From assembly GCA_020847435.1 (NCBI GenBank), contig JADLBX010000032.1, forward strand, positions 1-64,000: DNA of 64,000 nt, given 5' to 3'. This document shows, one piece after another, positions 1 to 64,000 of the stretch (the first letter of the stretch is position 1; every line of letters begins with the position of its first letter). The position numbers and the translations under genes were made by a program. Source of the stretch: Anaerolineales bacterium. GTDB lineage: Bacteria > Chloroflexota > Anaerolineae > Anaerolineales > Villigracilaceae. The notes beneath the pieces were generated by a model. That model saw only the letters and a list, made by a program, of their open reading frames with translations. It did not search any database and was not told the origin of the DNA.

Positions 1-211
1 ACCTTTGACCCCGCACCTGCGTTCGGGGCAGGTGGAAATTCTCTTTTTCTCTGCCGTCTCGCACCGTCGTGCTCGCGGCACGAACGGTGTGTTCTCTGTG
101 GCGAAAATGACTTTCGCAAGAGGTCTAATATTAGGCGGGGCTTTTTGTAACCAAAAATCCTGACGTGCGTCCTGTTCCTGTGAATCCAAATAACGGCAGG
201 CGGCAAGGGTT
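1..211. other. Non-coding stretch with two strong hairpins
   Basis: I see no gene here. Two hairpins are visible: CACCTGC (14-20) pairing with GCAGGTG (28-34), and CACCGT+CGTGC (62-72) pairing with GCACG+ACGGTG (78-89). They could belong to the 3' end of a transcript entering from the left, or to the leader of the small gene at 212. No -35/-10 pair was convincing. Confidence 0.4.
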
Positions 212-364
212 ATGTACCGGAATAAACCAAACCAGGATATCGTGCGATTGCTTTTGAGGCTGAAATCTTATGAGCAGGAATATCCATCTACGATGTTAGT
301 TTGCCGCAGGAGTAGATTCCATTCACTGATCATGAGAGCGCTGACGCAATGGTTTCGGCGATAA
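212..364 (+). CDS. Small basic protein, 50 aa, unknown function
   Basis: This is a short ORF below the track cut-off, from ATG at 212 to TAA at 362-364, immediately followed by a strong terminator. The upstream GGCAAGGGT is only a weak ribosome-binding site. The product is basic and has the pattern LLLRLKSYEQEYPSTML followed by RRSRFHSL. This YP-x2-L-x3-RR-x2-F arrangement resembles, from memory, the N-terminal part of small Anaerolineae proteins that often go on into a membrane segment; here the protein stops after the motif. Function is unknown. It may be a real small protein or the remnant of a longer one. The tight coupling of stop codon and terminator is the best argument for a gene. Confidence 0.5.
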   Translation: MYRNKPNQDIVRLLLRLKSYEQEYPSTMLVCRRSRFHSLIMRALTQWFRR

Positions 365-393
365 AAAAGGACACTGTGCGTGTCCTTTTTTTT
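363..393. terminator. Rho-independent terminator
   Basis: The stem GGACAC/GTGTCC (369-374/380-385) is preceded by six A and followed by nine T, so it can work on both strands. It ends the 50-aa gene transcript and could also stop readthrough from secF. Confidence 0.8.
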
Positions 394-428
394 GTTGGGC
401 AGGTTGGCAGTTTAGCAGTTGCTTTATG

Positions 429-458
429 AGGTTGGCAATTTAGCAAATTGCCCTACGA
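429..458. repeat. Short palindromic repeat (GCAATTTAGCAAATTGC type)
   Basis: A perfect small palindrome, GGCAATTTAGCAAATTGCC, lies between the terminator and the secF stop codon. The same core in the other orientation is found near 40014-40044, so this is a dispersed extragenic palindrome. Confidence 0.55.
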
Positions 459-472
459 GTTTGTTGAGTCGC

Positions 473-1381
473 TTAGGCGGTTGCCTTGCGTTTGAACCAG
501 TTTTCCCACTCGCGATTTTCCCAGAGGACCAGGATCGGCGCGGCGATGAAGATGGAGGAGTACGTTCCGCTGAGGAGCCCGACCAGGAGGATGGAGGCGA
601 ATTCCTGCAAGGTGACGCCGCCGAACAGGATGAGCGCCAGCAGGAGGAATTCGACCGTCATCAACTGGGTGTTGATCGAGCGCTGCAAGGTTTGGACGAT
701 GGAATGGTTGACCAGATTCTCGAAGTCGAGGCGGCGATAGATGTTCATGTTTTCGCGGATGCGGTCGAACACGACGATGGTGTCTTGCATCGAGAAGCCG
801 ATGACTGTCAGGAGCGCGGTGAGGAAGAGCGCGTCGATCTCCCAGCCGAACAATTTACTGCCGTAGGCGGCGATGGCGAAGATGATCGCGACATCGTGGA
901 TCATTGCCAGGATGGCGCACACGCCGTAGCGGAAGGCGTTTTGCACGCCGCGGAACGACCAGGCGATGAAAAGCACCACCAGGATGGACGAGACCGCCAC
1001 CGCCAAAGTTGCCCGCGAGGTGACTTGTTCGCCGACGCTGGGTCCCACGCTGTCGAAGCGGACGACTTCCACTTCGCCATACGCGCCGGTGAGGGCGGTC
1101 AGGATCGAATCTCTGGCTTCGTTGGTCAGGAATTCCGAGCGGATGACGTAACTGCCGGTACTGCTGGTTTGCACTTGCGTATCTTTGATGTTCGCCGTGT
1201 CGTACGTTGCGATGATGTCGCTGGGCGTGGGCGATTGATCTTTGAATTTCACTTCAAGGAGCGAGCCGCCTTTGAAGTCAATCGAAAGCGGCAAGCCGCC
1301 GGTGAAAAGCAGGATTAACCCCGGGACAATGATTAGAAGCGAGATGGCGAACAAATAGTAGCGTTTTCCGAGAATGTTCAT
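473..1381 (-). CDS. secF: Protein translocase subunit SecF
   Basis: SecF is an inner-membrane partner of SecD that uses proton motive force to help SecYEG export proteins. The track ORF begins too early. The true start is the ATG at 1381 (MNILGKRYYLF), 8 nt after the secD stop and behind AGGAAC, giving about 302 aa, normal for SecF. Visible are a first membrane helix (about 8-28), the periplasmic motif SIDFKGGSLLEV, and a helix cluster from about 125 to 290 containing IGFSMQDTIVVFDRI, the family signature. It forms an operon with secD. Confidence 0.95.
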   Translation of the reverse strand: MNILGKRYYLFAISLLIIVPGLILLFTGGLPLSIDFKGGSLLEVKFKDQSPTPSDIIATYDTANIKDTQVQTSSTGSYVIRSEFLTNEARDSILTALTGAYGEVEVVRFDSVGPSVGEQVTSRATLAVAVSSILVVLFIAWSFRGVQNAFRYGVCAILAMIHDVAIIFAIAAYGSKLFGWEIDALFLTALLTVIGFSMQDTIVVFDRIRENMNIYRRLDFENLVNHSIVQTLQRSINTQLMTVEFLLLALILFGGVTLQEFASILLVGLLSGTYSSIFIAAPILVLWENREWENWFKRKATA

Positions 1382-1389
1382 GGCGGTTC

Positions 1390-2754
1390 CTAAATGCCGA
1401 TCCAGCGTTCGTAGTTTTTCGGTTTGAAAATGTCGAAGGCGAGCGCGAGCAGGGCGTGGGTGATATACAGGGACGAGAATAAGCTGATGAGCACGCCGAG
1501 CGCCAGCGTCAACGAAAAGCCTTTGACGATGGTGGCGCCGAACGCGCTGCCGAACCAGAAGAGGATCACGGCGGTGATGAGCGCGGCGATATTTGAATCG
1601 CGGATGGAGGGCCAAGCCCGGCTCCATGCCTGGTCGAATGCCTGCCTCAACGTCCTGCCGGCGCGGAGTTCTTCTTTCAGGCGTTCAAAGATCAGGATGT
1701 TCGCATCCAGCGCGGAGCCGGTGCTGAGCATGATGCCGGCAATGCCGGGCAGTGTGAGGGTCACGCCGATCCATTTGAAGACCGCGAAGAGGATGAGGGC
1801 GTAGAGCAGGATGGACACGTCCGCCGCGATGCCGGGCAGGCGGTAATAAATGCCCATGAACAGCGCCACGATGATGAATCCGACCAGCCCCGCGACCAGG
1901 CTTTTTTGGAGCGAATCTTCGCCCAGCGTGGGACCGATGATACGCGTCTCGACCACTTTGAGGGGAATCGGCAGTGAGCCATAGCGGAGTTGCACCGCCA
2001 GCGCATTCGCAGAGGCGTTGGTAAAACTGCCGGTGATGGTTCCCTGTCCGCCGGTGATCGCCGTGTTGATGACCGGCGCCGAAATCACGACTTTATCCAG
2101 CACGATCGCCAAAGTCTTGCCGACGTTCGCGGCGGTGTGTTGCCCGAAGATCTGCGCGCCTTCGGAGGTCAGGACAAAGTTGATGCCGATTTCCCCGGTT
2201 TGTGTATCCTGCCCAACGTTGACGCTGGTGAGGTCCTTGCCGGTCATGATCGTGTGGAAGACTGTGCCGCCCTCCACCGGTTGCGCCGGCGTTTCGGTTG
2301 CGCCGGGCAAATAGTCGGTTTGGATCGTCGCGCCTTCTTGCGGAGTGAAGTCGGCGGTGTCTACGAATTCCAGTAAGCCGGTTTGTTGAATGATGTCGAG
2401 GATCGCGTCCGCGTCCTCCGCGCCGGGGAACTCGCCGACGATGCGGCGGTCGCCCGCGACTTGAATGACGTTCTCGCTCACACCGAGGGCATTGGTGCGG
2501 TTTTCCACGATTTCGCGGGCGGTTTCCATCGAATCGCGCGTGACCTGGGCGCTCTCCGGGAGGTCGGCTTCGAGCAACACTTGCAAACCGCCTTGCAGGT
2601 CGAGCCCGAGGCGGGGTTTGACGCTTCGTTCGAAGAGGTTGGCGCTTTGGTCGAACGGATTGGGGACCGAGATTTTATCGTTTAGGTCTATCCACAACGC
2701 TGCCACAAGGACCAGCGCGATCAAGAGTAAACGGTTGGTGAGGTTACGAATCAT
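1390..2754 (-). CDS. secD: Protein translocase subunit SecD
   Basis: SecD works with SecF in late steps of protein export. The 454-aa protein has an N-terminal membrane helix (about 7-21), the motif [18 protein letters not shown] (about 48-65), a compact periplasmic P1/P4 region, and five C-terminal helices with [19 protein letters not shown]. The length is on the short side, as in other non-proteobacterial SecD proteins. The ribosome-binding site is weak (GGAG about 12 nt upstream). It is the first gene of the secDF pair. Confidence 0.95.
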
Positions 2755-2789
2755 GCGAGATCAGACTCCATCCATAAAAATATGGCGCT

Positions 2790-2830
2790 GGGTTTCGATA
2801 CGAGCGAAAGATCGCCGCTCGACTTGACCA
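2790..2830. repeat. Degenerate copy of the TCGAGTA...CGATAC palindrome family
   Basis: The segment GGTTTCGATAC...GCTCGACTTGACC between secD and the M1 peptidase matches the outline of the palindromes found inside the genes at 51985, 52045, 53432 and 57131, but with more mismatches. Confidence 0.45.
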
Positions 2831-2867
2831 TTGGGCGCCACGCGGCGGTGATTATACTACGAACCGT

Positions 2868-4421
2868 TCAGGGATAGACCCACTCATCGAAGAGCGCGTC
2901 GAGTTCGCAGGCGCAATTTTTTTCCGCGAGCGCTTGCAGAGATTCGGCTGTGGAAATCTTCCACGCGAGGCTTTGAGTGTATTCGCGCATGAACGCGTCG
3001 AAGGCGGCGTCGCCCATCTTTTCTTTCAATGCGACGAAGAACAGCGGTCCGCGCCCATAGACGATGGCGCTGTACTCGAAATCGGTGTACTCGGCGACCG
3101 GTAAACCGATCGGGATTGTTTCGTTGTCAATGTATGCCCAACGCCCCTCCAACGAGGAGCGGAATTCCTCTTCCCCGGTCGCGCCGTGTTCGTCGGAATA
3201 ATATTGCAAGGTGATGAATTGGGTCAACGATTCATCGAGCCATGGGTCGTCCAGTTGGTCGTCGCCGACGAGATTGTAGAACCACTGGTGTCCGACCTCG
3301 TGCGCGACAGTCCCCTCGAAATAGGGATCGTTTTTGCCCGCTTCGTAAACCCAGGAGGTGATGGCGATCATGCCGGGGTATTCGATGCCAAGCGCAAGCG
3401 TGGGTGTGGCGACAATTTTTAGTTCAGTGTATGGATACGGCGCGTACCGCGCGCTGAAATCCTCAACCGCCTGCGAGGCGATCTCCACCGCCGCTTGTGA
3501 ACCCTCGCTCAGATATTGCGGCGCGTAACTGCGGATGGTAACCTCGCCAAAGGTTTGAGACGTCTCCTCGTAAGCGGGGCTCGCGGCTAGATAGAAATCG
3601 CGCGCCGGTCCGCTCGCTACATTCTGGATTTGAACCTGCCCCGCCTCGTCGGCGCCGATCGCCCGCCCGGAAGTGATCACCGTGACCCCCTTCGGCGCGG
3701 TGACGCGCACGAGGTAGAACGACATGTCGGCAAACGCGACATCGCCCGATTGCGGTGGGATTTCCGCGTTCCAGCCTTCGTCGTTGTACACGGCGACCAT
3801 CGGGTACGCGTGCGCGAGGGCGAGAACATCGTCGGCGTACGCGAGCACGCCGTAATTCAGGTCAACGGATTGGGGGACAACGACCGAAAAATCCATGTGG
3901 ATGATCACACTCTCGCCCGGCGACAACGCCTCGGCGAGCGGCACGATCATCAGACTGTTCCGCAAGCCGTAACGCGGCTTGACCGGCGCGTCATCCACGC
4001 GCAGGTTTGAGACTTTCATCCCTCCGCCGAGGATGTTGGGAAACAAGCGAAAATGAATCTCGGTCAGCGGAACGTCTTCATTGTTGGTGTACTTGACCTC
4101 CTCCATACCTGTGACGTTGAACAGGTCGTCGGCGATGTTCAATTGGAGGTGATAGACGCTCGCGCCGCGGAGTTCCTCCAACACGGGTTGCGCCGAGGGG
4201 GCGAGTCCGTCTTTGAAGATGGATAGATCATCCCAGGGCGTATCGAGGATGTTGGGAAGATTCGACGGCGGATGTGTCGCGGTTGGCGGGGGAGGGCTGA
4301 GAGGGGACGAAGTCGGAGGGGCGGGGCTGGTCGTCGGCGGGGGGGGCGCTGTAGGCACGAGAAAGTTGCAGGAAAGCGCGAGCAGGCTCAAGGTCAGAAG
4401 TGAAGCGATAAAGGGTTTCAT
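2868..4421 (-). CDS. M1-family zinc metallopeptidase, lipoprotein
   Basis: A secreted, membrane-anchored aminopeptidase-type protein. The chosen start is the ATG at 4421, because it opens a lipoprotein signal peptide ending in LLALSC, and because ATGA overlaps the stop of the upstream gene by 4 nt; the longer track ORF adds a non-signal N-terminus. A Pro/Thr-rich linker (about 19-55) precedes the M1 N-terminal beta domain. The zinc site is HEVGH (about 374-378), followed after 18 residues by the ligand Glu in WLDESLTQF, exact M1 spacing. A GIEYPGM motif stands where classic enzymes have GAMEN, so exopeptidase specificity is uncertain. It is the last gene of a three-gene operon with a phosphatase and a P-loop protein. 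Confidence 0.88.
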   Translation of the reverse strand: MKPFIASLLTLSLLALSCNFLVPTAPPPPTTSPAPPTSSPLSPPPPTATHPPSNLPNILDTPWDDLSIFKDGLAPSAQPVLEELRGASVYHLQLNIADDLFNVTGMEEVKYTNNEDVPLTEIHFRLFPNILGGGMKVSNLRVDDAPVKPRYGLRNSLMIVPLAEALSPGESVIIHMDFSVVVPQSVDLNYGVLAYADDVLALAHAYPMVAVYNDEGWNAEIPPQSGDVAFADMSFYLVRVTAPKGVTVITSGRAIGADEAGQVQIQNVASGPARDFYLAASPAYEETSQTFGEVTIRSYAPQYLSEGSQAAVEIASQAVEDFSARYAPYPYTELKIVATPTLALGIEYPGMIAITSWVYEAGKNDPYFEGTVAHEVGHQWFYNLVGDDQLDDPWLDESLTQFITLQYYSDEHGATGEEEFRSSLEGRWAYIDNETIPIGLPVAEYTDFEYSAIVYGRGPLFFVALKEKMGDAAFDAFMREYTQSLAWKISTAESLQALAEKNCACELDALFDEWVYP

Positions 4422-4783
4422 GTGTCCAATCTTGCGAGGAAGTCTAAAGTGTTTGCCAGAACTTCGTCCGCAGTCAGTTGATCTGTTTCGATGATTATGT
4501 TCGCGTGTTCGCGCGCGTGCGCCAGTCGGCGAAGTTGTTCGTGATAATCTTTTTCCTGCCAATCTAATTTTCTGCGTTTTGTGCTAGTCTCGAAAGATGA
4601 ATGCAGATAGATCAACACATCGGGCTTGGTGATGATCTGCCACATGGCTTGTACGTAGGAATGTTCTTGTGCGATGTGGCGGCAACGATAGCCGCGCGCT
4701 TCGAGACCCGCCATCAACGTGGATTTTCCCGAACCGCAAGGACCCACGATGCCGATCAATGGCTTGGTACTTGGAGGCTCCAT
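4418..4783 (-). CDS. Small P-loop NTPase / kinase-like protein
   Basis: A 121-aa protein with a clear Walker A, GIVGPCGSGKST (residues 10-21). The rest resembles nucleotide- or small-molecule-kinase folds: an aromatic-rich substrate region, a basic KRRKLDWQ segment that could act as a lid, and a C-terminal helix. I cannot name the substrate. It starts 1 nt after the SpoIIE-like phosphatase stop and overlaps the M1 peptidase start by 4 nt, so all three are probably co-translated. The link between phosphatase, NTPase and secreted peptidase is unexplained. Confidence 0.75.
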   Translation of the reverse strand: MEPPSTKPLIGIVGPCGSGKSTLMAGLEARGYRCRHIAQEHSYVQAMWQIITKPDVLIYLHSSFETSTKRRKLDWQEKDYHEQLRRLAHAREHANIIIETDQLTADEVLANTLDFLARLDT

Positions 4784-4784
4784 G

Positions 4785-5513
4785 TTAGCGAATCGAAGGT
4801 TCGGGAGGACGTTCGATCGGCAGGCGGACGGTCATGCGCCGCACCGCGTCGCCGGTGCGCGAGGTGGATTTCAGCACCAATACGCTGATGTCGTCGGCGG
4901 GACGGTTGTCGTCGAGGTTGACCGCTTGCGCGAGGAGCGTGTCCGCGAGGTGTTGCGGGCTGGGGTCCTGGTCTTCCAGCACGGAGCGCAGGATCGCGCC
5001 AACGTCCATCGGGATGCCGCGTCGTTCGCCGGCGTGCACCAAGCCGTCGGTGTAAATGACGATCGTCAGCCCGGGTTCGATGGGTAATTCTGTGATGAGC
5101 GGGCGCACGTCGCGTGAAGTTCCCAGGGGAATGCTTTCCGCGCTTAGTTTGTCAATCTTGTCGCCGCGGCAGATGAATAACGGCGAGGGGTTGTTGCGGG
5201 TGAGGACGAGCGTGCGGCTGTGCAGGTCGAGCGAGGCAATGTTCAACGTGCAGATGACTTTTCCATGCTTCTCAGTGAACAGTGCGTCCGAGGCAGCGCG
5301 CGCCGCCGCTCCATCGCGGACGCCTTCCGCAAGCAAGCCGATCACTTTGCGGACGACCATCAGCGAAACGGCTTTCGCGCCGCGCCCGGAGGTCTGCCCA
5401 TCGGCAAGCACGACGGATAATCCGCCATTCGGGCGTTCGACTACTTCGAGCGTGTCGCCGCTCTCGGAGGTCGCGTATTTGTTGACCTTGGCAACCGCGA
5501 TCTGCAATTCCAT
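4785..5513 (-). CDS. SpoIIE/PP2C-type serine phosphatase
   Basis: A 242-aa stand-alone PP2C-like phosphatase of the SpoIIE/RsbX type. Metal-binding motifs are present in order: VVLADGQTSGRGAKA (about 34-48), TDGLVHAG (about 160) and DDISVLVL near the C-terminus. Such proteins dephosphorylate anti-sigma-antagonist (STAS) proteins in partner-switching networks. There is no sensor domain and no STAS or kinase gene beside it, so its partner lies elsewhere. It is the first gene of the operon with the P-loop protein and M1 peptidase. Confidence 0.85.
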   Translation of the reverse strand: MELQIAVAKVNKYATSESGDTLEVVERPNGGLSVVLADGQTSGRGAKAVSLMVVRKVIGLLAEGVRDGAAARAASDALFTEKHGKVICTLNIASLDLHSRTLVLTRNNPSPLFICRGDKIDKLSAESIPLGTSRDVRPLITELPIEPGLTIVIYTDGLVHAGERRGIPMDVGAILRSVLEDQDPSPQHLADTLLAQAVNLDDNRPADDISVLVLKSTSRTGDAVRRMTVRLPIERPPEPSIR

Positions 5514-5606
5514 GTCCCCGATTTTACTATGGGATTTGTTGCGGTTCCCTTCGCCGGTGGCGAGGTGAGATGCCTACCTAAGATCTTCTCGAAGCCGCTT
5601 GAAGGA

Positions 5607-5700
5607 ATGAAAGTTTTAGAACGCGAATGTCGCGAATGGGCGAATTTCACGAATTTTGAAGATTTCATTCGCCTTATTCGCAAATTCGTAGATTCGCGTT
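5607..5700. repeat. GAATTCGCG-rich dispersed repeat
   Basis: The segment is full of CGCGAATN, GAATTTC and CGCAAATTCG words in both orientations and folds back on itself. A similar element is at 44673-44741. It fills the divergent gap between the phosphatase gene and rpmF. Confidence 0.5.
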
Positions 5701-5745
5701 GGGAATTTTTGGCTTTGAGTAAGCGGTACGTCGCCTGTCTTGTCC

Positions 5746-5774
5746 TTGACGCACCTATCTCCTGACGCTATAAT
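5746..5774 (+). promoter_or_regulatory. Housekeeping promoter of rpmF-fabD
   Basis: TTGACG (5746-5751), a 17-bp spacer and TATAAT (5769-5774) are close to the sigma-70-type consensus. The rpmF start is about 60 nt downstream. Confidence 0.8.
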
Positions 5775-5841
5775 CTGCCCGCTTCAAGCAAAAATCGTGG
5801 GGCATGTGTCCCCGCAAGCGTAAAATAAAGGAGTACGATCA

Positions 5842-6042
5842 ATGCCCCCACATCCAAAGCGCAAGCACTCGAAGAGCCGCCGCGACAACCGCCGCGCGCA
5901 CGATGCCTTGCAGCCTCGCAACCTCACCGCCTGCTCGAACTGCGGTTCGATGCGCCTTCCGCACACGGTTTGCCCCAACTGCGGATTTTACGAAGGGCGC
6001 GAAGTGGTCGAAGTGAAAAAAGAAAAGAAAAAGGCTGAATAA
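5842..6042 (+). CDS. rpmF: 50S ribosomal protein L32
   Basis: A 66-aa large-subunit ribosomal protein. It begins MPPHPKRKHSKSRRDNRRAH, typical of L32, then carries a zinc ribbon with two Cys pairs (CSNCGS and CPNCGF) and a Lys/Glu-rich tail. AAAGGAG lies 9-10 nt before the ATG. It has its own consensus promoter and terminator, and fabD follows, the rpmF-fatty-acid linkage known from many bacteria. Confidence 0.95.
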   Translation: MPPHPKRKHSKSRRDNRRAHDALQPRNLTACSNCGSMRLPHTVCPNCGFYEGREVVEVKKEKKKAE

Positions 6043-6047
6043 ACAAT

Positions 6048-6078
6048 ACGGGTCGTGACGCACACGACCCGTTTGTGT
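6048..6078 (+). terminator. Terminator after rpmF
   Basis: The 10-bp perfect stem ACGGGTCGTG/CACGACCCGT is followed by TTGTGTTT. It ends just before the fabD ATG at 6089, so it may reduce rather than abolish fabD transcription. Confidence 0.65.
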
Positions 6079-6088
6079 TTAACTCCAC

Positions 6089-7033
6089 ATGAAAATCAAT
6101 CCGCAAACCGCCGCATTTATCTTCCCCGGGCAAGGCTCGCAGGCTGTTGGGATGGGCAAAGACCTCGCCGCCAAATACCCGGTCACAAAACGATTTTTCG
6201 ACGAAGCCGACGCGCTGTTCGGCCGCGCCTTCTCGCAGACGATGTGGGGCGGACCCGACGCCGAACTCAATGAGACGCTCAACACGCAGCCCGCGTTGTA
6301 CATCCACTCGATCGCCGCGTGGATGACGTTCACGCATCTTTTCCCCGACGGGACGCCTGCCGCGCTTGCGGGACATTCACTCGGCGAGTTATCCGCGCTC
6401 ACCGCGTCAGGCGCGCTGCCCTTCGCCGACGGACTCAAACTCGTCCGCACACGCGGCGAATTGATGAAGCGCGCCGGGGAATTGAATCCCGGCGGCATGG
6501 CGGCGATTTTGGGCTTGGATATTCCCACGCTCGAAAAAGTCTGCGCCGAGGCAAGCGCGGGTGGCGAGATTGTGCAAGTTGCAAACGACAACTGTCCGGG
6601 GCAGGTGGTGATCTCCGGTCACGCGCCCGCGCTCGAACGCGCCATGGAAGGAGCAAAGTCGGCTGGCGCTAAACGCGCGAAGGCGCTTGCCGTCAGCATC
6701 GCCGCGCACTCGCCGTTGATGGATTCGATTCAAAGCGAATGGAACGCGGCGGTGGACGCGTGCGCGATGACCAACCCCGTAATTCCTGTAATTAGCAACG
6801 TCCATGCGAAACCAATGACTACTGCCGACGAACTCCGCGCCGACATCAAAGCGCAGATGCAATCGCGCGTGCGCTGGACCGAATCGGTGGAGGCGCTGCG
6901 CGGGCTGGGCATCCAGTCGTACGTCGAGGCGGGAAGCGGGGATGTGCTGTTGGGTCTCGTCAAGCGAATTGATCCGTCTGCCAGCCGTTATCCGCTGGGC
7001 AAGCCGGAAGACTTTGCCGCGTTGGAGGGCTGA
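6089..7033 (+). CDS. fabD: Malonyl-CoA:ACP transacylase
   Basis: FabD loads malonyl groups onto acyl carrier protein to start fatty-acid chain extension. The 314-aa protein has FPGQGSQAVGMG (about 10-21), the active-site AGHSLGE motif (about 93-99) with nucleophile Ser, and EAGSGDVLLGLVKRI near the C-terminus. Length is normal. It follows rpmF and is probably translated with the next two genes, 3 nt and 2 nt apart. Confidence 0.95.
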   Translation: MKINPQTAAFIFPGQGSQAVGMGKDLAAKYPVTKRFFDEADALFGRAFSQTMWGGPDAELNETLNTQPALYIHSIAAWMTFTHLFPDGTPAALAGHSLGELSALTASGALPFADGLKLVRTRGELMKRAGELNPGGMAAILGLDIPTLEKVCAEASAGGEIVQVANDNCPGQVVISGHAPALERAMEGAKSAGAKRAKALAVSIAAHSPLMDSIQSEWNAAVDACAMTNPVIPVISNVHAKPMTTADELRADIKAQMQSRVRWTESVEALRGLGIQSYVEAGSGDVLLGLVKRIDPSASRYPLGKPEDFAALEG

Positions 7034-7036
7034 GCG

Positions 7037-7465
7037 ATGGCAGACATCCAAACCCGAATCGAGAACGCGCGTAAGACCGTCACGGGGAACGAATCCCTGC
7101 TCGACATGCTCGAAGCGGAAGCCGCGACGCTGTTGTTGAGCTGGGGCATCGAACTTGCCGGGCAGATCGCCCAATCCACGGATGGGATGGACGACTCGTC
7201 CGCAGAATTGAATTTGGAGCCGCGGCTCAAAGCGCTGCGGCAATTTATGCGCGCAACCGGGAATTGGGCGGCGGGAAAATATGCCGACGCCGCAACCCGC
7301 GCGCAATTGAAAGAAAAACTGCTGGAGCATTGGAAGGCGATGCGCAGCAAGGATGTAAAACTTCCGTCCGCCGATGGATTGGAGGTTTTGCTGGCAACCG
7401 CAACCGGCGCGGCGCAGGGGCAAGCCATCGTGAAGTTGAAAGAGTTGTTGGCGAAATCAGGCTGA
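7037..7465 (+). CDS. Conserved hypothetical protein, 142 aa
   Basis: The gene starts 3 nt after the fabD stop, so it is likely co-translated. The product is soluble, mostly alpha-helical, with no Cys, no signal and no recognised motif; it contains repeated Ala/Leu-rich helices (for example LEAEAATLLLSWGIELAGQ). I do not recognise the family. Position suggests a role tied to expression with fabD, but nothing in the sequence shows what it does. Confidence 0.75.
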   Translation: MADIQTRIENARKTVTGNESLLDMLEAEAATLLLSWGIELAGQIAQSTDGMDDSSAELNLEPRLKALRQFMRATGNWAAGKYADAATRAQLKEKLLEHWKAMRSKDVKLPSADGLEVLLATATGAAQGQAIVKLKELLAKSG

Positions 7466-7467
7466 GC

Positions 7468-8670
7468 ATGTCGAGGCGGCGAAGGATTTCGCGCGCCAAC
7501 GCGCTTGGCACGCTCATCGGTTTAATTTTTTTCTGCGGGGTAAGCGCGATCGCGTTGCTGACGGGCGGCGGGTCGGATGTAGGAAACGCAACGCCAACCC
7601 CGCCGATTTTAGAAACGCCTTTGGGGATCGAAACGCCTATCGGTTTGCCGCCGACCGTGCAACCTCCCAGTGGCGCATGGTGGGAAGTTTATTTTACGGA
7701 GCGCTTGAGCGTCAACGACCCATCACAATGGCAAAACTCTGTCGAGGGAAAGTTAATTGAAAAGATCAACGCCGCGCAGAACAGTATTCACCTCGCGGCG
7801 TTTGAATTCGATCTCACCCCGGTCGCCGAGGCGCTGATCGCCGCCCGTCAACGCGGCGTGGACGTCCGCTGGGTGACAGACGACGAATACGGTCTCGAAG
7901 CGGATGAAGAACCGGATCGCGGTCAGTTTGCCATGTTGCAGGAGGCGGGCATCGAAGTCCGCGCCGACGATCGCTCGGCGTTGATGCACAACAAATTCAT
8001 CGTGTTCGATTATCAAACCGTGTGGACGGGTTCGACCAACTTGACGAGCAATGCCATCTTCAAGCAGGATAACAACGCGCTGGCGATCCATTCGCCTGTG
8101 GTGGCGGCGATGTACGAAAAGGAATTTCAAGAAATGTGGGATGGGCAGTTTGGTCCGCGGTCGCCTTCGCAGTTGGCGGAACAGCATACCGTCGTAAACG
8201 ATTCGGCGATTTGGGTGATCTTCACCCCGGAGGACGGCGCGCTCGAACAGGCGGTCATCCCGACGGTGAACGCGGCGCAGTTGGAGATCCGCTTTCTCGC
8301 GTTTAGCTTCACCGATTATCCGCTGGCAAATTCGATGATCCAACGCGCCCAGAACGGCGTGAGCGTTGCCGGTGTGTTCGAGCAAGTCGGAAGCGACACG
8401 GACGCGGCGGAGTTCGATACGCTGTATTGCGCCGGCGCCGCGGTGCGGCGGGACACGAACCCAAGTTTCATGCACAACAAGGTCATTATCGTTGACCGCC
8501 GCTACGTGATCACCGGCTCGCTGAACTATTCCACCAACGCGGAGGAAAGCAACGACGAAAACGTGATCATGCTCGATAACCCCGAGATCGCCCGCCTGTA
8601 CTTGCAGGAATTCGACCGGATCTGGACGCAATCTGCCGACCCCGCCCCGGGCTCGGTGACTTGTCAGTAA
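7468..8670 (+). CDS. Phospholipase D-like (HKD) protein, membrane-anchored
   Basis: A two-HKD-motif protein of the PLD/nuclease superfamily. I start it at ATG 7468 (MSRRRRISRAN), two nt after the previous stop; the longer track ORF runs back through the upstream gene. A basic N-terminus and one hydrophobic helix (about 14-34) suggest export or anchoring. A Pro/Thr-rich linker leads to two catalytic halves, each with H-x-K-x4-D: MHNKFIVFDYQ followed by TGSTN, and MHNKVIIVDRR followed by TGSLN. Both halves are intact, so one active site can form. The substrate, phospholipid or nucleic acid, cannot be told. Confidence 0.88.
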   Translation: MSRRRRISRANALGTLIGLIFFCGVSAIALLTGGGSDVGNATPTPPILETPLGIETPIGLPPTVQPPSGAWWEVYFTERLSVNDPSQWQNSVEGKLIEKINAAQNSIHLAAFEFDLTPVAEALIAARQRGVDVRWVTDDEYGLEADEEPDRGQFAMLQEAGIEVRADDRSALMHNKFIVFDYQTVWTGSTNLTSNAIFKQDNNALAIHSPVVAAMYEKEFQEMWDGQFGPRSPSQLAEQHTVVNDSAIWVIFTPEDGALEQAVIPTVNAAQLEIRFLAFSFTDYPLANSMIQRAQNGVSVAGVFEQVGSDTDAAEFDTLYCAGAAVRRDTNPSFMHNKVIIVDRRYVITGSLNYSTNAEESNDENVIMLDNPEIARLYLQEFDRIWTQSADPAPGSVTCQ

Positions 8671-8772
8671 AACGTCAGGATGAAGTTCACTTCGTCCGTA
8701 ACCTGAATGTGTTAATATAAGCGTCAGGGCTTTTCCTTGTACCCACCAAACTAAACTATCGAGGTGATTTTT

Positions 8773-10419
8773 ATGAATAATCCAAGAAATGGAAGGACGC
8801 CATCAGAAGAGGTCGCGCAGACACGGCGCGCGGAGCGCGATCTTTCACATCACGGTCTGGCAGGTTTGCGAGTCGCCTATTGGAATTTGCCGACCGAAGC
8901 CTTATACGAAGAAGCAATCTATCGCGGGGAGGGGGCGACCACAGCGGGCGGTCCATTCGTCGCCCACACGGGAAAACACACGGGCAGGTCAGCCAACGAT
9001 AAATTTATCGTCAAGCACGCGGATTCGGAGAATCACATCTGGTGGGGAACCCAGAACCGCCCGTTCGACGGCGCCAAATTCGACGCGTTGTTCAGTCGCA
9101 TGACGGAATATCTCAAGGGGCGCGACGTGTTTGTGCAGGATGTGTACGCCGGCGCCGACACAAACTATCGCTTAAATGTGCGCTTCGTTACCGAGCGAGC
9201 TTGGCACAGCATGTTCATCCGCAACATGTTCATCCTGCCGGAGACGGCGGAAGAGTTAAAGAATTTCACGCCGGGCTTTACCATTGTGGATGTGCCGAGC
9301 TTTAAAGCCGACCCAGCCACGGACGGGTCGCGCTCGGAAACATTTATCCTTTTGAATCTCGAGCGCAAACTGGCAATCATCGGCAATACGGAATACGCCG
9401 GTGAGATGAAGAAATCCATCTTCACGCTGTTGAATTACCTCCTGCCGTTGCAGGGCGTAATGTCCATGCACTGTTCGGCAAATGTCAATCCGAATGACGC
9501 CAACGATGTGGCGTTGTTCTTTGGCTTGAGCGGCACCGGCAAGACGACCCTTTCCGCCGACCCGACCCGTCAACTGATCGGCGACGATGAGCACGGCTGG
9601 AGCGACGCCGGCGTCTTCAACTACGAAGGCGGATGCTACGCCAAGGTGATCGGACTCTCGCAATCAGCGGAGCCGGAGATTTACGCGACCACGCACATGT
9701 TCGGGACGATTCTCGAAAACGTGGCGTTTGATCCGGCAACCCGCGTCATTGACCTCAACGACGATTCGCACACCGAGAACACGCGCTCCTCGTATCCGTT
9801 GAACTTCATCGCCAATTCAGTGCCGGAGAAAAAAGCCGGTCACCCGAAGAACATCATCTTCCTGACCGCGGACGCGACCGGGGTCATGCCGCCGATCGCG
9901 CGCTTGTCCACCAATCAGGCGTTGTATCAGTTCATTTCGGGATACACAGCCAAACTGGCTGGCACCGAAGCGGGTTTGGGGAAGGAGCCGGTCGCGACCT
10001 TTTCGGCTTGTTTCGGAGCGCCGTTCATGATGCACCACCCGTCGAAATATGCCGAGTTGTTGCGGAAAAAAATCGAGCAGCACGGCGTCAAATGCTGGCT
10101 CGTCAATACCGGCTGGGTCGGCGGACCGTATGGCGTCGGCAAACGGATTTCGATCAAGTACACGCGCGCGTTGTTGAACGCGGCGTTGTCGGGTCAACTC
10201 GATTCGGTGAACTACAAGACGGATCCCGTCTTCGGCTTCGAGACGCCCGTCTCATGCCCGGAGGTGCCCAGTGAAGCGCTTGACCCGGCATCCTCGTGGA
10301 AAGATCAAGCAGAGTACGACCGCAAGTACAAAGCGCTCGCGCAGAAGTTCATCGAAAATTTCAAGAACTTCGCCGACCAGACGCCGCCGGAAGTGATCGA
10401 AGCGGGACCGAAGGTATAA
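8773..10419 (+). CDS. pckA: Phosphoenolpyruvate carboxykinase (ATP)
   Basis: PckA converts oxaloacetate and ATP to PEP, CO2 and ADP, the entry to gluconeogenesis. The ATG at 8773 sits 6 nt after GAGGTG; the track's GTG at 8764 is part of that ribosome-binding site. About 548 aa, usual for the ATP-dependent type. Visible are the phosphate-binding GLSGTGKTTLSADP, the following LIGDDEHGW with metal-binding Asp residues, and the substrate region FVAHTGKHTGRSANDKF. It has its own terminator. With ppdK at 36.6-39.4 kb it gives two routes to PEP. Confidence 0.97.
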   Translation: MNNPRNGRTPSEEVAQTRRAERDLSHHGLAGLRVAYWNLPTEALYEEAIYRGEGATTAGGPFVAHTGKHTGRSANDKFIVKHADSENHIWWGTQNRPFDGAKFDALFSRMTEYLKGRDVFVQDVYAGADTNYRLNVRFVTERAWHSMFIRNMFILPETAEELKNFTPGFTIVDVPSFKADPATDGSRSETFILLNLERKLAIIGNTEYAGEMKKSIFTLLNYLLPLQGVMSMHCSANVNPNDANDVALFFGLSGTGKTTLSADPTRQLIGDDEHGWSDAGVFNYEGGCYAKVIGLSQSAEPEIYATTHMFGTILENVAFDPATRVIDLNDDSHTENTRSSYPLNFIANSVPEKKAGHPKNIIFLTADATGVMPPIARLSTNQALYQFISGYTAKLAGTEAGLGKEPVATFSACFGAPFMMHHPSKYAELLRKKIEQHGVKCWLVNTGWVGGPYGVGKRISIKYTRALLNAALSGQLDSVNYKTDPVFGFETPVSCPEVPSEALDPASSWKDQAEYDRKYKALAQKFIENFKNFADQTPPEVIEAGPKV

Positions 10420-10423
10420 ACAT

Positions 10424-10450
10424 CAGCCCTCCGAAAAACTCGGAGGGCTG
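10424..10450. terminator. Bidirectional terminator between pckA and the emfourin-like gene
   Basis: CAGCCCTCCG pairs perfectly with CGGAGGGCTG across a 7-nt loop, between two convergent genes. There is no long T-run, so it may be a weak terminator. Confidence 0.65.
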
Positions 10451-10456
10451 ATCGAT

Positions 10457-10777
10457 TCAATGCTTCTTCAATTGTTTTCTTACTAACCGGTTGAGCAACT
10501 CGAGCAGTTCCTGCATCTTCTCGTCCCCGGGCGCGTCGCCGGTGATGACGGTGTGGCGCCATTTCGCCGCTTCGACGGTGATGGTGTAAGTGAACTGGTC
10601 GGGCATGGATTCGTCGGCGCTCAGTTTTTCGGGTAACTCGGCAAAATCCAATTCGGTGAGCAGGTCGTTGAGCGCCGTTGATTGCTCGTCGGGCAGGTCG
10701 TGCACGTTCAGGTCTGCCGCAAGGCGCATGTTGGCGAACCCGCCGGTGCGTTCGAATTTGATGCGTTCCGCGTTCAT
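10457..10777 (-). CDS. Emfourin-like inhibitor of the M4 protease
   Basis: A 106-aa protein resembling emfourin, the protealysin inhibitor. It opens with the family-like IKFERTGGFANMRL, later has LPEKLSADESMPDQFTYTI and a WRHTV segment, and ends in a helix. It lies directly after the M4 protease gene on the same strand, about 70 nt downstream, the arrangement known for protealysin operons. The start codon ATG is behind AAGGAGAATCAAA. Expected role: tight, intracellular inhibition of the neighbouring protease. The identification is from memory of the family, not a search. Confidence 0.75.
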   Translation of the reverse strand: MNAERIKFERTGGFANMRLAADLNVHDLPDEQSTALNDLLTELDFAELPEKLSADESMPDQFTYTITVEAAKWRHTVITGDAPGDEKMQELLELLNRLVRKQLKKH

Positions 10778-10846
10778 TTTGATTCTCCTTGCTTCGCCAT
10801 AAAGAACATTGGAAAAAACTCTGTGTTCTTTGAGGCGAGACTTACT

Positions 10847-11986
10847 TCACGCCGCGCCGATAAAGCGCAGCGCGGCTTCGAAACAGCCTTGCGGTTCCGA
10901 GGGCTCGCCGCCGATGGAGATGCCGACGCCCGCCCAGCCGTTCTTGACCGCCTGTTGTTCAAGACTGTCACTGCCGAACAGTTCTCCCGCCGTCTGATGC
11001 GTGAGGTCCGCGCATTGCTGGAAGTTGGAGTTTTCGGTAAGTTTGTCGCGCAGGGTCACGTACCAGATCTGCCCGGCTTTTTCCCAGGCGTTGCCGCCGA
11101 TCTCCATTGCCGCCCGGTAAAAGGCGTGGTTCGGGATTCCCGAATTGATGTGCACGCCGCCGTTATCGCTGATGGTATTGACGTAGTCGCGCATGTGCGC
11201 GGGCTGCGGATCTTTGCCCAGCACGGGATCGTCGTAGGCGGTTCCCGGCGCTTTCATCGTGCGGATGCCGATGCCGTTCACGTTTTCGGTGAGCAAGCCC
11301 GCGCCGATGATCCAATCCGCCTGGTCGGCGGTCTGCCCAAGTTGATATTGTTTGACCAGCGAGCCGAACACGTCGGACATGTGCTCGTTCAACGCGCCGG
11401 GTTGTTGCGAGTAAACGAGTTTCGCTTCGAACTGCGTCACGCCGTGTGTCAGTTCGTGACCGATGATATCCACTGCGATGGTGAAACGGTTGAAGAGGCG
11501 TTCGTCGGCAGGGAGGTTTTCATCGCCGTCGCCGTAGACCATTTGTTTGCCGTCCCAGAAGGCGTTGTCGTAGCCGGTCCGATAATGGACGCTTGAATCG
11601 AGCCGCATTCCGCTGTTGTTGATGGAATTTCTGCCATACACCTCCTTGTACAGATCGTACGTAACGCCACAGCCGTCATACGCTTCGTTGACTGCCGCGT
11701 CGGAGGCAGGCGGGTCGCCCTCCCTGCGGACAATTGAGCCGGGCAAAGAAGAGCCGTTCTTCAGGTCATAGACGATGCGCTCTTTGCCTCCGCCAGCCGC
11801 GAGAGGCAAAGTGTCCGCGAACAAATCTACAAGGCTGGCTCGCATAGCCCACTCCGCCTTCAATTGGTAGCCGACTGCAATGCTGTCCATTGCCTTTTGT
11901 TTTTGCGTCTCGGTGCCGTTGGTGGCAATCTCCTTGAGTATGTGCTCCGGGAGGATACATTCGATGGGGTGGCGCTGGCTGTGCAT
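10847..11986 (-). CDS. Protealysin-like M4 metallopeptidase
   Basis: A thermolysin-type zinc protease of 379 aa. The zinc site is HELTHGVTQFEAKL, with the third ligand in GALNEHMSDVFGSL, and the catalytic-domain motif GGVHINSGIPNHAFY is present. There is no signal peptide, and the short propeptide-like N-terminus begins MHSQRHPIECILPEHIL, close to the protealysin precursor type (PPSL/C-type motif) rather than the long FTP propeptide. Protealysin-like enzymes are often kept inside the cell and controlled by emfourin, which is encoded next. A good promoter lies upstream. Confidence 0.9.
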   Translation of the reverse strand: MHSQRHPIECILPEHILKEIATNGTETQKQKAMDSIAVGYQLKAEWAMRASLVDLFADTLPLAAGGGKERIVYDLKNGSSLPGSIVRREGDPPASDAAVNEAYDGCGVTYDLYKEVYGRNSINNSGMRLDSSVHYRTGYDNAFWDGKQMVYGDGDENLPADERLFNRFTIAVDIIGHELTHGVTQFEAKLVYSQQPGALNEHMSDVFGSLVKQYQLGQTADQADWIIGAGLLTENVNGIGIRTMKAPGTAYDDPVLGKDPQPAHMRDYVNTISDNGGVHINSGIPNHAFYRAAMEIGGNAWEKAGQIWYVTLRDKLTENSNFQQCADLTHQTAGELFGSDSLEQQAVKNGWAGVGISIGGEPSEPQGCFEAALRFIGAA

Positions 11987-12036
11987 GGGAAATGTCCTTT
12001 CATGCTTTTCGAGCGGTTCGATTGTTTGGCAATTTC

Positions 12037-12065
12037 AGTATACGTCTTTTTGAAACGATTTACAA
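12037..12065 (-). promoter_or_regulatory. Promoter of the M4 protease gene
   Basis: On the minus strand TTGTAA, a 17-bp spacer and TATACT are read toward the protease start at 11986. This separates the protease from the carboxylase genes upstream. Confidence 0.6.
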
Positions 12066-12119
12066 CGGCGGTTTTGAGCGGCGCTCTGTTTGCATTTCAC
12101 TGATCGCTGGTTTGCCTGT

Positions 12120-12617
12120 TTACGCCACGCTCAGTAACGTCTGCTTTTGCTCCACGCTTTCGCCCGCCTTGACCTTGATGCGGCTGACCTTGCCGTCGCG
12201 CGGCGCTTTCAACTCGTTCTGCATTTTCATCGATTCGAGGATGAGCAGGACTTGTCCTTTTTTGATTTCCTGTCCGTCCTCAACCGGTACGGCAACTACA
12301 AGACCGGGCATCGGCGCTTTGAGCAGGAATTCGCCGGTCTCCACCACGCCTCCGCCTGCCGCGGCGCGCAGCCGTTTCTCGCGTTCATCCTCGACCGCTA
12401 CGAGATACAACCGACCGCGCAGAAGCACCTGCCAGTTGTCGTCGCCGCGCGCGATGTATGATTCGTGCGATTTTCCTTCGGCGATCAACGAGTAGACCGG
12501 CTGTCCGCTGACCGACTCGAAATCGATCTGATAGGTCTTGCCGTTGACGGTCACATGCTTATCGTCAACGATGTCAACGATGAATTCCTTGCCTTCAACA
12601 GTGGTAATGTATTTCAT
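12120..12617 (-). CDS. Biotin carboxyl carrier subunit of acyl-CoA carboxylase
   Basis: A 165-aa protein whose last about 70 residues form a biotinyl domain: LKAPMPGLVVAVPVEDG and the biotinylation site ESMKMQNEL (Lys in MKM). The first about 80 residues form a beta-rich domain such as is found between carboxylase and biotin domains in methylcrotonyl/propionyl-CoA enzymes. It carries carboxybiotin between the biotin carboxylase and the carboxyltransferase encoded upstream. Spacing from accC is 55 nt. Confidence 0.9.
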   Translation of the reverse strand: MKYITTVEGKEFIVDIVDDKHVTVNGKTYQIDFESVSGQPVYSLIAEGKSHESYIARGDDNWQVLLRGRLYLVAVEDEREKRLRAAAGGGVVETGEFLLKAPMPGLVVAVPVEDGQEIKKGQVLLILESMKMQNELKAPRDGKVSRIKVKAGESVEQKQTLLSVA

Positions 12618-12672
12618 AGTTTCGTTTATCCGCTGCGCTGCGCTTGTCTTGTGTAGATTTGCGATTCGGTTA

Positions 12673-14181
<1,509 letters not shown>

Positions 14182-14193
14182 GACACCTCAGGG

Positions 14194-14282
14194 TGTCATT
14201 GCGAGGAGCGCTCTTGCTCTTTGCGACGAAGCAATCTGCTAACTAGTTGATGATTGCTTCGCAACAAACGCTCGCAATGACA
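14194..14282. repeat. TGTCATTGCGAG inverted repeat element
   Basis: The 89-bp element begins TGTCATTGCGAG and ends CTCGCAATGACA, with GAAGCAATC/GATTGCTTC inside, so it folds into a long hairpin. A second copy is at 46313-46411. It separates accC from the carboxyltransferase gene within the operon. Confidence 0.75.
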
Positions 14283-14284
14283 TA

Positions 14285-15832
14285 TTACAACGGGATATTC
14301 CCGTGCTTCTTCGCCGGGTTCGAATCGCGTTTGTTGCTCAGCATTTCGAGTGCATTGATCAGGCGCGGGCGCGTTTCTTTCGGCTCGATCACATCGTCAA
14401 TGTAGCCGCGTTCTGCCGCCACGTAGGGGCTGGCGAATTTCTCGCGGTAATCGGCGACCAGCTCCGCCTTGCGCTTGACCGGGTCTTTGGCTTTTTCGAG
14501 TTCCTTCCGGAAGATGATGTTCACCGCGCCGTCGGGTCCCATCACGGCGATCTCGGCGGTGGGCCAGGCGAGGTTCACGTCACTGCGGATGTGTTTGGAC
14601 GACATCACGCAATATGCGCCGCCGTATGCCTTGCGCGTGACGACGGTCAATTTCGGGACGGTGGCTTCGCAGTAGGCGAACAACAACTTTGCGCCCGAAC
14701 GGATGATGCCGTGATGTTCCTGATTTGTGCCGGGCAGAAAGCCGGGCACATCCTCGAAAGTGACGATCGGGATATTGAACGCGTCGCAGAAGCGGACGAA
14801 GCGCGCGCCCTTTTCGCTCGCGTCGATGTCCAGCACCCCAGCCAAAACGGCGGGTTGATTCGCCACGATCCCCACCGAGTGCCCGCCCAGCCGCGCAAAT
14901 CCGACCACGATGTTTTGCGCGTAATTCTCGTGGATCTCAAAGAATTGTCCGTTGTCCATGATGGAGCGGATCACGTCTTTGATGTCGTACGGTTTGTTGG
15001 GATCATCGGGGATGATGCTGTCGAGCGCTTCGTCCATGCGCAGGGGGTCGTCGCTTGCCGAGAAGGGCGGGTCTTCCATGTTGTTTTGTGGCAGATAGCC
15101 GAGCAGTTTGCGGATGAGGAACAACGTGTCCGATTCGTTGTCGGCGGCGACGTGGCACACCCCGGACTTTTCGGAGTGGACGCTTGCCCCGCCCAATTCC
15201 TCCTGCGTGACCTCCTCGTGCGTTACTGCTTTGACCACATCGGGACCTGTGACGAACATGTAGGAGGTGTTGCGCGTCATAAAAATAAAATCGGTGAGCG
15301 CGGGCGAGTAGACCGCGCCGCCGGCGCACGGACCCATGATGGCTGAAATTTGCGGGATGACACCCGAGGCGAGCGTGTTCTTCAAAAAGATGTCGGCATA
15401 GCCCGCCAGCGAAACGACGCCCTCTTGAATGCGCGCGCCGCCCGAGTCGTTCAAGCCGATCATCGGCGCGCCGTTTTTCATGGCAAGGTCCATTACTTTG
15501 CAGATCTTTTCCGCGTGCACTTCGCCGAGACTGCCGCCGAAGACGGTGAAATCCTGCGAGAACACGTAGACCAGTCTGCCCTCGACGGTACCCCAACCGG
15601 TGACGACCGAATCAGCCCTGAATTTTTGTTTGCCGAGATCGAAATCGTGCGTGCGGTGCTGGACGAACGGGTCGAGTTCGCGGAACGAGCCTTTGTCCAC
15701 GAGGAGTTCGATTCGTTCGCGCGCGGTCAAGCGTCCTTTGGCGTGCTGGGCTTTGATGCGTTCCTCGCCGCCGCCGAGCCGCGATTTCGCTTTCAGCTCA
15801 TGGAGTTTTTGAATGTTGGTCTGCTTGTTCAT
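14285..15832 (-). CDS. pccB: Acyl-CoA carboxylase carboxyltransferase subunit (propionyl-CoA type)
   Basis: It transfers CO2 from carboxybiotin to an acyl-CoA. The ATG at 15832 ([16 protein letters not shown]) follows GCGAGGAAC and gives 515 aa, the normal PccB length; the track ORF adds 20 unlikely residues. Motifs include [23 protein letters not shown] and the acyl-CoA oxyanion region [16 protein letters not shown], then [16 protein letters not shown] and [11 protein letters not shown] near the C-terminus. These fit propionyl/methylmalonyl-type carboxyltransferases. Substrate is not certain. The first 35 nt overlap the preceding membrane-protein gene. Confidence 0.92.
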
Positions 15833-16241
15833 GTTCCTCGCTCTGCATGAAATATGATTTTGTGATCGGAAGATATAACGCGGCGATGACAACTGCCGGC
15901 AATAGCGTGGCGACGATCAGGACGAAAACGGTATTCGTCTGTGAGGCTTCAAAGAACAACCGCTCGAGCCAATATTGAACATACCATAGAATAGCGGAGG
16001 CGAGCAGGGCGAATCGTATCCAGCGTTTGCGAGCGTGGATGCCCCAGTAGAAAACGCCTCCCGCGACGCACCAAACTATGCCGCAAATGGACAGGTACAA
16101 CGGGCTGAGACGCGCGTTGAATTCGTTCAACACGTCCCACCAGCGGATGGCGGCGGCAAGGCGCACGGCTCCATACGCTGACAGCATTAACACCGCCCAT
16201 AGGAGCAGGGTTACACTGACGGGTCTAGGTTGATTATGCAT
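15798..16241 (-). CDS. Small four-helix membrane protein
   Basis: A 147-aa integral membrane protein with about four hydrophobic helices (around 8-28, 47-68, 75-95, 103-124) and a charged tail [11 protein letters not shown] do not recognise the family. It overlaps the pccB start by 35 nt, which suggests translational coupling, although a chance extension of its 3' end is possible. Nothing ties it to carboxylation biochemically. Confidence 0.65.
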
Positions 16242-16259
16242 TTGCTGGATGATTTTCCG

Positions 16260-16286
16260 TTCGTCCGCAGTTGAACTGCAGACGAA
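16260..16286. repeat. GCAGTTNAACTGC palindrome
   Basis: TTCGTC and GACGAA flank the core GCAGTTGAACTGC in a 27-bp near-perfect palindrome. Related cores occur at 41430-41448, 46157-46183 and 47031-47053. Confidence 0.55.
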
Positions 16287-16322
16287 CCTGGGTAAGTGTT
16301 GTTTTGGGGAAGAGGCGGGCGA

Positions 16323-18380
16323 TCATTTGTCGTTTCCGTATTTCAGGAGTTGTTTTCCGCCGTAGAAAACTTCGGTGGGGGTTAGGTACGCGTTGAATTG
16401 ACCGTCGTACGGTTGGCGGTCGAGGATGCCCGGGTTTGCCAACACGTAATCCAAGCCGAGGTTATCGAGATATTCGCCGGCGCGTCCCGCTTGCAACGCT
16501 TCGAAATATTCTTCGCTGTTGATCAAGCCGTCCATGTTGACAATGGCGCGCCCCTCGATGAAGTAGCCCACGTTGCCGCCGCCCGTGAAGCCGATGAGAC
16601 TGCCCGGCTCGGTGTTGGCTTCGAGGAGGGTGGCGATTTCCATCATCGGCGTATCGGCAGACCAGCGGTCGTATTGCATCGTGAGTTTGATTCCCGCCCA
16701 ATACGCTTGAACCATGTTGTAGCCGAGGAACAGGACGACGATCCACGCGGCGTATTGGCGATATTTAATTTTTCTCGCGAGCGAGTACAAGATGCCAAGC
16801 GCCGCGCTGAGGATGAGCGTTGCGCCGAGGCGTTGCGTGATCCAGTACCATTCCTTGAAAGCGGAGTAGCCGCTGGAGTGATAATACATGGTCTGCAAGA
16901 CCGAGCCGCAGACGATTGGAATCAGGCTCAAGTGAATCAACGCCAGGCGGCTCTTGCCTTTGTTGAGAAGCGGGAATAGGAAAAAGAAAACGGCGGCGGC
17001 GATCAGCGCGTACCAGTAATACGATTCGATTTCGGCGGTGCGGTTCGAGAAGCGGCTGACGTAAGCGCCGAGGGCGTTCGTGATCGGCGTCCATGCCAAG
17101 CCGTCGCCTTCGAAGTTGACGCCGAAGAAATCGAACGGACTACGCGTCGCGCCGCCGTAGACGCGCGCGGGAAATGATCCCCACCAGCGTTTGATCTGTC
17201 CGCTGACAGGGGAGAATGTGCCGAAGGCGAATTTGCTCCAGAGCATGTAAACGCCCAACAAGCCGAACGCGACGCCGAAGTAAGCGAAGCCGTCTTGCGT
17301 CCATGACTTCCAGTTGCTTGTGAGTTCAGCCAATGGCGCCGCTTCCGCTTTCGGGGCGAGGTTGCGATTACGCAACATGGCGTAGCCAAGCCGTGGAAGC
17401 CCGAAGAAGAGGAGGTTGAATCCGAAATCCAACAGGAGGGCGGAGCGCGGAAAACTTTGGAGAGGGTTGGCGGAGGAAACTGCAAACATGAGAGCGCCGA
17501 CGAGGGTGGACCCAGCCGCAATCGCGAGAAAGAGGCGGGTCGTCAATCTGCGGAGATTTGTCATGGTGGCGCGTTGATACATCTCGAAGAAGAACGCGAT
17601 GGGAATCCGAATCGCCAAACTGAGCGCGACCATTGTGAGCGCGGCGCTTGAAAAATCGTAATATTGCGGCAGGTCGAGGCGGAGAAGAAATGACAGAAAA
17701 ACGGACGCGGCGATGCTCGCGATGTCGAGCGGAAGAAAATAGCGGAGCGGATGACTGCGGAAGACAGCCCACACGCCCGCGAGCGCGACGAAGAAAACAA
17801 GGTCGAGGCGGCTGAGGATGGTCAGCGCGCCAACCAACCCGAGCGCGGCAAATTGTTTTGCGGTAACGGGCGCGGCGCGGCGATGTATTTCGAATTGATG
17901 AATTTTGTAGATCAGCAAAACTATGAAGAACGCGGCAATGCCCGATTCCAATCCTTGCATGTAAAGATTGACGAGGAGGTTGAAATTGAAAAGCCAGTAC
18001 AAAGCCGCGAGCGCGCCGATGGCGGGCGCGAAGATTTTGCCGAGCAAACGATATAAAAGAATCGCCGTCGAGACTTGCAACGCGCTCATCACGAGGAGGA
18101 GAATGCGGAGGGGGAGAACCAGATCGAAACGCGCCAGCGCGAAAATGGGAACGCAGACCAGCGCCCACAACGGATGGTAGCCGTTCGTTTTGTTGACGCC
18201 GTCGAAAGTGGAGCCGTGTCCCTCGCTGATGTTTTGCGCGACTTTAAAATAGTAATAGGCGTCGTCGCGCGTGAACCAACGCAGTGAAAAATTTTGCGCG
18301 TCGGAGAGCGCGGCGTAGACGCTCATGGACATGACGGCGACGATCAAGATGATTTCAAACCACGGGAGTTTTTTTATCAC
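16323..18380 (-). CDS. Large membrane glycosyltransferase-like protein
   Basis: A polytopic protein of about 685 aa, probably a GT-C fold enzyme that moves sugars from polyprenyl-phosphate donors outside the membrane. The GTG at 18380 overlaps the stop of the upstream dehydrogenase (GTGA) and gives VIKKLPWFEI, a better start than the track's. After the first helix it has FTRDDAYYYFKVAQN with the acidic pair typical of the first extracellular loop, then NKTNGYHPLWAL, about ten further helices and a C-terminal globular domain. The acceptor is unknown. Confidence 0.75.
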   Translation of the reverse strand: MIKKLPWFEIILIVAVMSMSVYAALSDAQNFSLRWFTRDDAYYYFKVAQNISEGHGSTFDGVNKTNGYHPLWALVCVPIFALARFDLVLPLRILLLVMSALQVSTAILLYRLLGKIFAPAIGALAALYWLFNFNLLVNLYMQGLESGIAAFFIVLLIYKIHQFEIHRRAAPVTAKQFAALGLVGALTILSRLDLVFFVALAGVWAVFRSHPLRYFLPLDIASIAASVFLSFLLRLDLPQYYDFSSAALTMVALSLAIRIPIAFFFEMYQRATMTNLRRLTTRLFLAIAAGSTLVGALMFAVSSANPLQSFPRSALLLDFGFNLLFFGLPRLGYAMLRNRNLAPKAEAAPLAELTSNWKSWTQDGFAYFGVAFGLLGVYMLWSKFAFGTFSPVSGQIKRWWGSFPARVYGGATRSPFDFFGVNFEGDGLAWTPITNALGAYVSRFSNRTAEIESYYWYALIAAAVFFFLFPLLNKGKSRLALIHLSLIPIVCGSVLQTMYYHSSGYSAFKEWYWITQRLGATLILSAALGILYSLARKIKYRQYAAWIVVLFLGYNMVQAYWAGIKLTMQYDRWSADTPMMEIATLLEANTEPGSLIGFTGGGNVGYFIEGRAIVNMDGLINSEEYFEALQAGRAGEYLDNLGLDYVLANPGILDRQPYDGQFNAYLTPTEVFYGGKQLLKYGNDK

Positions 18381-19423
18381 TGAATATCCAATGTGATCTT
18401 GCCGAAGTTCTCGTTCTTCCACAGGCGTTCTTGCGCGAGGGCGGCGTCTTTGAGCGGATAGGTTTTGTCCATCACGGGTTGGAGTTTTCCAGCGACGATC
18501 AAATCCATCACCTCTTTGAATTCGGCTCGTGTACTCATCGTCGAGCCGAGGATGCTGAGATGTTTGGCAAAAATGTAGCGATTGTCAATTTCAAATTTGG
18601 GCGAGCCGCTGTTGCCGACGGTGAGCAGTCGTCCGCCTTTGCGAAGGGCGCGCAGACTCAGCATAAACGTCGTACCGACGTTGTCCACGACCGCGTCCAC
18701 GCCGCGTTTGTTCGTGGCGAGAAAAACCGCTTTTGACCAATCTTCTTCTTTCGAGCGATCAACCAGCGCGTCCGCGCCGATGGATTCTGCCAATTCCAAT
18801 TTTTTTGCATTCGATCCGACAACGATGACTCGCGCGCCGAGATATTTTGCGACTTGGACGCTCGCCGTATTCACCCCGCCTCCCGCGCCGACGATGAGGA
18901 CTGTCTCGCCCTCGCGAACTTGTCCACGCGTGACGAGGGAATGCCACGCGGTCTGGTAAACCAGCGCGGCTGCCGCGGCTTGGTGAAAATCAAAATCGTT
19001 CGGAAGTTTGTAAAGTTGTTTAATCGGAAGGGCAACAAATTCAGCATACGTGCCGCGCACGGTCTCGCCGAGCAGATGCCAATCCAGGCACAGATTGTCT
19101 TTGCCAGCGAGACAAAATTCGCATTGCCCGCATCCGAGGTTGGGGTTGATGACGACGCGGTCGCCGGACCTCACCCCCGACCCCTCTCCTTTCAGGAGAG
19201 GGGAGCCTAAAGCGGCAACCTCTCCCGCGCCGTCTGCGCCGGGGATGTGGGGGAGTTCAAGTTTGAGTCCAGCCCAACCGTTGCGGACCATCACGTCCAT
19301 GCGGTTGAGCGCCGCGGCGCGCAAGCGGATCAACGCTTCGCCGGGTTTCGGTTCAGGCGTGGGGAAATCGGCGTATTCGAGAACTTCGGGTCCGCCGTGC
19401 TGGCGGAAGAGGATGGTTTTCAT
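18377..19423 (-). CDS. Zinc-type alcohol dehydrogenase / quinone oxidoreductase (MDR family)
   Basis: A 348-aa MDR enzyme. The N-terminal GroES-like domain has MKTILFRQHGGPEVLEYADF and a structural zinc site CGQCEFCLAGKDNLC; the Rossmann part has VLIVGAGGGVNTASVQVAKYLGA. The catalytic-zinc Cys is replaced in ALNRMDVMVRNG, so it is probably a quinone-oxidoreductase-like NAD(P)H enzyme; substrate unknown. Around residue 72-82 the segment PLLKGEGSGVR is the translation of an inserted palindromic repeat. The stop overlaps the next gene's GTG. Confidence 0.85.
   Translation of the reverse strand: MKTILFRQHGGPEVLEYADFPTPEPKPGEALIRLRAAALNRMDVMVRNGWAGLKLELPHIPGADGAGEVAALGSPLLKGEGSGVRSGDRVVINPNLGCGQCEFCLAGKDNLCLDWHLLGETVRGTYAEFVALPIKQLYKLPNDFDFHQAAAAALVYQTAWHSLVTRGQVREGETVLIVGAGGGVNTASVQVAKYLGARVIVVGSNAKKLELAESIGADALVDRSKEEDWSKAVFLATNKRGVDAVVDNVGTTFMLSLRALRKGGRLLTVGNSGSPKFEIDNRYIFAKHLSILGSTMSTRAEFKEVMDLIVAGKLQPVMDKTYPLKDAALAQERLWKNENFGKITLDIQ
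19170..19207. repeat. In-frame CTCTCC palindrome inside the MDR gene
   Basis: CCCCTCTCCTTTCAGGAGAGGGG and flanks lie inside the dehydrogenase and are translated without breaking the frame. The insert sits where MDR proteins have a surface loop before GDRV. Relatives are at 31574 and 52841. Confidence 0.75.
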
Positions 19424-19445
19424 TTAGTTTCGCTGGGTCGCAATT

Positions 19446-21719
19446 TCATTTCGATATCTCGTTCTGATTGCGGCGGGCAATTTTACTATGCAACCATGAT
19501 AATTGTTTTTTATTTTCAATCGCCAAAATAAGAAGCGATCCTCCAATGCAGATCAGCAAGATGACACGCGCGGGGGAATTCCACAAGTCTTGTACGCCGC
19601 GCCAAAGATTGACGTCCATGGCGGGGTTGAGCGGCAGGTCGGTGACAACGTAGCCGCGAAATGTATTGAAGGGAGCAAACGCAATCTGGACGGATGCGCC
19701 CGGAATTTGACTTGCCAACTGGTCTGCAAGATCTTTTTTCAAAACAAGCACAGCGACGAAATTTCTCCAGCCTTCGAGTTGACTCGGATTTGCGGCGATC
19801 TCTGCCGAGGTCAGGCTGGTCACTTTGTGCGGAGTGAGATTGATCAGAGTTTCATCCATGGGATTGCGCGTCAGCGCGAAGTAATCCACGAGATAGAAAT
19901 TTGTGGGACCTGCGGTTTGGCGCCCGAGCCACGAAATGTAATCGTCGAGGCTGGCTGGGTACGTGAACGGAACCATGAAGAAATATTGGAAGAAACCCGC
20001 GCTGACGATTAAGAATACGAGGCAAGCCTGCACGATAACTTTTTTGCGCGCTGACGTTGCCCGCATCAGCAGGTCGAGAAAAGCGCTCAATCCTACCGCC
20101 GCCAACAGCGCCATCGCAGGGATTACGGCGACAAAATGTGTGGGGCGGGGAGGCAGAGCAGATAACACGCCGAGAAAAATGAATCCTAGGGCGAACCAGA
20201 TCGAAAGGAGGGCGAAACGGAATTTCATCCAATGGACGAGGGTGAACGCAAGACCAAGCGCAAAGAAAACGGAAGCGATCGGTCCCGCCATCCCGTAGAT
20301 CATGTTGTGCTCTTTGTATCCGAGCGGGTCGAAAAGCCCCGCCGTCGAACGGACCAGCCCGCGCGTGAGGATGATCCCATACAAAGTCGGGTCGTAGTAG
20401 ATGTTTAATTGTTCTGTGATCTGGATTGAACGGGCTTGGCTGAGGCGTTCGGGTCCGAATACGAAATTGCCATAGAAGCCGCTGACCGCGCCGGTCTCCC
20501 AAATTTTGAAATGAAGCAAGGTTGGAGTGTCGCCGCTCGCGCTATACAAAATGCGCGGCAAAATCACCGCTGCCGCCGCGACCAGAATCAAACCCAGCCG
20601 AGGAAGCGCCGCTCGAAAATTCATGGTTGAAATTAAAGGCAGCGCGAGTAACGTAACGACCATGACGGTCAGCCCGAGCCACGCGGCGAAGTAGGTGTAG
20701 AAGCCGAAGCCAGCGATCAGCCCAGCCAACCAGAAATAAAAGCGACTGTCCTTTTTTAATCCGAGCGCGAGGAAATATAAGCAGGCGGTAACGGGAAGCA
20801 ACGATTGCGAGTTGTTGTAGCCAAAGCGAGCAAAAGAAAGAAAATATGGATTTGCGATCATGAAAACGGACGCGGCGACTGCGACGCGGCGGTCAAAGAG
20901 GTCGCGCGCCAACAAGTAAAGCGGAACGACGGTCAGCGCGGCGGGAACCACCGACGCGAACCGCCAACCCCACATGTCGATTCCCGCCCAGCGCATAATC
21001 CATGCTTGAACCATCGAACTTGCGACGGGAAAAGTAAATACTCCGAAATCAAAAAAAGACGGCTTATCTTTGCCGAGAGCGATCTGCCGCGCGGTATCCC
21101 AAAATGGACCTTCGTCGGGGAGCCAACCCGCAGGCAGGTCGTTGAGAAAAATGCAACCTGCCGCGAAAGCGAAAGCAAGCAAGGCGAATAGCCAAATTCC
21201 ATCTCGATGCGCGATGTTGAAATCGAGATTGATTCCGTTTTTGCGGTCAACCTTCCACAACAACGCGGAAAGAATCGCCAGACAACCCAGCCAGAGCCAC
21301 GTCAGAATCGACGCGGATTGATGTTGCGCGAGTTGGAGTATAACGAACGTGAAAACGATCAGGCTGACTGCGAGCCACGGCAAGAGTTCTTTGGCTTTGA
21401 AATCTTTTCGTCCGTTTTCAAGCGCGTCAGCGTTCGATTCCGCCCAAGGCGTTTGTTTTGTTAATTTACCAAACAGGAACGCGCCGCCGAGAATCAATGC
21501 AAGACCGACGAGCACGTTCAATGGGCGTTCCAAGCCCAGATACAATTTCGTATTTACGTTGCGCGCGGACTCCGTCAACGCTTGTAATACATCGAAAGGT
21601 CGTGACGCTCGAACGAATCTTTCCCCCGCAAAAACCAACAACAGACTCGCGATCAGCCTGCCGCGTCGGCTCGTTGAACCAGCGAAGACAGACCGCGATC
21701 GGTTTGCAATTGAATTCAT
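19446..21719 (-). CDS. Family-39-like membrane glycosyltransferase
   Basis: A polytopic GT-C protein of about 757 aa, similar in plan to ArnT/PMT enzymes. ATG 21719 is preferred over the TTG nine bases upstream. The catalytic-type acidic pair appears in LPDEGPFWDTARQIALGK after the helices near 150-200, followed by about ten helices, and a C-terminal soluble part ending in one more helix before a basic tail. It may glycosylate lipid or protein acceptors outside the membrane. It lies 8-17 nt after the acyl-CoA dehydrogenase and 22 nt before the MDR gene. Confidence 0.75.
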   Translation of the reverse strand: MNSIANRSRSVFAGSTSRRGRLIASLLLVFAGERFVRASRPFDVLQALTESARNVNTKLYLGLERPLNVLVGLALILGGAFLFGKLTKQTPWAESNADALENGRKDFKAKELLPWLAVSLIVFTFVILQLAQHQSASILTWLWLGCLAILSALLWKVDRKNGINLDFNIAHRDGIWLFALLAFAFAAGCIFLNDLPAGWLPDEGPFWDTARQIALGKDKPSFFDFGVFTFPVASSMVQAWIMRWAGIDMWGWRFASVVPAALTVVPLYLLARDLFDRRVAVAASVFMIANPYFLSFARFGYNNSQSLLPVTACLYFLALGLKKDSRFYFWLAGLIAGFGFYTYFAAWLGLTVMVVTLLALPLISTMNFRAALPRLGLILVAAAAVILPRILYSASGDTPTLLHFKIWETGAVSGFYGNFVFGPERLSQARSIQITEQLNIYYDPTLYGIILTRGLVRSTAGLFDPLGYKEHNMIYGMAGPIASVFFALGLAFTLVHWMKFRFALLSIWFALGFIFLGVLSALPPRPTHFVAVIPAMALLAAVGLSAFLDLLMRATSARKKVIVQACLVFLIVSAGFFQYFFMVPFTYPASLDDYISWLGRQTAGPTNFYLVDYFALTRNPMDETLINLTPHKVTSLTSAEIAANPSQLEGWRNFVAVLVLKKDLADQLASQIPGASVQIAFAPFNTFRGYVVTDLPLNPAMDVNLWRGVQDLWNSPARVILLICIGGSLLILAIENKKQLSWLHSKIARRNQNEISK

Positions 21720-21736
21720 TTCAAACAACGCTCGCG

Positions 21737-22906
21737 TTATTTGAAACCCAGCTCACTGCGCGAGATGACGTGCCGTTGAATTTCGCTCGTGCCTTCGTAA
21801 ATTTCGGTGATCTTCGCGTCGCGGAAATATCGTTCTACGGGCAGTTCCTTGCTGTAGCCCATGCCGCCGTGAATTTGCACCGCCTGATGCGTCACGTACA
21901 TGGCGGTCTCGCTTGCAAACAATTTTGCCATCGAGGCTTCGAGCGAATAACGTCCGCCGTCCTTTTTGGATTTCTCCTTCGCCATCGCCGCGTTGTAGAT
22001 CAACAGGCGCGACGCTTCGATGCGCGTCTTCATATCTGCGATTTTGAATCCCGTCCCTTGGAATTGACCGATGACTTGACCGAACGCTTCGCGCGACGCC
22101 GCGTACTGTCTCGCCGCTTCATATGCCGCTTCTGCAATCCCCAGCGCTTGTGTCGCGATGCCGATGCGTCCCGCATCCAGCACGGTCATGGCGATCTTGA
22201 AGCCTTCGCCCTCTTTGCCCAACAGATTCTCCGCAGGGACGCGGCAATCCTCAAAGATCAACTCGCTTGTCGCGGAAGCGCGGATGCCGAGTTTCGGCTC
22301 TTTCTTGCCGCGCGTGAGTCCTGGCGTGTTTCCTTCCACGAGGAACGCGCTCACGCCTTTTTGTTTTTTTGCGGGGTCGGTCATCATGAAGACGACAAAA
22401 TAATTTGCCACTGGTCCGCTGGTGACCCACGACTTGCGCCCGTTCAAAATGAAGTGGCCGCCGTCGCGTACGGCGCGCGATCTCATTGTCCCTGCGTCCG
22501 ATCCGCTTTGAGGTTCGGTGAGCGAATATCCGCCGATGGATTTCCCCGAGGCGATGGGCGTCACGAATTTTTTCTTCTGCTCTTCCGTGCCGAACTTCAT
22601 GATGCCGTGACAATACAACGAATTGTTGACCGACATGATGACACCGTGCGACGCATCCGCTTTGCAGATTTCTTCGAGGGCGAGGACGTAGGCGAGCGTG
22701 TCCATGCCTGCGCCGCCGTATTGCTCGGGGATTTCCAAGCCCATGAAGCCGAGCGCGCCCATCTTCTTGATCGTCGCGTGCGGAAATTCTCCGCTCTCGT
22801 CGAACTCCGCCGCAATGGGAAGAATCTCTTTTTGCGCGAAGTCGCGCGCCGCGCTTTGAATCATCTTGTGCTCATCGCTGAGCGAAAACATGGCAAGGTC
22901 GGTCAT
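21737..22906 (-). CDS. Acyl-CoA dehydrogenase
   Basis: A 389-aa FAD enzyme that introduces the alpha-beta double bond in acyl-CoA. Motifs: YSLTEPQSGSDAGTM (FAD/substrate), WVTSGPVANYFVVF, and the C-terminal QIHGGMGYSKELPVERYFRDAKITEIYEGTSE containing the catalytic-base region Glu of EIYEGTSEIQ. This looks like a short-chain type. GGAGG precedes the ATG. It is the first gene of a run that continues into a membrane glycosyltransferase, a link that is probably only positional. Confidence 0.95.
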   Translation of the reverse strand: MTDLAMFSLSDEHKMIQSAARDFAQKEILPIAAEFDESGEFPHATIKKMGALGFMGLEIPEQYGGAGMDTLAYVLALEEICKADASHGVIMSVNNSLYCHGIMKFGTEEQKKKFVTPIASGKSIGGYSLTEPQSGSDAGTMRSRAVRDGGHFILNGRKSWVTSGPVANYFVVFMMTDPAKKQKGVSAFLVEGNTPGLTRGKKEPKLGIRASATSELIFEDCRVPAENLLGKEGEGFKIAMTVLDAGRIGIATQALGIAEAAYEAARQYAASREAFGQVIGQFQGTGFKIADMKTRIEASRLLIYNAAMAKEKSKKDGGRYSLEASMAKLFASETAMYVTHQAVQIHGGMGYSKELPVERYFRDAKITEIYEGTSEIQRHVISRSELGFK

Positions 22907-23021
22907 GGAGCCTCCGTCGTGGTGTGTTGCGCGTGATTATACCCTGTGGGGTGGGGGAGATTCCTGCAAAGGTTGGAGGCGAAAATTTGTTATCGTTTTT
23001 ATGATGCTTCGGGGAATTTAC

Positions 23022-23834
23022 TCAATTGGCAAGATCAACTTTTATGGCGCCGAGAAGTTCTTGAATCTGTTCCTCGCTGATCGGGCATCGCACAGTTCGC
23101 TCCGCATTGTTCTGTAGGTAGATTTGAGTCTTATCGAGGTGTTGTTGCTGGAACGCGGCTTGATAAAGCAGGTTTGCCCCGAAACGCGGGTCTTTATAAA
23201 GCAAGAACACAAACGGTTTCATCCAGAAAGGCATACCGTCTCCTTGCGATAGCTTTGTCTTGTTCCCGCTCGGCGAAGCATGGACCACTCTAAACTTGAG
23301 TTTGCTTGAAAGATGATTCATTAACAGCAACCCTGCAAGTTTTGAGTTCAGGTATAAACTGAGCGCGCTTTGATTTTTCTTTGGATTGACAATTTCACTC
23401 ACATTAATGCTTCGAGCAAAATCTAATCCGTCTGTGGCTGTGTTGACGACGAGTGGCACAGGCGTTTGCGTGAGGGCGGGATGCAAACTGTAGGTTAAGA
23501 TGTATGGAGCCAACGCGTTTACTTCAAAGTGCATTTCATTCCCTTGTTTTGAATGCGCAATTTTGCCGAGCATGACTCCCGCGTTGTTGAAGAGGACATC
23601 TACACTGCCAAGCGATTCTCTAATTCTTGCGGCAACTTGCAAGATAGCGGATTGATCGCTGAGATCGGCGGTAAAAACCCCCAGCTTGGTTGAAGGAAAG
23701 GCGTTTTTCAGCCCGCTGATCTGGTCGTCGGTTCTGACAATGACGGCGACGCGATGACCCTCGTCAAGTAGAAGTTTTAGTAATTCCAATCCGATTCCCG
23801 ACGCGCCGCCGGTCAAAACGATGTTTTTAGTCAT
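23022..23834 (-). CDS. Short-chain dehydrogenase/reductase
   Basis: A 270-aa SDR. ATG 23834 (MTKNIVLTGG) follows AGGACC; the track's start eight codons earlier lacks one. Cofactor loop TGGASGIG at the N-terminus, the stabilising NNAGVM, and the catalytic Tyr-x3-Lys in SLYLNSKLAG, preceded by a Thr/Ser-rich stretch. The C-terminus is atypical, with a predicted basic/hydrophobic segment. Its base composition is more AT-rich than its neighbours, a possible sign of transfer. Substrate unknown. Confidence 0.85.
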   Translation of the reverse strand: MTKNIVLTGGASGIGLELLKLLLDEGHRVAVIVRTDDQISGLKNAFPSTKLGVFTADLSDQSAILQVAARIRESLGSVDVLFNNAGVMLGKIAHSKQGNEMHFEVNALAPYILTYSLHPALTQTPVPLVVNTATDGLDFARSINVSEIVNPKKNQSALSLYLNSKLAGLLLMNHLSSKLKFRVVHASPSGNKTKLSQGDGMPFWMKPFVFLLYKDPRFGANLLYQAAFQQQHLDKTQIYLQNNAERTVRCPISEEQIQELLGAIKVDLAN

Positions 23835-23914
23835 TTTCAGGTCCTGATTAATGTGCAATCTTTCGCTTTGTTGCGGATATTATACATGCTCGTCCCTCTG
23901 ATACAATCAGCCGC

Positions 23915-24805
23915 ATGGACACAAAGCCCTCGCCCGAAGAGCGCGTTTGGTCGGCGCTGGCGCATCTCTCCGCGCTGGCGATGGGTATGGGGTTGATTTT
24001 TCCAATCCTTGGTTGGGCGGAACAGCGGCGCAAGTCGAAGTTCATCGCGTTTCAATCGTTACAGGCGTTAGGCTATCAATCGTTGGGGTACACGATTTGG
24101 ATTATCGGTGGCTTGCTCGTGGCGGTCGTTAGCATATTTTTTCTGCTGTTAAATATGGGTGACGCGTTGCGTTCCGAAGCTGTGCTCACGAGTTGGATGA
24201 TCGGTCATTTCAGTCTAACTTTTGCCTTGCTTGGTTTGTATTTCATTCTCCCCATCCTTGCCGCGCTGGCTTGCGCCCTCGGCAAAGATTTTCGCTATCC
24301 GCTCATGGGGACGCGGCTGGCGAAATATCTCGACTACGCTTCTGAAAGCGGGCTACAAGAAGCCCACGAAGATCGCTGGGTCGCGGCGGCGGGACATTTC
24401 AGCGTCATCATCGCCATGTGGGGATTACTCGTTCCAGCCGCCGCGTGGATTTTGCAAGGCAAGCGCAGCGCGTGGTTAAAGTTTCAATCCGCACAGGCGA
24501 TTGTGCTTCACACGTGCGTCCTCCTATTGGGATTCGTCGCGCTCTTTCTTTACATGTCCGGCTTTGTCGTTTTTATCGCGCTGACTGGAGTCGGGGGCAC
24601 GCCAATGAGTTCTGGCGCTGGTCTTATCGCTGTACTTATCATGTTTGGCTTGATGCTAGTTGCCTTGCTGATTCTGCTTGTCATTCCACTTTTTCACATC
24701 ATGGGACAGTGGGCGGGCTATCGCGTTCTCAAAGGCGACGATTATCGTTATCCGATCATCGGAAGATTTGTTTCGAGATGGCTTTCTGGTGGAAAGGGCG
24801 AGTAG
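23915..24805 (+). CDS. DUF4870-like membrane protein with two repeats
   Basis: A 296-aa membrane protein made of two similar halves, each beginning with an acidic E(E/D)RxW-x-A-x-xHxS motif: PEERVWSALAHLSAL and HEDRWVAAAGHFSVI, each followed by GL(I/L)xP, a KF(I/L)xFQS(L/A)QA motif and two to three helices. This is the DUF4870/Tic20-like plan, duplicated. Function unknown. The ATG is 6-7 nt after a TACAAT box with no ribosome-binding site, so the mRNA may be leaderless. Confidence 0.82.
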   Translation: MDTKPSPEERVWSALAHLSALAMGMGLIFPILGWAEQRRKSKFIAFQSLQALGYQSLGYTIWIIGGLLVAVVSIFFLLLNMGDALRSEAVLTSWMIGHFSLTFALLGLYFILPILAALACALGKDFRYPLMGTRLAKYLDYASESGLQEAHEDRWVAAAGHFSVIIAMWGLLVPAAAWILQGKRSAWLKFQSAQAIVLHTCVLLLGFVALFLYMSGFVVFIALTGVGGTPMSSGAGLIAVLIMFGLMLVALLILLVIPLFHIMGQWAGYRVLKGDDYRYPIIGRFVSRWLSGGKGE

Positions 24806-24811
24806 TGGATG

Positions 24812-24876
24812 TTAGCCACAGAGACCGCCGAGATCATTGAGAAAATCTCTTAACTCTCTGTGGACTCTGTGGCTAA
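24812..24876. repeat. TTAGCCACAGAG...GTGGCTAA element
   Basis: About 65 bp with terminal inverted repeats TTAGCCACAGAG / CTCTGTGGCTAA and an internal GAGAAAATCTC. A related copy is at 30362-30448. Both lie just upstream of a gene. Confidence 0.7.
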
Positions 24877-24905
24877 AAAATTTCCAATTCTCATAGGAGT
24901 TTTTT

Positions 24906-25730
24906 ATGAAAATTCTCATCGCAACAGATATGGAAGGCATCACCGGCGTTACCACATGGGATCAGGTGACGCCCGGTCACGCGGAGTATGCGCGCTTCCG
25001 TCGCTTGATGACGCAGGATGTGAACGCCGCCATTCGCGGCGCGCTCGAAGCAGGAGCAGACGAGATCATCGTCGCGGATGGGCATTGGAATGGCTCGAAC
25101 ATCCTCATCGAAGAACTCGATCCGCGCGCCCGCCTCAACACGGGTTCGCCCTCTCCGCTTTCGATGATGCAGGGCATTGATGAAAGCGTGGACGGCGTTT
25201 TCTTCGTCGGCTATCACGCGCGCAATGGAATGCAAAATGCGATCCTTGATCATACGTGGTCGTCAAAAACGGTTGCGAATCTTTGGCTCAACGAAATTCT
25301 CACCGGCGAATACGGGCTCAACGCCGCGCTTGCCGGTCATTTCGGGGTTCCGGTCATCATGGTCACCGGCGACCAGACCGCTTGCGCGGAGGTTGAAAAT
25401 CTACTCGGCGACATGGAACATGCGATAGTGAAACAGGCGACGGGACGTTTTGCCGCCGAATGTCTGCCGCCGCAGGTGACGCAGGAGCTGATCTTCAACG
25501 CGGCCGCGCGCGCTGTGACGCGGCTTGCGGACGGCGACTCGCCCGATCCCTTCGTCTTGGATTCTCCGATTCGCGCGACTGTCGAATTTTTCACCTCGGA
25601 TATGGCGGATCGCGCCGCCCTGATGCCTGCCTCAAGCCGTGAGGAGACGCGCGTCTCTTTGACTGGGCAAACCATGGACGTCGTCTATCGCGGCTTTCGC
25701 GCGTTGGTGACATTGGCGTTATCTTCGTAA
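24906..25730 (+). CDS. dppA: M55 family D-aminopeptidase (DppA-like)
   Basis: A 274-aa zinc peptidase, cytoplasmic, that removes N-terminal D-amino acids in the DppA family. The N-terminus MKILIATDMEGITGV holds the first zinc ligands Asp and Glu; further ligands lie in VADGHWNG (His) and FVGYHARNG (His), with Glu in the following helical part. GAGTTTTTT gives a ribosome-binding site. No dipeptide transporter is adjacent, but a polyamine-type ABC transporter follows on the same strand with its own promoter. Confidence 0.88.
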   Translation: MKILIATDMEGITGVTTWDQVTPGHAEYARFRRLMTQDVNAAIRGALEAGADEIIVADGHWNGSNILIEELDPRARLNTGSPSPLSMMQGIDESVDGVFFVGYHARNGMQNAILDHTWSSKTVANLWLNEILTGEYGLNAALAGHFGVPVIMVTGDQTACAEVENLLGDMEHAIVKQATGRFAAECLPPQVTQELIFNAAARAVTRLADGDSPDPFVLDSPIRATVEFFTSDMADRAALMPASSREETRVSLTGQTMDVVYRGFRALVTLALSS

Positions 25731-25857
25731 CGCAAAATGGCATTTTGCGCTACTGTTCGCAGTGTGGGATGCTTGCCCGCACCACGAAGTTGAAGGAGGC
25801 GAGGCAGTTGTCCCGTCGGCGCGAAGCGGCTTTTTATCCCAAATCGGAAATGGGTGA
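25730..25857. repeat. Two short palindromic repeats before the pot operon
   Basis: CGCAAAATGGCATTTTGCG (25731-25749) is a REP-like hairpin just after the dppA stop. At 25798-25829 lies GGCGAGGCAG...CCCGTCGGCGCGAAGCGG, which recurs at 30060-30091 right after potC, so this second repeat brackets the transporter operon. Confidence 0.6.
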
Positions 25858-25887
25858 TTGACGTTTTGCCGAAAGTTTCCATATAAT
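25858..25887 (+). promoter_or_regulatory. Promoter of the potDABC-like operon
   Basis: TTGACG (25858-25863), an 18-bp spacer and TATAAT (25882-25887). The transcript would have a leader of about 120 nt before potD. Confidence 0.8.
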
Positions 25888-26016
25888 CAGACGCAACACA
25901 TCCGAATACAGTGTGCGGTGTTATTTTCGGTATCGGATGGAAGGAGGCTGTGCGCGGCAAAGTCCCAGTGTTGTGAAGATTCTTTTTTGACAGTCAACTA
26001 TTTCAAGGAGAATAAA

Positions 26017-27225
26017 ATGAAACTTACGTTGAAGATGTTCCATTTGATTGCGGCGCTCATCGTCGTGAGCATGATCCTCTCGGCGTGCGGTGCGGCGGCA
26101 ACCGAAGCGCCGGCGACGGAAGCGCCCGCCACCGAAGCCGCTGGCAATGAAGGCGCGGTGGGTATCGTCGCGTGGCCCGGTTATATCGAGCGCGGCGCCA
26201 ACGACCCGGCGTATGACTGGGTGACCGCCTTCGAAGCGGAGACCGGTTGCAAAGTGACCGTGAAAGACGCGGCGACGTCGGATGAGATGGTGCAGTTGAT
26301 GAATTCCGGCGAATACGATCTGGTCACTGCCTCTGGCGACTCGAGTCTGCGCCTCGTGTATGGCGGCTCGGTGCAGGAAATTGACGTTACAAAGATTCCA
26401 TCCTATGGCACGGTTGATGAACGTTTGCAGAATGCGCCGTGGCACACGGTGGATAAAAACGGCGACGGAACTCCGGAGCATTACGGCGTTCCGTATCAAT
26501 TCGGGCTCAATGTGTTGATGTACAACACGACCGTATTTCCCGAGCCGCCCACCTCATGGGCTGTTGTCTTTGAGCCGATGGATTTGCCGGACGGCAAGCC
26601 GAACAAGGACCGCGTGCAGGGTTATGTTGGTCCGATTTATATTGCCGACGCGGCTGTGTATCTCAAAGCGCATAAACCGGAGTTGGGAATCACGGATCCG
26701 TATGAGTTAACCGAGGAACAATTTCAAGCAGCGCTTGATTTGTTGAAGACTCAACGCACGATCGCGCCCAAGTATTGGGGCGATTATCTCTTGCAGATCG
26801 AGGATTTCAAGAACGAAGGCTTTGCCGCCGCTCCCTCATGGCCCCTTCAGGTGAACCTCCTGCAAGCCGACGGTCAACCGATCGCCAGCGTCATCCCGGA
26901 TGAGGGCGCGACCGGCTGGGCAGATACGACCATGATGTCGTCCAAGGCGCCGCATCCCAAGTGCGCGTATCTCTGGCTCGAACACTCGCTCGACCCGAAA
27001 GTGCAAGGCGACGTTGCGGCTTGGTTCGGCTCGAATCCTTCGGTTCCGGCTGGATGCACCGCAAGCGAATTGTTGACCGCCGATGGTTGCAAACTCAACG
27101 GCTTCAATGATTTCGACAAGATCTACTTCTGGAAGACGCCGATCGCCGCTTGCGGCAACGGCGAATCCAACTGCGTCACGTACGATCGTTGGACGGAAGA
27201 ATTCACTGCGATTGTCGGACAGTAA
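26017..27225 (+). CDS. potD: Spermidine/putrescine-type ABC transporter substrate-binding lipoprotein
   Basis: A 402-aa extracellular solute-binding protein. The ATG at 26017 follows AAGGAG by 6 nt; the track ORF starts far too early. The signal peptide ends in the lipobox MILSACG, followed by a TEAPATEAP linker. The mature part resembles PotD/PotF: IVAWPGYIERG at the start, a typical polyamine-binding-protein opening, and VTASGDSSLRLVYGGSVQEID. It lies first in the operon with ATPase and two permeases. Whether the ligand is spermidine, putrescine or another cation is not shown. Confidence 0.9.
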   Translation: MKLTLKMFHLIAALIVVSMILSACGAAATEAPATEAPATEAAGNEGAVGIVAWPGYIERGANDPAYDWVTAFEAETGCKVTVKDAATSDEMVQLMNSGEYDLVTASGDSSLRLVYGGSVQEIDVTKIPSYGTVDERLQNAPWHTVDKNGDGTPEHYGVPYQFGLNVLMYNTTVFPEPPTSWAVVFEPMDLPDGKPNKDRVQGYVGPIYIADAAVYLKAHKPELGITDPYELTEEQFQAALDLLKTQRTIAPKYWGDYLLQIEDFKNEGFAAAPSWPLQVNLLQADGQPIASVIPDEGATGWADTTMMSSKAPHPKCAYLWLEHSLDPKVQGDVAAWFGSNPSVPAGCTASELLTADGCKLNGFNDFDKIYFWKTPIAACGNGESNCVTYDRWTEEFTAIVGQ

Positions 27226-27234
27226 AGTTTAATG

Positions 27235-27262
27235 CGCGGGGACGAGGAGACTCGTCCCCGCG
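27235..27262 (+). terminator. Intra-operon hairpin after potD
   Basis: A 12-bp perfect stem CGCGGGGACGAG/CTCGTCCCCGCG with a GAGA loop, then TTCTTT. It probably stabilises or partly terminates the potD message so that binding protein exceeds transporter. Confidence 0.6.
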
Positions 27263-27280
27263 TTCTTTCGAGGATTCTCA

Positions 27281-28327
<1,047 letters not shown>

Positions 28328-28328
28328 G

Positions 28329-29234
28329 ATGTTTCAACGAATTTCCACCTACCTGTATTTGCGCCCGCGTTTGTCGCTGGCTCTGTTGTTGTTGCCGCCT
28401 CTGGTTTGGTTTCTGGTCGTTTACATCGGCTCACTGCTTTCCATGCTGGTCAACAGCTTCTTTTACCTCGACGGCTTCACGGGGCAGGTAGTGCGGCAGT
28501 TCACGCTGGATACCTACGCAAAATTATTCATCCCCACCAATGTGCAAATCCTCTCGCGGACGTTGTTCATGGCGCTGGCGGTCACGCTTGGCTGTATCGT
28601 TCTCGCCTTTCCGCTCTCGTATTACATGGCACGGATCGCTTCTCCGCGCATGAAGACGTTCCTGTATCTTGCCGTCACGCTTCCGTTGTGGTCGAGTTAC
28701 GTCGTGCGCGTCTATTCATGGAAATTGATTCTGGCGCAGGAGGGAATCATTTCATGGTTCGCGCGCTTGCTTCACCTCGACGGCGTCTTGAACTGGTATC
28801 TGAGTTCGCCGCTTCTCGGTGGACCCTCGTTGGGCATTTCACTCACTGGAGTTTTTCTCGTTTTTGTTTATATCTGGCTTCCGTACATGATTTTGCCGAT
28901 TCAGACGGCTCTCGAACGCGTGCCCAAATCTCTGATCGAAGCCTCCAGCGATTTGGGCGCCAGCCCCGCGCAGACGTTTCGCAATGTGATTCTGCCGCTG
29001 GCGTTTCCCGGCGTGGTGGCTGGTTCGATCTTCACGTTTTCGCTGACTCTCGGAGATTTCATCGTCCCGTCGTTGTTCGGGAATTCGAGTTTTTTCATCG
29101 GCAAGGCGGTGCTGACGTATCAGGGCACGTCGGGCAACATTCCTCTCGCCGCCGCGTTCACGATGGGACCCATCGTCATTATGATCGTTTATCTCCTCAT
29201 CGCCCGCAGACTGGGAGCCTTCGATGCGCTCTAA
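28329..29234 (+). CDS. potB: Polyamine-type ABC permease
   Basis: A 301-aa inner-membrane permease with six helices. The cytoplasmic EAA loop reads EASSDLGASPAQTFRNVILPLA, contacting PotA. The first helix region LSLALLLLPPLVWFLVVYIGSL and loop with FFYLDGF match the PotB class. The start is 1 nt after the potA stop; the end overlaps potC by 11 nt. Confidence 0.93.
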   Translation: MFQRISTYLYLRPRLSLALLLLPPLVWFLVVYIGSLLSMLVNSFFYLDGFTGQVVRQFTLDTYAKLFIPTNVQILSRTLFMALAVTLGCIVLAFPLSYYMARIASPRMKTFLYLAVTLPLWSSYVVRVYSWKLILAQEGIISWFARLLHLDGVLNWYLSSPLLGGPSLGISLTGVFLVFVYIWLPYMILPIQTALERVPKSLIEASSDLGASPAQTFRNVILPLAFPGVVAGSIFTFSLTLGDFIVPSLFGNSSFFIGKAVLTYQGTSGNIPLAAAFTMGPIVIMIVYLLIARRLGAFDAL

Positions 29235-30054
29235 GCCTTCCGCTCAATCCTCTGGCGAACACGCTCCGTGGTGGTTGAAATTGGGCGCGGTCGGCGCGTT
29301 GCTCTTTTTGCACATTCCGCTGGCGTTGATCTTCCTCTACGCGTTCACCACCGACGAATCGGGCTACACCTTTCCTCCGCCGGGACTCACCCTCAAGTGG
29401 ATTCCGCGCGCGCTCGCCAACCCGGATATGCAAGCCGCGCTGCTGCTCACGGTGAAAGTGGCGGCGGTGGCGACGGTCGCCGCGCTGATCCTCGGGACGC
29501 TTGCCGCGGCGGCGGTTTATCGCTACGACTTCTTCGGCAAGGAAACCGTCTCGTTTATGTTGATCCTTCCGCTGGCGCTGCCCGGCATTGTGACAGGCAT
29601 CGCCATCCGTTCGGCGATCAGCCTGTTGGATATTCCATTTTCGTTTTGGACGATCGTCATCGGTCACGCGACGTTTTGTGTGGTGGTCGTGTACAACAAT
29701 GTGCTGGCGCGCTTCCGCCGTTCAAGCGGCTCGATGGTGGAAGCCTCGATGGATTTGGGCGCGAATTCGTTCCAGACTTTCCGTTATGTGATCTTCCCCA
29801 ATATCGGCACGGCGCTCCTGGCGGGCGGCATCCTCGCCTTTTCGCTGTCGTTCGACGAGGTAATCGTCACTACGTTCACTGCGGGATTACAGCAAACGCT
29901 GCCGATTTGGATCTTCTCGCAAATGTTGAAGCCGCGCAACCGACCAATTACCAATGTGACCGCCATGCTGGTGGTGGTGATCACGGCGATTCCGATTCTG
30001 ATCGCTCAGCGCATCTCCGCGCGCGGTTCGGATTCGGAAGGGGCGACGAAGTAG
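29224..30054 (+). CDS. potC: Polyamine-type ABC permease
   Basis: A 276-aa second permease. The EAA loop is EASMDLGANSFQTFRYVIFPNI, and the C-terminal SLSFDEVIVTTFTAG is characteristic of PotC. It overlaps potB by 11 nt and is the last gene of the operon. Confidence 0.93.
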   Translation: MRSKPSAQSSGEHAPWWLKLGAVGALLFLHIPLALIFLYAFTTDESGYTFPPPGLTLKWIPRALANPDMQAALLLTVKVAAVATVAALILGTLAAAAVYRYDFFGKETVSFMLILPLALPGIVTGIAIRSAISLLDIPFSFWTIVIGHATFCVVVVYNNVLARFRRSSGSMVEASMDLGANSFQTFRYVIFPNIGTALLAGGILAFSLSFDEVIVTTFTAGLQQTLPIWIFSQMLKPRNRPITNVTAMLVVVITAIPILIAQRISARGSDSEGATK

Positions 30055-30059
30055 AAGTG

Positions 30060-30091
30060 GGCGAGGCAGGCATCCCGTCGGGGCGAAGCGG
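30060..30091. repeat. GCGAGGCAG...GGGCGAAGCGG repeat after potC
   Basis: The second copy of the element at 25798-25829, with the same orientation, 5 nt after the potC stop. Confidence 0.6.
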
Positions 30092-30111
30092 AAATTCGTC
30101 ATCCAAAAAGA

Positions 30112-30139
30112 TTGACAGCGCGTCGATTCCCATTACAAT
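30112..30139 (+). promoter_or_regulatory. Strong promoter before the non-coding stretch
   Basis: TTGACA (30112-30117), a 16-bp spacer and TACAAT (30134-30139). No ORF follows for nearly 400 nt, so it most likely makes a non-coding RNA or a long leader. Confidence 0.7.
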
Positions 30140-30145
30140 TCGTCT

Positions 30146-30345
30146 CATCATCCTACAAGGAGCGTTGATATTCTAGCGACTCGCACGAGTGTGAATGAGT
30201 AACTGCTTGTGCCCTTTCTATAATTTACGCCACGAATAAAATCTGGCTTCCGCCGCCCTCCAATTCAGACTTGGTGAGGCGGCGGGACTGCTTAAGGACG
30301 ATGCAGTCAACACAGTGGTTTAGAGCTGTTGTATTGGCTGTTTTT
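30146..30345 (+). ncRNA. Candidate structured RNA, about 200 nt
   Basis: Downstream of the TTGACA/TACAAT promoter there is no ORF but a set of compatible helices: a closing stem TACAA+AGC (30154-30163) with GCT+TTGTA (30325-30333); GCACGAGT (30183-30190) with GCTTGTGC (30205-30212); CCGCCGCCCTC (30250-30260) with GAGGCGGCGG (30276-30285), one bulge; and GACTGC (30286-30291) with GCAGTC (30303-30308). A run of T follows at 30341-30345. The size is like 6S RNA, but the arms are unequal and I could not match a known class. It could also be the leader of the SET gene. Confidence 0.45.
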
Positions 30346-30361
30346 GATTCTCTGAGATTCG

Positions 30362-30448
30362 TCAGCCACCGAGCTCGCAGAGTTCTCTGAGAAAATCTTA
30401 AAATCTCTGCGCGCTCTCCCGAAGATCAGCGGGACGATGTGTGGCTAA
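30362..30448. repeat. TCAGCCAC...GTGGCTAA element
   Basis: A diverged second copy of the 24812-24876 element, about 20 bp longer, with the same GAGAAAATCTTA centre. It lies between the RNA candidate and the SET gene. Confidence 0.6.
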
Positions 30449-30523
30449 GAAAAAGTGTTTCACCTTTGGCGCAAGCCAAAGTATCTTTTGGGCGAAATGC
30501 CCTTGTCAAAACGAAAGGAAAGA

Positions 30524-31054
30524 ATGACCGGTCAATTTTATTCCCATCTCAACCCGAAATGTGATGCGGGCGCGTTTGAAGAAAAAGGCGGATACGGCGT
30601 GTTCGCCCGTGAGCCGATCAAGCAAGGCGAGTTGGTCTGTTTGTGGGGCGGGCGCATCGTTGCCGCAGACGAGCTCGACCCCGCGATGGAGTCTTTCACC
30701 CAGCGCATTTTGCAGATCGAGGAGGGTTTTTATATCGAGGCGCCCCTGCCGCTCGAGCCGACGGATTGCTTCAACCATTCGTGCGAACCGAATGTGGGCT
30801 TCACGGGGCAGATCGGTTTGATTGCCATGCGCGATATCAAGGCGGGTGAGGAACTCAATTTCGATTACGCCATGTGCGATGGCTCGGTCTACGACGAATT
30901 CGAATGTCGTTGCGGGAGCTCGAATTGCCGCGGGCGCGTCAAAGGCAGTGATTGGTCCATCCCCGAGTTGTGGGAAAAATATGACGGCTACTTCATGCCG
31001 TATTTGGCGCGGCGGGTAGAGAAACTCAAAGCCGCCGCACGCGTTCACGCCTAA
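30524..31054 (+). CDS. SET-domain protein
   Basis: A 176-aa protein built of a SET domain, the lysine-methyltransferase fold. ATG 30524 follows AAAGGAAAG. Present are GYGVFAREPIKQGELV, the SAM/active-site motif DCFNHSCEPNVGF, GEELNFDYAMCDG and a post-SET Cys cluster ECRCGSSNCRG, so zinc binding and activity look intact. Substrate unknown; a bacterial target protein such as a ribosomal or DNA-binding protein is possible. SET genes are common in eukaryotes and occur sporadically in bacteria. Confidence 0.88.
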   Translation: MTGQFYSHLNPKCDAGAFEEKGGYGVFAREPIKQGELVCLWGGRIVAADELDPAMESFTQRILQIEEGFYIEAPLPLEPTDCFNHSCEPNVGFTGQIGLIAMRDIKAGEELNFDYAMCDGSVYDEFECRCGSSNCRGRVKGSDWSIPELWEKYDGYFMPYLARRVEKLKAAARVHA

Positions 31055-31060
31055 GGCAAA

Positions 31061-31099
31061 CGGATTGCACGGTACAATTGTGCAATCCGTTTTATTTTT
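31061..31099 (+). terminator. Terminator after the SET gene
   Basis: CGGATTGCAC (31061-31070) pairs with GTGCAATCCG (31080-31089) followed by TTTTATTTTTT. Confidence 0.85.
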
Positions 31100-31169
31100 T
31101 AGATCGTGCGGCGCGCCTGACTCTTTTAACCGACTCTGCCGTTTAGGCGCGAAGCGCCCTCCCGTTACC

Positions 31170-32630
31170 ATGGTTAAATCCTTCGCGTTCAAAATTTATC
31201 TCGTTGCTCTCATTCTCCGATTGATCCCCGTCATCGCGGCGCGCGGCTTGGGCATCGGTCTCGACGACATGTTTCAATATGACATGCTCGCGCGTAGTCT
31301 CGCGCAGGGGCATGGATTCCGCTGGTACGCCGAACTCGACCTTCTGCAACTCGCTCCTTTCGTGGACTTCGACCTGTCTAGCGCCAGGGAGTATGATCCC
31401 CTCCTCGGCGTTTACACCTCGTTCCGCGCGCCGTTGTATCCCGCGTTTCTTGCCCTGGTCTATTTTTTCAACGGGATTGACTTCTCCCGTTTCTTCGCCG
31501 CGCGGCTCGCGCAAGCCATCTTCCTTGGCGCGCCGCTCGCGCCGTTGACGTATTGGGTTGCCAAGCGGCTTTTCCCTCTCCCTTTGGGAGAGGGTAGGGT
31601 GAGGGGAGAGTCTGCCGCGCGCATCTCCGCATGGATCGTTGCTGCGTACCCTCTTCTCCTTGTCTACCCCCTCGGTCTCGGCACGGAAAATCCCTTCTTT
31701 GTTCTTCTCCTCGCCTCTTTCCTCTTTCTTCTTGCCTCCATCGAAAAACCTTCCACTTTCAACCTTTTGCTCTCTGGCATTTTCCTCGCTCTCACCGCCC
31801 TCACGCGCTCCGTCATTTTGCTTTTTGCTTTATCCGCCTTCTGTTTGCTGATCTATCTGCATGGCAAACGCGCAATTCTCGCAATTCTCTCATTTGTCCT
31901 CGTAGTCACCCCGTGGATTGTCCGTAACTCGCTCTTGCACGGTAAACTGACTGGCATCGAAACCTCCATGGGCTACAACCTGTATCTCGGCTACCATCCG
32001 CAGGGGAACGGCTCGTTCGTCTTCGGTCCCTCGCTGGATTTACTGCCCATCCTCGACGACGCCGAGCGCGACAAAGTTGGCACGGAAAAAGCTATCGAAT
32101 TCATCAAGGCGCAGCCCGAAAGATTTATTCCATTGGCGATCAACCGCCTCGGCTTTTTCTTTGGGCTGGAGAAGCGCGTGCTGATGTATTTTTACGGGAA
32201 TAATCTTCTCGGCTATATTCCGTTTCCATTGCTTCTAACAATTTCCGCAATCCTGCTCCTGCCGTTCGTGGTCATTTCCACCTCTGCCGCGCTCGGACTC
32301 ACGCTACTACGTTGGAAACCTGAACACATCCTGCTTGCGTTGCTCTTCATTACCTACATAGCGCCTCATGTGTTCATCCTTGCAGAGGATCGCTTCCACC
32401 TCGCGCTCGTGCCGTTTATTGCCATCCTCGCCTCCAATTTTTGGACGAACGGTTTTCGCGCATTGTCTCTTCGTTGGCGCGAATCTTCGGCTGGAAAAAT
32501 CCTCATAATTCTCTCAATTCTCTTTGTTATCCTCCTCGTAACCAATTGGGGAATCGAACTCGTCCGCGACTGGGATAAAATTGCCCAACTTCTCGGTCCA
32601 AACGGCAACCAATCCTACTTCCCGTACTGA
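31170..32630 (+). CDS. Membrane glycosyltransferase-like protein (GT-C type)
   Basis: A 486-aa polytopic protein, start ATG 31170 (MVKSFAFKIY), as the longer ORF has no membrane-compatible N-terminus. GLDDMFQYDMLARSLAQGHGF carries the acidic pair of the first outer loop, typical of family-39/83 relatives. About ten helices follow. Near residue 138 the stretch FPLPLGEGRVRGE is a translated palindromic repeat lying between two helices. No linked cell-wall cluster, so substrate is unknown. Confidence 0.78.
   Translation: MVKSFAFKIYLVALILRLIPVIAARGLGIGLDDMFQYDMLARSLAQGHGFRWYAELDLLQLAPFVDFDLSSAREYDPLLGVYTSFRAPLYPAFLALVYFFNGIDFSRFFAARLAQAIFLGAPLAPLTYWVAKRLFPLPLGEGRVRGESAARISAWIVAAYPLLLVYPLGLGTENPFFVLLLASFLFLLASIEKPSTFNLLLSGIFLALTALTRSVILLFALSAFCLLIYLHGKRAILAILSFVLVVTPWIVRNSLLHGKLTGIETSMGYNLYLGYHPQGNGSFVFGPSLDLLPILDDAERDKVGTEKAIEFIKAQPERFIPLAINRLGFFFGLEKRVLMYFYGNNLLGYIPFPLLLTISAILLLPFVVISTSAALGLTLLRWKPEHILLALLFITYIAPHVFILAEDRFHLALVPFIAILASNFWTNGFRALSLRWRESSAGKILIILSILFVILLVTNWGIELVRDWDKIAQLLGPNGNQSYFPY
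31574..31610. repeat. In-frame CTCTCC palindrome inside the GT-C gene
   Basis: CCCTCTCCCTTTGGGAGAGGG plus GTGAGGGGAGAG, same family as 19170 and 52841, read through without a frameshift. Confidence 0.75.
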
Positions 32631-32650
32631 ATCACCGATCACTGAATACT

Positions 32651-33274
32651 ATGAATTTCCTCCTCGGCGAGCGCCTCAAATTCGATTGGAAGATCGTCAC
32701 CATCACGATCGTTTCGACGTTGTTGTTCATGGCGGATTTCTATCATCGCAAATTTCTGTTCGAGCATCTCGGTCATTGGTTTCGAGTCGTTTTGTACCTA
32801 GCCGTTCCGCTGTTCTTTGTGATCGCGGTGTTTTGGGAAAACCCCAAAGCATACGGATTTGGGCTTGGCGATTGGAAAGCGGGACTCGCGATCACCGTCA
32901 TCGGGATTTTGTTCATGGCGCCTGTGATTTACTTTCTCGGAAGCGACAACGCCTCCATGCAGAAATACTATCAGCCGTATGTGAAAGGACTTCCGTGGAC
33001 AACATTTTTCGACCTGATCGGCTGGGAATTTATTTTTCGCGGTTGGATTCTGTTCGGCTATGCCCGCAAATTCGGACCCGAAGCGTTGTGGATTCAAGCC
33101 GTCCCGTTCGCGCTGATGCACAACGGCAAACCTGAAGTCGAAACGCTTTCCACCATCTTCGGCGGTTTTGCCTTTGGCTGGGTGGCATGGAGAACAAAAT
33201 CGTTTCTCTATCCGTTTCTAATTCATTGGTTCATCGCGACGTTTATCATCATGGTCGCGGCTGGGTCCCTGTGA
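32651..33274 (+). CDS. CPBP-family intramembrane protein
   Basis: A 207-aa membrane protein of the CPBP (CaaX protease/bacteriocin-processing) type. Conserved motifs in order: WEFIFRGW, corresponding to the EExxxR motif but with Trp in place of the first Glu; FALMHNGKPE with the FxxxH motif; and PFLIHWFIA. Because the first Glu is missing, activity as a protease is uncertain. Helices fill the rest. The stop overlaps the GNAT gene start by 4 nt. Confidence 0.78.
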   Translation: MNFLLGERLKFDWKIVTITIVSTLLFMADFYHRKFLFEHLGHWFRVVLYLAVPLFFVIAVFWENPKAYGFGLGDWKAGLAITVIGILFMAPVIYFLGSDNASMQKYYQPYVKGLPWTTFFDLIGWEFIFRGWILFGYARKFGPEALWIQAVPFALMHNGKPEVETLSTIFGGFAFGWVAWRTKSFLYPFLIHWFIATFIIMVAAGSL

Positions 33275-33741
33275 ATGGCATTGGGCGGGAGGGCCCCGCC
33301 CCTGCGTTTACACTCCGCTCGGCGCGGGAGGAGGATGTCCGCCAAATCAAGGATTTGATTCGCCTAGTGGGAATCAACCCGATGGATTTGGACTGGAAGC
33401 GGTTCATCATCGCGATGGACGCGGACGACCGCGTCGTCGGCACAGGGCAGATAAAGCCGCACGGGACGGAAATCCATGAATTGGCTTCGATCGCTGTGCT
33501 TCCCGAATTTCAAGGACAAGGGATTGCGCGCGCCATAATCGAACGCCTGCTCGCCGACGGGTCGCGGCCGTTGTATCTCACCTGCCGTTCGAGCATGGAA
33601 GCGCTCTATCAAAAGTTTGGCTTTGTTACCCTGTCGTATGAAACGATGCCGCGTTACTACCGGCGGCTGAGCAAATTGGCGAACGCGATGATGACCTTTA
33701 CAGATAGAGACGAGCGAATACTCGTGATGAAGTTGCAGTAA
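33271..33741 (+). CDS. GNAT-family N-acetyltransferase
   Basis: A 156-aa acyltransferase. I choose GTG 33271, overlapping the CPBP stop as GTGA, since the track's start reads back into the upstream gene. FTLRSAREEDVRQIKDLI opens the fold, HELASIAVLPEFQGQGIARAII is the acetyl-CoA-binding motif A, and LYQKFGFVTL is the end motif. Acceptor substrate not known. Confidence 0.85.
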   Translation: MNGIGREGPAPAFTLRSAREEDVRQIKDLIRLVGINPMDLDWKRFIIAMDADDRVVGTGQIKPHGTEIHELASIAVLPEFQGQGIARAIIERLLADGSRPLYLTCRSSMEALYQKFGFVTLSYETMPRYYRRLSKLANAMMTFTDRDERILVMKLQ

Positions 33742-33751
33742 AATACTCGAA

Positions 33752-34321
33752 ATGCAGACGATGAAATCCATTCTTTACATGACTTCGGGCGTATTATTCG
33801 GCTTGTTCGTCGCCGCGGTCATCTGGGTGGTGGCGCGCAACCCCAGTGGGGAGGCGGTCACTCTGCGCCCCGTGCCGACAGATATGCCGATCGTCGTTCA
33901 CATCACCGGCGCTGTGCCGCGGCCCGGCGTATATGCGTTGCCGCGCGGCGCGCGCGTGCAGGATGCTATTTCCGCGGCGGGCGGGTTCCTTGCCGATGCG
34001 GATAAGACCGGCATCAATCTGGCGCGGTTACTCGAAGACGGCGAGCAATTGGAAATCCCATTGGCGGAGGGCGGAGCGCTGGTGATTGCCACTCCGGAAA
34101 TTGATATCTCGGAACCTTCTGGAACGGAACTGGTCAACATCAACACCGCGACGCAAGCGGAGTTGGAAACCCTGCCGGGCATTGGTCCCACCACGGCACA
34201 AAAGATCATTGACTATCGGGATGCAAACGGCCCGTTCTCCTCGATCGAAGATATTATGAATGTCTCCGGGATCGGTCCGGGCACCTTTGAGCGGATCAAG
34301 GATTTGATCACTGTCGAATAA
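33752..34321 (+). CDS. comEA: ComEA-like DNA-binding competence protein
   Basis: A 189-aa anchored protein: one N-terminal helix (about 5-27), an SLBB-type domain with VHITGAVPRPGVYALP (about 48-65) and two helix-hairpin-helix motifs at the C-terminus (NINTATQAELETLPGIGP and NVSGIGPGTFERIK). ComEA binds incoming DNA at the cell surface for transformation. No other com gene is near. A TAAAAT box lies 7 nt before the ATG and there is no ribosome-binding site, so its mRNA may be leaderless or made from the upstream operon. Confidence 0.9.
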   Translation: MQTMKSILYMTSGVLFGLFVAAVIWVVARNPSGEAVTLRPVPTDMPIVVHITGAVPRPGVYALPRGARVQDAISAAGGFLADADKTGINLARLLEDGEQLEIPLAEGGALVIATPEIDISEPSGTELVNINTATQAELETLPGIGPTTAQKIIDYRDANGPFSSIEDIMNVSGIGPGTFERIKDLITVE

Positions 34322-34527
34322 GCGCCCCTCCTTGTCCGCGCGTACCAAGACGTTTCAGTTGATCGCAACCGGTAGACCAGGAAAATTATCGTCGTTTCGA
34401 TGAGCAGACACTGCGACTTTGTAACCAATTGATAAAAATAACCGGCTTGCCGAACGGTTATTTTTCTTTATAATCGTTACGGTTGGTAGATGTTCAACTC
34501 GAATTTGAAAATCCACTCGGAGGCAAT
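34322..34527 (+). promoter_or_regulatory. Terminator plus promoter between comEA and the hydrolase
   Basis: A hairpin AAAATAACCG...CGGTTATTTT with T-run (34434-34465) ends comEA. Overlapping it is a possible promoter for the next gene: TTGCCG (34447-34452), 16-bp spacer, TATAAT (34469-34474). Sharing bases makes the two mutually limiting. Nothing else is seen in the gap. Confidence 0.6.
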
Positions 34528-36540
34528 ATGAAATCTCGTTTGACCATGTCTGTGCGCTTGATATTCATTGGGATTCTGTTACTCACGTCCATCGCCGCTG
34601 CGCCGTACAAAAAAACATCTCAAACTCCGATGGAAGATCTGCTGGCGGCGCTCGGTGGATCCGAATGTTTCGACGGCTCTGCCTTCACTTGTGTCACCAT
34701 CGAAGTTCCGTTGGATCACTTCACCCCGGCGGACACACGCATAATAAACGTGACCTTCGCGGTTTTGCCCGCTTCCGGTGAGCGGAAGGGGATGTTCGTC
34801 ACCGCCACCGGCGGACCGGGGTATTCGGGAATTTCTTCGGCGGACCCGTACCTTGCCGGCTTCAGCGAGGATATTTTCAGCGCGTTCGATATCGTCTTCT
34901 TTGACCAGCGTGGGCTGTTGTATTCGGGTGACCAAAACTGTCCGGTCGCGGCGAGCGTGTATTATCAGCAGGATGCGCGCGGCAAAACGCCTGCGCAGGA
35001 AGCCGCGCTCAAGCAGTCTGCCAGCGCTTTCAGCGCCGATTGCGTCAACGAGGTGAGCGACCACAGCCTCCTCCCGTATCTCGGGACCAAACAGGCAGTT
35101 GAGGATTTGGAAATTTTCCGCCAGTTGGTCGGCGATGAAAAATTCTGGTTATACGGCGAAAGTTACGGAACGCAATTCGCACAAACGTATGCCGCTTCGC
35201 ACAGTGAACATCTCGCTGGGCTCATCCTCGATGGCACGGTTGACCTCACGTTTGATGGGTTCGAATATTACGTCCAGCAGACACAAGCGTTCAGCGATGT
35301 GTTGACCGAGTCGCTTTCCGCCTGCAACGACGATCAAGCCTGTCGCAAAGACACGCTTGGCAATGCGGTGCGAGCTTACGACACACTTGCAAAGCTCATC
35401 GAAAACCACCCTCTGACTTTTCGCTTCCCGTTGCCTGAGGGCGGATTTGCAAACCGCCAATTTGCTTTCGCCGATCTCGAATACGTTGCCTCAAGCCAGA
35501 TGTACGGCGAATCAGACCGTATGATGTTCACCCGTGCGCTTGCCGCCGCCGCGTCCAAATTGGATCTTGTGCCGCTTGCCCGCCTCCTCTATCTGGACCT
35601 TGGGGTTGACCCGCAAACCCTCGACCTGATCCCCGACCCGACGTATTCGGAAGCCGTCTTTTTCGGCGTCGAATGCCAGGACTATGGCTATCCCGGGCAT
35701 TCCCCGGACGATAAAGCCGACAATTTCATCACGACGCTGGACCCTTTTGAATTTTCCATTCCGCGGCTGTCGTCGCTCCTCTATGCCGACATGCCATGCG
35801 CCTACTGGCCCAACGCCGCCACCGACTTGACGCGCCCGGGCTACCTGTTTGCCGAAGACGTTCCGACTCTTGTGCTGGGTTCCACCGCCGACCCCGCCAC
35901 GCCTTACAACAACGGCGTCAGCGTTTATGAAAATCTCGCCGATGGATACTTGATCACGCAGGAATTCGGACCTCACGTTATCTTTGGGCGCGGTAACGCC
36001 TGCCCCGATGATTTGGTGACCGATTTTCTCGTCAATGACGTTGTGCCTGCCGAGCGCGAAACCGTTTGCGAAGGCTATTTGGTAGACGAGTACGTCCCGC
36101 TTGCGCCGCGGTTTGCCGTCATGTTTGGGAGTCCGCAAAAAGCGCTATCCGCCATGGAAACGGAAATTTACTACCTGCCCGAATTTTATTACTGGGACGG
36201 GGTTTCTCCCACTTCGGTGGGTTGTAACTATGGCGGCACGCTCAGCTTCGCCCCGAACAAAACCGGCACGCGGATCAATTTCACGCTCGACAAGTGCGCG
36301 CTGGCAGAGAACTTCATCATGACTGGTACCGGCTTCAATAACGTCAATACCGATCGCTTCGTGCTGAATGTTTCGACGACCGGGCGATGGAATTGCAAGT
36401 TGAAGTATGATCGCAAAGGTGAGAATATCAAAGTCACTGGTAAGTGCGGCAAGACCACGATCAACGCCAACGATTTCGACTCCGATCACCTTTGGCATAT
36501 CCTCCCGAATATTGAAAATTTCAGCCAAAGCGATAACTAG
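34528..36540 (+). CDS. Secreted alpha/beta hydrolase (tripeptidyl-peptidase-like)
   Basis: A 670-aa exported hydrolase. ATG 34528 follows GGAGG and opens a signal peptide (KSRLTMSVRLIFIGILLLTSIAAAP). The alpha/beta core shows FFDQRGLLYSGDQNC, the nucleophile elbow WLYGESYGTQFAQ (Ser in GESYG), and late in the protein VLGSTADPATPY (acid) and FGPHVIFG (His), the pattern of SCO7095/TAP-type peptidases. About 120 C-terminal residues form an extra beta-rich, Thr/Asn/Gly-rich domain of unknown role. Expected to cleave oligopeptides or esters outside the cell. Confidence 0.85.
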   Translation: MKSRLTMSVRLIFIGILLLTSIAAAPYKKTSQTPMEDLLAALGGSECFDGSAFTCVTIEVPLDHFTPADTRIINVTFAVLPASGERKGMFVTATGGPGYSGISSADPYLAGFSEDIFSAFDIVFFDQRGLLYSGDQNCPVAASVYYQQDARGKTPAQEAALKQSASAFSADCVNEVSDHSLLPYLGTKQAVEDLEIFRQLVGDEKFWLYGESYGTQFAQTYAASHSEHLAGLILDGTVDLTFDGFEYYVQQTQAFSDVLTESLSACNDDQACRKDTLGNAVRAYDTLAKLIENHPLTFRFPLPEGGFANRQFAFADLEYVASSQMYGESDRMMFTRALAAAASKLDLVPLARLLYLDLGVDPQTLDLIPDPTYSEAVFFGVECQDYGYPGHSPDDKADNFITTLDPFEFSIPRLSSLLYADMPCAYWPNAATDLTRPGYLFAEDVPTLVLGSTADPATPYNNGVSVYENLADGYLITQEFGPHVIFGRGNACPDDLVTDFLVNDVVPAERETVCEGYLVDEYVPLAPRFAVMFGSPQKALSAMETEIYYLPEFYYWDGVSPTSVGCNYGGTLSFAPNKTGTRINFTLDKCALAENFIMTGTGFNNVNTDRFVLNVSTTGRWNCKLKYDRKGENIKVTGKCGKTTINANDFDSDHLWHILPNIENFSQSDN

Positions 36541-36549
36541 GCGTTCCGA

Positions 36550-36582
36550 AAAAAAATCCCCCGCCACGTGGCGGGGGATTTT
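36550..36582. terminator. Bidirectional terminator
   Basis: AAAAAAATCCCCCGCCAC and its exact complement GTGGCGGGGGATTTTTTT form a perfect hairpin flanked by A and T runs, between the convergent hydrolase and ppdK genes. Confidence 0.9.
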
Positions 36583-36583
36583 T

Positions 36584-39379
36584 TTATTTATGCTTGGACG
36601 CCTTGCGCCCTTTCGCCGCTTTCTTTTTCGGCGCCGCTTTGACCGGCTTGTGCTTCAACGCCGCGTGCGCCGCGGCGAGACGCGCCACCGGCACGCGGAA
36701 CGGCGAACAGGAAACATAATTGTTGCCGATGATGTGGCACCACTCGATGGAACTCGGGTCGCCGCCGTGCTCGCCGCAGATGCCCACTTCGAGGCTCGGA
36801 CGCGTCTTGCGTCCCTCGGCGATCGCCCAATCCATCAGTTTGCCCACGCCGCCGCGGTCCAGCGACTGGAACGGGTTCGTTTCGAGGATACCCTGCTCCT
36901 GATACGTGATGAGAAAGTTGCGTTCGGCATCGTCGCGCGAGTAGCCGTAGGTCATCTGTGTCAGGTCGTTCGTGCCGAAGGAGAAGAACTCGGCGTGCGT
37001 CGCGACCTCCGCCGCAGTGACTGCCGCGCGGGGAATCTCGATCATCGTTCCAAATTTGTAATCGAACTTGACCTGCTTCTCGCCCATCACCGCCTTGGCG
37101 ATGCGTTCAAGTCTCGGCTGAATCCATTCAAGTTCTTTCACGGTTCCCGTCAACGGAATCATCACTTCAGGCTTGACCTTGACGCCGCGCTTTGTGCAAT
37201 CCGCCGCGGCTTCGAAGATGGCGCGCACTTGCATTTCCACTATCTCCGGCATGGAGATGCTCAAACGAACGCCGCGCAAGCCCATCATCGGGTTTGACTC
37301 GTGTAAGCGTTTGATGGCAGTGAGCAGGTTCTCTTTTTCTTTCAAGCCAGCCGTCTCGTTCTTCACGCGCATGGTGACGACTTCTTCGAGTAATTTTTCC
37401 TCGTCAGGCATGAATTCGTGCAATGGCGGGTCAATCAAGCGGATGATGACCGGGAAACCGTCCATCGCCTCGAACAGACCGTCGAAGTCTTTGCGCTGGT
37501 AGGGGAGGAGTTTATTCAGCGCGGCTGTGCGTCCCTCGCTCGTGCCGGAGAGGATCATCTCCTGAACGATGGGCAACCGCTCTGGCTCGAAGAACATGTG
37601 CTCCGTGCGGCAGAGACCGATGCCCACCGCGCCGTACGAACGCGCGCGCTGCGCGTCCTTCGGATAATCGGCGTTTGCCCACACCTGCAACCCGCGCGTG
37701 GGATAGCCGCTTGCGCCGTTCGCGCGCACATCTTTGCGGGCGCAGATTTCGTCCGCCCATTTGAGCAGGGTCAGCAACTCGGTCTGCTCTTCCAGTGAAG
37801 GCGAACTGGTTGCGATCTTTCCAGTGAACACTTTGCCGGTCGTGCCGTCCACCGAAATCCATTCGCCCTCGCGGACCACGGTTTCGCCGACGGTCATCTT
37901 GCGGCTTTCCATGTCAATTTTGATCGCCGACGCGCCGACCACGCACGGGATGCCGAACTGCCGCGCCACCACCGCCGCGTGAGACGTGGCTCCGCCCTCG
38001 CTGGTCAGCACGCCCTTCGACGCGATCATACCGTGCACGTCGTCCGGCTTGGTGAACGGACGCACCATGATCGTATCCTGCTTCTCATCTTTCGCCATCC
38101 GCTCGGCGGTATCCGCGTCAAAATAGACTTGTCCAACCGCCGCGCCTGGGGACGCGTTCACGCCCTTCGAGAAGAACTTGCCGGTCTTCTCGGCATTGTC
38201 CATCGCCTGATGATCGAACTGCGGATGAAGCAGTGAATCCACATTGTCCGGTGTGACGCGTTGCACCGCCTGCTCTTTGGTGATCAGCCCCTCCTGCGCC
38301 AGTTCCACCGCGATCTTCACCGCCGATTTAGCCGTGCGTTTGCCGTTGCGCGTCTGGAGCATCCACAACTTGCCGCGCTCGATGGTGAACTCGACATCTT
38401 GCATGTCTTTGTAATGCTTCTCGAGCCGCCCGGTGATTTCCATGAACTGCTTGTAGGCTTTGGGCATCTGGTCGTTCAAATGCTCGATCGGGTCCGCGTT
38501 GCGGATGCCCGCCACCACATCCTCGCCCTGCGCGTTGAGCAGGTATTCGCCCATCATCTTCTTCTCGCCGGTGGACGGGTTGCGCGTGAACGCCACGCCC
38601 GTGCCCGAGTCGTCGCCCATGTTGCCGAAGACCATCGTCACGATATTGACCGCCGTGCCGAGATCGTCCGGGATATTCGTCGCGCGGCGGTAATCAATGG
38701 CGCGCTTGCCCATCCACGATTCGAACACGGCTTTGGTGGCGAACTCCAACTGCTTGTAAACATCCTGTGGGAAATCGAAGCCGACCTGCTCTTTGAAAAC
38801 AACTTTGAAAATCGAAACCAGTTCCCGCCAATCCTCGGCAGTCATTTCGGTATCAGATTTGTAGCCCTTTTTAGTTTTATGCTCTGCCAGCGGATGTTCA
38901 AAATGCTCGTCGTCGAGGTTGAACACGGTCGCGCCGAACATTTCGATCAGGCGGCGATACGAATCCCACGCGAAGCGCGGGTTATTCGTCAGTGTAGACA
39001 AGCCCTCCACGACCTCGTCGTTCAACCCGATGTTGAGAATCGTGTTCATCATCCCGGGCATCGAAAACTTTGCCCCGGAACGACACGAAACCAGCAACGG
39101 ATTTTTCGGGTCGCCGAATTTTTTGCCCGCGCGTTTCTCGGTCACCTTCATCGCCGCGAGCGCCTGCTTCCACATCCCCGGCGGAAACTTTCCCGCTTTG
39201 CGGAACGAGTTGCACGCTTCGGTCGTGATCGTGAACCCCGGCGGCACCGGCACCCCAGCCCGCGTCATGTCGAACAACCCCGCGCCTTTTCCGCCCAGCA
39301 GGGCGCGCACCTCCTCCCACGTCCCCGCATAGTTCTCGGCTTTTGCCGCTTCGTCGAACAAATACACCCAACTCTTCAT
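36584..39379 (-). CDS. ppdK: Pyruvate, phosphate dikinase
   Basis: PpdK interconverts pyruvate, ATP and Pi with PEP, AMP and PPi. ATG 39379 (MKSWVYLFDEAAKAE) follows GGAGG. About 931 aa: ATP-grasp domain at the N-terminus (LLGGKGAGLFDMTRAGVPVPPGF), the phosphohistidine domain SEGGATSHAAVVARQFG, and a PEP-binding TIM barrel with GLCRTEHMF and the C-terminal GICGEHGGDP loop. It ends in a Lys/Ala tail (APKKKAAKGRKASKHK) not expected of the family. Confidence 0.97.
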   Translation of the reverse strand: MKSWVYLFDEAAKAENYAGTWEEVRALLGGKGAGLFDMTRAGVPVPPGFTITTEACNSFRKAGKFPPGMWKQALAAMKVTEKRAGKKFGDPKNPLLVSCRSGAKFSMPGMMNTILNIGLNDEVVEGLSTLTNNPRFAWDSYRRLIEMFGATVFNLDDEHFEHPLAEHKTKKGYKSDTEMTAEDWRELVSIFKVVFKEQVGFDFPQDVYKQLEFATKAVFESWMGKRAIDYRRATNIPDDLGTAVNIVTMVFGNMGDDSGTGVAFTRNPSTGEKKMMGEYLLNAQGEDVVAGIRNADPIEHLNDQMPKAYKQFMEITGRLEKHYKDMQDVEFTIERGKLWMLQTRNGKRTAKSAVKIAVELAQEGLITKEQAVQRVTPDNVDSLLHPQFDHQAMDNAEKTGKFFSKGVNASPGAAVGQVYFDADTAERMAKDEKQDTIMVRPFTKPDDVHGMIASKGVLTSEGGATSHAAVVARQFGIPCVVGASAIKIDMESRKMTVGETVVREGEWISVDGTTGKVFTGKIATSSPSLEEQTELLTLLKWADEICARKDVRANGASGYPTRGLQVWANADYPKDAQRARSYGAVGIGLCRTEHMFFEPERLPIVQEMILSGTSEGRTAALNKLLPYQRKDFDGLFEAMDGFPVIIRLIDPPLHEFMPDEEKLLEEVVTMRVKNETAGLKEKENLLTAIKRLHESNPMMGLRGVRLSISMPEIVEMQVRAIFEAAADCTKRGVKVKPEVMIPLTGTVKELEWIQPRLERIAKAVMGEKQVKFDYKFGTMIEIPRAAVTAAEVATHAEFFSFGTNDLTQMTYGYSRDDAERNFLITYQEQGILETNPFQSLDRGGVGKLMDWAIAEGRKTRPSLEVGICGEHGGDPSSIEWCHIIGNNYVSCSPFRVPVARLAAAHAALKHKPVKAAPKKKAAKGRKASKHK

Positions 39380-39530
39380 TGCAATCCTCCGTACAGTAAT
39401 CTGAAATCGTACGTAGTTTACCATGAAGCCCAAGCGGAGACTTTTGCCCTAATAACGCACTTAACTGCAAGCCTATTGCAAAGTCGTAATTCCGCTATTC
39501 TTCGATATAATGGGGCTGACTGGATAACCT

Positions 39531-39944
39531 ATGCCCACAAAAATACTTGTGATTGACGACGACGCCGCCGTCACCGACCTGCTCTCGCTCTTGTTAAAAT
39601 CGCAGGGCTTCGAAGTTGCCATAACCAACAACAGCGGCGATGGCTTGAACATGATCCGTGAAGATCAACCTGATCTGGTGGTGCTGGATTTGATGATGCC
39701 CGAAGTTGACGGGTGGGAAGTGTGCCGCGCGGTGCGCGCCTTCAGCCAAGTGCCGATCATCATCCTTTCGGCGTTGAACGATCCCTCGATGATCGCCAGC
39801 GTGCTGGACGCCGGCGCGGACGATTACCTCACCAAGCCGACGCCCAGTCGCGTGCTTGTCGCGCACATCAATCGCCTCGTCAAACGAAACGGTTCGCTTG
39901 GACACAACTCGATGGGGCAAGCGCCGCAGATGGCGACGACCTAA
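39531..39944 (+). CDS. Stand-alone response regulator receiver
   Basis: A 137-aa CheY-like receiver with acidic pocket DDDAA, phospho-acceptor Asp in VVLDLMMPEVDGWEV, Thr/Ser in IILSALND and Lys in YLTKP. A 20-residue tail has no output domain. A TATAAT box (39506-39511) lies close to the ATG and no ribosome-binding site is seen. No histidine kinase is adjacent. Confidence 0.9.
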   Translation: MPTKILVIDDDAAVTDLLSLLLKSQGFEVAITNNSGDGLNMIREDQPDLVVLDLMMPEVDGWEVCRAVRAFSQVPIIILSALNDPSMIASVLDAGADDYLTKPTPSRVLVAHINRLVKRNGSLGHNSMGQAPQMATT

Positions 39945-40012
39945 CCGCTTCTTTCCCCGACGTACGCCTGCTTCACCCATCCCCAGCCTTCACCGCCGGG
40001 GATGTTTTTTTT

Positions 40013-40044
40013 GTAGCGCAATTTGCTAAATTGCGTTAGCGCGT
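40013..40044. repeat. GCGCAATTTGCTAAATTGCG palindrome
   Basis: A short hairpin preceded by a T-run, between the convergent response-regulator and hydrolase genes; same core as 429-458. It may act as a terminator. Confidence 0.55.
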
Positions 40045-40048
40045 GCAA

Positions 40049-40816
40049 CTATCCCGCCAACCGCTTCAACGCCTCGGCGGTTTCCTTCACCGCCTCCATC
40101 ATCGGCAAATGACCCACGCCCTTCAACTCCACGTAATGCGCGTTCGGAGCGGATGCTTTCATTTCACGCCCGCGCTCGACCGAGACCAACGAATCCGCAT
40201 CGCCGTGGACGATGACGACGGGAAATTTGGCGCTCGCCAACAGCGACGATGTGTCCATGCGTTCCGCCATCGCCTTGAGCGCGCCGATAAACGCGGCAGG
40301 CTGTTGTCTTTGCATGATGGCGGTCACCGCGTTTTGATGTTCCTCGCTCGGCGAAAACTTGGGCTTCATCGTTTCCACCACGCCGCCGATTCCTTTTTCC
40401 GCCACCTCCGCCGCAGACTTGTAACGTCCCTCCTTGCGGTCGGGCGGGTCGGCGAGGGTTTGCGTCGAAACAAGTCCGAGCCCGTTTACTCGCTCTGGAT
40501 AACGATTTGCAAACGCCAGCGCGATATATCCGCCCATCGAATGTCCCGCAATTGCGGCTTTCTGAATGCCGAGATGATCGAGCAAGCCAGCGATATCCGA
40601 CGCAAAATCGTTCAGCGTGCATTGCGTATCCACTGTGGACGATTCTCCGAACCCGCGCAAGTCAGGCATGATGAGGTCGAACGTCCCATCGAGCGCTGGC
40701 GCGACAAAATCCCACGTGTGATGATCAAGGGGATACCCGTGCAATAGCACAAGCGGAGTTCCTTTGCCGCGTCGTTCAAAAGCGAGTTCGATGCCGTTGA
40801 TGTTTATTTTTTGCAT
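40049..40816 (-). CDS. Alpha/beta hydrolase
   Basis: A 255-aa hydrolase: oxyanion HGYPLDHHTW, MPDLRGFGES, nucleophile elbow AIAGHSMGGYIA (Ser), acid in VIVHGDADSLV and His in GVGHLPMME. This matches small esterase/peroxidase-like enzymes (3-oxoadipate enol-lactonase type plan), with no clue to substrate. AAAGGAG precedes the start. Confidence 0.88.
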   Translation of the reverse strand: MQKININGIELAFERRGKGTPLVLLHGYPLDHHTWDFVAPALDGTFDLIMPDLRGFGESSTVDTQCTLNDFASDIAGLLDHLGIQKAAIAGHSMGGYIALAFANRYPERVNGLGLVSTQTLADPPDRKEGRYKSAAEVAEKGIGGVVETMKPKFSPSEEHQNAVTAIMQRQQPAAFIGALKAMAERMDTSSLLASAKFPVVIVHGDADSLVSVERGREMKASAPNAHYVELKGVGHLPMMEAVKETAEALKRLAG

Positions 40817-40873
40817 TTTTTCTCCTTTGCTACTTGCTCGGACGGGGTCTCAGACCCCGTCCGAGCGGAAGCG

Positions 40874-41407
40874 TCATTTCCAATTCACCGCCACTTTCAA
40901 TTTACTTCCCATCTTCGAATAATAATTGACGAACCCATTGTCGCGCCCGAATTCGTACAAGCGGCGAGTCACATCCACGTCCGTTTTGCAATACTCGGCG
41001 ACTTTATCCAACTCGCCATCCCGAAACCATTTCACAGATTGCACGCCGTCGGCGGATTTCGTCGCGCCGAGAGTTGCCTTCGCCAGCGAATCCAAACTCA
41101 GGCGGAAACCGAGCGTGCGATAAATATCCTGCAACATGTCCGTTGTGCGGATGGAGCGCAGGTTCTCATTCGGCGCGTAGGGTTGGAGAACCGCGTAATC
41201 GAAGTTGAGGATGTTGAAGCCGATCACGCGGTCGGCGGATTTCAATTCGGCGACCAACGCCGCCGCGTCTTTTTCCCAGTACACGGCAAAATCATTCCGC
41301 GCCGTAGACCACGTCACGCCACAGGCGAGTAGAAGTTTCGATGGGTCCCGTCCGCCGACATCTTCAAATAACTTCTGCGTTTCGAGATCAAAATAGACAA
41401 TGTTCAT
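40874..41407 (-). CDS. DnaQ/YprB-like 3'-5' exonuclease
   Basis: A 177-aa RNase-H-fold exonuclease. Motif I is YFDLETQ with Asp and Glu, motif II GFNILNFDYAVL with Asp, and motif III YCKTDVDVTRRLY with Tyr/Asp, giving the DEDD set. Similar to small YprB-type nucleases. The acting substrate, DNA or RNA, is not clear. AGGAG precedes the ATG. Confidence 0.82.
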   Translation of the reverse strand: MNIVYFDLETQKLFEDVGGRDPSKLLLACGVTWSTARNDFAVYWEKDAAALVAELKSADRVIGFNILNFDYAVLQPYAPNENLRSIRTTDMLQDIYRTLGFRLSLDSLAKATLGATKSADGVQSVKWFRDGELDKVAEYCKTDVDVTRRLYEFGRDNGFVNYYSKMGSKLKVAVNWK

Positions 41408-41699
41408 AAATGCTCCTGTCGCCAGCCTTGACGCAGTGCAACTGCGTCAAGAACAAGAAATCCCAAAGACCCCGAAGGAATGTCAGAACATAACGGACTA
41501 TGTCATCCCTTCGGGATTTGAATTTGCTCGCGTTGTTTCTACAATCCTATCATCCCTTCGGGATTGAGGAAGGCAAATTTAGAAGTGATCTCAAAAATGT
41601 CATGCTGAGCGAAGCGAAGCATCTCTACCACCGAAATAAGAGACTCTTCGGTCGCAAGGATCGCTCCCTCAGAGTGACATGGTGTTTTTGAGACAGGTT
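41408..41699. repeat. Intergenic palindromes between the exonuclease and CCA genes
   Basis: The gap holds GACGCAGTGCAACTGCGTC (41430-41448), two ATCCCTTCGGGAT hairpins (around 41505 and 41555), and an element starting TGTCATGCTGAGCGAAGCG and ending GAGTGACA (41598-41680), a widely seen intergenic type. No gene is seen. Confidence 0.65.
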
Positions 41700-43337
41700 C
41701 TAGTTATCTTTGCCTTGCTCTGCCATTTTGCGCGCAAGTGTCAAAGCTTGTTCGCGGGTGGAGATTTCACCGACAGCCTGACCCTCGCGGATGGCTTCGA
41801 GCAACCGACCGACGATTCGCCCCGACTCTAAATTGAGTTCCTTCATCAACTCGTGTCCGTCCAGCAGGCGCGGCGGGGCGACGGTTTCTTCGCGTTTCTC
41901 CCAGTAATTTTCAAGGAAGATGCTCGAAATTTTCAATGCCGAATCCCAGAGTTCAGCCGTCAGCGATTTGTCGCGGGTGCCGCGCAGGTCGGCGAGACCG
42001 AGCAGGACGAGATCCACGCCTGCTTCGCCCGCGTCGCGGAAAAAGCGGTAAATGGATTTACGCGTCGGCTCACGCTTTTTTTCGTTCAGTTGCGTCGTGA
42101 AAAAATGGAAACGCATGTGGTTGAAGACGATCTTCTTGATGCGTTGGATCTCGTCGTTGCTGAGGTTGAAGGCGTGCGCGCGCTTGGATGCGACCTGCGC
42201 GCCTTTCACGTCGTGGTCGAAAAAGCGGATGCGTCCAGTGTAGTCCACGGATTTGGTGGCGGGCTTCTCCACGTCGTGATACAACGTGGCAAAAAACAGC
42301 GCGGCGCGGACGGAGCGATCCGTGTTGAGGGATTCGACGAAATGGGCGGCGAACTTTTCGCGATACTTTCCAAGCGTGGCAATCAACGCGGCAAGGAAAG
42401 GATCGTCGCTTGATTCAGTTTCAAGCGCGGCAAGGATTCCCTCGAGATAGCCCAACACTTTCAACGTGTGTTCCCAAACGTCGAACACGTGCGGAGGAGA
42501 TTGCTCGCATCCCTTCATTGCAGTGAGTTCGGGCAGGAGATGAGGAAACACGCCGAGCATTTCCAGCGCGCGGACGGACGAGTCAGGTTTGGGACCCTCG
42601 AGGATTTTGAACAACTCGTCGCGTTGACGTTCGGGCGAGACGTTCGGCAACAGAGACGCGGCGTCTTTCATTGCGTTGCGCGTGGCGAGGTCAATTTTGA
42701 AATCGAACGCCGCGGCGAGGCGGACGCCGCGCAAAATGCGGATCGGGTCGTCGCTCAACGAGGTGGGTGAGCAGGCGCGGATGATTTTGGAGCGGATGTC
42801 GTCCGCGCCGTTGAGCGGATCAATGATCGAGCTTGTGCGGAGGTCGTACGCGATGGCGTTGATCGTGAAATCTCTCGCGCGCAAATCGTCTTCGAGTTTA
42901 TCGCCGCCGCGAAAGGTGGCGAAGTCGAGGAAGATGCGTGAGTTGTCCGCTTCGGTGACGATAACGCGTCCTGTGTCGCGTTGTTCGTCGAGGATCATGA
43001 AGTTGGCGTCGAGAGCGCGGGCAACGCGTCGGGCGAGGGAAATGCCGCCCGAAGGCGAGGCAAAATCAAAGTCGGGAGAGAAGCGGTTGAGGTACAAATC
43101 CCGCACTGCGCCGCCGACGAGGTAGATTTCCTGATTCGGCAGCGCGTCTCGGACTTTATCCAAAAGAGGCGGATGTGAAAATTGAAGCGGCATGTAAATG
43201 ATTTCGAGTTTTTCTTTGTGACGGCTGGTCTGCGCGGCGTGAAGCGCTTGCTCGGGCGTTCCTCCCTGTGCGACGATTTTTCCGCGAATGCGGGCAACCC
43301 AGCGACCAGCGTAAGCGGTTTGCGAATCGTCTTGCAT
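41700..43337 (-). CDS. cca: CCA-adding tRNA nucleotidyltransferase / poly(A) polymerase family with N-terminal extension
   Basis: About 545 aa. The polymerase part begins with YLVGGAVRDLYLNR and the metal-binding DFDFA (about 75-98), followed by RRIxxxR-type helices (DDPIRILRGVRLAAAF) and the HD motif in LYHDVEKPATK (about 345), ending with a helical tail. Before the core, residues 1-50 (GRWVARIRGKIVAQGGTPEQALHAAQ) form a small separate domain not found in standard enzymes. Starts at ATG 43337, 5 nt beyond the hpt stop. Either CCA addition or poly(A) synthesis is possible. Confidence 0.85.
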   Translation of the reverse strand: MQDDSQTAYAGRWVARIRGKIVAQGGTPEQALHAAQTSRHKEKLEIIYMPLQFSHPPLLDKVRDALPNQEIYLVGGAVRDLYLNRFSPDFDFASPSGGISLARRVARALDANFMILDEQRDTGRVIVTEADNSRIFLDFATFRGGDKLEDDLRARDFTINAIAYDLRTSSIIDPLNGADDIRSKIIRACSPTSLSDDPIRILRGVRLAAAFDFKIDLATRNAMKDAASLLPNVSPERQRDELFKILEGPKPDSSVRALEMLGVFPHLLPELTAMKGCEQSPPHVFDVWEHTLKVLGYLEGILAALETESSDDPFLAALIATLGKYREKFAAHFVESLNTDRSVRAALFFATLYHDVEKPATKSVDYTGRIRFFDHDVKGAQVASKRAHAFNLSNDEIQRIKKIVFNHMRFHFFTTQLNEKKREPTRKSIYRFFRDAGEAGVDLVLLGLADLRGTRDKSLTAELWDSALKISSIFLENYWEKREETVAPPRLLDGHELMKELNLESGRIVGRLLEAIREGQAVGEISTREQALTLARKMAEQGKDN

Positions 43338-43342
43338 GTGAA

Positions 43343-43897
43343 TCAATCGTGCTTATATTTTTCCAGATCGACCACGCCGACGAAGGGGAGGTTGCGATAG
43401 TATTCGTCGAGGTCGAGACCGTAACCGAAGACGAATTTGTTTGGGATTTCGAAGCCGCGATAGTGGATGGGGACGACCGCCTCGCGTCGTTCGGGCTTGT
43501 CGAGCAGCGCGCAGACTTTGAGCGTGCGCGGCTGGCGGACTTGAAGCAACTCGAGCACCGAGGCGATGGTGTTGCCGCTGTCCACGATGTCTTCGACGAG
43601 CAGGACGTCTTTGTCGCGGATGTCCATTTGCAAGTCCATGGCGACGCGCACCGCGCCGCTTGACTCTCGTTTGCCCGCGCCATACGACGAGACCGCCATG
43701 AAATCCATCATGTGCGGCGCGGTGATGTTGCGGCTGAGGTCAACGAGGAACGGCACGCCGCCTCGTAAAATGCAAACGAGGAGCAAGTTGCCGTCGGGAT
43801 AGTCCGCGCTGATCTCCGCGCCGAGTTCAGCGATGCGAGATTGGAGTGATTCTGCGTTGATGAGAATTTCGGAAAGAATATCGTGATAATCTTGCAT
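43343..43897 (-). CDS. hpt: Hypoxanthine phosphoribosyltransferase
   Basis: A 184-aa purine-salvage enzyme converting hypoxanthine or guanine with PRPP to nucleotides. PRPP-binding motif VLLVEDIVDSGNTIASVLELL, the flexible loop SYGAGKRESSG and FVFGYGLDLDEYYRNLPFVGVV at the C-terminus are clear. It lies 5 nt before the CCA-enzyme start, so the two are likely co-transcribed. Confidence 0.95.
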   Translation of the reverse strand: MQDYHDILSEILINAESLQSRIAELGAEISADYPDGNLLLVCILRGGVPFLVDLSRNITAPHMMDFMAVSSYGAGKRESSGAVRVAMDLQMDIRDKDVLLVEDIVDSGNTIASVLELLQVRQPRTLKVCALLDKPERREAVVPIHYRGFEIPNKFVFGYGLDLDEYYRNLPFVGVVDLEKYKHD

Positions 43898-43933
43898 ACT
43901 TGTTTACCTGCTCACCTTACGTAGTTTTGTTCG

Positions 43934-44008
43934 TACCGCGAGACTGCGAAGCGTCTCGCCTTTTCGTTGTTTCTTGCGCAAGAGCGACATAAATGTCGCG
44001 TTACGATT
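43934..44008. repeat. GTACCGCGAGAC / GCGACATAAATGTCGCG palindromes
   Basis: Two adjacent short hairpins of the TACCGC...GCGTTACG type in the hpt-tdk gap. Similar ones stand at 63655-63735. Confidence 0.5.
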
Positions 44009-44077
44009 CCCAATTTCATTTATTGTGTGTAGGGTGAGTTACCTGTTTACGTGTCTACTTGTTTCCTTGTTTGCACA

Positions 44078-44647
44078 TCAACGCGGGACTTCGTGGTGCT
44101 CACGACACCGCGCTTCGTACATTTCCGCCGCGCCGACGATCACCACAGGATCATCAAATCTAGCAGGCTTCCCGTTGACAAGTCTCTGCGTGCGCGAGGC
44201 TTCTCCGCCGCAGACCATGCAAATGGCATGGAGTTTGTCCACTTCCTCGGCGATTGACATCAAAATCGGCATCGGACCGAATGGCTCGCCGCGGAAGTCC
44301 GTGTCCAAGCCTGCGGCAATGACGCGTATGCCGCGTGAGGCAAGTTCGCGCGAGACGGGGACAACCTCAGGGTCGAAGAACTGCGCCTCGTCAATGCCGA
44401 CGACGGTTGTGTCTTTGTCTATCTTGCTGAGAATCTCGGTCGCTTTTTCGATGGGGATGGCGTCGAAGTCCGAGCCCGCGTGCGACGTGACCTTTTCCAC
44501 CGCGTAGCGGATGTCAATGGCGGGTTTGAACACCTGCACCTTTTGCTTGGCAATCGTCGCACGGACGAGACGACGAATCAACTCATCCGTCTTGCCGCTA
44601 AACATCGAACCGCAAACTACTTCAATGGAACCGTGAGTGTGTTTCAT
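44078..44647 (-). CDS. tdk: Thymidine kinase
   Basis: A 189-aa type II thymidine kinase: P-loop [22 protein letters not shown] motif, lasso/thymidine region and zinc-binding Cys pairs in [10 protein letters not shown] and EARCREHHE. It phosphorylates thymidine to dTMP for salvage. AAAGGAT precedes the start. Confidence 0.95.
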
Positions 44648-44672
44648 AAATCCTTTGGGTTGTGAAGAACTT

Positions 44673-44741
44673 CAGCCGCGAATCTCACGAATTGGCGCGA
44701 ATTAGGAAGTTTTTTTTCGTGAAATTCGCGTAATTCGCGGC
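44673..44741. repeat. GAATTCGCG-rich repeat
   Basis: CGCGAATCTCACGAATTGG and TCGTGAAATTCGCGTAATTCGCGG fold back on each other. Second member of the 5607-5700 family, upstream of tdk. Confidence 0.55.
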
Positions 44742-44756
44742 AATGGGTTTAACAAA

Positions 44757-44788
44757 AACAGGCAGACGTTTTCACATCTGCCTGTAAG
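44757..44788 (-). terminator. Terminator of the rplU-rpmA-rpmE operon
   Basis: ACAGGCAGA/TCTGCCTGT stem; on the minus strand it is followed by TTTTTGTT. It lies 75 nt after the rpmE stop. Confidence 0.8.
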
Positions 44789-44862
44789 TTTACCTGAGTT
44801 TATTCAATTCGCAAGGAATTAGACTTATGATGTCCAGCAGATGTTCTGCTGGACAACGCGGC

Positions 44863-45330
44863 TTACGCCGCGGCTTCGGGGAGTTCGTAACCCAGCGAGC
44901 GGAGTTTCTTCTTCGCCGCCGTCAACGACGCCTGACCAAAACCAGCGACAGCCAATATCGCATCATTGCCGCCGTTCAACTTCTCAAGGAACTGACCGAC
45001 GTTCGTGATGCCAGCCGCTTTGAGCGCTTCGGTCGCGCGAGCCGCCAGACCGAGATCCTCGATCAGACGCTCAGGCGAACCTTTCAATTCCTCTTTCACC
45101 TTCTGCTGTTCCACATACGTCTGGCGGACAGACAACTTCTTATAGAAGCGATCCACCTGACCTTCGATGTCGAGCAGGCGTGAAGCCTCGCCCGTAAAGA
45201 ACGGATGGCAGCTTCCGCAAATGTCCACACGGAATTCTTTCTTTGTCGAACCCGTCGTCCACGTGCGGCCGCACGAAGCGCAAGTTACTTTTGCGTCGGG
45301 GAAATAAGTCGGATGAATATCGGGCTTCAT
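44863..45330 (-). CDS. rpmE: 50S ribosomal protein L31 fused to an alpha-CTD-like domain
   Basis: A 155-aa protein, twice the usual L31 length. Residues 1-70 are normal zinc-type L31 (MKPDIHPTYFPDAKVTCASCG, CGSCHPFFTG). Residues about 85-152 (SPERLIEDLGLAARATEALKAAGI, then GFGQASLTAAKKKLRSLGYEL) follow the pattern of the RNA polymerase alpha C-terminal domain, a helix-hairpin-helix fold. No frameshift is involved. It may give L31 extra RNA/DNA contact. The gene ends the rplU-rpmA-rpmE operon, beginning 1 nt after rpmA stops. Confidence 0.9.
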   Translation of the reverse strand: MKPDIHPTYFPDAKVTCASCGRTWTTGSTKKEFRVDICGSCHPFFTGEASRLLDIEGQVDRFYKKLSVRQTYVEQQKVKEELKGSPERLIEDLGLAARATEALKAAGITNVGQFLEKLNGGNDAILAVAGFGQASLTAAKKKLRSLGYELPEAAA

Positions 45331-45331
45331 G

Positions 45332-45592
45332 TTAAGCCTCCGCTTGCGCGACGATGTTCACGCGTTTCTGTCCACGGATCACGTCGTACATCACCACGCC
45401 GTCGGCGGTGGCGAACAATGTGTCGTCCTTGCCAGCCTTCACGTTCAGACCAGGTTTGATCTTCGTGCCGCGCTGGCGCACCAAAATATTTCCCGAAAGC
45501 ACAAACTGACCTGCGTAACGCTTCACGCCGAGTCGTTGTGAATTTGAATCTCGTCCGTTGCGGGTTGAGCCCGCGCCTGTTTTATGTGCCAT
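45332..45592 (-). CDS. rpmA: 50S ribosomal protein L27
   Basis: An 86-aa L27 starting [17 protein letters not shown], whose N-terminal tail reaches the peptidyl-transferase centre; [13 protein letters not shown] is also typical. The start is not preceded by the cleavable leader found in Firmicutes. It lies between rplU and rpmE. Confidence 0.97.
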
Positions 45593-45601
45593 GGTTACCT
45601 C

Positions 45602-46117
45602 TTACTTTTTCTTGGAATCCGACTTTTTGGATGAAGACTTGCTGGCGGACTCTTTCTTCGCGGGAGCCTTCTTTGCAGGTGACTTAGCCGCTTCTTTCTT
45701 GACTTTCGGCTGCTTCTCCGACTTCGGCTTCATCTCAGCCTCAGCGACCTCCACCTCAGCCGCCTTCTCGACCTTCGGCTCTTCCACCTTGCGTTTCTCG
45801 CCAGGCTTGCCGATGAAGTCCACCATCAACAACGTGTACTGCTGGCGGTGTCCGCCGCGCACGCGGATGCGTTTCTTCGGGCGATACTTGAAACGGTCAA
45901 TTTTCGGACCACGGATATGATCCATGACCGTGACCTTGACTTCGATGCCGCTGACGGTGGGGGTTCCGACCACGACCTCATCGCCGTCTGCCATGAGCAG
46001 GACGCGTTCAAGGTCGAATTTCTTGCCCGCTTCCACGGGCAGGCGATCCACTTCGATGGTTCGCCCTTCGACGGCGCGGAATTGCTTGCCGCCGCTTTCA
46101 ACGATTGCAAATCTCAT
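45602..46117 (-). CDS. rplU: 50S ribosomal protein L21 with a Lys/Ala-rich tail
   Basis: The first about 103 residues are ordinary L21 (MRFAIVESGGKQFRAVEGR, RPKKRIRVRGGHRQQYT). A 65-residue extension of Lys, Ala, Pro, Ser and Glu follows, histone-H1-like (KSPAKKAPAKKES). The tail is encoded without frame change. GGAGAAAAAA precedes the ATG. First gene of the operon, with a consensus promoter 160 nt upstream. Confidence 0.95.
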   Translation of the reverse strand: MRFAIVESGGKQFRAVEGRTIEVDRLPVEAGKKFDLERVLLMADGDEVVVGTPTVSGIEVKVTVMDHIRGPKIDRFKYRPKKRIRVRGGHRQQYTLLMVDFIGKPGEKRKVEEPKVEKAAEVEVAEAEMKPKSEKQPKVKKEAAKSPAKKAPAKKESASKSSSKKSDSKKK

Positions 46118-46275
46118 TTTTTTCTCCAGTCATTCACTTCGCCAGTCGCCTGCGGGTTTCACCAGAGTTCTGGCGGCAGTTGCACTGTCGCCTGACCATC
46201 GCCTGCGAACGGGGAAGCTGGGTTGATACATACAACCGCCCTAGCGAAACCAACTGCTGAGGCAGAAGCGGGCAG
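46118..46275 (-). promoter_or_regulatory. Leader of the rplU operon
   Basis: The about 150-nt leader has GGTTG...CAACC and CAGTTGCACTG hairpins. It might bind L21 or another ribosomal protein for feedback control, as L21 leaders do in other phyla, but no specific leader motif could be confirmed. Confidence 0.35.
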
Positions 46276-46304
46276 ATTATACATGCGGGGTGAGGATGTG
46301 TCAA
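46276..46304 (-). promoter_or_regulatory. Consensus promoter of the rplU operon
   Basis: On the minus strand TTGACA, 17-bp spacer, TATAAT: an exact sigma-70-type consensus. Confidence 0.9.
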
Positions 46305-46312
46305 CAGGTGGA

Positions 46313-46411
46313 TGTCATTGCGAGGAAGCCCGAAGGGCTGACGAAGCAATCTCCACCACCGTGAGGAGATTGCTTCGTCGCGAAGAGCAAGAGCGCTCCT
46401 CCCAACGACAT
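46313..46411. repeat. TGTCATTGCGAG element, second copy
   Basis: A 99-bp inverted repeat matching the 14194-14282 copy at both ends, with GAAGCAATCTC/GAGATTGCTTC arms. It lies just upstream of the rplU promoter. Confidence 0.75.
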
Positions 46412-46522
46412 GTTGGGGCGGCGACGCGTTGAGGGTGCGTCGCACTCTGAGGACGAGAAAACGCCGACCCGTGTGGTGCGACGCACTTTAGGCGAACCAG
46501 CCTCACCCTGCGAAAGAACCGT

Positions 46523-46990
46523 CTATCCCTTTGGCAGAATCGAAGTTAACGTCCGTGTCACACTCTGCAACGCGCCCGCGTGTCCCTTAATCTTATTCAC
46601 GTCGCCCGTCTTCAATCCCGATTGCACTTCGGTGATCGTCTTCGACGTGGTCGCCTGATTGTCAATGATCTTTTGCGTGATGCTTTCGAGATTGATGAGC
46701 AGTTGCAAAATATTTTTCGGGATGATCGGCAGACCTTTTGCGATGGGGAGCAAGCCGTCGAGGATGTTGTTGGCGATGCCCGCATATTTCACCGTGAGCG
46801 TGTGCAGCGAGCCGATGGAATTGGTGAGTTCGAGGGCGATCTCTTGAATGGCGTCGATCATGTTCTTGTGGTCTTGGATCATTTTGCCGATGTCGTTCAA
46901 CGAGTCGGTGAGCTTGTCTGAAAACTTCACGTACGAAACGGGCGCGGTGGCGGCTCCTACTCGGGCGGTGGGGCGGATGGTGGTGGGCAT
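46523..46990 (-). CDS. Conserved helical protein, 155 aa, unknown
   Basis: ATG 46990 (MPTTIRPTARVG) follows AGGAGAAAAATC, better than the track's start. The product is a soluble, heptad-rich helical protein (SDKLTDSLNDIGKMIQDHKN, LINLESITQKIIDN), likely coiled coil or four-helix bundle, with no Cys and no enzyme motif. I do not recognise the family. It is divergent from helicase A, with the two promoters back to back at 47116-47177. Confidence 0.72.
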   Translation of the reverse strand: MPTTIRPTARVGAATAPVSYVKFSDKLTDSLNDIGKMIQDHKNMIDAIQEIALELTNSIGSLHTLTVKYAGIANNILDGLLPIAKGLPIIPKNILQLLINLESITQKIIDNQATTSKTITEVQSGLKTGDVNKIKGHAGALQSVTRTLTSILPKG

Positions 46991-47115
46991 GATTTTTCTC
47001 CTGTGGTTTGAATTTGCGCGGCACCACAGTTCATGCGACAGTTGCACTGTCGCATGTGCCTTGAGGCGGCGCAACCGCAACAAGAACTATTTTTGTGAGC
47101 CGCTGATTTTGCGCA

Positions 47116-47177
47116 ACTATACATTAGTTTGGATTTGAACACAACGCATTGACAAACCTTCGTGACTACTGTACCCT
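47116..47177. promoter_or_regulatory. Divergent promoters of the helical protein and helicase A
   Basis: Minus strand: TTGTGT, 17 bp, TATAGT (47116-47144). Plus strand: TTGACA (47149-47154), 17 bp, TACCCT (47172-47177). The plus-strand start point would fall on the ATG at 47184 itself, so helicase A mRNA is probably leaderless. Confidence 0.7.
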
Positions 47178-47183
47178 CGCTTC

Positions 47184-49280
47184 ATGCCCGATCCTTCGTC
47201 TCCGCTCAGGACAAGCCTGCTTCAACAACAAATAATTGACTCGCCCCTCGACTCGAAACTCTTCGTGTCGGGTCCCGCTGGGACGGGGAAAACCACCGCC
47301 GCCGTCGAACGGATGCGTCACCTGCTTGCTCAAGGCGTGCCTGGCGAATCGATTCTCATGCTCACTCCCCAGCGGACTTTGCAAGAGCCGTATCTCGACT
47401 TGCTTTACAGCCCCGAACGACGCGCGGGCGGCGAGGTCACTCCCGCGACAATTGGCGGTCTGGCGCGGCGCATGTGTGACTTGTTCTGGCCTCTCGCAGG
47501 TGAAGCGGGTAAATTTGCGCATCCCGACCAGCCTCCAGTCTTTCTCACTCTCGAAACGGCGCAGTATTACATGGCGCATTTGGTCCGTCCATTGTTGGAC
47601 GAGGGATATTTTGAATCCGTCACGATTGACCGAAATCGTTTGTATTCACAGATCATTGACAACCTCAACAAAGCCGCAGTGATCGGGTTTAAGCACACTG
47701 AAATTGCCACTAAACTCGACGCGTCCTACTTCGGCGACCCCGCCCAGCGCCGCGTCTACGCCGACGCGCAAGATTGCGCCAACCGTTTCCGCCAATATTG
47801 CCTCGACCACAACCTGCTGGATTTTTCCTTGCAACTGGAAACTTTTGCAAATGTTCTGTGGACTCAGGACATTGTGAGCAATTATCTAAAAGGGACATAT
47901 CGCCACCTCATTTACGACAACGTCGAGGAGGACGGTCCCCGTGCACATGATATCGTCGCTGAATGGAGCGCGGACTTCCAGTCCGCCCTGCTGATCTACG
48001 ATGAAGGCGCAGGCTTCCGCTACTTCCTCGGCGCAGACGTGGAAACAGGCTTTGCTTTGCGAAAACTAAGCAATGAGCACATTCAACTGCAAGAAAGTTT
48101 TGTCATGTCGGAGGATGTCTCAAATTTGAGCGATGGGTTGGTGAATGCGATTTCACTCTCCCCAAATTCGGAGAATTTAGGGAAGGCAGGGGAGGGGTCC
48201 GCTCTTTCCATTGTTCAAGCGCACTTTTATCCTGAACTTCTTGATTCAATCGTCAATGAAATCCAGTCTCTAGTCTCTAATTCTCTAATCTCTCCCTCCG
48301 AAATCGTCATCCTCGCCCCCTACCTCTCCGACGCCTTGCGTTTCTCGATCACGCACAGACTCGAAACGAAAAATATCCCTTGGCGTTCGCATCGCCCGTC
48401 GCGCTCGTTGAAGGATGAACCCGCCTCCCACGCGTTGATCACACTTGCCGCGCTGGCGCATCCGCATTGGAATATCCACCCGCCGAAATTTGACGTGGCG
48501 TACGCGTTGATGCAATCCATTGACGGACTCGACCTCGTCCGCGCGCAATTGCTGACCGACATCGTCTACCGTCAACGTGACATCCAACTCTCAACCTTCG
48601 ACCAGATCAAGCCCGACGTGCAGGAACGGATTACTTTTTCAATCGGCAATCGCTGTTCGACTCTTCGAAATTGGATCGAAGAATATCGTGCCTCGGACAG
48701 CCTGCCGCTCGATCACTTCCTCCGCAAATTTTTTGGCGAGGTATTGTCGCAGGCGGGATTTGGCTATCATCGCAACTTCGACTCGATTCGTGTGGCGGCG
48801 AGTTTGGTTGAGTCGGTGAAAAAGTTTCGCCTCGCTTTAGACCTAACAGGTCTCGGAGACCTGTTAGGTCTAGGACGCGAATACATCCAAATGCTGCAAG
48901 ACGGCGTGATCGCCGCGTCGTATCTCGAAGGTTGGCAGAACGAGGACAAAAACGCGGTTCTCGTCGCGCCCGCGCACACGTTCTTGATGATGAACCGTCC
49001 CGTCACGATTCAATTCTGGCTCGACGCTGGCTCGAGTGGATGGTACGAGCGACTCTCCCAACCGCTCACGCATCCGTACGTGTTGAGTAAAAGTTGGCAA
49101 GATGGTCGCCAGTGGACTGACGCGGACGATGTGCAATACAGCAAAGAAGCGATGGCGCGGCTGGTTTCAGGTTTGCTCCACCGATGCCGCGAACGCGTCT
49201 ACTTGGGAATCGCCGAACTCGGCGAAAGCGGATTCGAAGGACGCGGCGAATTGTTGCGTGCGTTTCAAAAGGTTTTATGA
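47184..49280 (+). CDS. Degenerate UvrD/RecB-like helicase A
   Basis: A 698-aa superfamily 1-type protein. Walker A is SGPAGTGKTTAAVERM (about 29-44); motif Ia-like region TPQRTLQEPY follows, and HLIYDNVEEDGPRAHD (about 250) occupies the Walker B position but lacks the classic DE-x-Q. Later motifs are weak, and there is no clear motif VI arginine finger set, so it may be an AddB-like structural partner. The gene carries three translated repeats: about 48157-48194, 48263-48296 and 48841-48871. It is paired at distance with helicase B. Confidence 0.72.
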   Translation: MPDPSSPLRTSLLQQQIIDSPLDSKLFVSGPAGTGKTTAAVERMRHLLAQGVPGESILMLTPQRTLQEPYLDLLYSPERRAGGEVTPATIGGLARRMCDLFWPLAGEAGKFAHPDQPPVFLTLETAQYYMAHLVRPLLDEGYFESVTIDRNRLYSQIIDNLNKAAVIGFKHTEIATKLDASYFGDPAQRRVYADAQDCANRFRQYCLDHNLLDFSLQLETFANVLWTQDIVSNYLKGTYRHLIYDNVEEDGPRAHDIVAEWSADFQSALLIYDEGAGFRYFLGADVETGFALRKLSNEHIQLQESFVMSEDVSNLSDGLVNAISLSPNSENLGKAGEGSALSIVQAHFYPELLDSIVNEIQSLVSNSLISPSEIVILAPYLSDALRFSITHRLETKNIPWRSHRPSRSLKDEPASHALITLAALAHPHWNIHPPKFDVAYALMQSIDGLDLVRAQLLTDIVYRQRDIQLSTFDQIKPDVQERITFSIGNRCSTLRNWIEEYRASDSLPLDHFLRKFFGEVLSQAGFGYHRNFDSIRVAASLVESVKKFRLALDLTGLGDLLGLGREYIQMLQDGVIAASYLEGWQNEDKNAVLVAPAHTFLMMNRPVTIQFWLDAGSSGWYERLSQPLTHPYVLSKSWQDGRQWTDADDVQYSKEAMARLVSGLLHRCRERVYLGIAELGESGFEGRGELLRAFQKVL
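48157..48296. repeat. Two in-frame repeat inserts in helicase A
   Basis: CTCCCCAAATTCGGAGAATTT with GGCAGGGGAG (48157-48194), and a CCAGTCTCTAGTCTC/TCTCTAATCTCTCC run (48263-48296). The second also occurs, reversed, in helicase B at 52691-52769. Both are read through. Confidence 0.6.
48841..48871. repeat. In-frame GACCTAACAGGTC palindrome in helicase A
   Basis: A 31-bp near-perfect palindrome translated as DLTGLGDLLGL. The same family stands at 58232-58262, directly before the ABC-F start. Confidence 0.75.
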
Positions 49281-49331
49281 AATCCAGGTGACAGTCATCT
49301 TAAAGATGACTGTCACCTATGAGGAAAATCA
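49281..49331 (+). repeat. Perfect 16-bp-arm palindrome before the lipoprotein gene
   Basis: AGGTGACAGTCATCTT and AAGATGACTGTCACCT (49286-49318) are exact inverse copies around one base; the ribosome-binding site GAGGAAA follows at once. It could act as a stabiliser or weak terminator for helicase A. Confidence 0.65.
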
Positions 49332-50345
49332 ATGAACAAAAAACATTTGTTGCTTGCTGTTTCATTTTTCATGCTGGCTTGCGGAGTTGTTGGCGCGCCG
49401 ACGGTTATCCCACCTACCGCGACGAATGCGATTTCAACTGTCCCGCCTGTTGATTCAACGGCTACGACTCCTCCATCCACGGGCGGATCGACAATAGCAA
49501 ACTGTCCGATGTTCCCTGCAAATAACTTTTGGAACGCGCGAGTTGACACGTTGCCTGTGCATCCCGATTCAAACGCGTGGATTGACAGCATCGGGCGCGG
49601 CGAAGGCTTCCACATGGACTTCGGCTCGGGCGAGTGGGACGGGGGTCCGATCGGGATTCCATATAACGTCGTGGTTGGATCAACTGTCCCGTCGTATGAC
49701 GCGGAGTTTTATTATCCCGAAGAATCCGACGCGGGACCGTATCCCATCCCAGAGAATCCAAACATCGAGTGGGGGAGCGATCATCACATTTTGGTCGTGG
49801 ACACCGAGACTTGCACGTTGTACGAAACGTATGACATGAGTTTCGACGGCGCAAATTGGAGCGGCGGCTCGGGCGCGATCTGGGACTTGAACTCGAACGC
49901 CCTGCGCCCCGAAACGTGGACGTCCGCCGACGCGGCGGGTTTGCCGATTCTGCCAGGGTTGGCGCGATACGATGAAATTGCGGCTGGCGAGATTCAGCAC
50001 GCGCTGCGATTCACTGCCGAAGACACGGCGGGATACATTTGGCCCGCGCGGCATCAAACATCCGATCCGCAAAGCGGAATCCCGCCGATGGGCGCTCGCT
50101 TCCGCTTGAAAGCGGATTACGACATTTCGGGTTTCCCGCCTGAGATGCAAATTTTGTTGCAAGCGTTCAAAACGTATGGAATTGTGCTGGCGGATAACGG
50201 CTCGAATTGGTACGTCAGCGGCGCGCCTGATGAACGTTGGGACAACGATAGGCTGCATTTGCTCGATGTGTTGACTGGCGATGATTTTGAGGCGGTGGAT
50301 ACGTCGGTGTTGGTGGTGGAGAGGGATTCGGGTGAGGCGAAATAA
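49332..50345 (+). CDS. Secreted lipoprotein of unknown function
   Basis: A 337-aa protein with a lipobox signal (SFFMLACG), a Thr/Pro linker, then a globular domain of about 280 residues. Motifs worth noting: CPMFPANNFWNARVDTLPVH, SDHHILVVDTETCTLYE, GGSGAIWDLNSNALRP, ADAAGLPILPGLARYDEI and GYIWPARHQTS, with His and Asp residues that could bind metal or sugar. I recall similar secreted proteins in actinobacteria and myxobacteria, but no function. It lies between helicase A and the repeat array, probably not related to DNA processing. Confidence 0.78.
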   Translation: MNKKHLLLAVSFFMLACGVVGAPTVIPPTATNAISTVPPVDSTATTPPSTGGSTIANCPMFPANNFWNARVDTLPVHPDSNAWIDSIGRGEGFHMDFGSGEWDGGPIGIPYNVVVGSTVPSYDAEFYYPEESDAGPYPIPENPNIEWGSDHHILVVDTETCTLYETYDMSFDGANWSGGSGAIWDLNSNALRPETWTSADAAGLPILPGLARYDEIAAGEIQHALRFTAEDTAGYIWPARHQTSDPQSGIPPMGARFRLKADYDISGFPPEMQILLQAFKTYGIVLADNGSNWYVSGAPDERWDNDRLHLLDVLTGDDFEAVDTSVLVVERDSGEAK

Positions 50346-50554
50346 AAAAATAACCGCTAAGAGCGCAAAGACCACGAAGAAAGCCAATTAAGATTCTTAG
50401 CGACCTTGGCGGGCTTTGCGGTTCAAAAAAGATTAACCGCTAAGTGCGCGAAGAGCGCAAAGAAAACCAATTAAAAGACCTTAGCGGGCTTTGCGGTTCA
50501 AAACGATTAACCGTTAAGAGCTCGAAGAACACGAGGAAAGACAAGGAGTTTAGG
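50346..50554. repeat. Array of about 75-bp imperfect palindromes, upstream half
   Basis: Two full units of ACCGCTAAG...CTTAGCG...GCGGTTCA (about 50354-50430 and 50432-50505) and a half unit (50508-50535) that runs into the ribosome-binding site of the next gene. Each unit folds on itself, with ACCGCTAAG matching CTTAGCGG. The units are adjacent with almost no spacers. Confidence 0.75.
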
Positions 50555-50977
50555 ATGAGCGCTGATATTGAAGCGATTGGGAAAGACATAGTTGACGCCG
50601 CATTTCAAATCCATAAACAATTTGGACCAGGCTTGCTGGAGTCGGCATATCAGGAATGTCATGTATACGAACTTCGGAAGCGCGGAAGGATTGTGCAGGC
50701 AGAATTGGTTTTGCCGATTGAATATGATGGTCAGCAGTTTGATAAGGGGTATCGGATAGATGAATTAGTGGACGATCTCGTTATTGTTGAAAACAAGGCG
50801 GTGGATGAAATTCATCCGATCTTTATGGCGCAACTGCTTACCTACATGAGACTCAAGAATATCAAACTTGGCTTTCTGATAAACTGGAACGTAAAATTAA
50901 TGAAAAATGGAATCCAAAGAGTTGTCCTTGGTCTTGATGAACCGCGCAACCGCGCTGGCTTCATCAAAAAATCTTGA
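50555..50977 (+). CDS. GxxExxY-family nuclease-like protein
   Basis: A 140-aa protein. ATG 50555 follows AAGGAG; the longer track ORF is the repeat array translated. The name-giving motif is GLLESAY (about 27-33). Downstream, YRIDELVDDLVIVENKAV has an Asp and ENK arrangement fitting a PD-(D/E)xK nuclease core, then QLLTYMRLKNIKLGFLINW, the usual family end. The gene is enclosed by palindromic arrays on both sides, an arrangement that suggests the array and gene move or act together. Actual substrate unknown. Confidence 0.88.
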   Translation: MSADIEAIGKDIVDAAFQIHKQFGPGLLESAYQECHVYELRKRGRIVQAELVLPIEYDGQQFDKGYRIDELVDDLVIVENKAVDEIHPIFMAQLLTYMRLKNIKLGFLINWNVKLMKNGIQRVVLGLDEPRNRAGFIKKS

Positions 50978-50983
50978 TCTGTT

Positions 50984-51187
50984 CACCGCTAAGTGCGCCA
51001 GGAACGCGAAGGAAAACAAATAAGAATCTTAGCGAACTTTGCGGTCTTGGCGGTTCGTAAAAAACTTTACCGCTAAGCTCGCCAAGATCACGAAGAAAAC
51101 CAATTAAGAATCTTAGCGACCTTTGAGGTCTTGACGGTTCACAAATTAAAAACTTGGCGCACTTAGCGATCTTAGCGGTTAATAATA
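50984..51187. repeat. Array of about 75-bp imperfect palindromes, downstream half
   Basis: Two full units (about 50984-51057 and 51069-51142) and a right-hand half unit (51150-51182, ACTTAGCGATCTTAGCGG) reaching the helicase B start. Units resemble those upstream, so together they bracket the GxxExxY gene. Confidence 0.75.
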
Positions 51188-53686
51188 ATGACCTTCACCC
51201 CTCGCCCCTCCCAACAAGAAATCCTCCGCTACAACGGCGGACGGCTCGGCATTGCGGCTGTCCCTGGCGCGGGGAAGACGCACATCCTCTCCGCGTTGGC
51301 GGCGCAGATTATTCAAAGCGGCGCGTTGCAAGACGATCAGGAAGTGCTCATCGTCACACTCGTCAACTCGGCGGTGGACAATTTCGAAGCGCGCATAAAG
51401 CGCTTCTTCGACAATCCTTTGCACGCCCTCTACAAATATCGTGTCCGCACATTGCATGGGCTGGCGCATGACATCGTCCGCGAGAAACCTGCGCGTGTGG
51501 GGCTTGAGGAGCGCTTCAGCATCATTGACGAGCGTGAGGCAGGCTTCATCCGCCGCGAGTCGGTCAATGCGTGGCTGGCGAATCATTCACTGGATGAATA
51601 CCTCGACCCCGCCCTCGATCAATCGAAAATGGATTGGGTCAAGCGTCAGCAACTTCCTGATCTTTTGGACTCCCTCGCCTTAGCCTTTATCCGCTCCTCG
51701 AAAGACCGCCTCTTGACTCCCGAAAGCCTGCGCTCAAAACTGGACGCGTTTCCCACGCCCCTGCCTCTCGCCGAACTTGGCTACAGCATCTACGCGGACT
51801 ATCAACGCGCCCTAGCCTATCGCGGCGCGGTTGACTTCGACGATTTGATTCGACTCGCATTGACCCTCCTCGAAAACGACGAAGAGTATTTAGCGCGTTT
51901 GCAATATCGCTATCCGTATATTTTGGAGGACGAGGCGCAAGATTCGAGTCTCACGCAGGAGAGGATACTTTCGCTTCTCAGTGGTGGTCGAGTAGCCGCG
52001 GAGCGGCGTATCGAGACCACAACGACTGATTTGAATCTAGCCTCTGGTCTCGATACGTCCCGCGAAAAGCGGCGGGACTACTCGACCAGCGAGTTGGGAG
52101 GAAACTGGGTCCGTGTGGGCGACCCGAACCAAGCCATCTTTGAGACGTTCACAACCGCTTCGCCTGAACTGTTGCGCGCCTTCATCCAAAACAACCCAAG
52201 TGTGGATATGCCCGAGTCGGGGCGGTCACAGCCATCAATACTCGCTTTGGCGAATCACCTCATTGATTGGGTGATGATCTCTCATCCCATCCCCGAAGCG
52301 CGGACGGCGCTGTCTGTGCCGCATATTGTCCCTGTGCCAGCGGATGACCCGCAACAGAATCCGCCCGATAACCCTGCGGGCATCAAATTCATCAGCAAAC
52401 GCTATACGCCCGACGAAGAATTGGAAGCGGTGGTCAAATCGGTGAAGGGATATGTCGACTCGATTTGGGATTTCCCCGACGACGACAAACCGACGATTGC
52501 GATCCTTGTCCCGCGTAACCAGCGCGGCGTGGAAGTAGTCAACGCGTTGCGTCAAAAGGGGATTGAGCCGATTGAATTAATTTCAAGCACAAGCGAGACA
52601 CGCGCGGCGGCGGGGTCGTTGAGTTATTTGTTGGCGTATTTGTCCGATCCAAGTTCGGCGCGGAAGTTGTCGAAAGCGTATGAGGTGTTCAGAAGAGACT
52701 GGAGACTGGAGACTGAGGGAGGGCGAAGAGAGGAAGAGAGAATTGGAGAATTAGAGAATTTGACAGCGCGGCGTGAATTGCTTGCGCAGGCGGCGACTCT
52801 GATTCGGAAGATAGGCGATGTGGAAAACTTCGTCGCGCCCCTCACCCTGCCCTCTCCCGAAGGGAGAGGGTATGAGTCCCCCTCTCCAGCGGGAGACGGG
52901 TTAGGGGTGAGGGAGCAGGCGTCCCCTGAGTCTGAAGCGGGCGCCGATCAGGCGCTTCTCCAAGAGTTGGGAGAGTTCCGAGTCGTCGTGCAGAGATGGT
53001 TGAGCGCGGTGACGCTTCCGATTGATCAACTCGTGTTGACGCTGGCGCAGGATGTGTTCACCGAGGTGCATGATCTGGCGCTGGCGCATAAACTGGCGTT
53101 GGTGTTGCGAAAAGCCGCGGACGATCATCCCGATTGGCGACTGCCAGAGTTGACGGCGGAACTGGCGGTGATCGCCAAGAACGAACGGCGCTTCATCGGA
53201 TTCTCGTCGGACGATTCGGGCTTCGACCCCGAACGCCACCGCGGACGGGTGGTGGTGACGACGATGCACAAGGCGAAGGGGCTGGAGTGGGACCGAGTCT
53301 ATTTGATGTCGGTCAATAATTATGACTTCCCGTCGGCGATGCCGAACGACCGTTTTATTTCGGAGAAGTGGTTCGTGCGCAGCGGCTTGGATTTGTCGGC
53401 GGAGGCGTTGGCGCAGTTGACCGCGCTGGGGTGGTCTCGATATGCGCCGCCACCGAACGGTGGCGCTACTCGACCAGCAAATGATGAGTATGACTGGTAC
53501 GAGGAAGGCGCGGCGACATCCCGCTCGCGGCTGGATTATGTGAAGGAACGCCTGCGACTATTCTACGTGGGCATCACACGTGCCAAGCGCGAGTTGTTCG
53601 TCACGTGGAATTCAGGCAGGCAGGGCGATGCGACGCCGTCCTTGCCCTTGTCCGAGTTGATGGGGTGGTGGGAGGAGCAAGGATGA
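51188..53686 (+). CDS. UvrD/PcrA-like superfamily 1 helicase B
   Basis: An 832-aa ATP-dependent helicase. Motif I AAVPGAGKTHIL, motif Ia VTLVNSAVDNF, motif II YILEDEAQDSS, motif III GDPNQAIFETFTTASPE, motif V VTTMHKAKGLEWDRVYLM and motif VI YVGITRAKRELFV are all intact, so it should be active. No nuclease domain follows. The protein is swollen by several translated repeats, two between motifs II and III (51985-52088), others at 52691-52769, 52841-52914 and 53432-53476. It starts right after the palindrome array. Role: DNA repair or defence, not certain. Confidence 0.92.
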   Translation: MTFTPRPSQQEILRYNGGRLGIAAVPGAGKTHILSALAAQIIQSGALQDDQEVLIVTLVNSAVDNFEARIKRFFDNPLHALYKYRVRTLHGLAHDIVREKPARVGLEERFSIIDEREAGFIRRESVNAWLANHSLDEYLDPALDQSKMDWVKRQQLPDLLDSLALAFIRSSKDRLLTPESLRSKLDAFPTPLPLAELGYSIYADYQRALAYRGAVDFDDLIRLALTLLENDEEYLARLQYRYPYILEDEAQDSSLTQERILSLLSGGRVAAERRIETTTTDLNLASGLDTSREKRRDYSTSELGGNWVRVGDPNQAIFETFTTASPELLRAFIQNNPSVDMPESGRSQPSILALANHLIDWVMISHPIPEARTALSVPHIVPVPADDPQQNPPDNPAGIKFISKRYTPDEELEAVVKSVKGYVDSIWDFPDDDKPTIAILVPRNQRGVEVVNALRQKGIEPIELISSTSETRAAAGSLSYLLAYLSDPSSARKLSKAYEVFRRDWRLETEGGRREEERIGELENLTARRELLAQAATLIRKIGDVENFVAPLTLPSPEGRGYESPSPAGDGLGVREQASPESEAGADQALLQELGEFRVVVQRWLSAVTLPIDQLVLTLAQDVFTEVHDLALAHKLALVLRKAADDHPDWRLPELTAELAVIAKNERRFIGFSSDDSGFDPERHRGRVVVTTMHKAKGLEWDRVYLMSVNNYDFPSAMPNDRFISEKWFVRSGLDLSAEALAQLTALGWSRYAPPPNGGATRPANDEYDWYEEGAATSRSRLDYVKERLRLFYVGITRAKRELFVTWNSGRQGDATPSLPLSELMGWWEEQG
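51985..52088. repeat. Two in-frame TGGTCGAGTAG palindromes in helicase B
   Basis: TGGTCGAGTAG...GTATCGAGACCA (51985-52019) and its reversed form (52045-52088) are inserted between motifs II and III and are translated without stops. Confidence 0.8.
52691..52769. repeat. In-frame GAGACTGGAGACTGGAGACTG insert in helicase B
   Basis: A purine-rich repeat, GAGACTGGAGACTGG ... GGAGAATTAGAGAATTT, giving charged low-complexity protein (GGRREEERIGELENL). The reversed form is in helicase A at 48263-48296. Confidence 0.6.
52841..52914. repeat. In-frame CTCTCCC palindromes in helicase B
   Basis: CCCTCTCCCGAAGGGAGAGGG followed by CCCTCTCCAGCGGGAGACGGG, a double copy of the family at 19170 and 31574, translated as TLPSPEGRGYESPSPAGDG. 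Confidence 0.8.
53432..53476. repeat. In-frame TGGTCTCGATA palindrome near the end of helicase B
   Basis: TGGTCTCGATATGCGCCGCC...GGCGCTACTCGACCA, same family as 51985; translated. Confidence 0.75.
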
Positions 53687-53745
53687 ATGCAGAAGGATGA
53701 AGGGTGAAAACGGGATATAATGCCGATAGATAATGAGAGGCGCCA

Positions 53746-53982
53746 ATGAATAAAACACTCAATCAATTATCTCCTGATGAGTTCGAAGGCTTGGTCGAGC
53801 GCGCTGTGGACAGACGGCTCGAAGTCTGGATGACTCAATTGATGGACGCGCTCACCAGCATTGACGAACCTGCCAGTGAGTTTCGCCCCGAGTTTGCCGA
53901 CTCCTTGCGAAAAGCGATCCTGCAATCGGAGGCGGGCGAGGGCATGGATTTGAAATCCTTCCGCGCCGAGATTGGGGAATGA
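53746..53982 (+). CDS. Small antitoxin-like protein, 78 aa
   Basis: A 78-aa acidic helical protein beginning MNKTLNQLSPDEFEGLVERAVDRRLEVW, with a pattern common in small DNA-linked or antitoxin-type proteins, but no DNA-binding motif is certain. A TATAAT box is at 53716-53721 and GAGAGG before the ATG. There is no obvious toxin gene immediately downstream; the gene sits between helicase B and a duplicate of that gene's last 90 nt, so it looks like an insertion into helicase B's 3' end. Confidence 0.6.
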   Translation: MNKTLNQLSPDEFEGLVERAVDRRLEVWMTQLMDALTSIDEPASEFRPEFADSLRKAILQSEAGEGMDLKSFRAEIGE

Positions 53983-53994
53983 AGAAGGGAAAGT

Positions 53995-54087
53995 GAGTTG
54001 TTCGTGATATGGAATTCAGGCAGGCAGGGCCATACGACACCGAGTTTGCCGCTGAGTGAGTTGATGGGGTGGTGGGAGGGGATGTGA
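53995..54087 (+). pseudogene. Duplicated 3' end of helicase B
   Basis: These 93 nt encode ELFVIWNSGRQGHTTPSLPL plus SELMGWW, a diverged copy of the last 31 codons of helicase B (53591-53686, ELFVTWNSGRQGDATPSLPL and SELMGWW). The copy lacks a start and is a fragment. Its last bases supply the ribosome-binding region of the next gene. The two copies flank the 78-aa gene like direct repeats. Confidence 0.8.
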
Positions 54088-55100
54088 AGTTGTCGCCCAA
54101 CAAAAATCATGTACAATTACATCCTGTGAATGGGTTATATGACTTTCGGTTAGCAGACGTTTCAATTGACACACTTGTTGCTGTCTTAGAAGCAGTTGCG
54201 TCCCATAAAACTGATGATGTTTTGCAAGTTGCAAATTTCGCAGGTCTTGCCAGATCAACGGTATCACGAGCTCTTTTAACTCTACAATCTTTGAGGTTGG
54301 TCGATAAAGATGAAGCAAACTCTTATTTTTGTTGTGTGCCGCAGGTGCGGCGCGGCATGTCAAATAGTGAAATTAGATTTTATCTTAGAAAAGCTTTGAT
54401 TTCCTATAGACCATTTGAAGCTGTCTGTGAGGGGCTTGCACTTAATGAATCGTTGAGCGTGGCAATAAGAAAAGCATCTGTTCTTTTGGAGATTAATGAT
54501 GAAGGCGAGGAAAGATTCAACATATTGATGAAATGGGGGCGCGATCTGGGTGTTCTTACTCAAGAAAACGGAGATGTAGGGCTCACAATAGATATTGGAA
54601 CTATCGAGTCGTCAGCTGAAACTTCAATTATTACAAATGAGGATATTGAGTCAGAAGTTAAGGCTCGTTTATATATTTCTCTGAAACTTGGAAGAGAACT
54701 TTACAATATTCTGGCGGAAAACGAAAGATTGCTATTAGCACAAGCTGTGCTAAAATTTGCATCAGACCCAGATGATGCGATAGAAAAATCGGGACAAGCT
54801 CTCGAGAATTTCTTGCGTGAGGCTGCAACTGCAAAAGGCTTGAGGCAAGAGGCGTCCAAACTAAATGGATCTTCTCAACTAGGTAATTTACTTGCTAGTC
54901 AAGGTTTAATACATAGCCATCATCAAAAAACAATAGATGCAGTAAGTATGTTTAGAAATGCAAAGGTGCACAACAAGGACAAAAAGACGTTGACTCCTTG
55001 GGAATTGACACCTCTAGCTTCTTTTTCATCTGTGCTAGGAGTGCTTCTAACGCTGAAATCTTTGCATGAATATATGCAGAATGGGAGACAAATATTATGA
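54084..55100 (+). CDS. Winged-helix protein with HEPN-like C-terminus
   Basis: About 338 aa, clearly more AT-rich than neighbours. GTG 54084 follows GGGAGGGG; the track's GTG at 54069 is also possible. N-terminus: winged helix-turn-helix with GLARSTVSRALLTLQSLRLV (about 47-66). Middle: helical SEIRFYLRKALISYRPFEAV. C-terminus: MFRNAKVHNKDKKTLTPW contains R-x4-H, the ribonuclease signature of HEPN toxins, inside a helical region as expected. It overlaps the next gene by 4 nt (ATGA). I infer a transferred defence or toxin-antitoxin type regulator; no homologue could be checked. Confidence 0.62.
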   Translation: MKLSPNKNHVQLHPVNGLYDFRLADVSIDTLVAVLEAVASHKTDDVLQVANFAGLARSTVSRALLTLQSLRLVDKDEANSYFCCVPQVRRGMSNSEIRFYLRKALISYRPFEAVCEGLALNESLSVAIRKASVLLEINDEGEERFNILMKWGRDLGVLTQENGDVGLTIDIGTIESSAETSIITNEDIESEVKARLYISLKLGRELYNILAENERLLLAQAVLKFASDPDDAIEKSGQALENFLREAATAKGLRQEASKLNGSSQLGNLLASQGLIHSHHQKTIDAVSMFRNAKVHNKDKKTLTPWELTPLASFSSVLGVLLTLKSLHEYMQNGRQIL

Positions 55101-55801
55101 GTCAGACAAAATCTTCAAAACCTAAAAGTCCACCTGTCCCATCTTACACGCTGCGTGATTCTTTAGAAGATGCAAAGAAACTTTACAAGAAATACAGTCA
55201 TGCAAGTTTTTCAAAAGCGGAAATAGCTAGCGCTCTGAATATGTCCTCAGGCTCGAGTTCTTTTGCAAAGAGGCTGTTTGCGCTAACCGAATATGGATTG
55301 ATTGAGGGAAGTGGCGACAGCTACAAAACAACAGGGCGATTCTCTGTTTTGAACTCGAACAAACCCGAGTCTTCAACCTTCAAGAAAAATGCATTTGATG
55401 CTATTCAGTCATCTGGCGTTTTCTTAGAGTTATTAAATGAATTCAAAACCAAGCTTCCAGATCAAAATGCTGTAGCACAAAGACTTGAAACTCAAAAAAA
55501 ATTTAATGCCGAAAGAGCTAAAGAAGTCGCCAGTGTTTTGGAAAAATCCCTGCAGTTTGCTGGTGTACTTGATGGAAGTAATAATGTTGTTCCAATAAGA
55601 GACGGTGCTGCTAATCCGAGTGACAATGATCAAGGTGGTCATGGTGATGAAAGCGAAGATGATCACCCGCCAGTTGCGTCGATGAGAAAAAGCGAAATAC
55701 CGCTTGCGAACGAGCGCACCGCAGTTGTTTCTTATCCACATGACTTAACAAAAGATGAAGCAACAAAAATTGGGCGTGTTCTCTCTGCATTAGTCGATTA
55801 A
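55097..55801 (+). CDS. Winged-helix partner protein, 234 aa
   Basis: Starts inside the previous gene (ATGA). An N-terminal winged helix domain has SFSKAEIASALNMSSGSSSFAKR and LTEYGLIEG (about 35-75), similar to domains seen in DUF5343-like proteins; a long helical or disordered middle is followed by an acidic stretch (NDQGGHGDESEDDHPP) and a short end RTAVVSYPHDLTKDEATKIGR. Low GC matches the preceding gene, so both came together. It could be the antitoxin or DNA-recognition subunit of the pair. Confidence 0.62.
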   Translation: MSQTKSSKPKSPPVPSYTLRDSLEDAKKLYKKYSHASFSKAEIASALNMSSGSSSFAKRLFALTEYGLIEGSGDSYKTTGRFSVLNSNKPESSTFKKNAFDAIQSSGVFLELLNEFKTKLPDQNAVAQRLETQKKFNAERAKEVASVLEKSLQFAGVLDGSNNVVPIRDGAANPSDNDQGGHGDESEDDHPPVASMRKSEIPLANERTAVVSYPHDLTKDEATKIGRVLSALVD

Positions 55802-56025
55802 CCCATTTCGGGGAATCAAAACGGTTTCGAGACATTACGTCCGCGCTGGGCTAAAGCCGCTCGCTCAGTGCGTGGAAGTCACTTCGACAGGCTCAGTGCG
55901 GCGCCTGCGGGCTGATTGGCGAGTCCGCTTTGAGCGGACTTTCATGTACTGAGGCAGGGATTTATCCCGCCAATACGAAGAACGAAAAACGGTCTCGGGA
56001 CATTACGTCCGCGAGACCGTTTTGG
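55802..56025. repeat. Intergenic repeats and bidirectional terminator
   Basis: Two copies of ACGGT(T/C)TCG(A/G)GACATTACGTCCGCG (about 55823 and 55989), the second extended to a full hairpin AAAACGGTCTCG/CGAGACCGTTTT (55986-56023), a terminator for both convergent genes. Also ACTTCGACAGGCTCAGTGC and AGTCCGCTTTGAGCGGACT. No gene is seen. Confidence 0.65.
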
Positions 56026-56442
56026 TTAACTCACCTTGGTCAAAACAATGACGGGGATTTTCCGTTCCGTTTTTTGACGATACTCCGCAAACGCTGGCAT
56101 CATCTCGATCATCTTTTCGTAGAGGCGAGTCCGCTCGGGTTCTTCTGTAACCGTTGCCCGCGCTTGGAATTTTTTGACGCCCGCTTCCACGGTCACTTGC
56201 GGATGGGCAAGCAAGTTGTAATACCAGCTCGGGTTGGTCGGCGAGCCGCCTTTGGATGCGATGATCACATAGCGCTCGCCGTCTCGGACGTAGGCTACGG
56301 GATTGATGCGTTCCTGTCCGCTTTTGGCGCCGATGTGGTGCAGGAGCAGTAAGGTCTTGCCTGCAAAATTTCCGCCGACTTTTCCGTCGTTAGCGTGGAA
56401 TTCGTCAATGATTTTTTGGTTTCGTTCGTTTGGATTGGTCAT
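56026..56442 (-). CDS. Deazaflavin (F420)-dependent reductase-like protein
   Basis: A 138-aa split-barrel protein of the Ddn/FDOR family. Typical parts are NDGKVGGNFAGKTLLLLHHIGAKSG, RINPVAYVRDGERYVIIASKGG, PTNPSWYYNLLAHPQVTVE. Such proteins use F420H2 to reduce quinones or other compounds, so the cell may make F420. Substrate unknown. Confidence 0.9.
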   Translation of the reverse strand: MTNPNERNQKIIDEFHANDGKVGGNFAGKTLLLLHHIGAKSGQERINPVAYVRDGERYVIIASKGGSPTNPSWYYNLLAHPQVTVEAGVKKFQARATVTEEPERTRLYEKMIEMMPAFAEYRQKTERKIPVIVLTKVS

Positions 56443-56545
56443 AGATTTTTCCTCTCAGTCGTTGTTCTGACGTTCGTTTGTCGATGTGGCTTACAAATGC
56501 CTAGCCGAACGGAGGAGGGGGAGAAGCGCCGCTTCGTGACTCAGG

Positions 56546-58228
56546 TCAACCTCCGACCTTCGCCGCGTAGTCGCTGTAGCCGCCGATGAATTCGGTGATG
56601 TGGGAATCCTTTAGCTCGAACACGCGGTTGACGGTGCGGTCGAGAAAATATCGGTCGTGCGAGATGACAAGTACGGTCCCGTTGAAATCTTCCAGCGCGT
56701 TCTCCAACACTTCGGCGGAGGCGATATCGAGATTGTTCGTCGGTTCATCCAGCAACAGGAAGTTGGCTCCCGATAGGACGAGTAACGCCAACTGAAGCCG
56801 ACTCCGCTCGCCGCCCGAGAGTGAGCCGACCCTTTGAGTCGCTTGACGATAGGTGAACAGGTAGCGGGTCAGAAAAGAAACGGCGCGTCCTTCGCTCATG
56901 TTGCCGCTGAGTCGCACCGCGTCCATGACTGTCTGATCAAAATCCAGCGTCTCATGCTCTTGCGCGTAATATCCCACCTTCACGCTCGGACCGAGTTTGA
57001 TCTCTCCGCTGGTCGGCGATTCTTTTTCCAGAATCAAACGCAATAACACAGACTTCCCCGCGCCGTTCGCGCCGATCAACCCCACGCGCTCGCCATGCCG
57101 AATGAGGAAGTTGAGATCGTTCAATATCGCTGGTCGAGTAGTCCCGCGATGCTCGTCGCGGGACGTATCGAGACCAGAGGTTGGATGTGCAAACGACTTG
57201 CTCACCCTCTCAAACTCCAAGACCTGATTCGACCCGCGCCAACCGTTCAACGCCAAATCCATTTTTCGGCGTTCCGTCACGGGCTTTTCGATCTTATCCA
57301 TTTTGTCCAAGCGCTTTTGCATGGACTTGGCTTTCTTTGCAAATTTCTCGTTGTCAAACACTTTGCCCCACATGGCAAAGCGTTTGATGGCGGTTTCCAA
57401 TCTGCCGATCTCGCGTTGTTGAACGCGATACAACTCCTCCTGTCGAGCGAGTCGTTCCTCTTTATCAAGGATGTATTCCGTGTAATTTCCGATGAACGTT
57501 GTGATTTTGCCGTCTTCGATCTCCGCGATGTGACTCGCCACCGCGTCGAGGATGTATCGGTCGTGCGAGATGATGACCACCGCGCCCGCGTAGTCGTTGA
57601 TCAGTTTTTCCAAATACGCTTTGCCTGGCATATCGAGGTGATTGTCTGGTTCGTCGAGCAACAGAACAGACGGACGCGCCAGTAACAGCCGCGCCAACCC
57701 GATCAGTTTTTTCTGCCCTCCGCTCAAGGCGTGGATGGGTTTCTCGAAATCCGATTCGGGCAGACCTAGTCCGCGCAGTGTTTCCCTCGCGCGTGATTCG
57801 TAATTTGCTCCGCCGAGCGCTTCAAACTCTCCCAACAATTTGTGTTGCGCGTCGAGGGCGCGTTCCAATTTTTTGGAATCGCCATAAACGGCGGGGTCGG
57901 CGAGTTTCGATTCAACGAGATGCAACTCCGCTTCCACCTCTGCCACGCGTGGATTTCCCTCCAGCGCGAGCGAGAGCGCTGTCCGTTGCGGGTCAAATTC
58001 GGGATGTTGAGGCAGGTAGCCCACCGTCACACCTTTGGCGCGGACGATCGTCCCGCCTTTTTCTGGTGCGTGTTCGCCGACGATTATCTTAAGCAACGAA
58101 GACTTCCCCGCGCCGTTCGGTCCGATCAGCCCGATCTTCTGGTCGTGCTGGATTTCCCAACTCAAGTCGCGGAAGATGGCGTGCGCGCCGAGAATAAGGC
58201 TGGCGTTTGAAATTGTGATTGAAATCAT
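56546..58228 (-). CDS. ABC-F family ATPase (ribosome-associated)
   Basis: A 560-aa protein with two ABC domains and no membrane part. First domain: GLIGPNGAGKSSLLKI, LSGGQKKLIGLARLLLARP, LLLDEPDNHLD; second: GLIGANGAGKSVLLRL, LSGGERSRLQLALL, LLLDEPTNNLD. The domains are joined by a charged linker (RLETAIKRFAMWGKVF...). ABC-F proteins act at the ribosomal E-site, some protecting from antibiotics. ATG 58228 is used; the preceding palindrome provides GAGGTCTTT as a ribosome-binding site. An in-frame repeat is at 57131-57176. Regulated by a leader peptide and attenuator upstream. Confidence 0.93.
   Translation of the reverse strand: MISITISNASLILGAHAIFRDLSWEIQHDQKIGLIGPNGAGKSSLLKIIVGEHAPEKGGTIVRAKGVTVGYLPQHPEFDPQRTALSLALEGNPRVAEVEAELHLVESKLADPAVYGDSKKLERALDAQHKLLGEFEALGGANYESRARETLRGLGLPESDFEKPIHALSGGQKKLIGLARLLLARPSVLLLDEPDNHLDMPGKAYLEKLINDYAGAVVIISHDRYILDAVASHIAEIEDGKITTFIGNYTEYILDKEERLARQEELYRVQQREIGRLETAIKRFAMWGKVFDNEKFAKKAKSMQKRLDKMDKIEKPVTERRKMDLALNGWRGSNQVLEFERVSKSFAHPTSGLDTSRDEHRGTTRPAILNDLNFLIRHGERVGLIGANGAGKSVLLRLILEKESPTSGEIKLGPSVKVGYYAQEHETLDFDQTVMDAVRLSGNMSEGRAVSFLTRYLFTYRQATQRVGSLSGGERSRLQLALLVLSGANFLLLDEPTNNLDIASAEVLENALEDFNGTVLVISHDRYFLDRTVNRVFELKDSHITEFIGGYSDYAAKVGG
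57131..57176. repeat. In-frame TGGTCGAGTAG palindrome in the ABC-F gene
   Basis: TGGTCGAGTAGTCCCGCG...CGCGGGACGTATCGAGACCA, translated between the linker and second ABC domain (GLDTSRDEHRGTTRPA). Same family as in helicase B. Confidence 0.8.
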
Positions 58229-58231
58229 AAA

Positions 58232-58262
58232 GACCTCACAGGTCTGAGAGACCTGTGAGGTC
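58232..58262. repeat. GACCTCACAGGTC palindrome at the ABC-F start
   Basis: A 31-bp near-perfect palindrome, family of 48841-48871, ending 3 nt before the ATG on the minus strand, so it contains the ribosome-binding site. Confidence 0.75.
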
Positions 58263-58281
58263 TCCCAAACAAATATTAAAC

Positions 58282-58314
58282 AAAAAACGCCGCGACGCTC
58301 CTGCGCCACGGCGT
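58282..58314 (-). terminator. Attenuator hairpin before ABC-F
   Basis: On the minus strand ACGCCG...CGGCGT with inner GC pairs, followed by TTTTTTG, between the leader peptide and the ABC-F start. Transcription that ends here would not reach ABC-F. Confidence 0.75.
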
Positions 58315-58332
58315 GATAAACAAAAACATCGT

Positions 58333-58425
58333 TTAGTCAGTAGGCGCGATTCGAGGAAGCCGCGCGCGCTCAAATCCACGCACACCGATGCAAAGGAAGG
58401 AGTTGCCTGATCTTTCGTATCGCAT
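58333..58425 (-). CDS. Leader peptide of the ABC-F gene, 30 aa
   Basis: ATG 58425 to TAA 58333-58335, ending 19 nt before the attenuator hairpin. The ATG is about 7 nt after the -10 box, so the RNA would be leaderless. The peptide reads MRYERSGNSFLCIGVRG followed by FERARLPRIAPTD; RAR is an Arg-x-Arg motif of the kind at which macrolide-bound ribosomes stall. The combination is typical of ribosome-mediated attenuation. Confidence 0.65.
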   Translation of the reverse strand: MRYERSGNSFLCIGVRGFERARLPRIAPTD

Positions 58426-58432
58426 GGCGCGG

Positions 58433-58461
58433 ATTATAACAGTCCCTGCCCAATCTGCAAA
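58433..58461 (-). promoter_or_regulatory. Promoter of the leader-peptide/ABC-F transcript
   Basis: Minus strand TTTGCA, 17-bp spacer, TATAAT. The start point would be at about 58426. Confidence 0.65.
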
Positions 58462-58462
58462 C

Positions 58463-58663
58463 ATTCTGATAAAATACCGCCCGCACGTCATGAACCTCGG
58501 AAGGCTCTCGAAAGCCCTCGGTCGTATCGGCTGGGGCTTTTTTGTTGAAAAGTAAACAAGAAAACAAGTAGGCACGTAGAAAAGCAAATACGAAGTACGC
58601 AATACGCAATACTCTGCCCGACTACCAAACCATCCAACTACCAAACAAAAGAACTATCAAACT
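58463..58663. other. typA upstream region with hairpin
   Basis: AAAGCCC (58511-58517) pairs with GGGCTTT (58534-58540) followed by TTTTG, a terminator-like hairpin. A 20-codon-type mini-ORF from ATG 58490 runs through it. After that come ACGAAGTACGCAATACGCAATACTC and AACTACCAAAC repeats, probably low-complexity intergenic filler. No clear promoter for typA. Confidence 0.4.
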
Positions 58664-60523
58664 ATGCAAACTACCCGAACCGACCTCCGCAACATCGCCA
58701 TCATCGCCCATGTTGACCACGGCAAGACCACCCTCGTAGATGGACTGCTCCGTCAATCGCACACCTTCCGCGACAACCAGCAAGTCGCCGAGCGCGTCAT
58801 GGATTCCAACGACCTCGAACGTGAGCGCGGCATCACCATCCTTGCGAAGAACACCGCCATCACGCTCAACGATCCCAAGACCGGCAAGCCGGTCAAGATC
58901 AACATCGTGGATACGCCCGGTCACGCGGATTTCGGCGGCGAGGTCGAACGCGTCATGAACATGGTGGACGGCGTGCTTCTCCTCGTGGATGCGGCGGAGG
59001 GTCCCATGCCGCAGACTCGCTTCGTCCTCAAGAAGGCGCTTCAAATGGGGCATAAAGCCATCGTCGTCATCAACAAAGTGGATCGCAAAGACGCGGAACC
59101 CTCACGCGTCCTCAACGAAACGTTCGACTTATTCATCGAACTCGGCGCGACGGAGGAGCAGGCAGACTTCCCGGTCATCTACGCCATCGGGATTGACCAA
59201 CGCGCTGGGCTTACCATCGAGCTGGGTCCCGACCTTCAGCCTTTATTCGACGTGATTCTGAACCACATCCCCGCGCCCACAGTGGACGCGGAGGCGCCCT
59301 TGCAAATGCTCGTCACCACGTTGGGCTACGACGATTATCGAGGCGTGACGGCGGTGGGACGCATCTTTGCGGGCAGGATCAAAGCCGGGCAACGACTCGC
59401 CCGCCTCACAGTGGATGGGCGCAACCTGCCTGAATCTGCAAAATACTTGTACACCTTTCAAGGTTTGAACAAAATCGAAATTGAATCTGCCGACGCGGGC
59501 GACATTGTCTCGCTTGCCGGCTTGGAAGAGATCGGCATCGGCGAGACGCTTGCCGACCCGGCGAACCCGGTCGCTTTGCCGACCATCAAAGTGGAGGAGC
59601 CGACCGTGCGCATGACGTTCGGCGTGAACACCTCGCCGTTTACCGGGCGGGAGGGCAAGTGGAGCACGTCGCGCAAATTGCGCGAGCGTCTGTTCGAGGA
59701 ACTTCGCACGAATGTTTCGTTGCGCGTGGAGGAAACCGATTCAGCGGAGAACTTTTTAGTCTCCGGTCGCGGCGAGTTGCACCTCGGCATTCTGATCGAA
59801 ACGATGCGCCGCGAAGGCTATGAATTTCAAGTTTCGCGTCCCGAAGTGATCTTCCACAAAGCGGACGACGGCGCGTTGCTCGAACCGTTCGAGGAAGTGC
59901 ACATCGAGACCAGCGCCGAGACCGTCGGCGCGGTGGTGGAGATGTTGGGGAGCCGGCGCGCCTTAATGACCGAGATGCAGGACGCCGGGCAGGGGATGAC
60001 GCGCATGGTCTACATCGCGCCGACGCGCGGCTTGCTCGGTTTCCGCTACCAATTCCTCACCTCCACGCGCGGCGCGGGCGTGATGCACACGATCTTTCAC
60101 GGGTACGATGAAATGGCGGGACCCATGTCCACGCGGCAGACAGGCTCACTCGTCGCGTGGGAAGCGGGCGACTCCACTGCCTACGCGTTGAAGAACGCCG
60201 AAGAACGCGGCACATTGTTCATCGGACCGGGCGTCGCCGTCTATGAAGGCATGGTGGTCGGCGAAAACACGCGCGGGCAGGATATGCCCATCAACGTCTG
60301 CAAGAAAAAACATCTGACCAACATCCGCTCGGCGGGCGCGGATATGGAAATCCGTCTGACGCCGCCGCGGCGCATGTCGTTGGACGAGGCGGTCGAATAT
60401 CTGTCTGACGATGAACTGCTGGAGATCACGCCTGAGTCGTATCGCATCCGCAAGCGCATTCTCGACACCGAAGGACGCGGCAAGCAGACGAAGAAATTGA
60501 AGGAGCAAATGGGCGAGGGATGA
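58664..60523 (+). CDS. typA: Translational GTPase TypA/BipA
   Basis: A 619-aa ribosome-binding GTPase. GTPase motifs: [14 protein letters not shown] (G1), [12 protein letters not shown] (G2), [15 protein letters not shown] (G3), NKVD (G4). Then EF-G-like domains II, III and V, with the specific C-terminal [15 protein letters not shown] and [19 protein letters not shown]. It helps ribosome assembly and stress adaptation. Starts immediately after a CAAACT-repeat stretch, no ribosome-binding site seen. Confidence 0.96.
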
Positions 60524-60548
60524 TCCGTTTGCACGCGCGGCAATAAAA

Positions 60549-60584
60549 ACACGCCTCATGGATATTCCATGAGGCGTGTTGCTT
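60549..60584. terminator. Bidirectional terminator typA / lipoprotein
   Basis: ACACGCCTCATGG/CCATGAGGCGTGT, 13-bp perfect stem, followed by TTGCTTTTG; serves both convergent genes. Confidence 0.8.
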
Positions 60585-60602
60585 TTGATCGCTTTTACTG
60601 CG

Positions 60603-61436
60603 TCATGGGCAGGATGAAAGGCTCGCGTCTTTGAGGACCGACGCGCCGTCTTCGTTGTACGATTGCACGCCGTAGGTGTACGAGACGTTACCGATAACCA
60701 ACGTTTGAGTGAAGACATCGGTGTACGATTCGCTGTTCGGACCGAGCGTTGCAAGTAAGACGCCGTCCTTATATACATAAAACCCGTTCTCGTTGGTGGA
60801 CTGATCGCTCCAGGTGAAGTTCACCGTCCATTCCCATTGCAGGATCCAAATCTGCCCGACCTTTTTCGATTTGTTCACACTGGTGCAGGCTAAGCCCAAT
60901 TGTTTCGGCGCGGCTGGCGCGGCTGGGGCGGAGGTGGCTGTTGGAGGTAGCGGCGGCGGGACGCCTTCCGGCAGCCCGCTGGTTTCACCCAGCACGGTCG
61001 CGTAGGCTCCCCAAAGCCAGCACGTTGCGCCGAAGCCGCCGGGATATTCGATGATCCAATAATTGTTGGGCGTGTATTTTCCAACGACATTTGCGGTCTG
61101 CCCAACTTTGAATAGCGTGACGAATTGATATGCCGCATTGGGACCCGTGCGGCAGTTTGTGTCGGACGAAACGCTAACCGTTGGCGCGGTGGAGGGCGGC
61201 GTGGGCGAAGGTCCCGGCGTGACCGTTTCGGTGGGGACGACCGCAGTCAGCGTCGCGGCTTGGATCGTTTGCACCGCCAGCGTCAGCGCTTCGTCAATGT
61301 TGAACGTGACCGATTCCTCCGTTGCCGGCGCTTGTGTCGGCTCGGGCGTGGATTGGCTTGCCTGCGGCAGGTTGCAAGCCAGCGCGGCGAAGCCCAGCGT
61401 GCAAAGGGCGAAAAAAATTCTCTGTGTGATTTTCAT
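60603..61436 (-). CDS. SH3/FN3-like lipoprotein 1
   Basis: 277 aa, ATG 61436 after AAAAGGAG, lipobox AALACN. After a long Thr/Pro linker comes an SH3-type domain (NCRTGPNAAYQFVTLFKVG, WIIEYPGGFGATCWLWGAY), another linker, and a fibronectin-III-like domain with the Trp core VNFTWSDQSTNENGFYVYKDGVLLATL. It may bind cell wall or surface partners. Paralogous to the next gene upstream, same order of domains. Confidence 0.82.
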   Translation of the reverse strand: MKITQRIFFALCTLGFAALACNLPQASQSTPEPTQAPATEESVTFNIDEALTLAVQTIQAATLTAVVPTETVTPGPSPTPPSTAPTVSVSSDTNCRTGPNAAYQFVTLFKVGQTANVVGKYTPNNYWIIEYPGGFGATCWLWGAYATVLGETSGLPEGVPPPLPPTATSAPAAPAAPKQLGLACTSVNKSKKVGQIWILQWEWTVNFTWSDQSTNENGFYVYKDGVLLATLGPNSESYTDVFTQTLVIGNVSYTYGVQSYNEDGASVLKDASLSSCP

Positions 61437-61498
61437 AATTCTCCTTTTGCATATTGTCACACAGGAGCGAAAAGGCTCACATCCCCGTAATGGACTTG

Positions 61499-62287
61499 TT
61501 ACGAACAACCAAACGAATTTGTCGACGCGCCCTCGGCGCCGCTCGCGTTATAGGCTTCCAGCCGATAACTGACATTTTGCCCGGAGTCTATCTTGTATTT
61601 GTCTGTGTACGCGGTGGAGTTTGCCGGCAAATCGGCGACCAGTTCTCCGTTGCGGAAGAGGCGGAAGCCCGTCTCGTTGTTGGATTTATCCGACCATTTC
61701 AGCGTCACCGTCAAATCAAAGCCTGAGCCGTTGAATTCGCAAAAATAATCCCAACTTTGGAATGACGGCGCGTTGGGCGGCGCTTTGGTCGCGGTCGGCG
61801 GCGGCGTGACGGACGACACTGCCCAATAACTTCCGCTCACTTCAACGAACTCGCCCCACAGCCAGCATTGACCCGTCGGGCTTTCGGCGGATTTCACCAG
61901 CCAATAATTTTCGAGTCCGTAGCGTCCAACGATCTCCAATTTTTTATTCGGCAGATACGTGAAGATCACTTCGTAATCTTGCCCCGGACCCGCGCGGCAA
62001 TTTGTCTGCTCGCGCACGACAAGCATCGGAGTTGAATACGTCGGTGTGATCGTTTTTGTCGCGGCAAGCGTCGGCGTTTTTTCGATGATGAAATTCGGGA
62101 TAGGGGAAAACGTCGCGGTGATGGGGACGTCCGCGCCGTTGCGTCTGCCCTCGATAAACGTCGCTTCGATCGCCGTGGCGGCTTGCTCGTCCGTCGTCAG
62201 TGGACGCGGCGCCGTCGGCAGGTTGCAGGCAAGGATCGCCGCGACCAGCGCGAGCGTCGCAGCGACAATGAACCGCTTCGCCCTCAT
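61499..62287 (-). CDS. SH3/FN3-like lipoprotein 2
   Basis: 262 aa, lipobox AAILACN, then SH3-type (NCRAGPGQDYEVIFTYLP, CWLWGEFVEVSG) and FN3-like (LKWSDKSNNETGFRLFRNGELV) domains. The same plan as its neighbour, at roughly moderate identity, so a tandem duplication. ATGA overlap with the serine hydrolase stop indicates co-translation. Confidence 0.82.
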   Translation of the reverse strand: MRAKRFIVAATLALVAAILACNLPTAPRPLTTDEQAATAIEATFIEGRRNGADVPITATFSPIPNFIIEKTPTLAATKTITPTYSTPMLVVREQTNCRAGPGQDYEVIFTYLPNKKLEIVGRYGLENYWLVKSAESPTGQCWLWGEFVEVSGSYWAVSSVTPPPTATKAPPNAPSFQSWDYFCEFNGSGFDLTVTLKWSDKSNNETGFRLFRNGELVADLPANSTAYTDKYKIDSGQNVSYRLEAYNASGAEGASTNSFGCS

Positions 62288-63642
62288 TTGATCTTTTTGT
62301 GCGCGCGTCCGCCGACTCGGAAATATTCCACGCGTCCTTTGGCGTCGCGGATCACGTCTGCCAGCGCGCCGTTGAAGGGTTCGTCCAGCCCGATGAGATT
62401 ATCGCGGTCGTAGAACGCGAAGCGCATCGGCGCGAGCGCGGGACCTGGAGGCGTATCGGGCGTGGGGAATCCCCCGAGCGGGATGTGATGATAGACGAGA
62501 TATTTTCCCTTCACTTTGAGGTCGAAACATTCTGTTCCGATCTTGTAGCGCCCGATGAGTTCTTTTCCATCTTGCGGATTCTTCATCGGCTTCGGCGATT
62601 TGAGTTTGATTCCGAAATACAAGTCGAGCGCCCAGCCGAAGGTCTGCGCGGTGATAACGCCGCCGTTATCGTTGTTGGTGAGGATGGCGAGGGCGAAATC
62701 TTTTTCGGGGATGAAGAAAAAGTATGCCTGCTGTCCGTTTGTCGCGCCGCCGTGCGCGTACGCGGTGAGATCGTCCGCATAGCGGATGAACCACGTGATA
62801 CCCATGTCGCCGCGTCCGCCCGCGTTGACCTGCTTGACGCGCATGGCTTGAAGCGATTTGCGTTTGATGATTTTGTTTCCATTTCCCATGTGGAAGCGTG
62901 CATACTTGAGCAAATCCCTCACCGTGCTGACCACTCCGCCCACGCCATTGCCCGCCCGCCCGATCGCCCACGGACGCGCAACCTGAACCTTTCCGTTCAC
63001 GATCTGATGACCGACAACGAAGCGATGCGTGAACAAAACATCGCTTGGATAAAGAAACGACATGTTCAAGCCAAGCGGGTCGAGAAGCATTTCTTGCAAC
63101 GCCTGCTCGTAGGGTTTTTTGGTCACAACTTCGATCACGCGTGAGGCGACGTTGAAGCCTGTGTTGTTGTACGACCAAATTTTTCCCAGCGGTTGGATTT
63201 GCGGAAGGTGTGCAATGTCCTTCACCATTTTATCGAGCGCGTCGTCGCCGTTGCCGAAGTCGTTGAAGTAATCGCCGACCCAGCCGCCCGTGTGCGTGAG
63301 CAAATGCCGAATTGTGACTTTCTTCGCCACGTTTTCGTCGCTCAGTTTGAAATCTTTGATGTACTTCCGCACGGGCGCGTCGAGATTCACCTTTCCTTGC
63401 TCGGCAAGCGCCATCAACAATGTGCCCGTGAACGTTTTGCTGATCGAGCCCGTTTGCATCAAGGTGTCGGCTGTGACAGGCAATGGATGTTCGACGCTTG
63501 TTACGCCGAATCCTTGCGCCCATTCTTTGCCTTTGTGGTAAATCCCAATCGAAACGCCTGGCACGTGCAGGCGTTTCATTTCTTTTTGAATACGAGAACC
63601 GATGGTCTTGAAATTTTCGGAGGATGATGTTTTTGTTTTCAT
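62284..63642 (-). CDS. Serine hydrolase, class C beta-lactamase family
   Basis: A 452-aa protein with MQTGSISKTFTGTLL (SxxK nucleophile) and KIWSYNNTGFNVASRVIE (YxN) and HGGATNGQQAYFF (third motif). No signal peptide. It may be a D-alanyl peptidase, esterase or penicillin-binding-type protein. A C-terminal domain of about 100 residues follows. It is first in an operon with the two SH3/FN3 lipoproteins. Confidence 0.9.
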   Translation of the reverse strand: MKTKTSSSENFKTIGSRIQKEMKRLHVPGVSIGIYHKGKEWAQGFGVTSVEHPLPVTADTLMQTGSISKTFTGTLLMALAEQGKVNLDAPVRKYIKDFKLSDENVAKKVTIRHLLTHTGGWVGDYFNDFGNGDDALDKMVKDIAHLPQIQPLGKIWSYNNTGFNVASRVIEVVTKKPYEQALQEMLLDPLGLNMSFLYPSDVLFTHRFVVGHQIVNGKVQVARPWAIGRAGNGVGGVVSTVRDLLKYARFHMGNGNKIIKRKSLQAMRVKQVNAGGRGDMGITWFIRYADDLTAYAHGGATNGQQAYFFFIPEKDFALAILTNNDNGGVITAQTFGWALDLYFGIKLKSPKPMKNPQDGKELIGRYKIGTECFDLKVKGKYLVYHHIPLGGFPTPDTPPGPALAPMRFAFYDRDNLIGLDEPFNGALADVIRDAKGRVEYFRVGGRAHKKIK

Positions 63643-63654
63643 GAATCCCTTAGC

Positions 63655-63735
63655 GCCGTACCGCAAGATTTATCTTGCGATTCATTGATTTATCATGTAG
63701 CGGCTGGCGCAAACTGAAGTTTGCGGTACGGGCGA
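63655..63735. repeat. TACCGCAAGAT / CGCAAACTGAAGTTTGCG palindromes
   Basis: Two adjacent hairpins of the TACCGCAA...TTGCGGTACG type between the serine hydrolase and hmgA. Confidence 0.5.
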
Positions 63736-63748
63736 ACTGCGCGGCGAA

Positions 63749-64000
63749 TTACTCTCCGCTTCCCTCCATCCACGTGGACTGGTACTCGGGCTTCTCGAAT
63801 TCGAGCGCGTCCTTGGTGAGATGCAGGGGATAGAACGTATCCACCATCACGGCGAGTTCCTGCGTTTCTTTTTTGCCGATGCTGGCTTCCGTCATCCCAG
63901 GTTGCGGACCGTGCGCCAAGCCGTAAGGGTGCATGGAAATGTCCGAGCGGTCAATGCCTTTGCGCGACATGAAGTTACCTTCCGCGTAATAGATCACTTC
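63749..64000 (-). CDS. hmgA: Homogentisate 1,2-dioxygenase, C-terminal part
   Basis: The visible about 84 residues match the HmgA C-terminal domain: VIYYAEGNFMSRKG, SMHPYGLAHGPQPGMTE and ETQELAVMVDTFYPL, including the iron-binding His/Glu region. The gene continues beyond the right edge. HmgA opens the homogentisate ring in tyrosine and phenylalanine breakdown. Confidence 0.9.
   Translation of the reverse strand, partial: EVIYYAEGNFMSRKGIDRSDISMHPYGLAHGPQPGMTEASIGKKETQELAVMVDTFYPLHLTKDALEFEKPEYQSTWMEGSGE

Follow-up and report, generated by a model that had tools for sequence, protein, structure and literature searches.

A conserved leader ORF without a Shine–Dalgarno motif upstream of an ABC-F gene in Anaerolineales: a probable ribosome-mediated attenuator

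Is an ABC-F gene of an uncultured Anaerolineales bacterium controlled by ribosomes that translate a short ORF in front of it? The question is raised by the window analysed here, a 64,000-nucleotide stretch of contig JADLBX010000032.1, where a promoter, a small ORF and a terminator precede such a gene on the minus strand. As described in the available text of the respective papers, attenuation by uORFs is established for the ABC-F genes vmlR, cplR and lmrC (PMC9226507, PMC10201436, PMC8546547) and for the bmrCD exporter (PMC4191407). The comparisons below lead us to conclude that the window leader is probably a ribosome-mediated transcription attenuator of the ABC-F gene, and that its sensor peptide probably has a leaderless start.

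The locus and the conservation of its leader

The initial annotation of the window claimed a layout of TTTGCA-17-TATAAT promoter, ATG, 30-codon ORF, terminator and ABC-F gene, and every one of these elements was found where it had been placed (Table 1). The ATG at 58425 lies 7 nt past the -10. An element absent from that description, the palindrome at 58263-58231, is probably an insertion that lies outside the switch. In relatives, different repeats occupy the same spot between the terminator and ABC-F.

Table 1. Features of the ABC-F locus in the window, and class II leader copies in the same genome
Feature	Position	Strand	Basis
Promoter: TTTGCA 58461-58456, 17 nt spacer, TATAAT 58438-58433, TGn preceding the -10	58433..58461	-	Sequence; -10 conserved
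Leader ORF, predicted leaderless, 30 codons, MRYERSGNSFLCIGVRGFERARLPRIAPTD, stop TAA 58335-58333	58333..58425	-	Homologous ORFs in 75 leaders; third-position variability
Conserved core L-x-I-G-V-R-G-F, residues 11-18, proposed stall region	58372..58395	-	Conservation
R-G-F codons, 5′ arm of hairpin P1	58380-58372	-	RNAalifold; 92.3% of cells paired
RNA box CCTCGAATCGCGCCTA; 3′ arm of P1 at 58352-58345; proposed antiterminator strand	58341..58356	-	Conserved as RNA, frame free
GGCGCAGG in terminator 5′ arm and loop, complementary to the box (GCGCC, CCT); proposed antiterminator partner	58300..58307	-	MFE pairing
Intrinsic terminator, hairpin 58314-58287, 12-bp stem (9 G-C), T6	58281..58314	-	Sequence; both-side changes
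Palindrome GACCTCACAGGTCT...AGACCTGTGAGGTC, dispersed repeat between terminator and ABC-F start	58231..58263	-	Repeated in own and related genomes
ABC-F ATPase P0001, 560 aa, ATG 58228, presumed regulated gene	56546..58228	-	NCBIfam NF000355
Class II leader copies, own genome (L162, L163)	G000:C32:128467-128670 (same contig as window); G000:C40:66409-66589		R2

The ABC-F protein scores 444 bits against NF000355 (ribosomal protection-like ABC-F, NCBIfam; cut-off 380) and contains ABC_tran and ABC_tran_Xtn domains. It scores under every cut-off for the named ARE subfamilies listed (Sal, Vga, Msr, CplR, Lsa, OptrA, CarA), its nearest named relatives belong to uncultured Anaerolineales, and a defence-gene scan returned generic ATPase matches only. 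The protein may confer antibiotic resistance.

On the plus strand, conserved TGATAnAAT and CCCGCACG motifs lie in the segment 58440-58545, together with an intrinsic terminator at 58516-58536. The segment directly precedes a gene that we take from its sequence to be BipA/TypA. This segment looks like a divergent promoter with a short terminated transcript of its own.

A promoter scan of the window region returned 2 matches against 1.7 expected in shuffles, which is chance level, and a terminator scan returned 10 against 4.9 +/- 2.4, which is not strong. Promoter-like sites at such a frequency would suit a chance juxtaposition of promoter, ORF and terminator. That account is refuted by 75 homologous leaders within a single bacterial order, and by the match of the window copy to the covariance model R1 described below (E 3.7e-35), and we give it practically no credence. 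The signal that exceeds chance at this locus is conservation, not the promoter match alone. At the level of sequence, comparison of the leaders establishes the spacing of promoter and start, coding constraint on a peptide core, RNA constraint on a box, the fixed spacing of that box, selection on the terminator and linkage to ABC-F.

The layout was present in 19 of the 22 upstream regions of ABC-F relatives that were first examined, and a covariance model, R1, was built from those 19 leaders. Against 400 genomes of the order, R1 matched 74 places in 73 genomes at E < 1e-9, and 110 genomes had matches at E <= 1e-3. At the latter threshold, 13 of 301 genomes in a phylum-wide sample were matched, all of them within the order, and R1 also had matches for 27 of 80 ABC-F relatives from named genomes. 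Seventy-five leaders from Anaerolineales were aligned; we refer to them as class I, to be told from a class II described below, both names being coined in this analysis. Their recurring layout consists of TATAAT, a start codon 6-10 nt further on, no SD, an ORF of 25-36 codons, the box, a stop codon and the terminator. ABC-F lies directly downstream in 74 of the 75, and the exception (L067) sits on a contig stretch without ABC-F.

A protein search of 120 genomes of the family found a close ABC-F (E <= 1e-150) in 67. Fifty-eight of these carry the leader, 4 are without it (G018, G260, G327, G687) and 5 are not assessable (G681, G402, G685, G693, G314; contig ends, partial genes or a leader on another contig). 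The architecture proposed initially, a leader peptide at the 5′ end of the transcript together with an attenuator before ABC-F, is supported by this conservation (58 of 67), with the peptide beginning on the predicted transcript start or about 0-3 nt from it. Whether the peptide is lost from relatives that keep ABC-F, the outcome named at the outset as speaking against this architecture, was also checked, and the peptide is conserved alongside ABC-F. The four ABC-F genes without a leader count against the attenuator reading. Within the genus, the leader is present in 12 of 12 genomes with ABC-F, and a strong match is absent from 6 of 6 genomes without ABC-F. In two of the genomes that lack the leader, G260 and G687 (L266, L271), TACAAT stands 7-10 nt ahead of the start of ABC-F itself, and these genes look as if they had turned constitutive and leaderless.

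Predicted leaderless start and coding content

The -10 reads TATAAT in 72 of the 75 leaders, and its distance to the start codon (ATG in 71, GTG in 4) is 6-10 nt in every leader and 7 nt in 50. An SD-like motif between the -10 and the start occurs in 0 of 75. The -10 is extended by TGn in 35 leaders, and the -35 is unconserved, with at least four of six consensus matches in only 21. Because the start codon follows the -10 by 6-10 nt, the usual distance from -10 to +1 would leave class I leaders with a 5′ UTR of roughly 0-3 nt. As a crude background, a -10-like site stands 5-10 nt ahead of one or another potential start in 3 of the 67 long ORFs of the window. Only a minority of genes in Chloroflexi are leaderless, with a mean of 4.7% in the 4 of 12 genomes where such genes were detected, according to the available text of PMC3160421.

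The initial annotation had judged a leader peptide at the very 5′ end of a transcript to be unusual, and precedents speak against this. Mycobacterial polycysteine leaders are reportedly leaderless leader ORFs at attenuators, with amino-acid sensing and other target genes. As presented in the available text of PMC7298713, trpL of Sinorhizobium meliloti starts at its ATG and is likewise a leaderless leader ORF at an attenuator, differing from the leader described here in that it senses amino acids and has other targets. Such leaders (peTrpL, PMC7298713) show that a leaderless start is compatible with the sensing of charged-tRNA shortage, and since the class of architecture is shared, the window leader could sense this shortage rather than a drug. 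Yet a run of a single residue is found in none of the leaders listed, and the genes downstream are ABC-F genes, joined in class II by ABC exporters and acetyltransferases, rather than biosynthesis genes. We consider an amino-acid attenuator improbable and retain the drug-sensing one.

Codon counts were aligned on [RN]-G-[FS], which excludes three leaders without a match and gives n=72. In 15 of the 18 codons up to F18, variability is highest at the third position, and past F this holds for just 3 of 9 codons. By this measure, selection acts on the peptide up to the core and on the RNA beyond it. The counts at the core are L60 - x - I52 - G54 - V48 - R62/N10 - G72 - F67/S5, and all six Leu codons are in use at the Leu position. 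Because the R-G-F codons serve both the peptide and a hairpin, their conservation cannot be apportioned between peptide and RNA, and the coding signal proper, as read from codon usage, comes from the residues that precede R-G-F. We know of no nameable stalling motif that the L-x-I-G-V-R-G-F core resembles.

An Arg-Ala-Arg in the window peptide had been put forward as a site at which macrolides stall the ribosome. Among the 75 leaders, RAR is present in one and an R-x-R of any kind in two, and the nearest relative has E-R-A-G at the same position. The tripeptide is ruled out as the stall site by its presence in a single leader, and the macrolide argument built on it therefore falls: the initial annotation was right on architecture and wrong on motif. 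The leader sequences themselves implicate no macrolide or other drug. Separately, the diverged class I leaders L089-L106 have cores such as FAMAINGF, FRGF or TNMRGS instead of IGVRGF, with the box unchanged, and their drug specificity is possibly different.

The RNA box and the proposed switch

The box lies in reading frame 2, 1 or 0 in 67, 5 and 3 of the 75 leaders, respectively, and its end falls 28-30 nt past the F codon in all 72 leaders counted, 65 of which have a distance of 29 nt. In three leaders, the stop codon is at the start of the box. Hairpin P1, a helix between the R-G-F codons and the box, is predicted by RNAalifold without guidance. In pair counts that were made on model-fitted alignments and so lean towards the models, P1 is paired in 92.3% of cells over the 75 leaders, with changes that are mostly one-sided (U-G versus C-G) and both-side changes found as single sequences at 2 of 8 pairs. 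In the leader L017, the box is altered and can still form an extended duplex with the R-G-F arm of that leader. In the same kind of count, the terminator helix is paired in 96.7% of cells, with both-side changes at 6 of 8 pairs, and on this comparison the class I terminator is under selection.

A short RNA box that is more conserved than the reading frame might also suggest a riboswitch-like RNA that binds a protein or ligand, the ORF being incidental. The coding-type codon statistics up to R-G-F, the conserved placement of the start codon and the absence of an Rfam match all argue against this, and we hold it to be very improbable. At gathering score, Rfam families matched neither the window nor any of 12 loci drawn from the two classes. 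The best match, to the S15 leader (15.7 bits versus 39.5, E 0.38), was taken as chance.

For the attenuator that we favour, we infer the transcript start, ribosome stalling, an inducing drug and an antiterminator, which together would operate as follows. Judging from the spacing, RNA polymerase would begin on the ATG itself or a few bases away, and the 5′-terminal start codon would be loaded by a ribosome. If this ribosome ran to the stop codon, it would cover the box and the terminator would form; if no ribosome loaded, the R-G-F codons would pair with the box as P1 and the terminator would form too. A drug-bound ribosome stalled around L-x-I-G-V-R-G-F would instead mask the 5′ arm of P1, so that the box, once released, could pair with the terminator 5′ arm and RNA polymerase would read on into ABC-F.

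Pairing of the box with the terminator 5′ arm is our best guess, from modelled folding, for the class I antiterminator. The window box contains GCGCC and CCT, which are able to pair with GGCGC and AGG in the arm and loop of its terminator, and the predicted energies are -15.8 kcal/mol for this pairing in the pre-terminator segment, -16.1 for P1 and -22.8 for the terminator. The pre-terminator segment folds with the box against the terminator arm in 74 of 75 leaders versus 84% with shuffled arms (mean z -1.1). Own partners pair slightly better than permuted ones (P 0.0095 for box and terminator, P 0.03 for arm and box), a modest effect in which relatedness is ignored. The box:terminator helix is paired in 77.6% of cells, its covariation is not beyond that of shuffles (143 of 500 reach the paired fraction), and it stands at a median 24th percentile against 260 real terminators, controls that were drawn from the same loci and may contain members of the family. 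Unaided RNAfold, applied to the part of the window leader that lies beyond a stalled ribosome, favours the terminator, and the antiterminator would therefore need to form kinetically.

These results bear on a reading in which there is no antiterminator: the terminator would be plainly leaky, and the leader would provide translation coupling or an intrinsic arrest relieved by ABC-F, which amounts to autoregulation through a factor-sensing arrest peptide. ABC-F factors act on stalled ribosomes, and the class I box:terminator pairing lacks covariation and lies near background terminators, both of which favour such a leader. Against it, the box keeps a fixed spacing regardless of frame, and the pre-terminator segment folds better than it does with shuffled arms. 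We judge this alternative unlikely, and the drug-sensing attenuator is further favoured by the related box logic of the class II leaders, in which a pairing with the box covaries.

A second class of leaders and known attenuators

Weak R1 matches (E 1e-4 to 1e-7) looked like noise initially, and reading 13 of them revealed a different leader, class II. Its order is a TTGACA-TAAACT promoter, GAAAGGAG(G)CGCACT, a short unconserved ORF, the box GGAGTGCGCCTGTTGACCG, a stop codon and a terminator, and RNAalifold pairs its SD region with the box. R2, a model of the class II leaders, has matches in 264 of 400 genomes of the order. The genome that contains the window has two class II leaders, each before a different ABC exporter (of 614 and 581 aa). 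Among 58 class II leaders, which are mostly best-scoring matches rather than a random sample, the downstream gene encodes one ABC exporter family in 42 cases, another in 5 and a GNAT acetyltransferase in 9, with 2 unassigned; in two of the 9 GNAT cases the gene is 0.7-1.3 kb downstream. The class II SD:box pairing is formed in 91.1% of cells and has 7 cells changed on both sides, a number reached by 1 of 500 shuffles. The class II box:terminator pairing is formed in 91.4%, with weak covariation, a mean z of -2.4 and a position at the 7th percentile versus real terminators. Because the boxes of the two classes are similar, their sequences suggest shared ancestry.

Both classes might be joined in a single reading, which we offer tentatively and with more doubt than conviction. 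Anaerolineales would possess a hitherto undescribed regulon, made up of drug-sensing attenuators that are built on one exchangeable RNA box. Before exporters and acetyltransferases, the box would be held by the SD region of the leader and sprung by any early stall. Before ABC-F, there would be no SD, the AUG would be the first codon of the RNA, and L-x-I-G-V-R-G-F, as a new arrest peptide, would use its R-G-F codons as both stall site and hairpin arm, the leaderless start making it specific for drugs that act at the elongation stage.

Other leader types also occur before ABC-F orthologues. In L247, L251 and L253-L255, several of which are from Chloroflexales, the gene is preceded by a terminator and by an SD-led leader ORF of another kind (MRWEIGTQSWVSTRGSTLGVGHRITVPCDWRAV-like), and in the Anaerolineae CHL10, Ardenticatenia and Promineifilum (L212, L221, L223) a further type of leader ORF with a terminator does so, for example MSFLSGYLNCIVQTHLLASIKAVPSRNVPGI in L212.

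A close known counterpart is the vmlR leader of Bacillus subtilis, in which a uORF, an anti-antiterminator, an antiterminator and a terminator before an ABC-F gene form the logical circuit that we propose for class I, as described in the available text of PMC9226507. The two differ in that the uORF consensus of vmlR is the three-residue MIN (PMC10201436), whereas the ORF here has 25-36 codons and a conserved core; the class I leader also has no SD, lies at the predicted 5′ end of the RNA and belongs to a different phylum. Likewise, cplR, lsaA and vmlR2 place ABC-F genes under short uORFs, with transcriptional and translational attenuation (PMC10201436), but their consensus peptides are MR[I/M], MAGN and MK[L/Q], and the available text of that source does not describe a leaderless start. 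The msrD leader is a further ribosome-mediated leader peptide before an ABC-F gene; its sensor is macrolide-specific, according to the available text of PMC10314930, and the class I motif differs from its own. Class II resembles bmrB-bmrCD of B. subtilis, where a leader peptide attenuates an ABC multidrug exporter, though the available text of PMC4191407 does not report a box family common with an ABC-F or acetyltransferase gene. In the open-licence literature searched, we found no description of attenuators with leader peptides from Anaerolineales or Chloroflexota.

ABC-F attenuation is known from Firmicutes and Streptomyces, and it now appears probable in uncultured Anaerolineales, where the sensor would be leaderless and its peptide has a conserved core. 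Codons that double as an arrest peptide and as an arm of the switch would make a compact and testable design. The related box before exporters and acetyltransferases, in turn, provides a sequence handle on genes that uncultured bacteria may induce against ribosome inhibitors.
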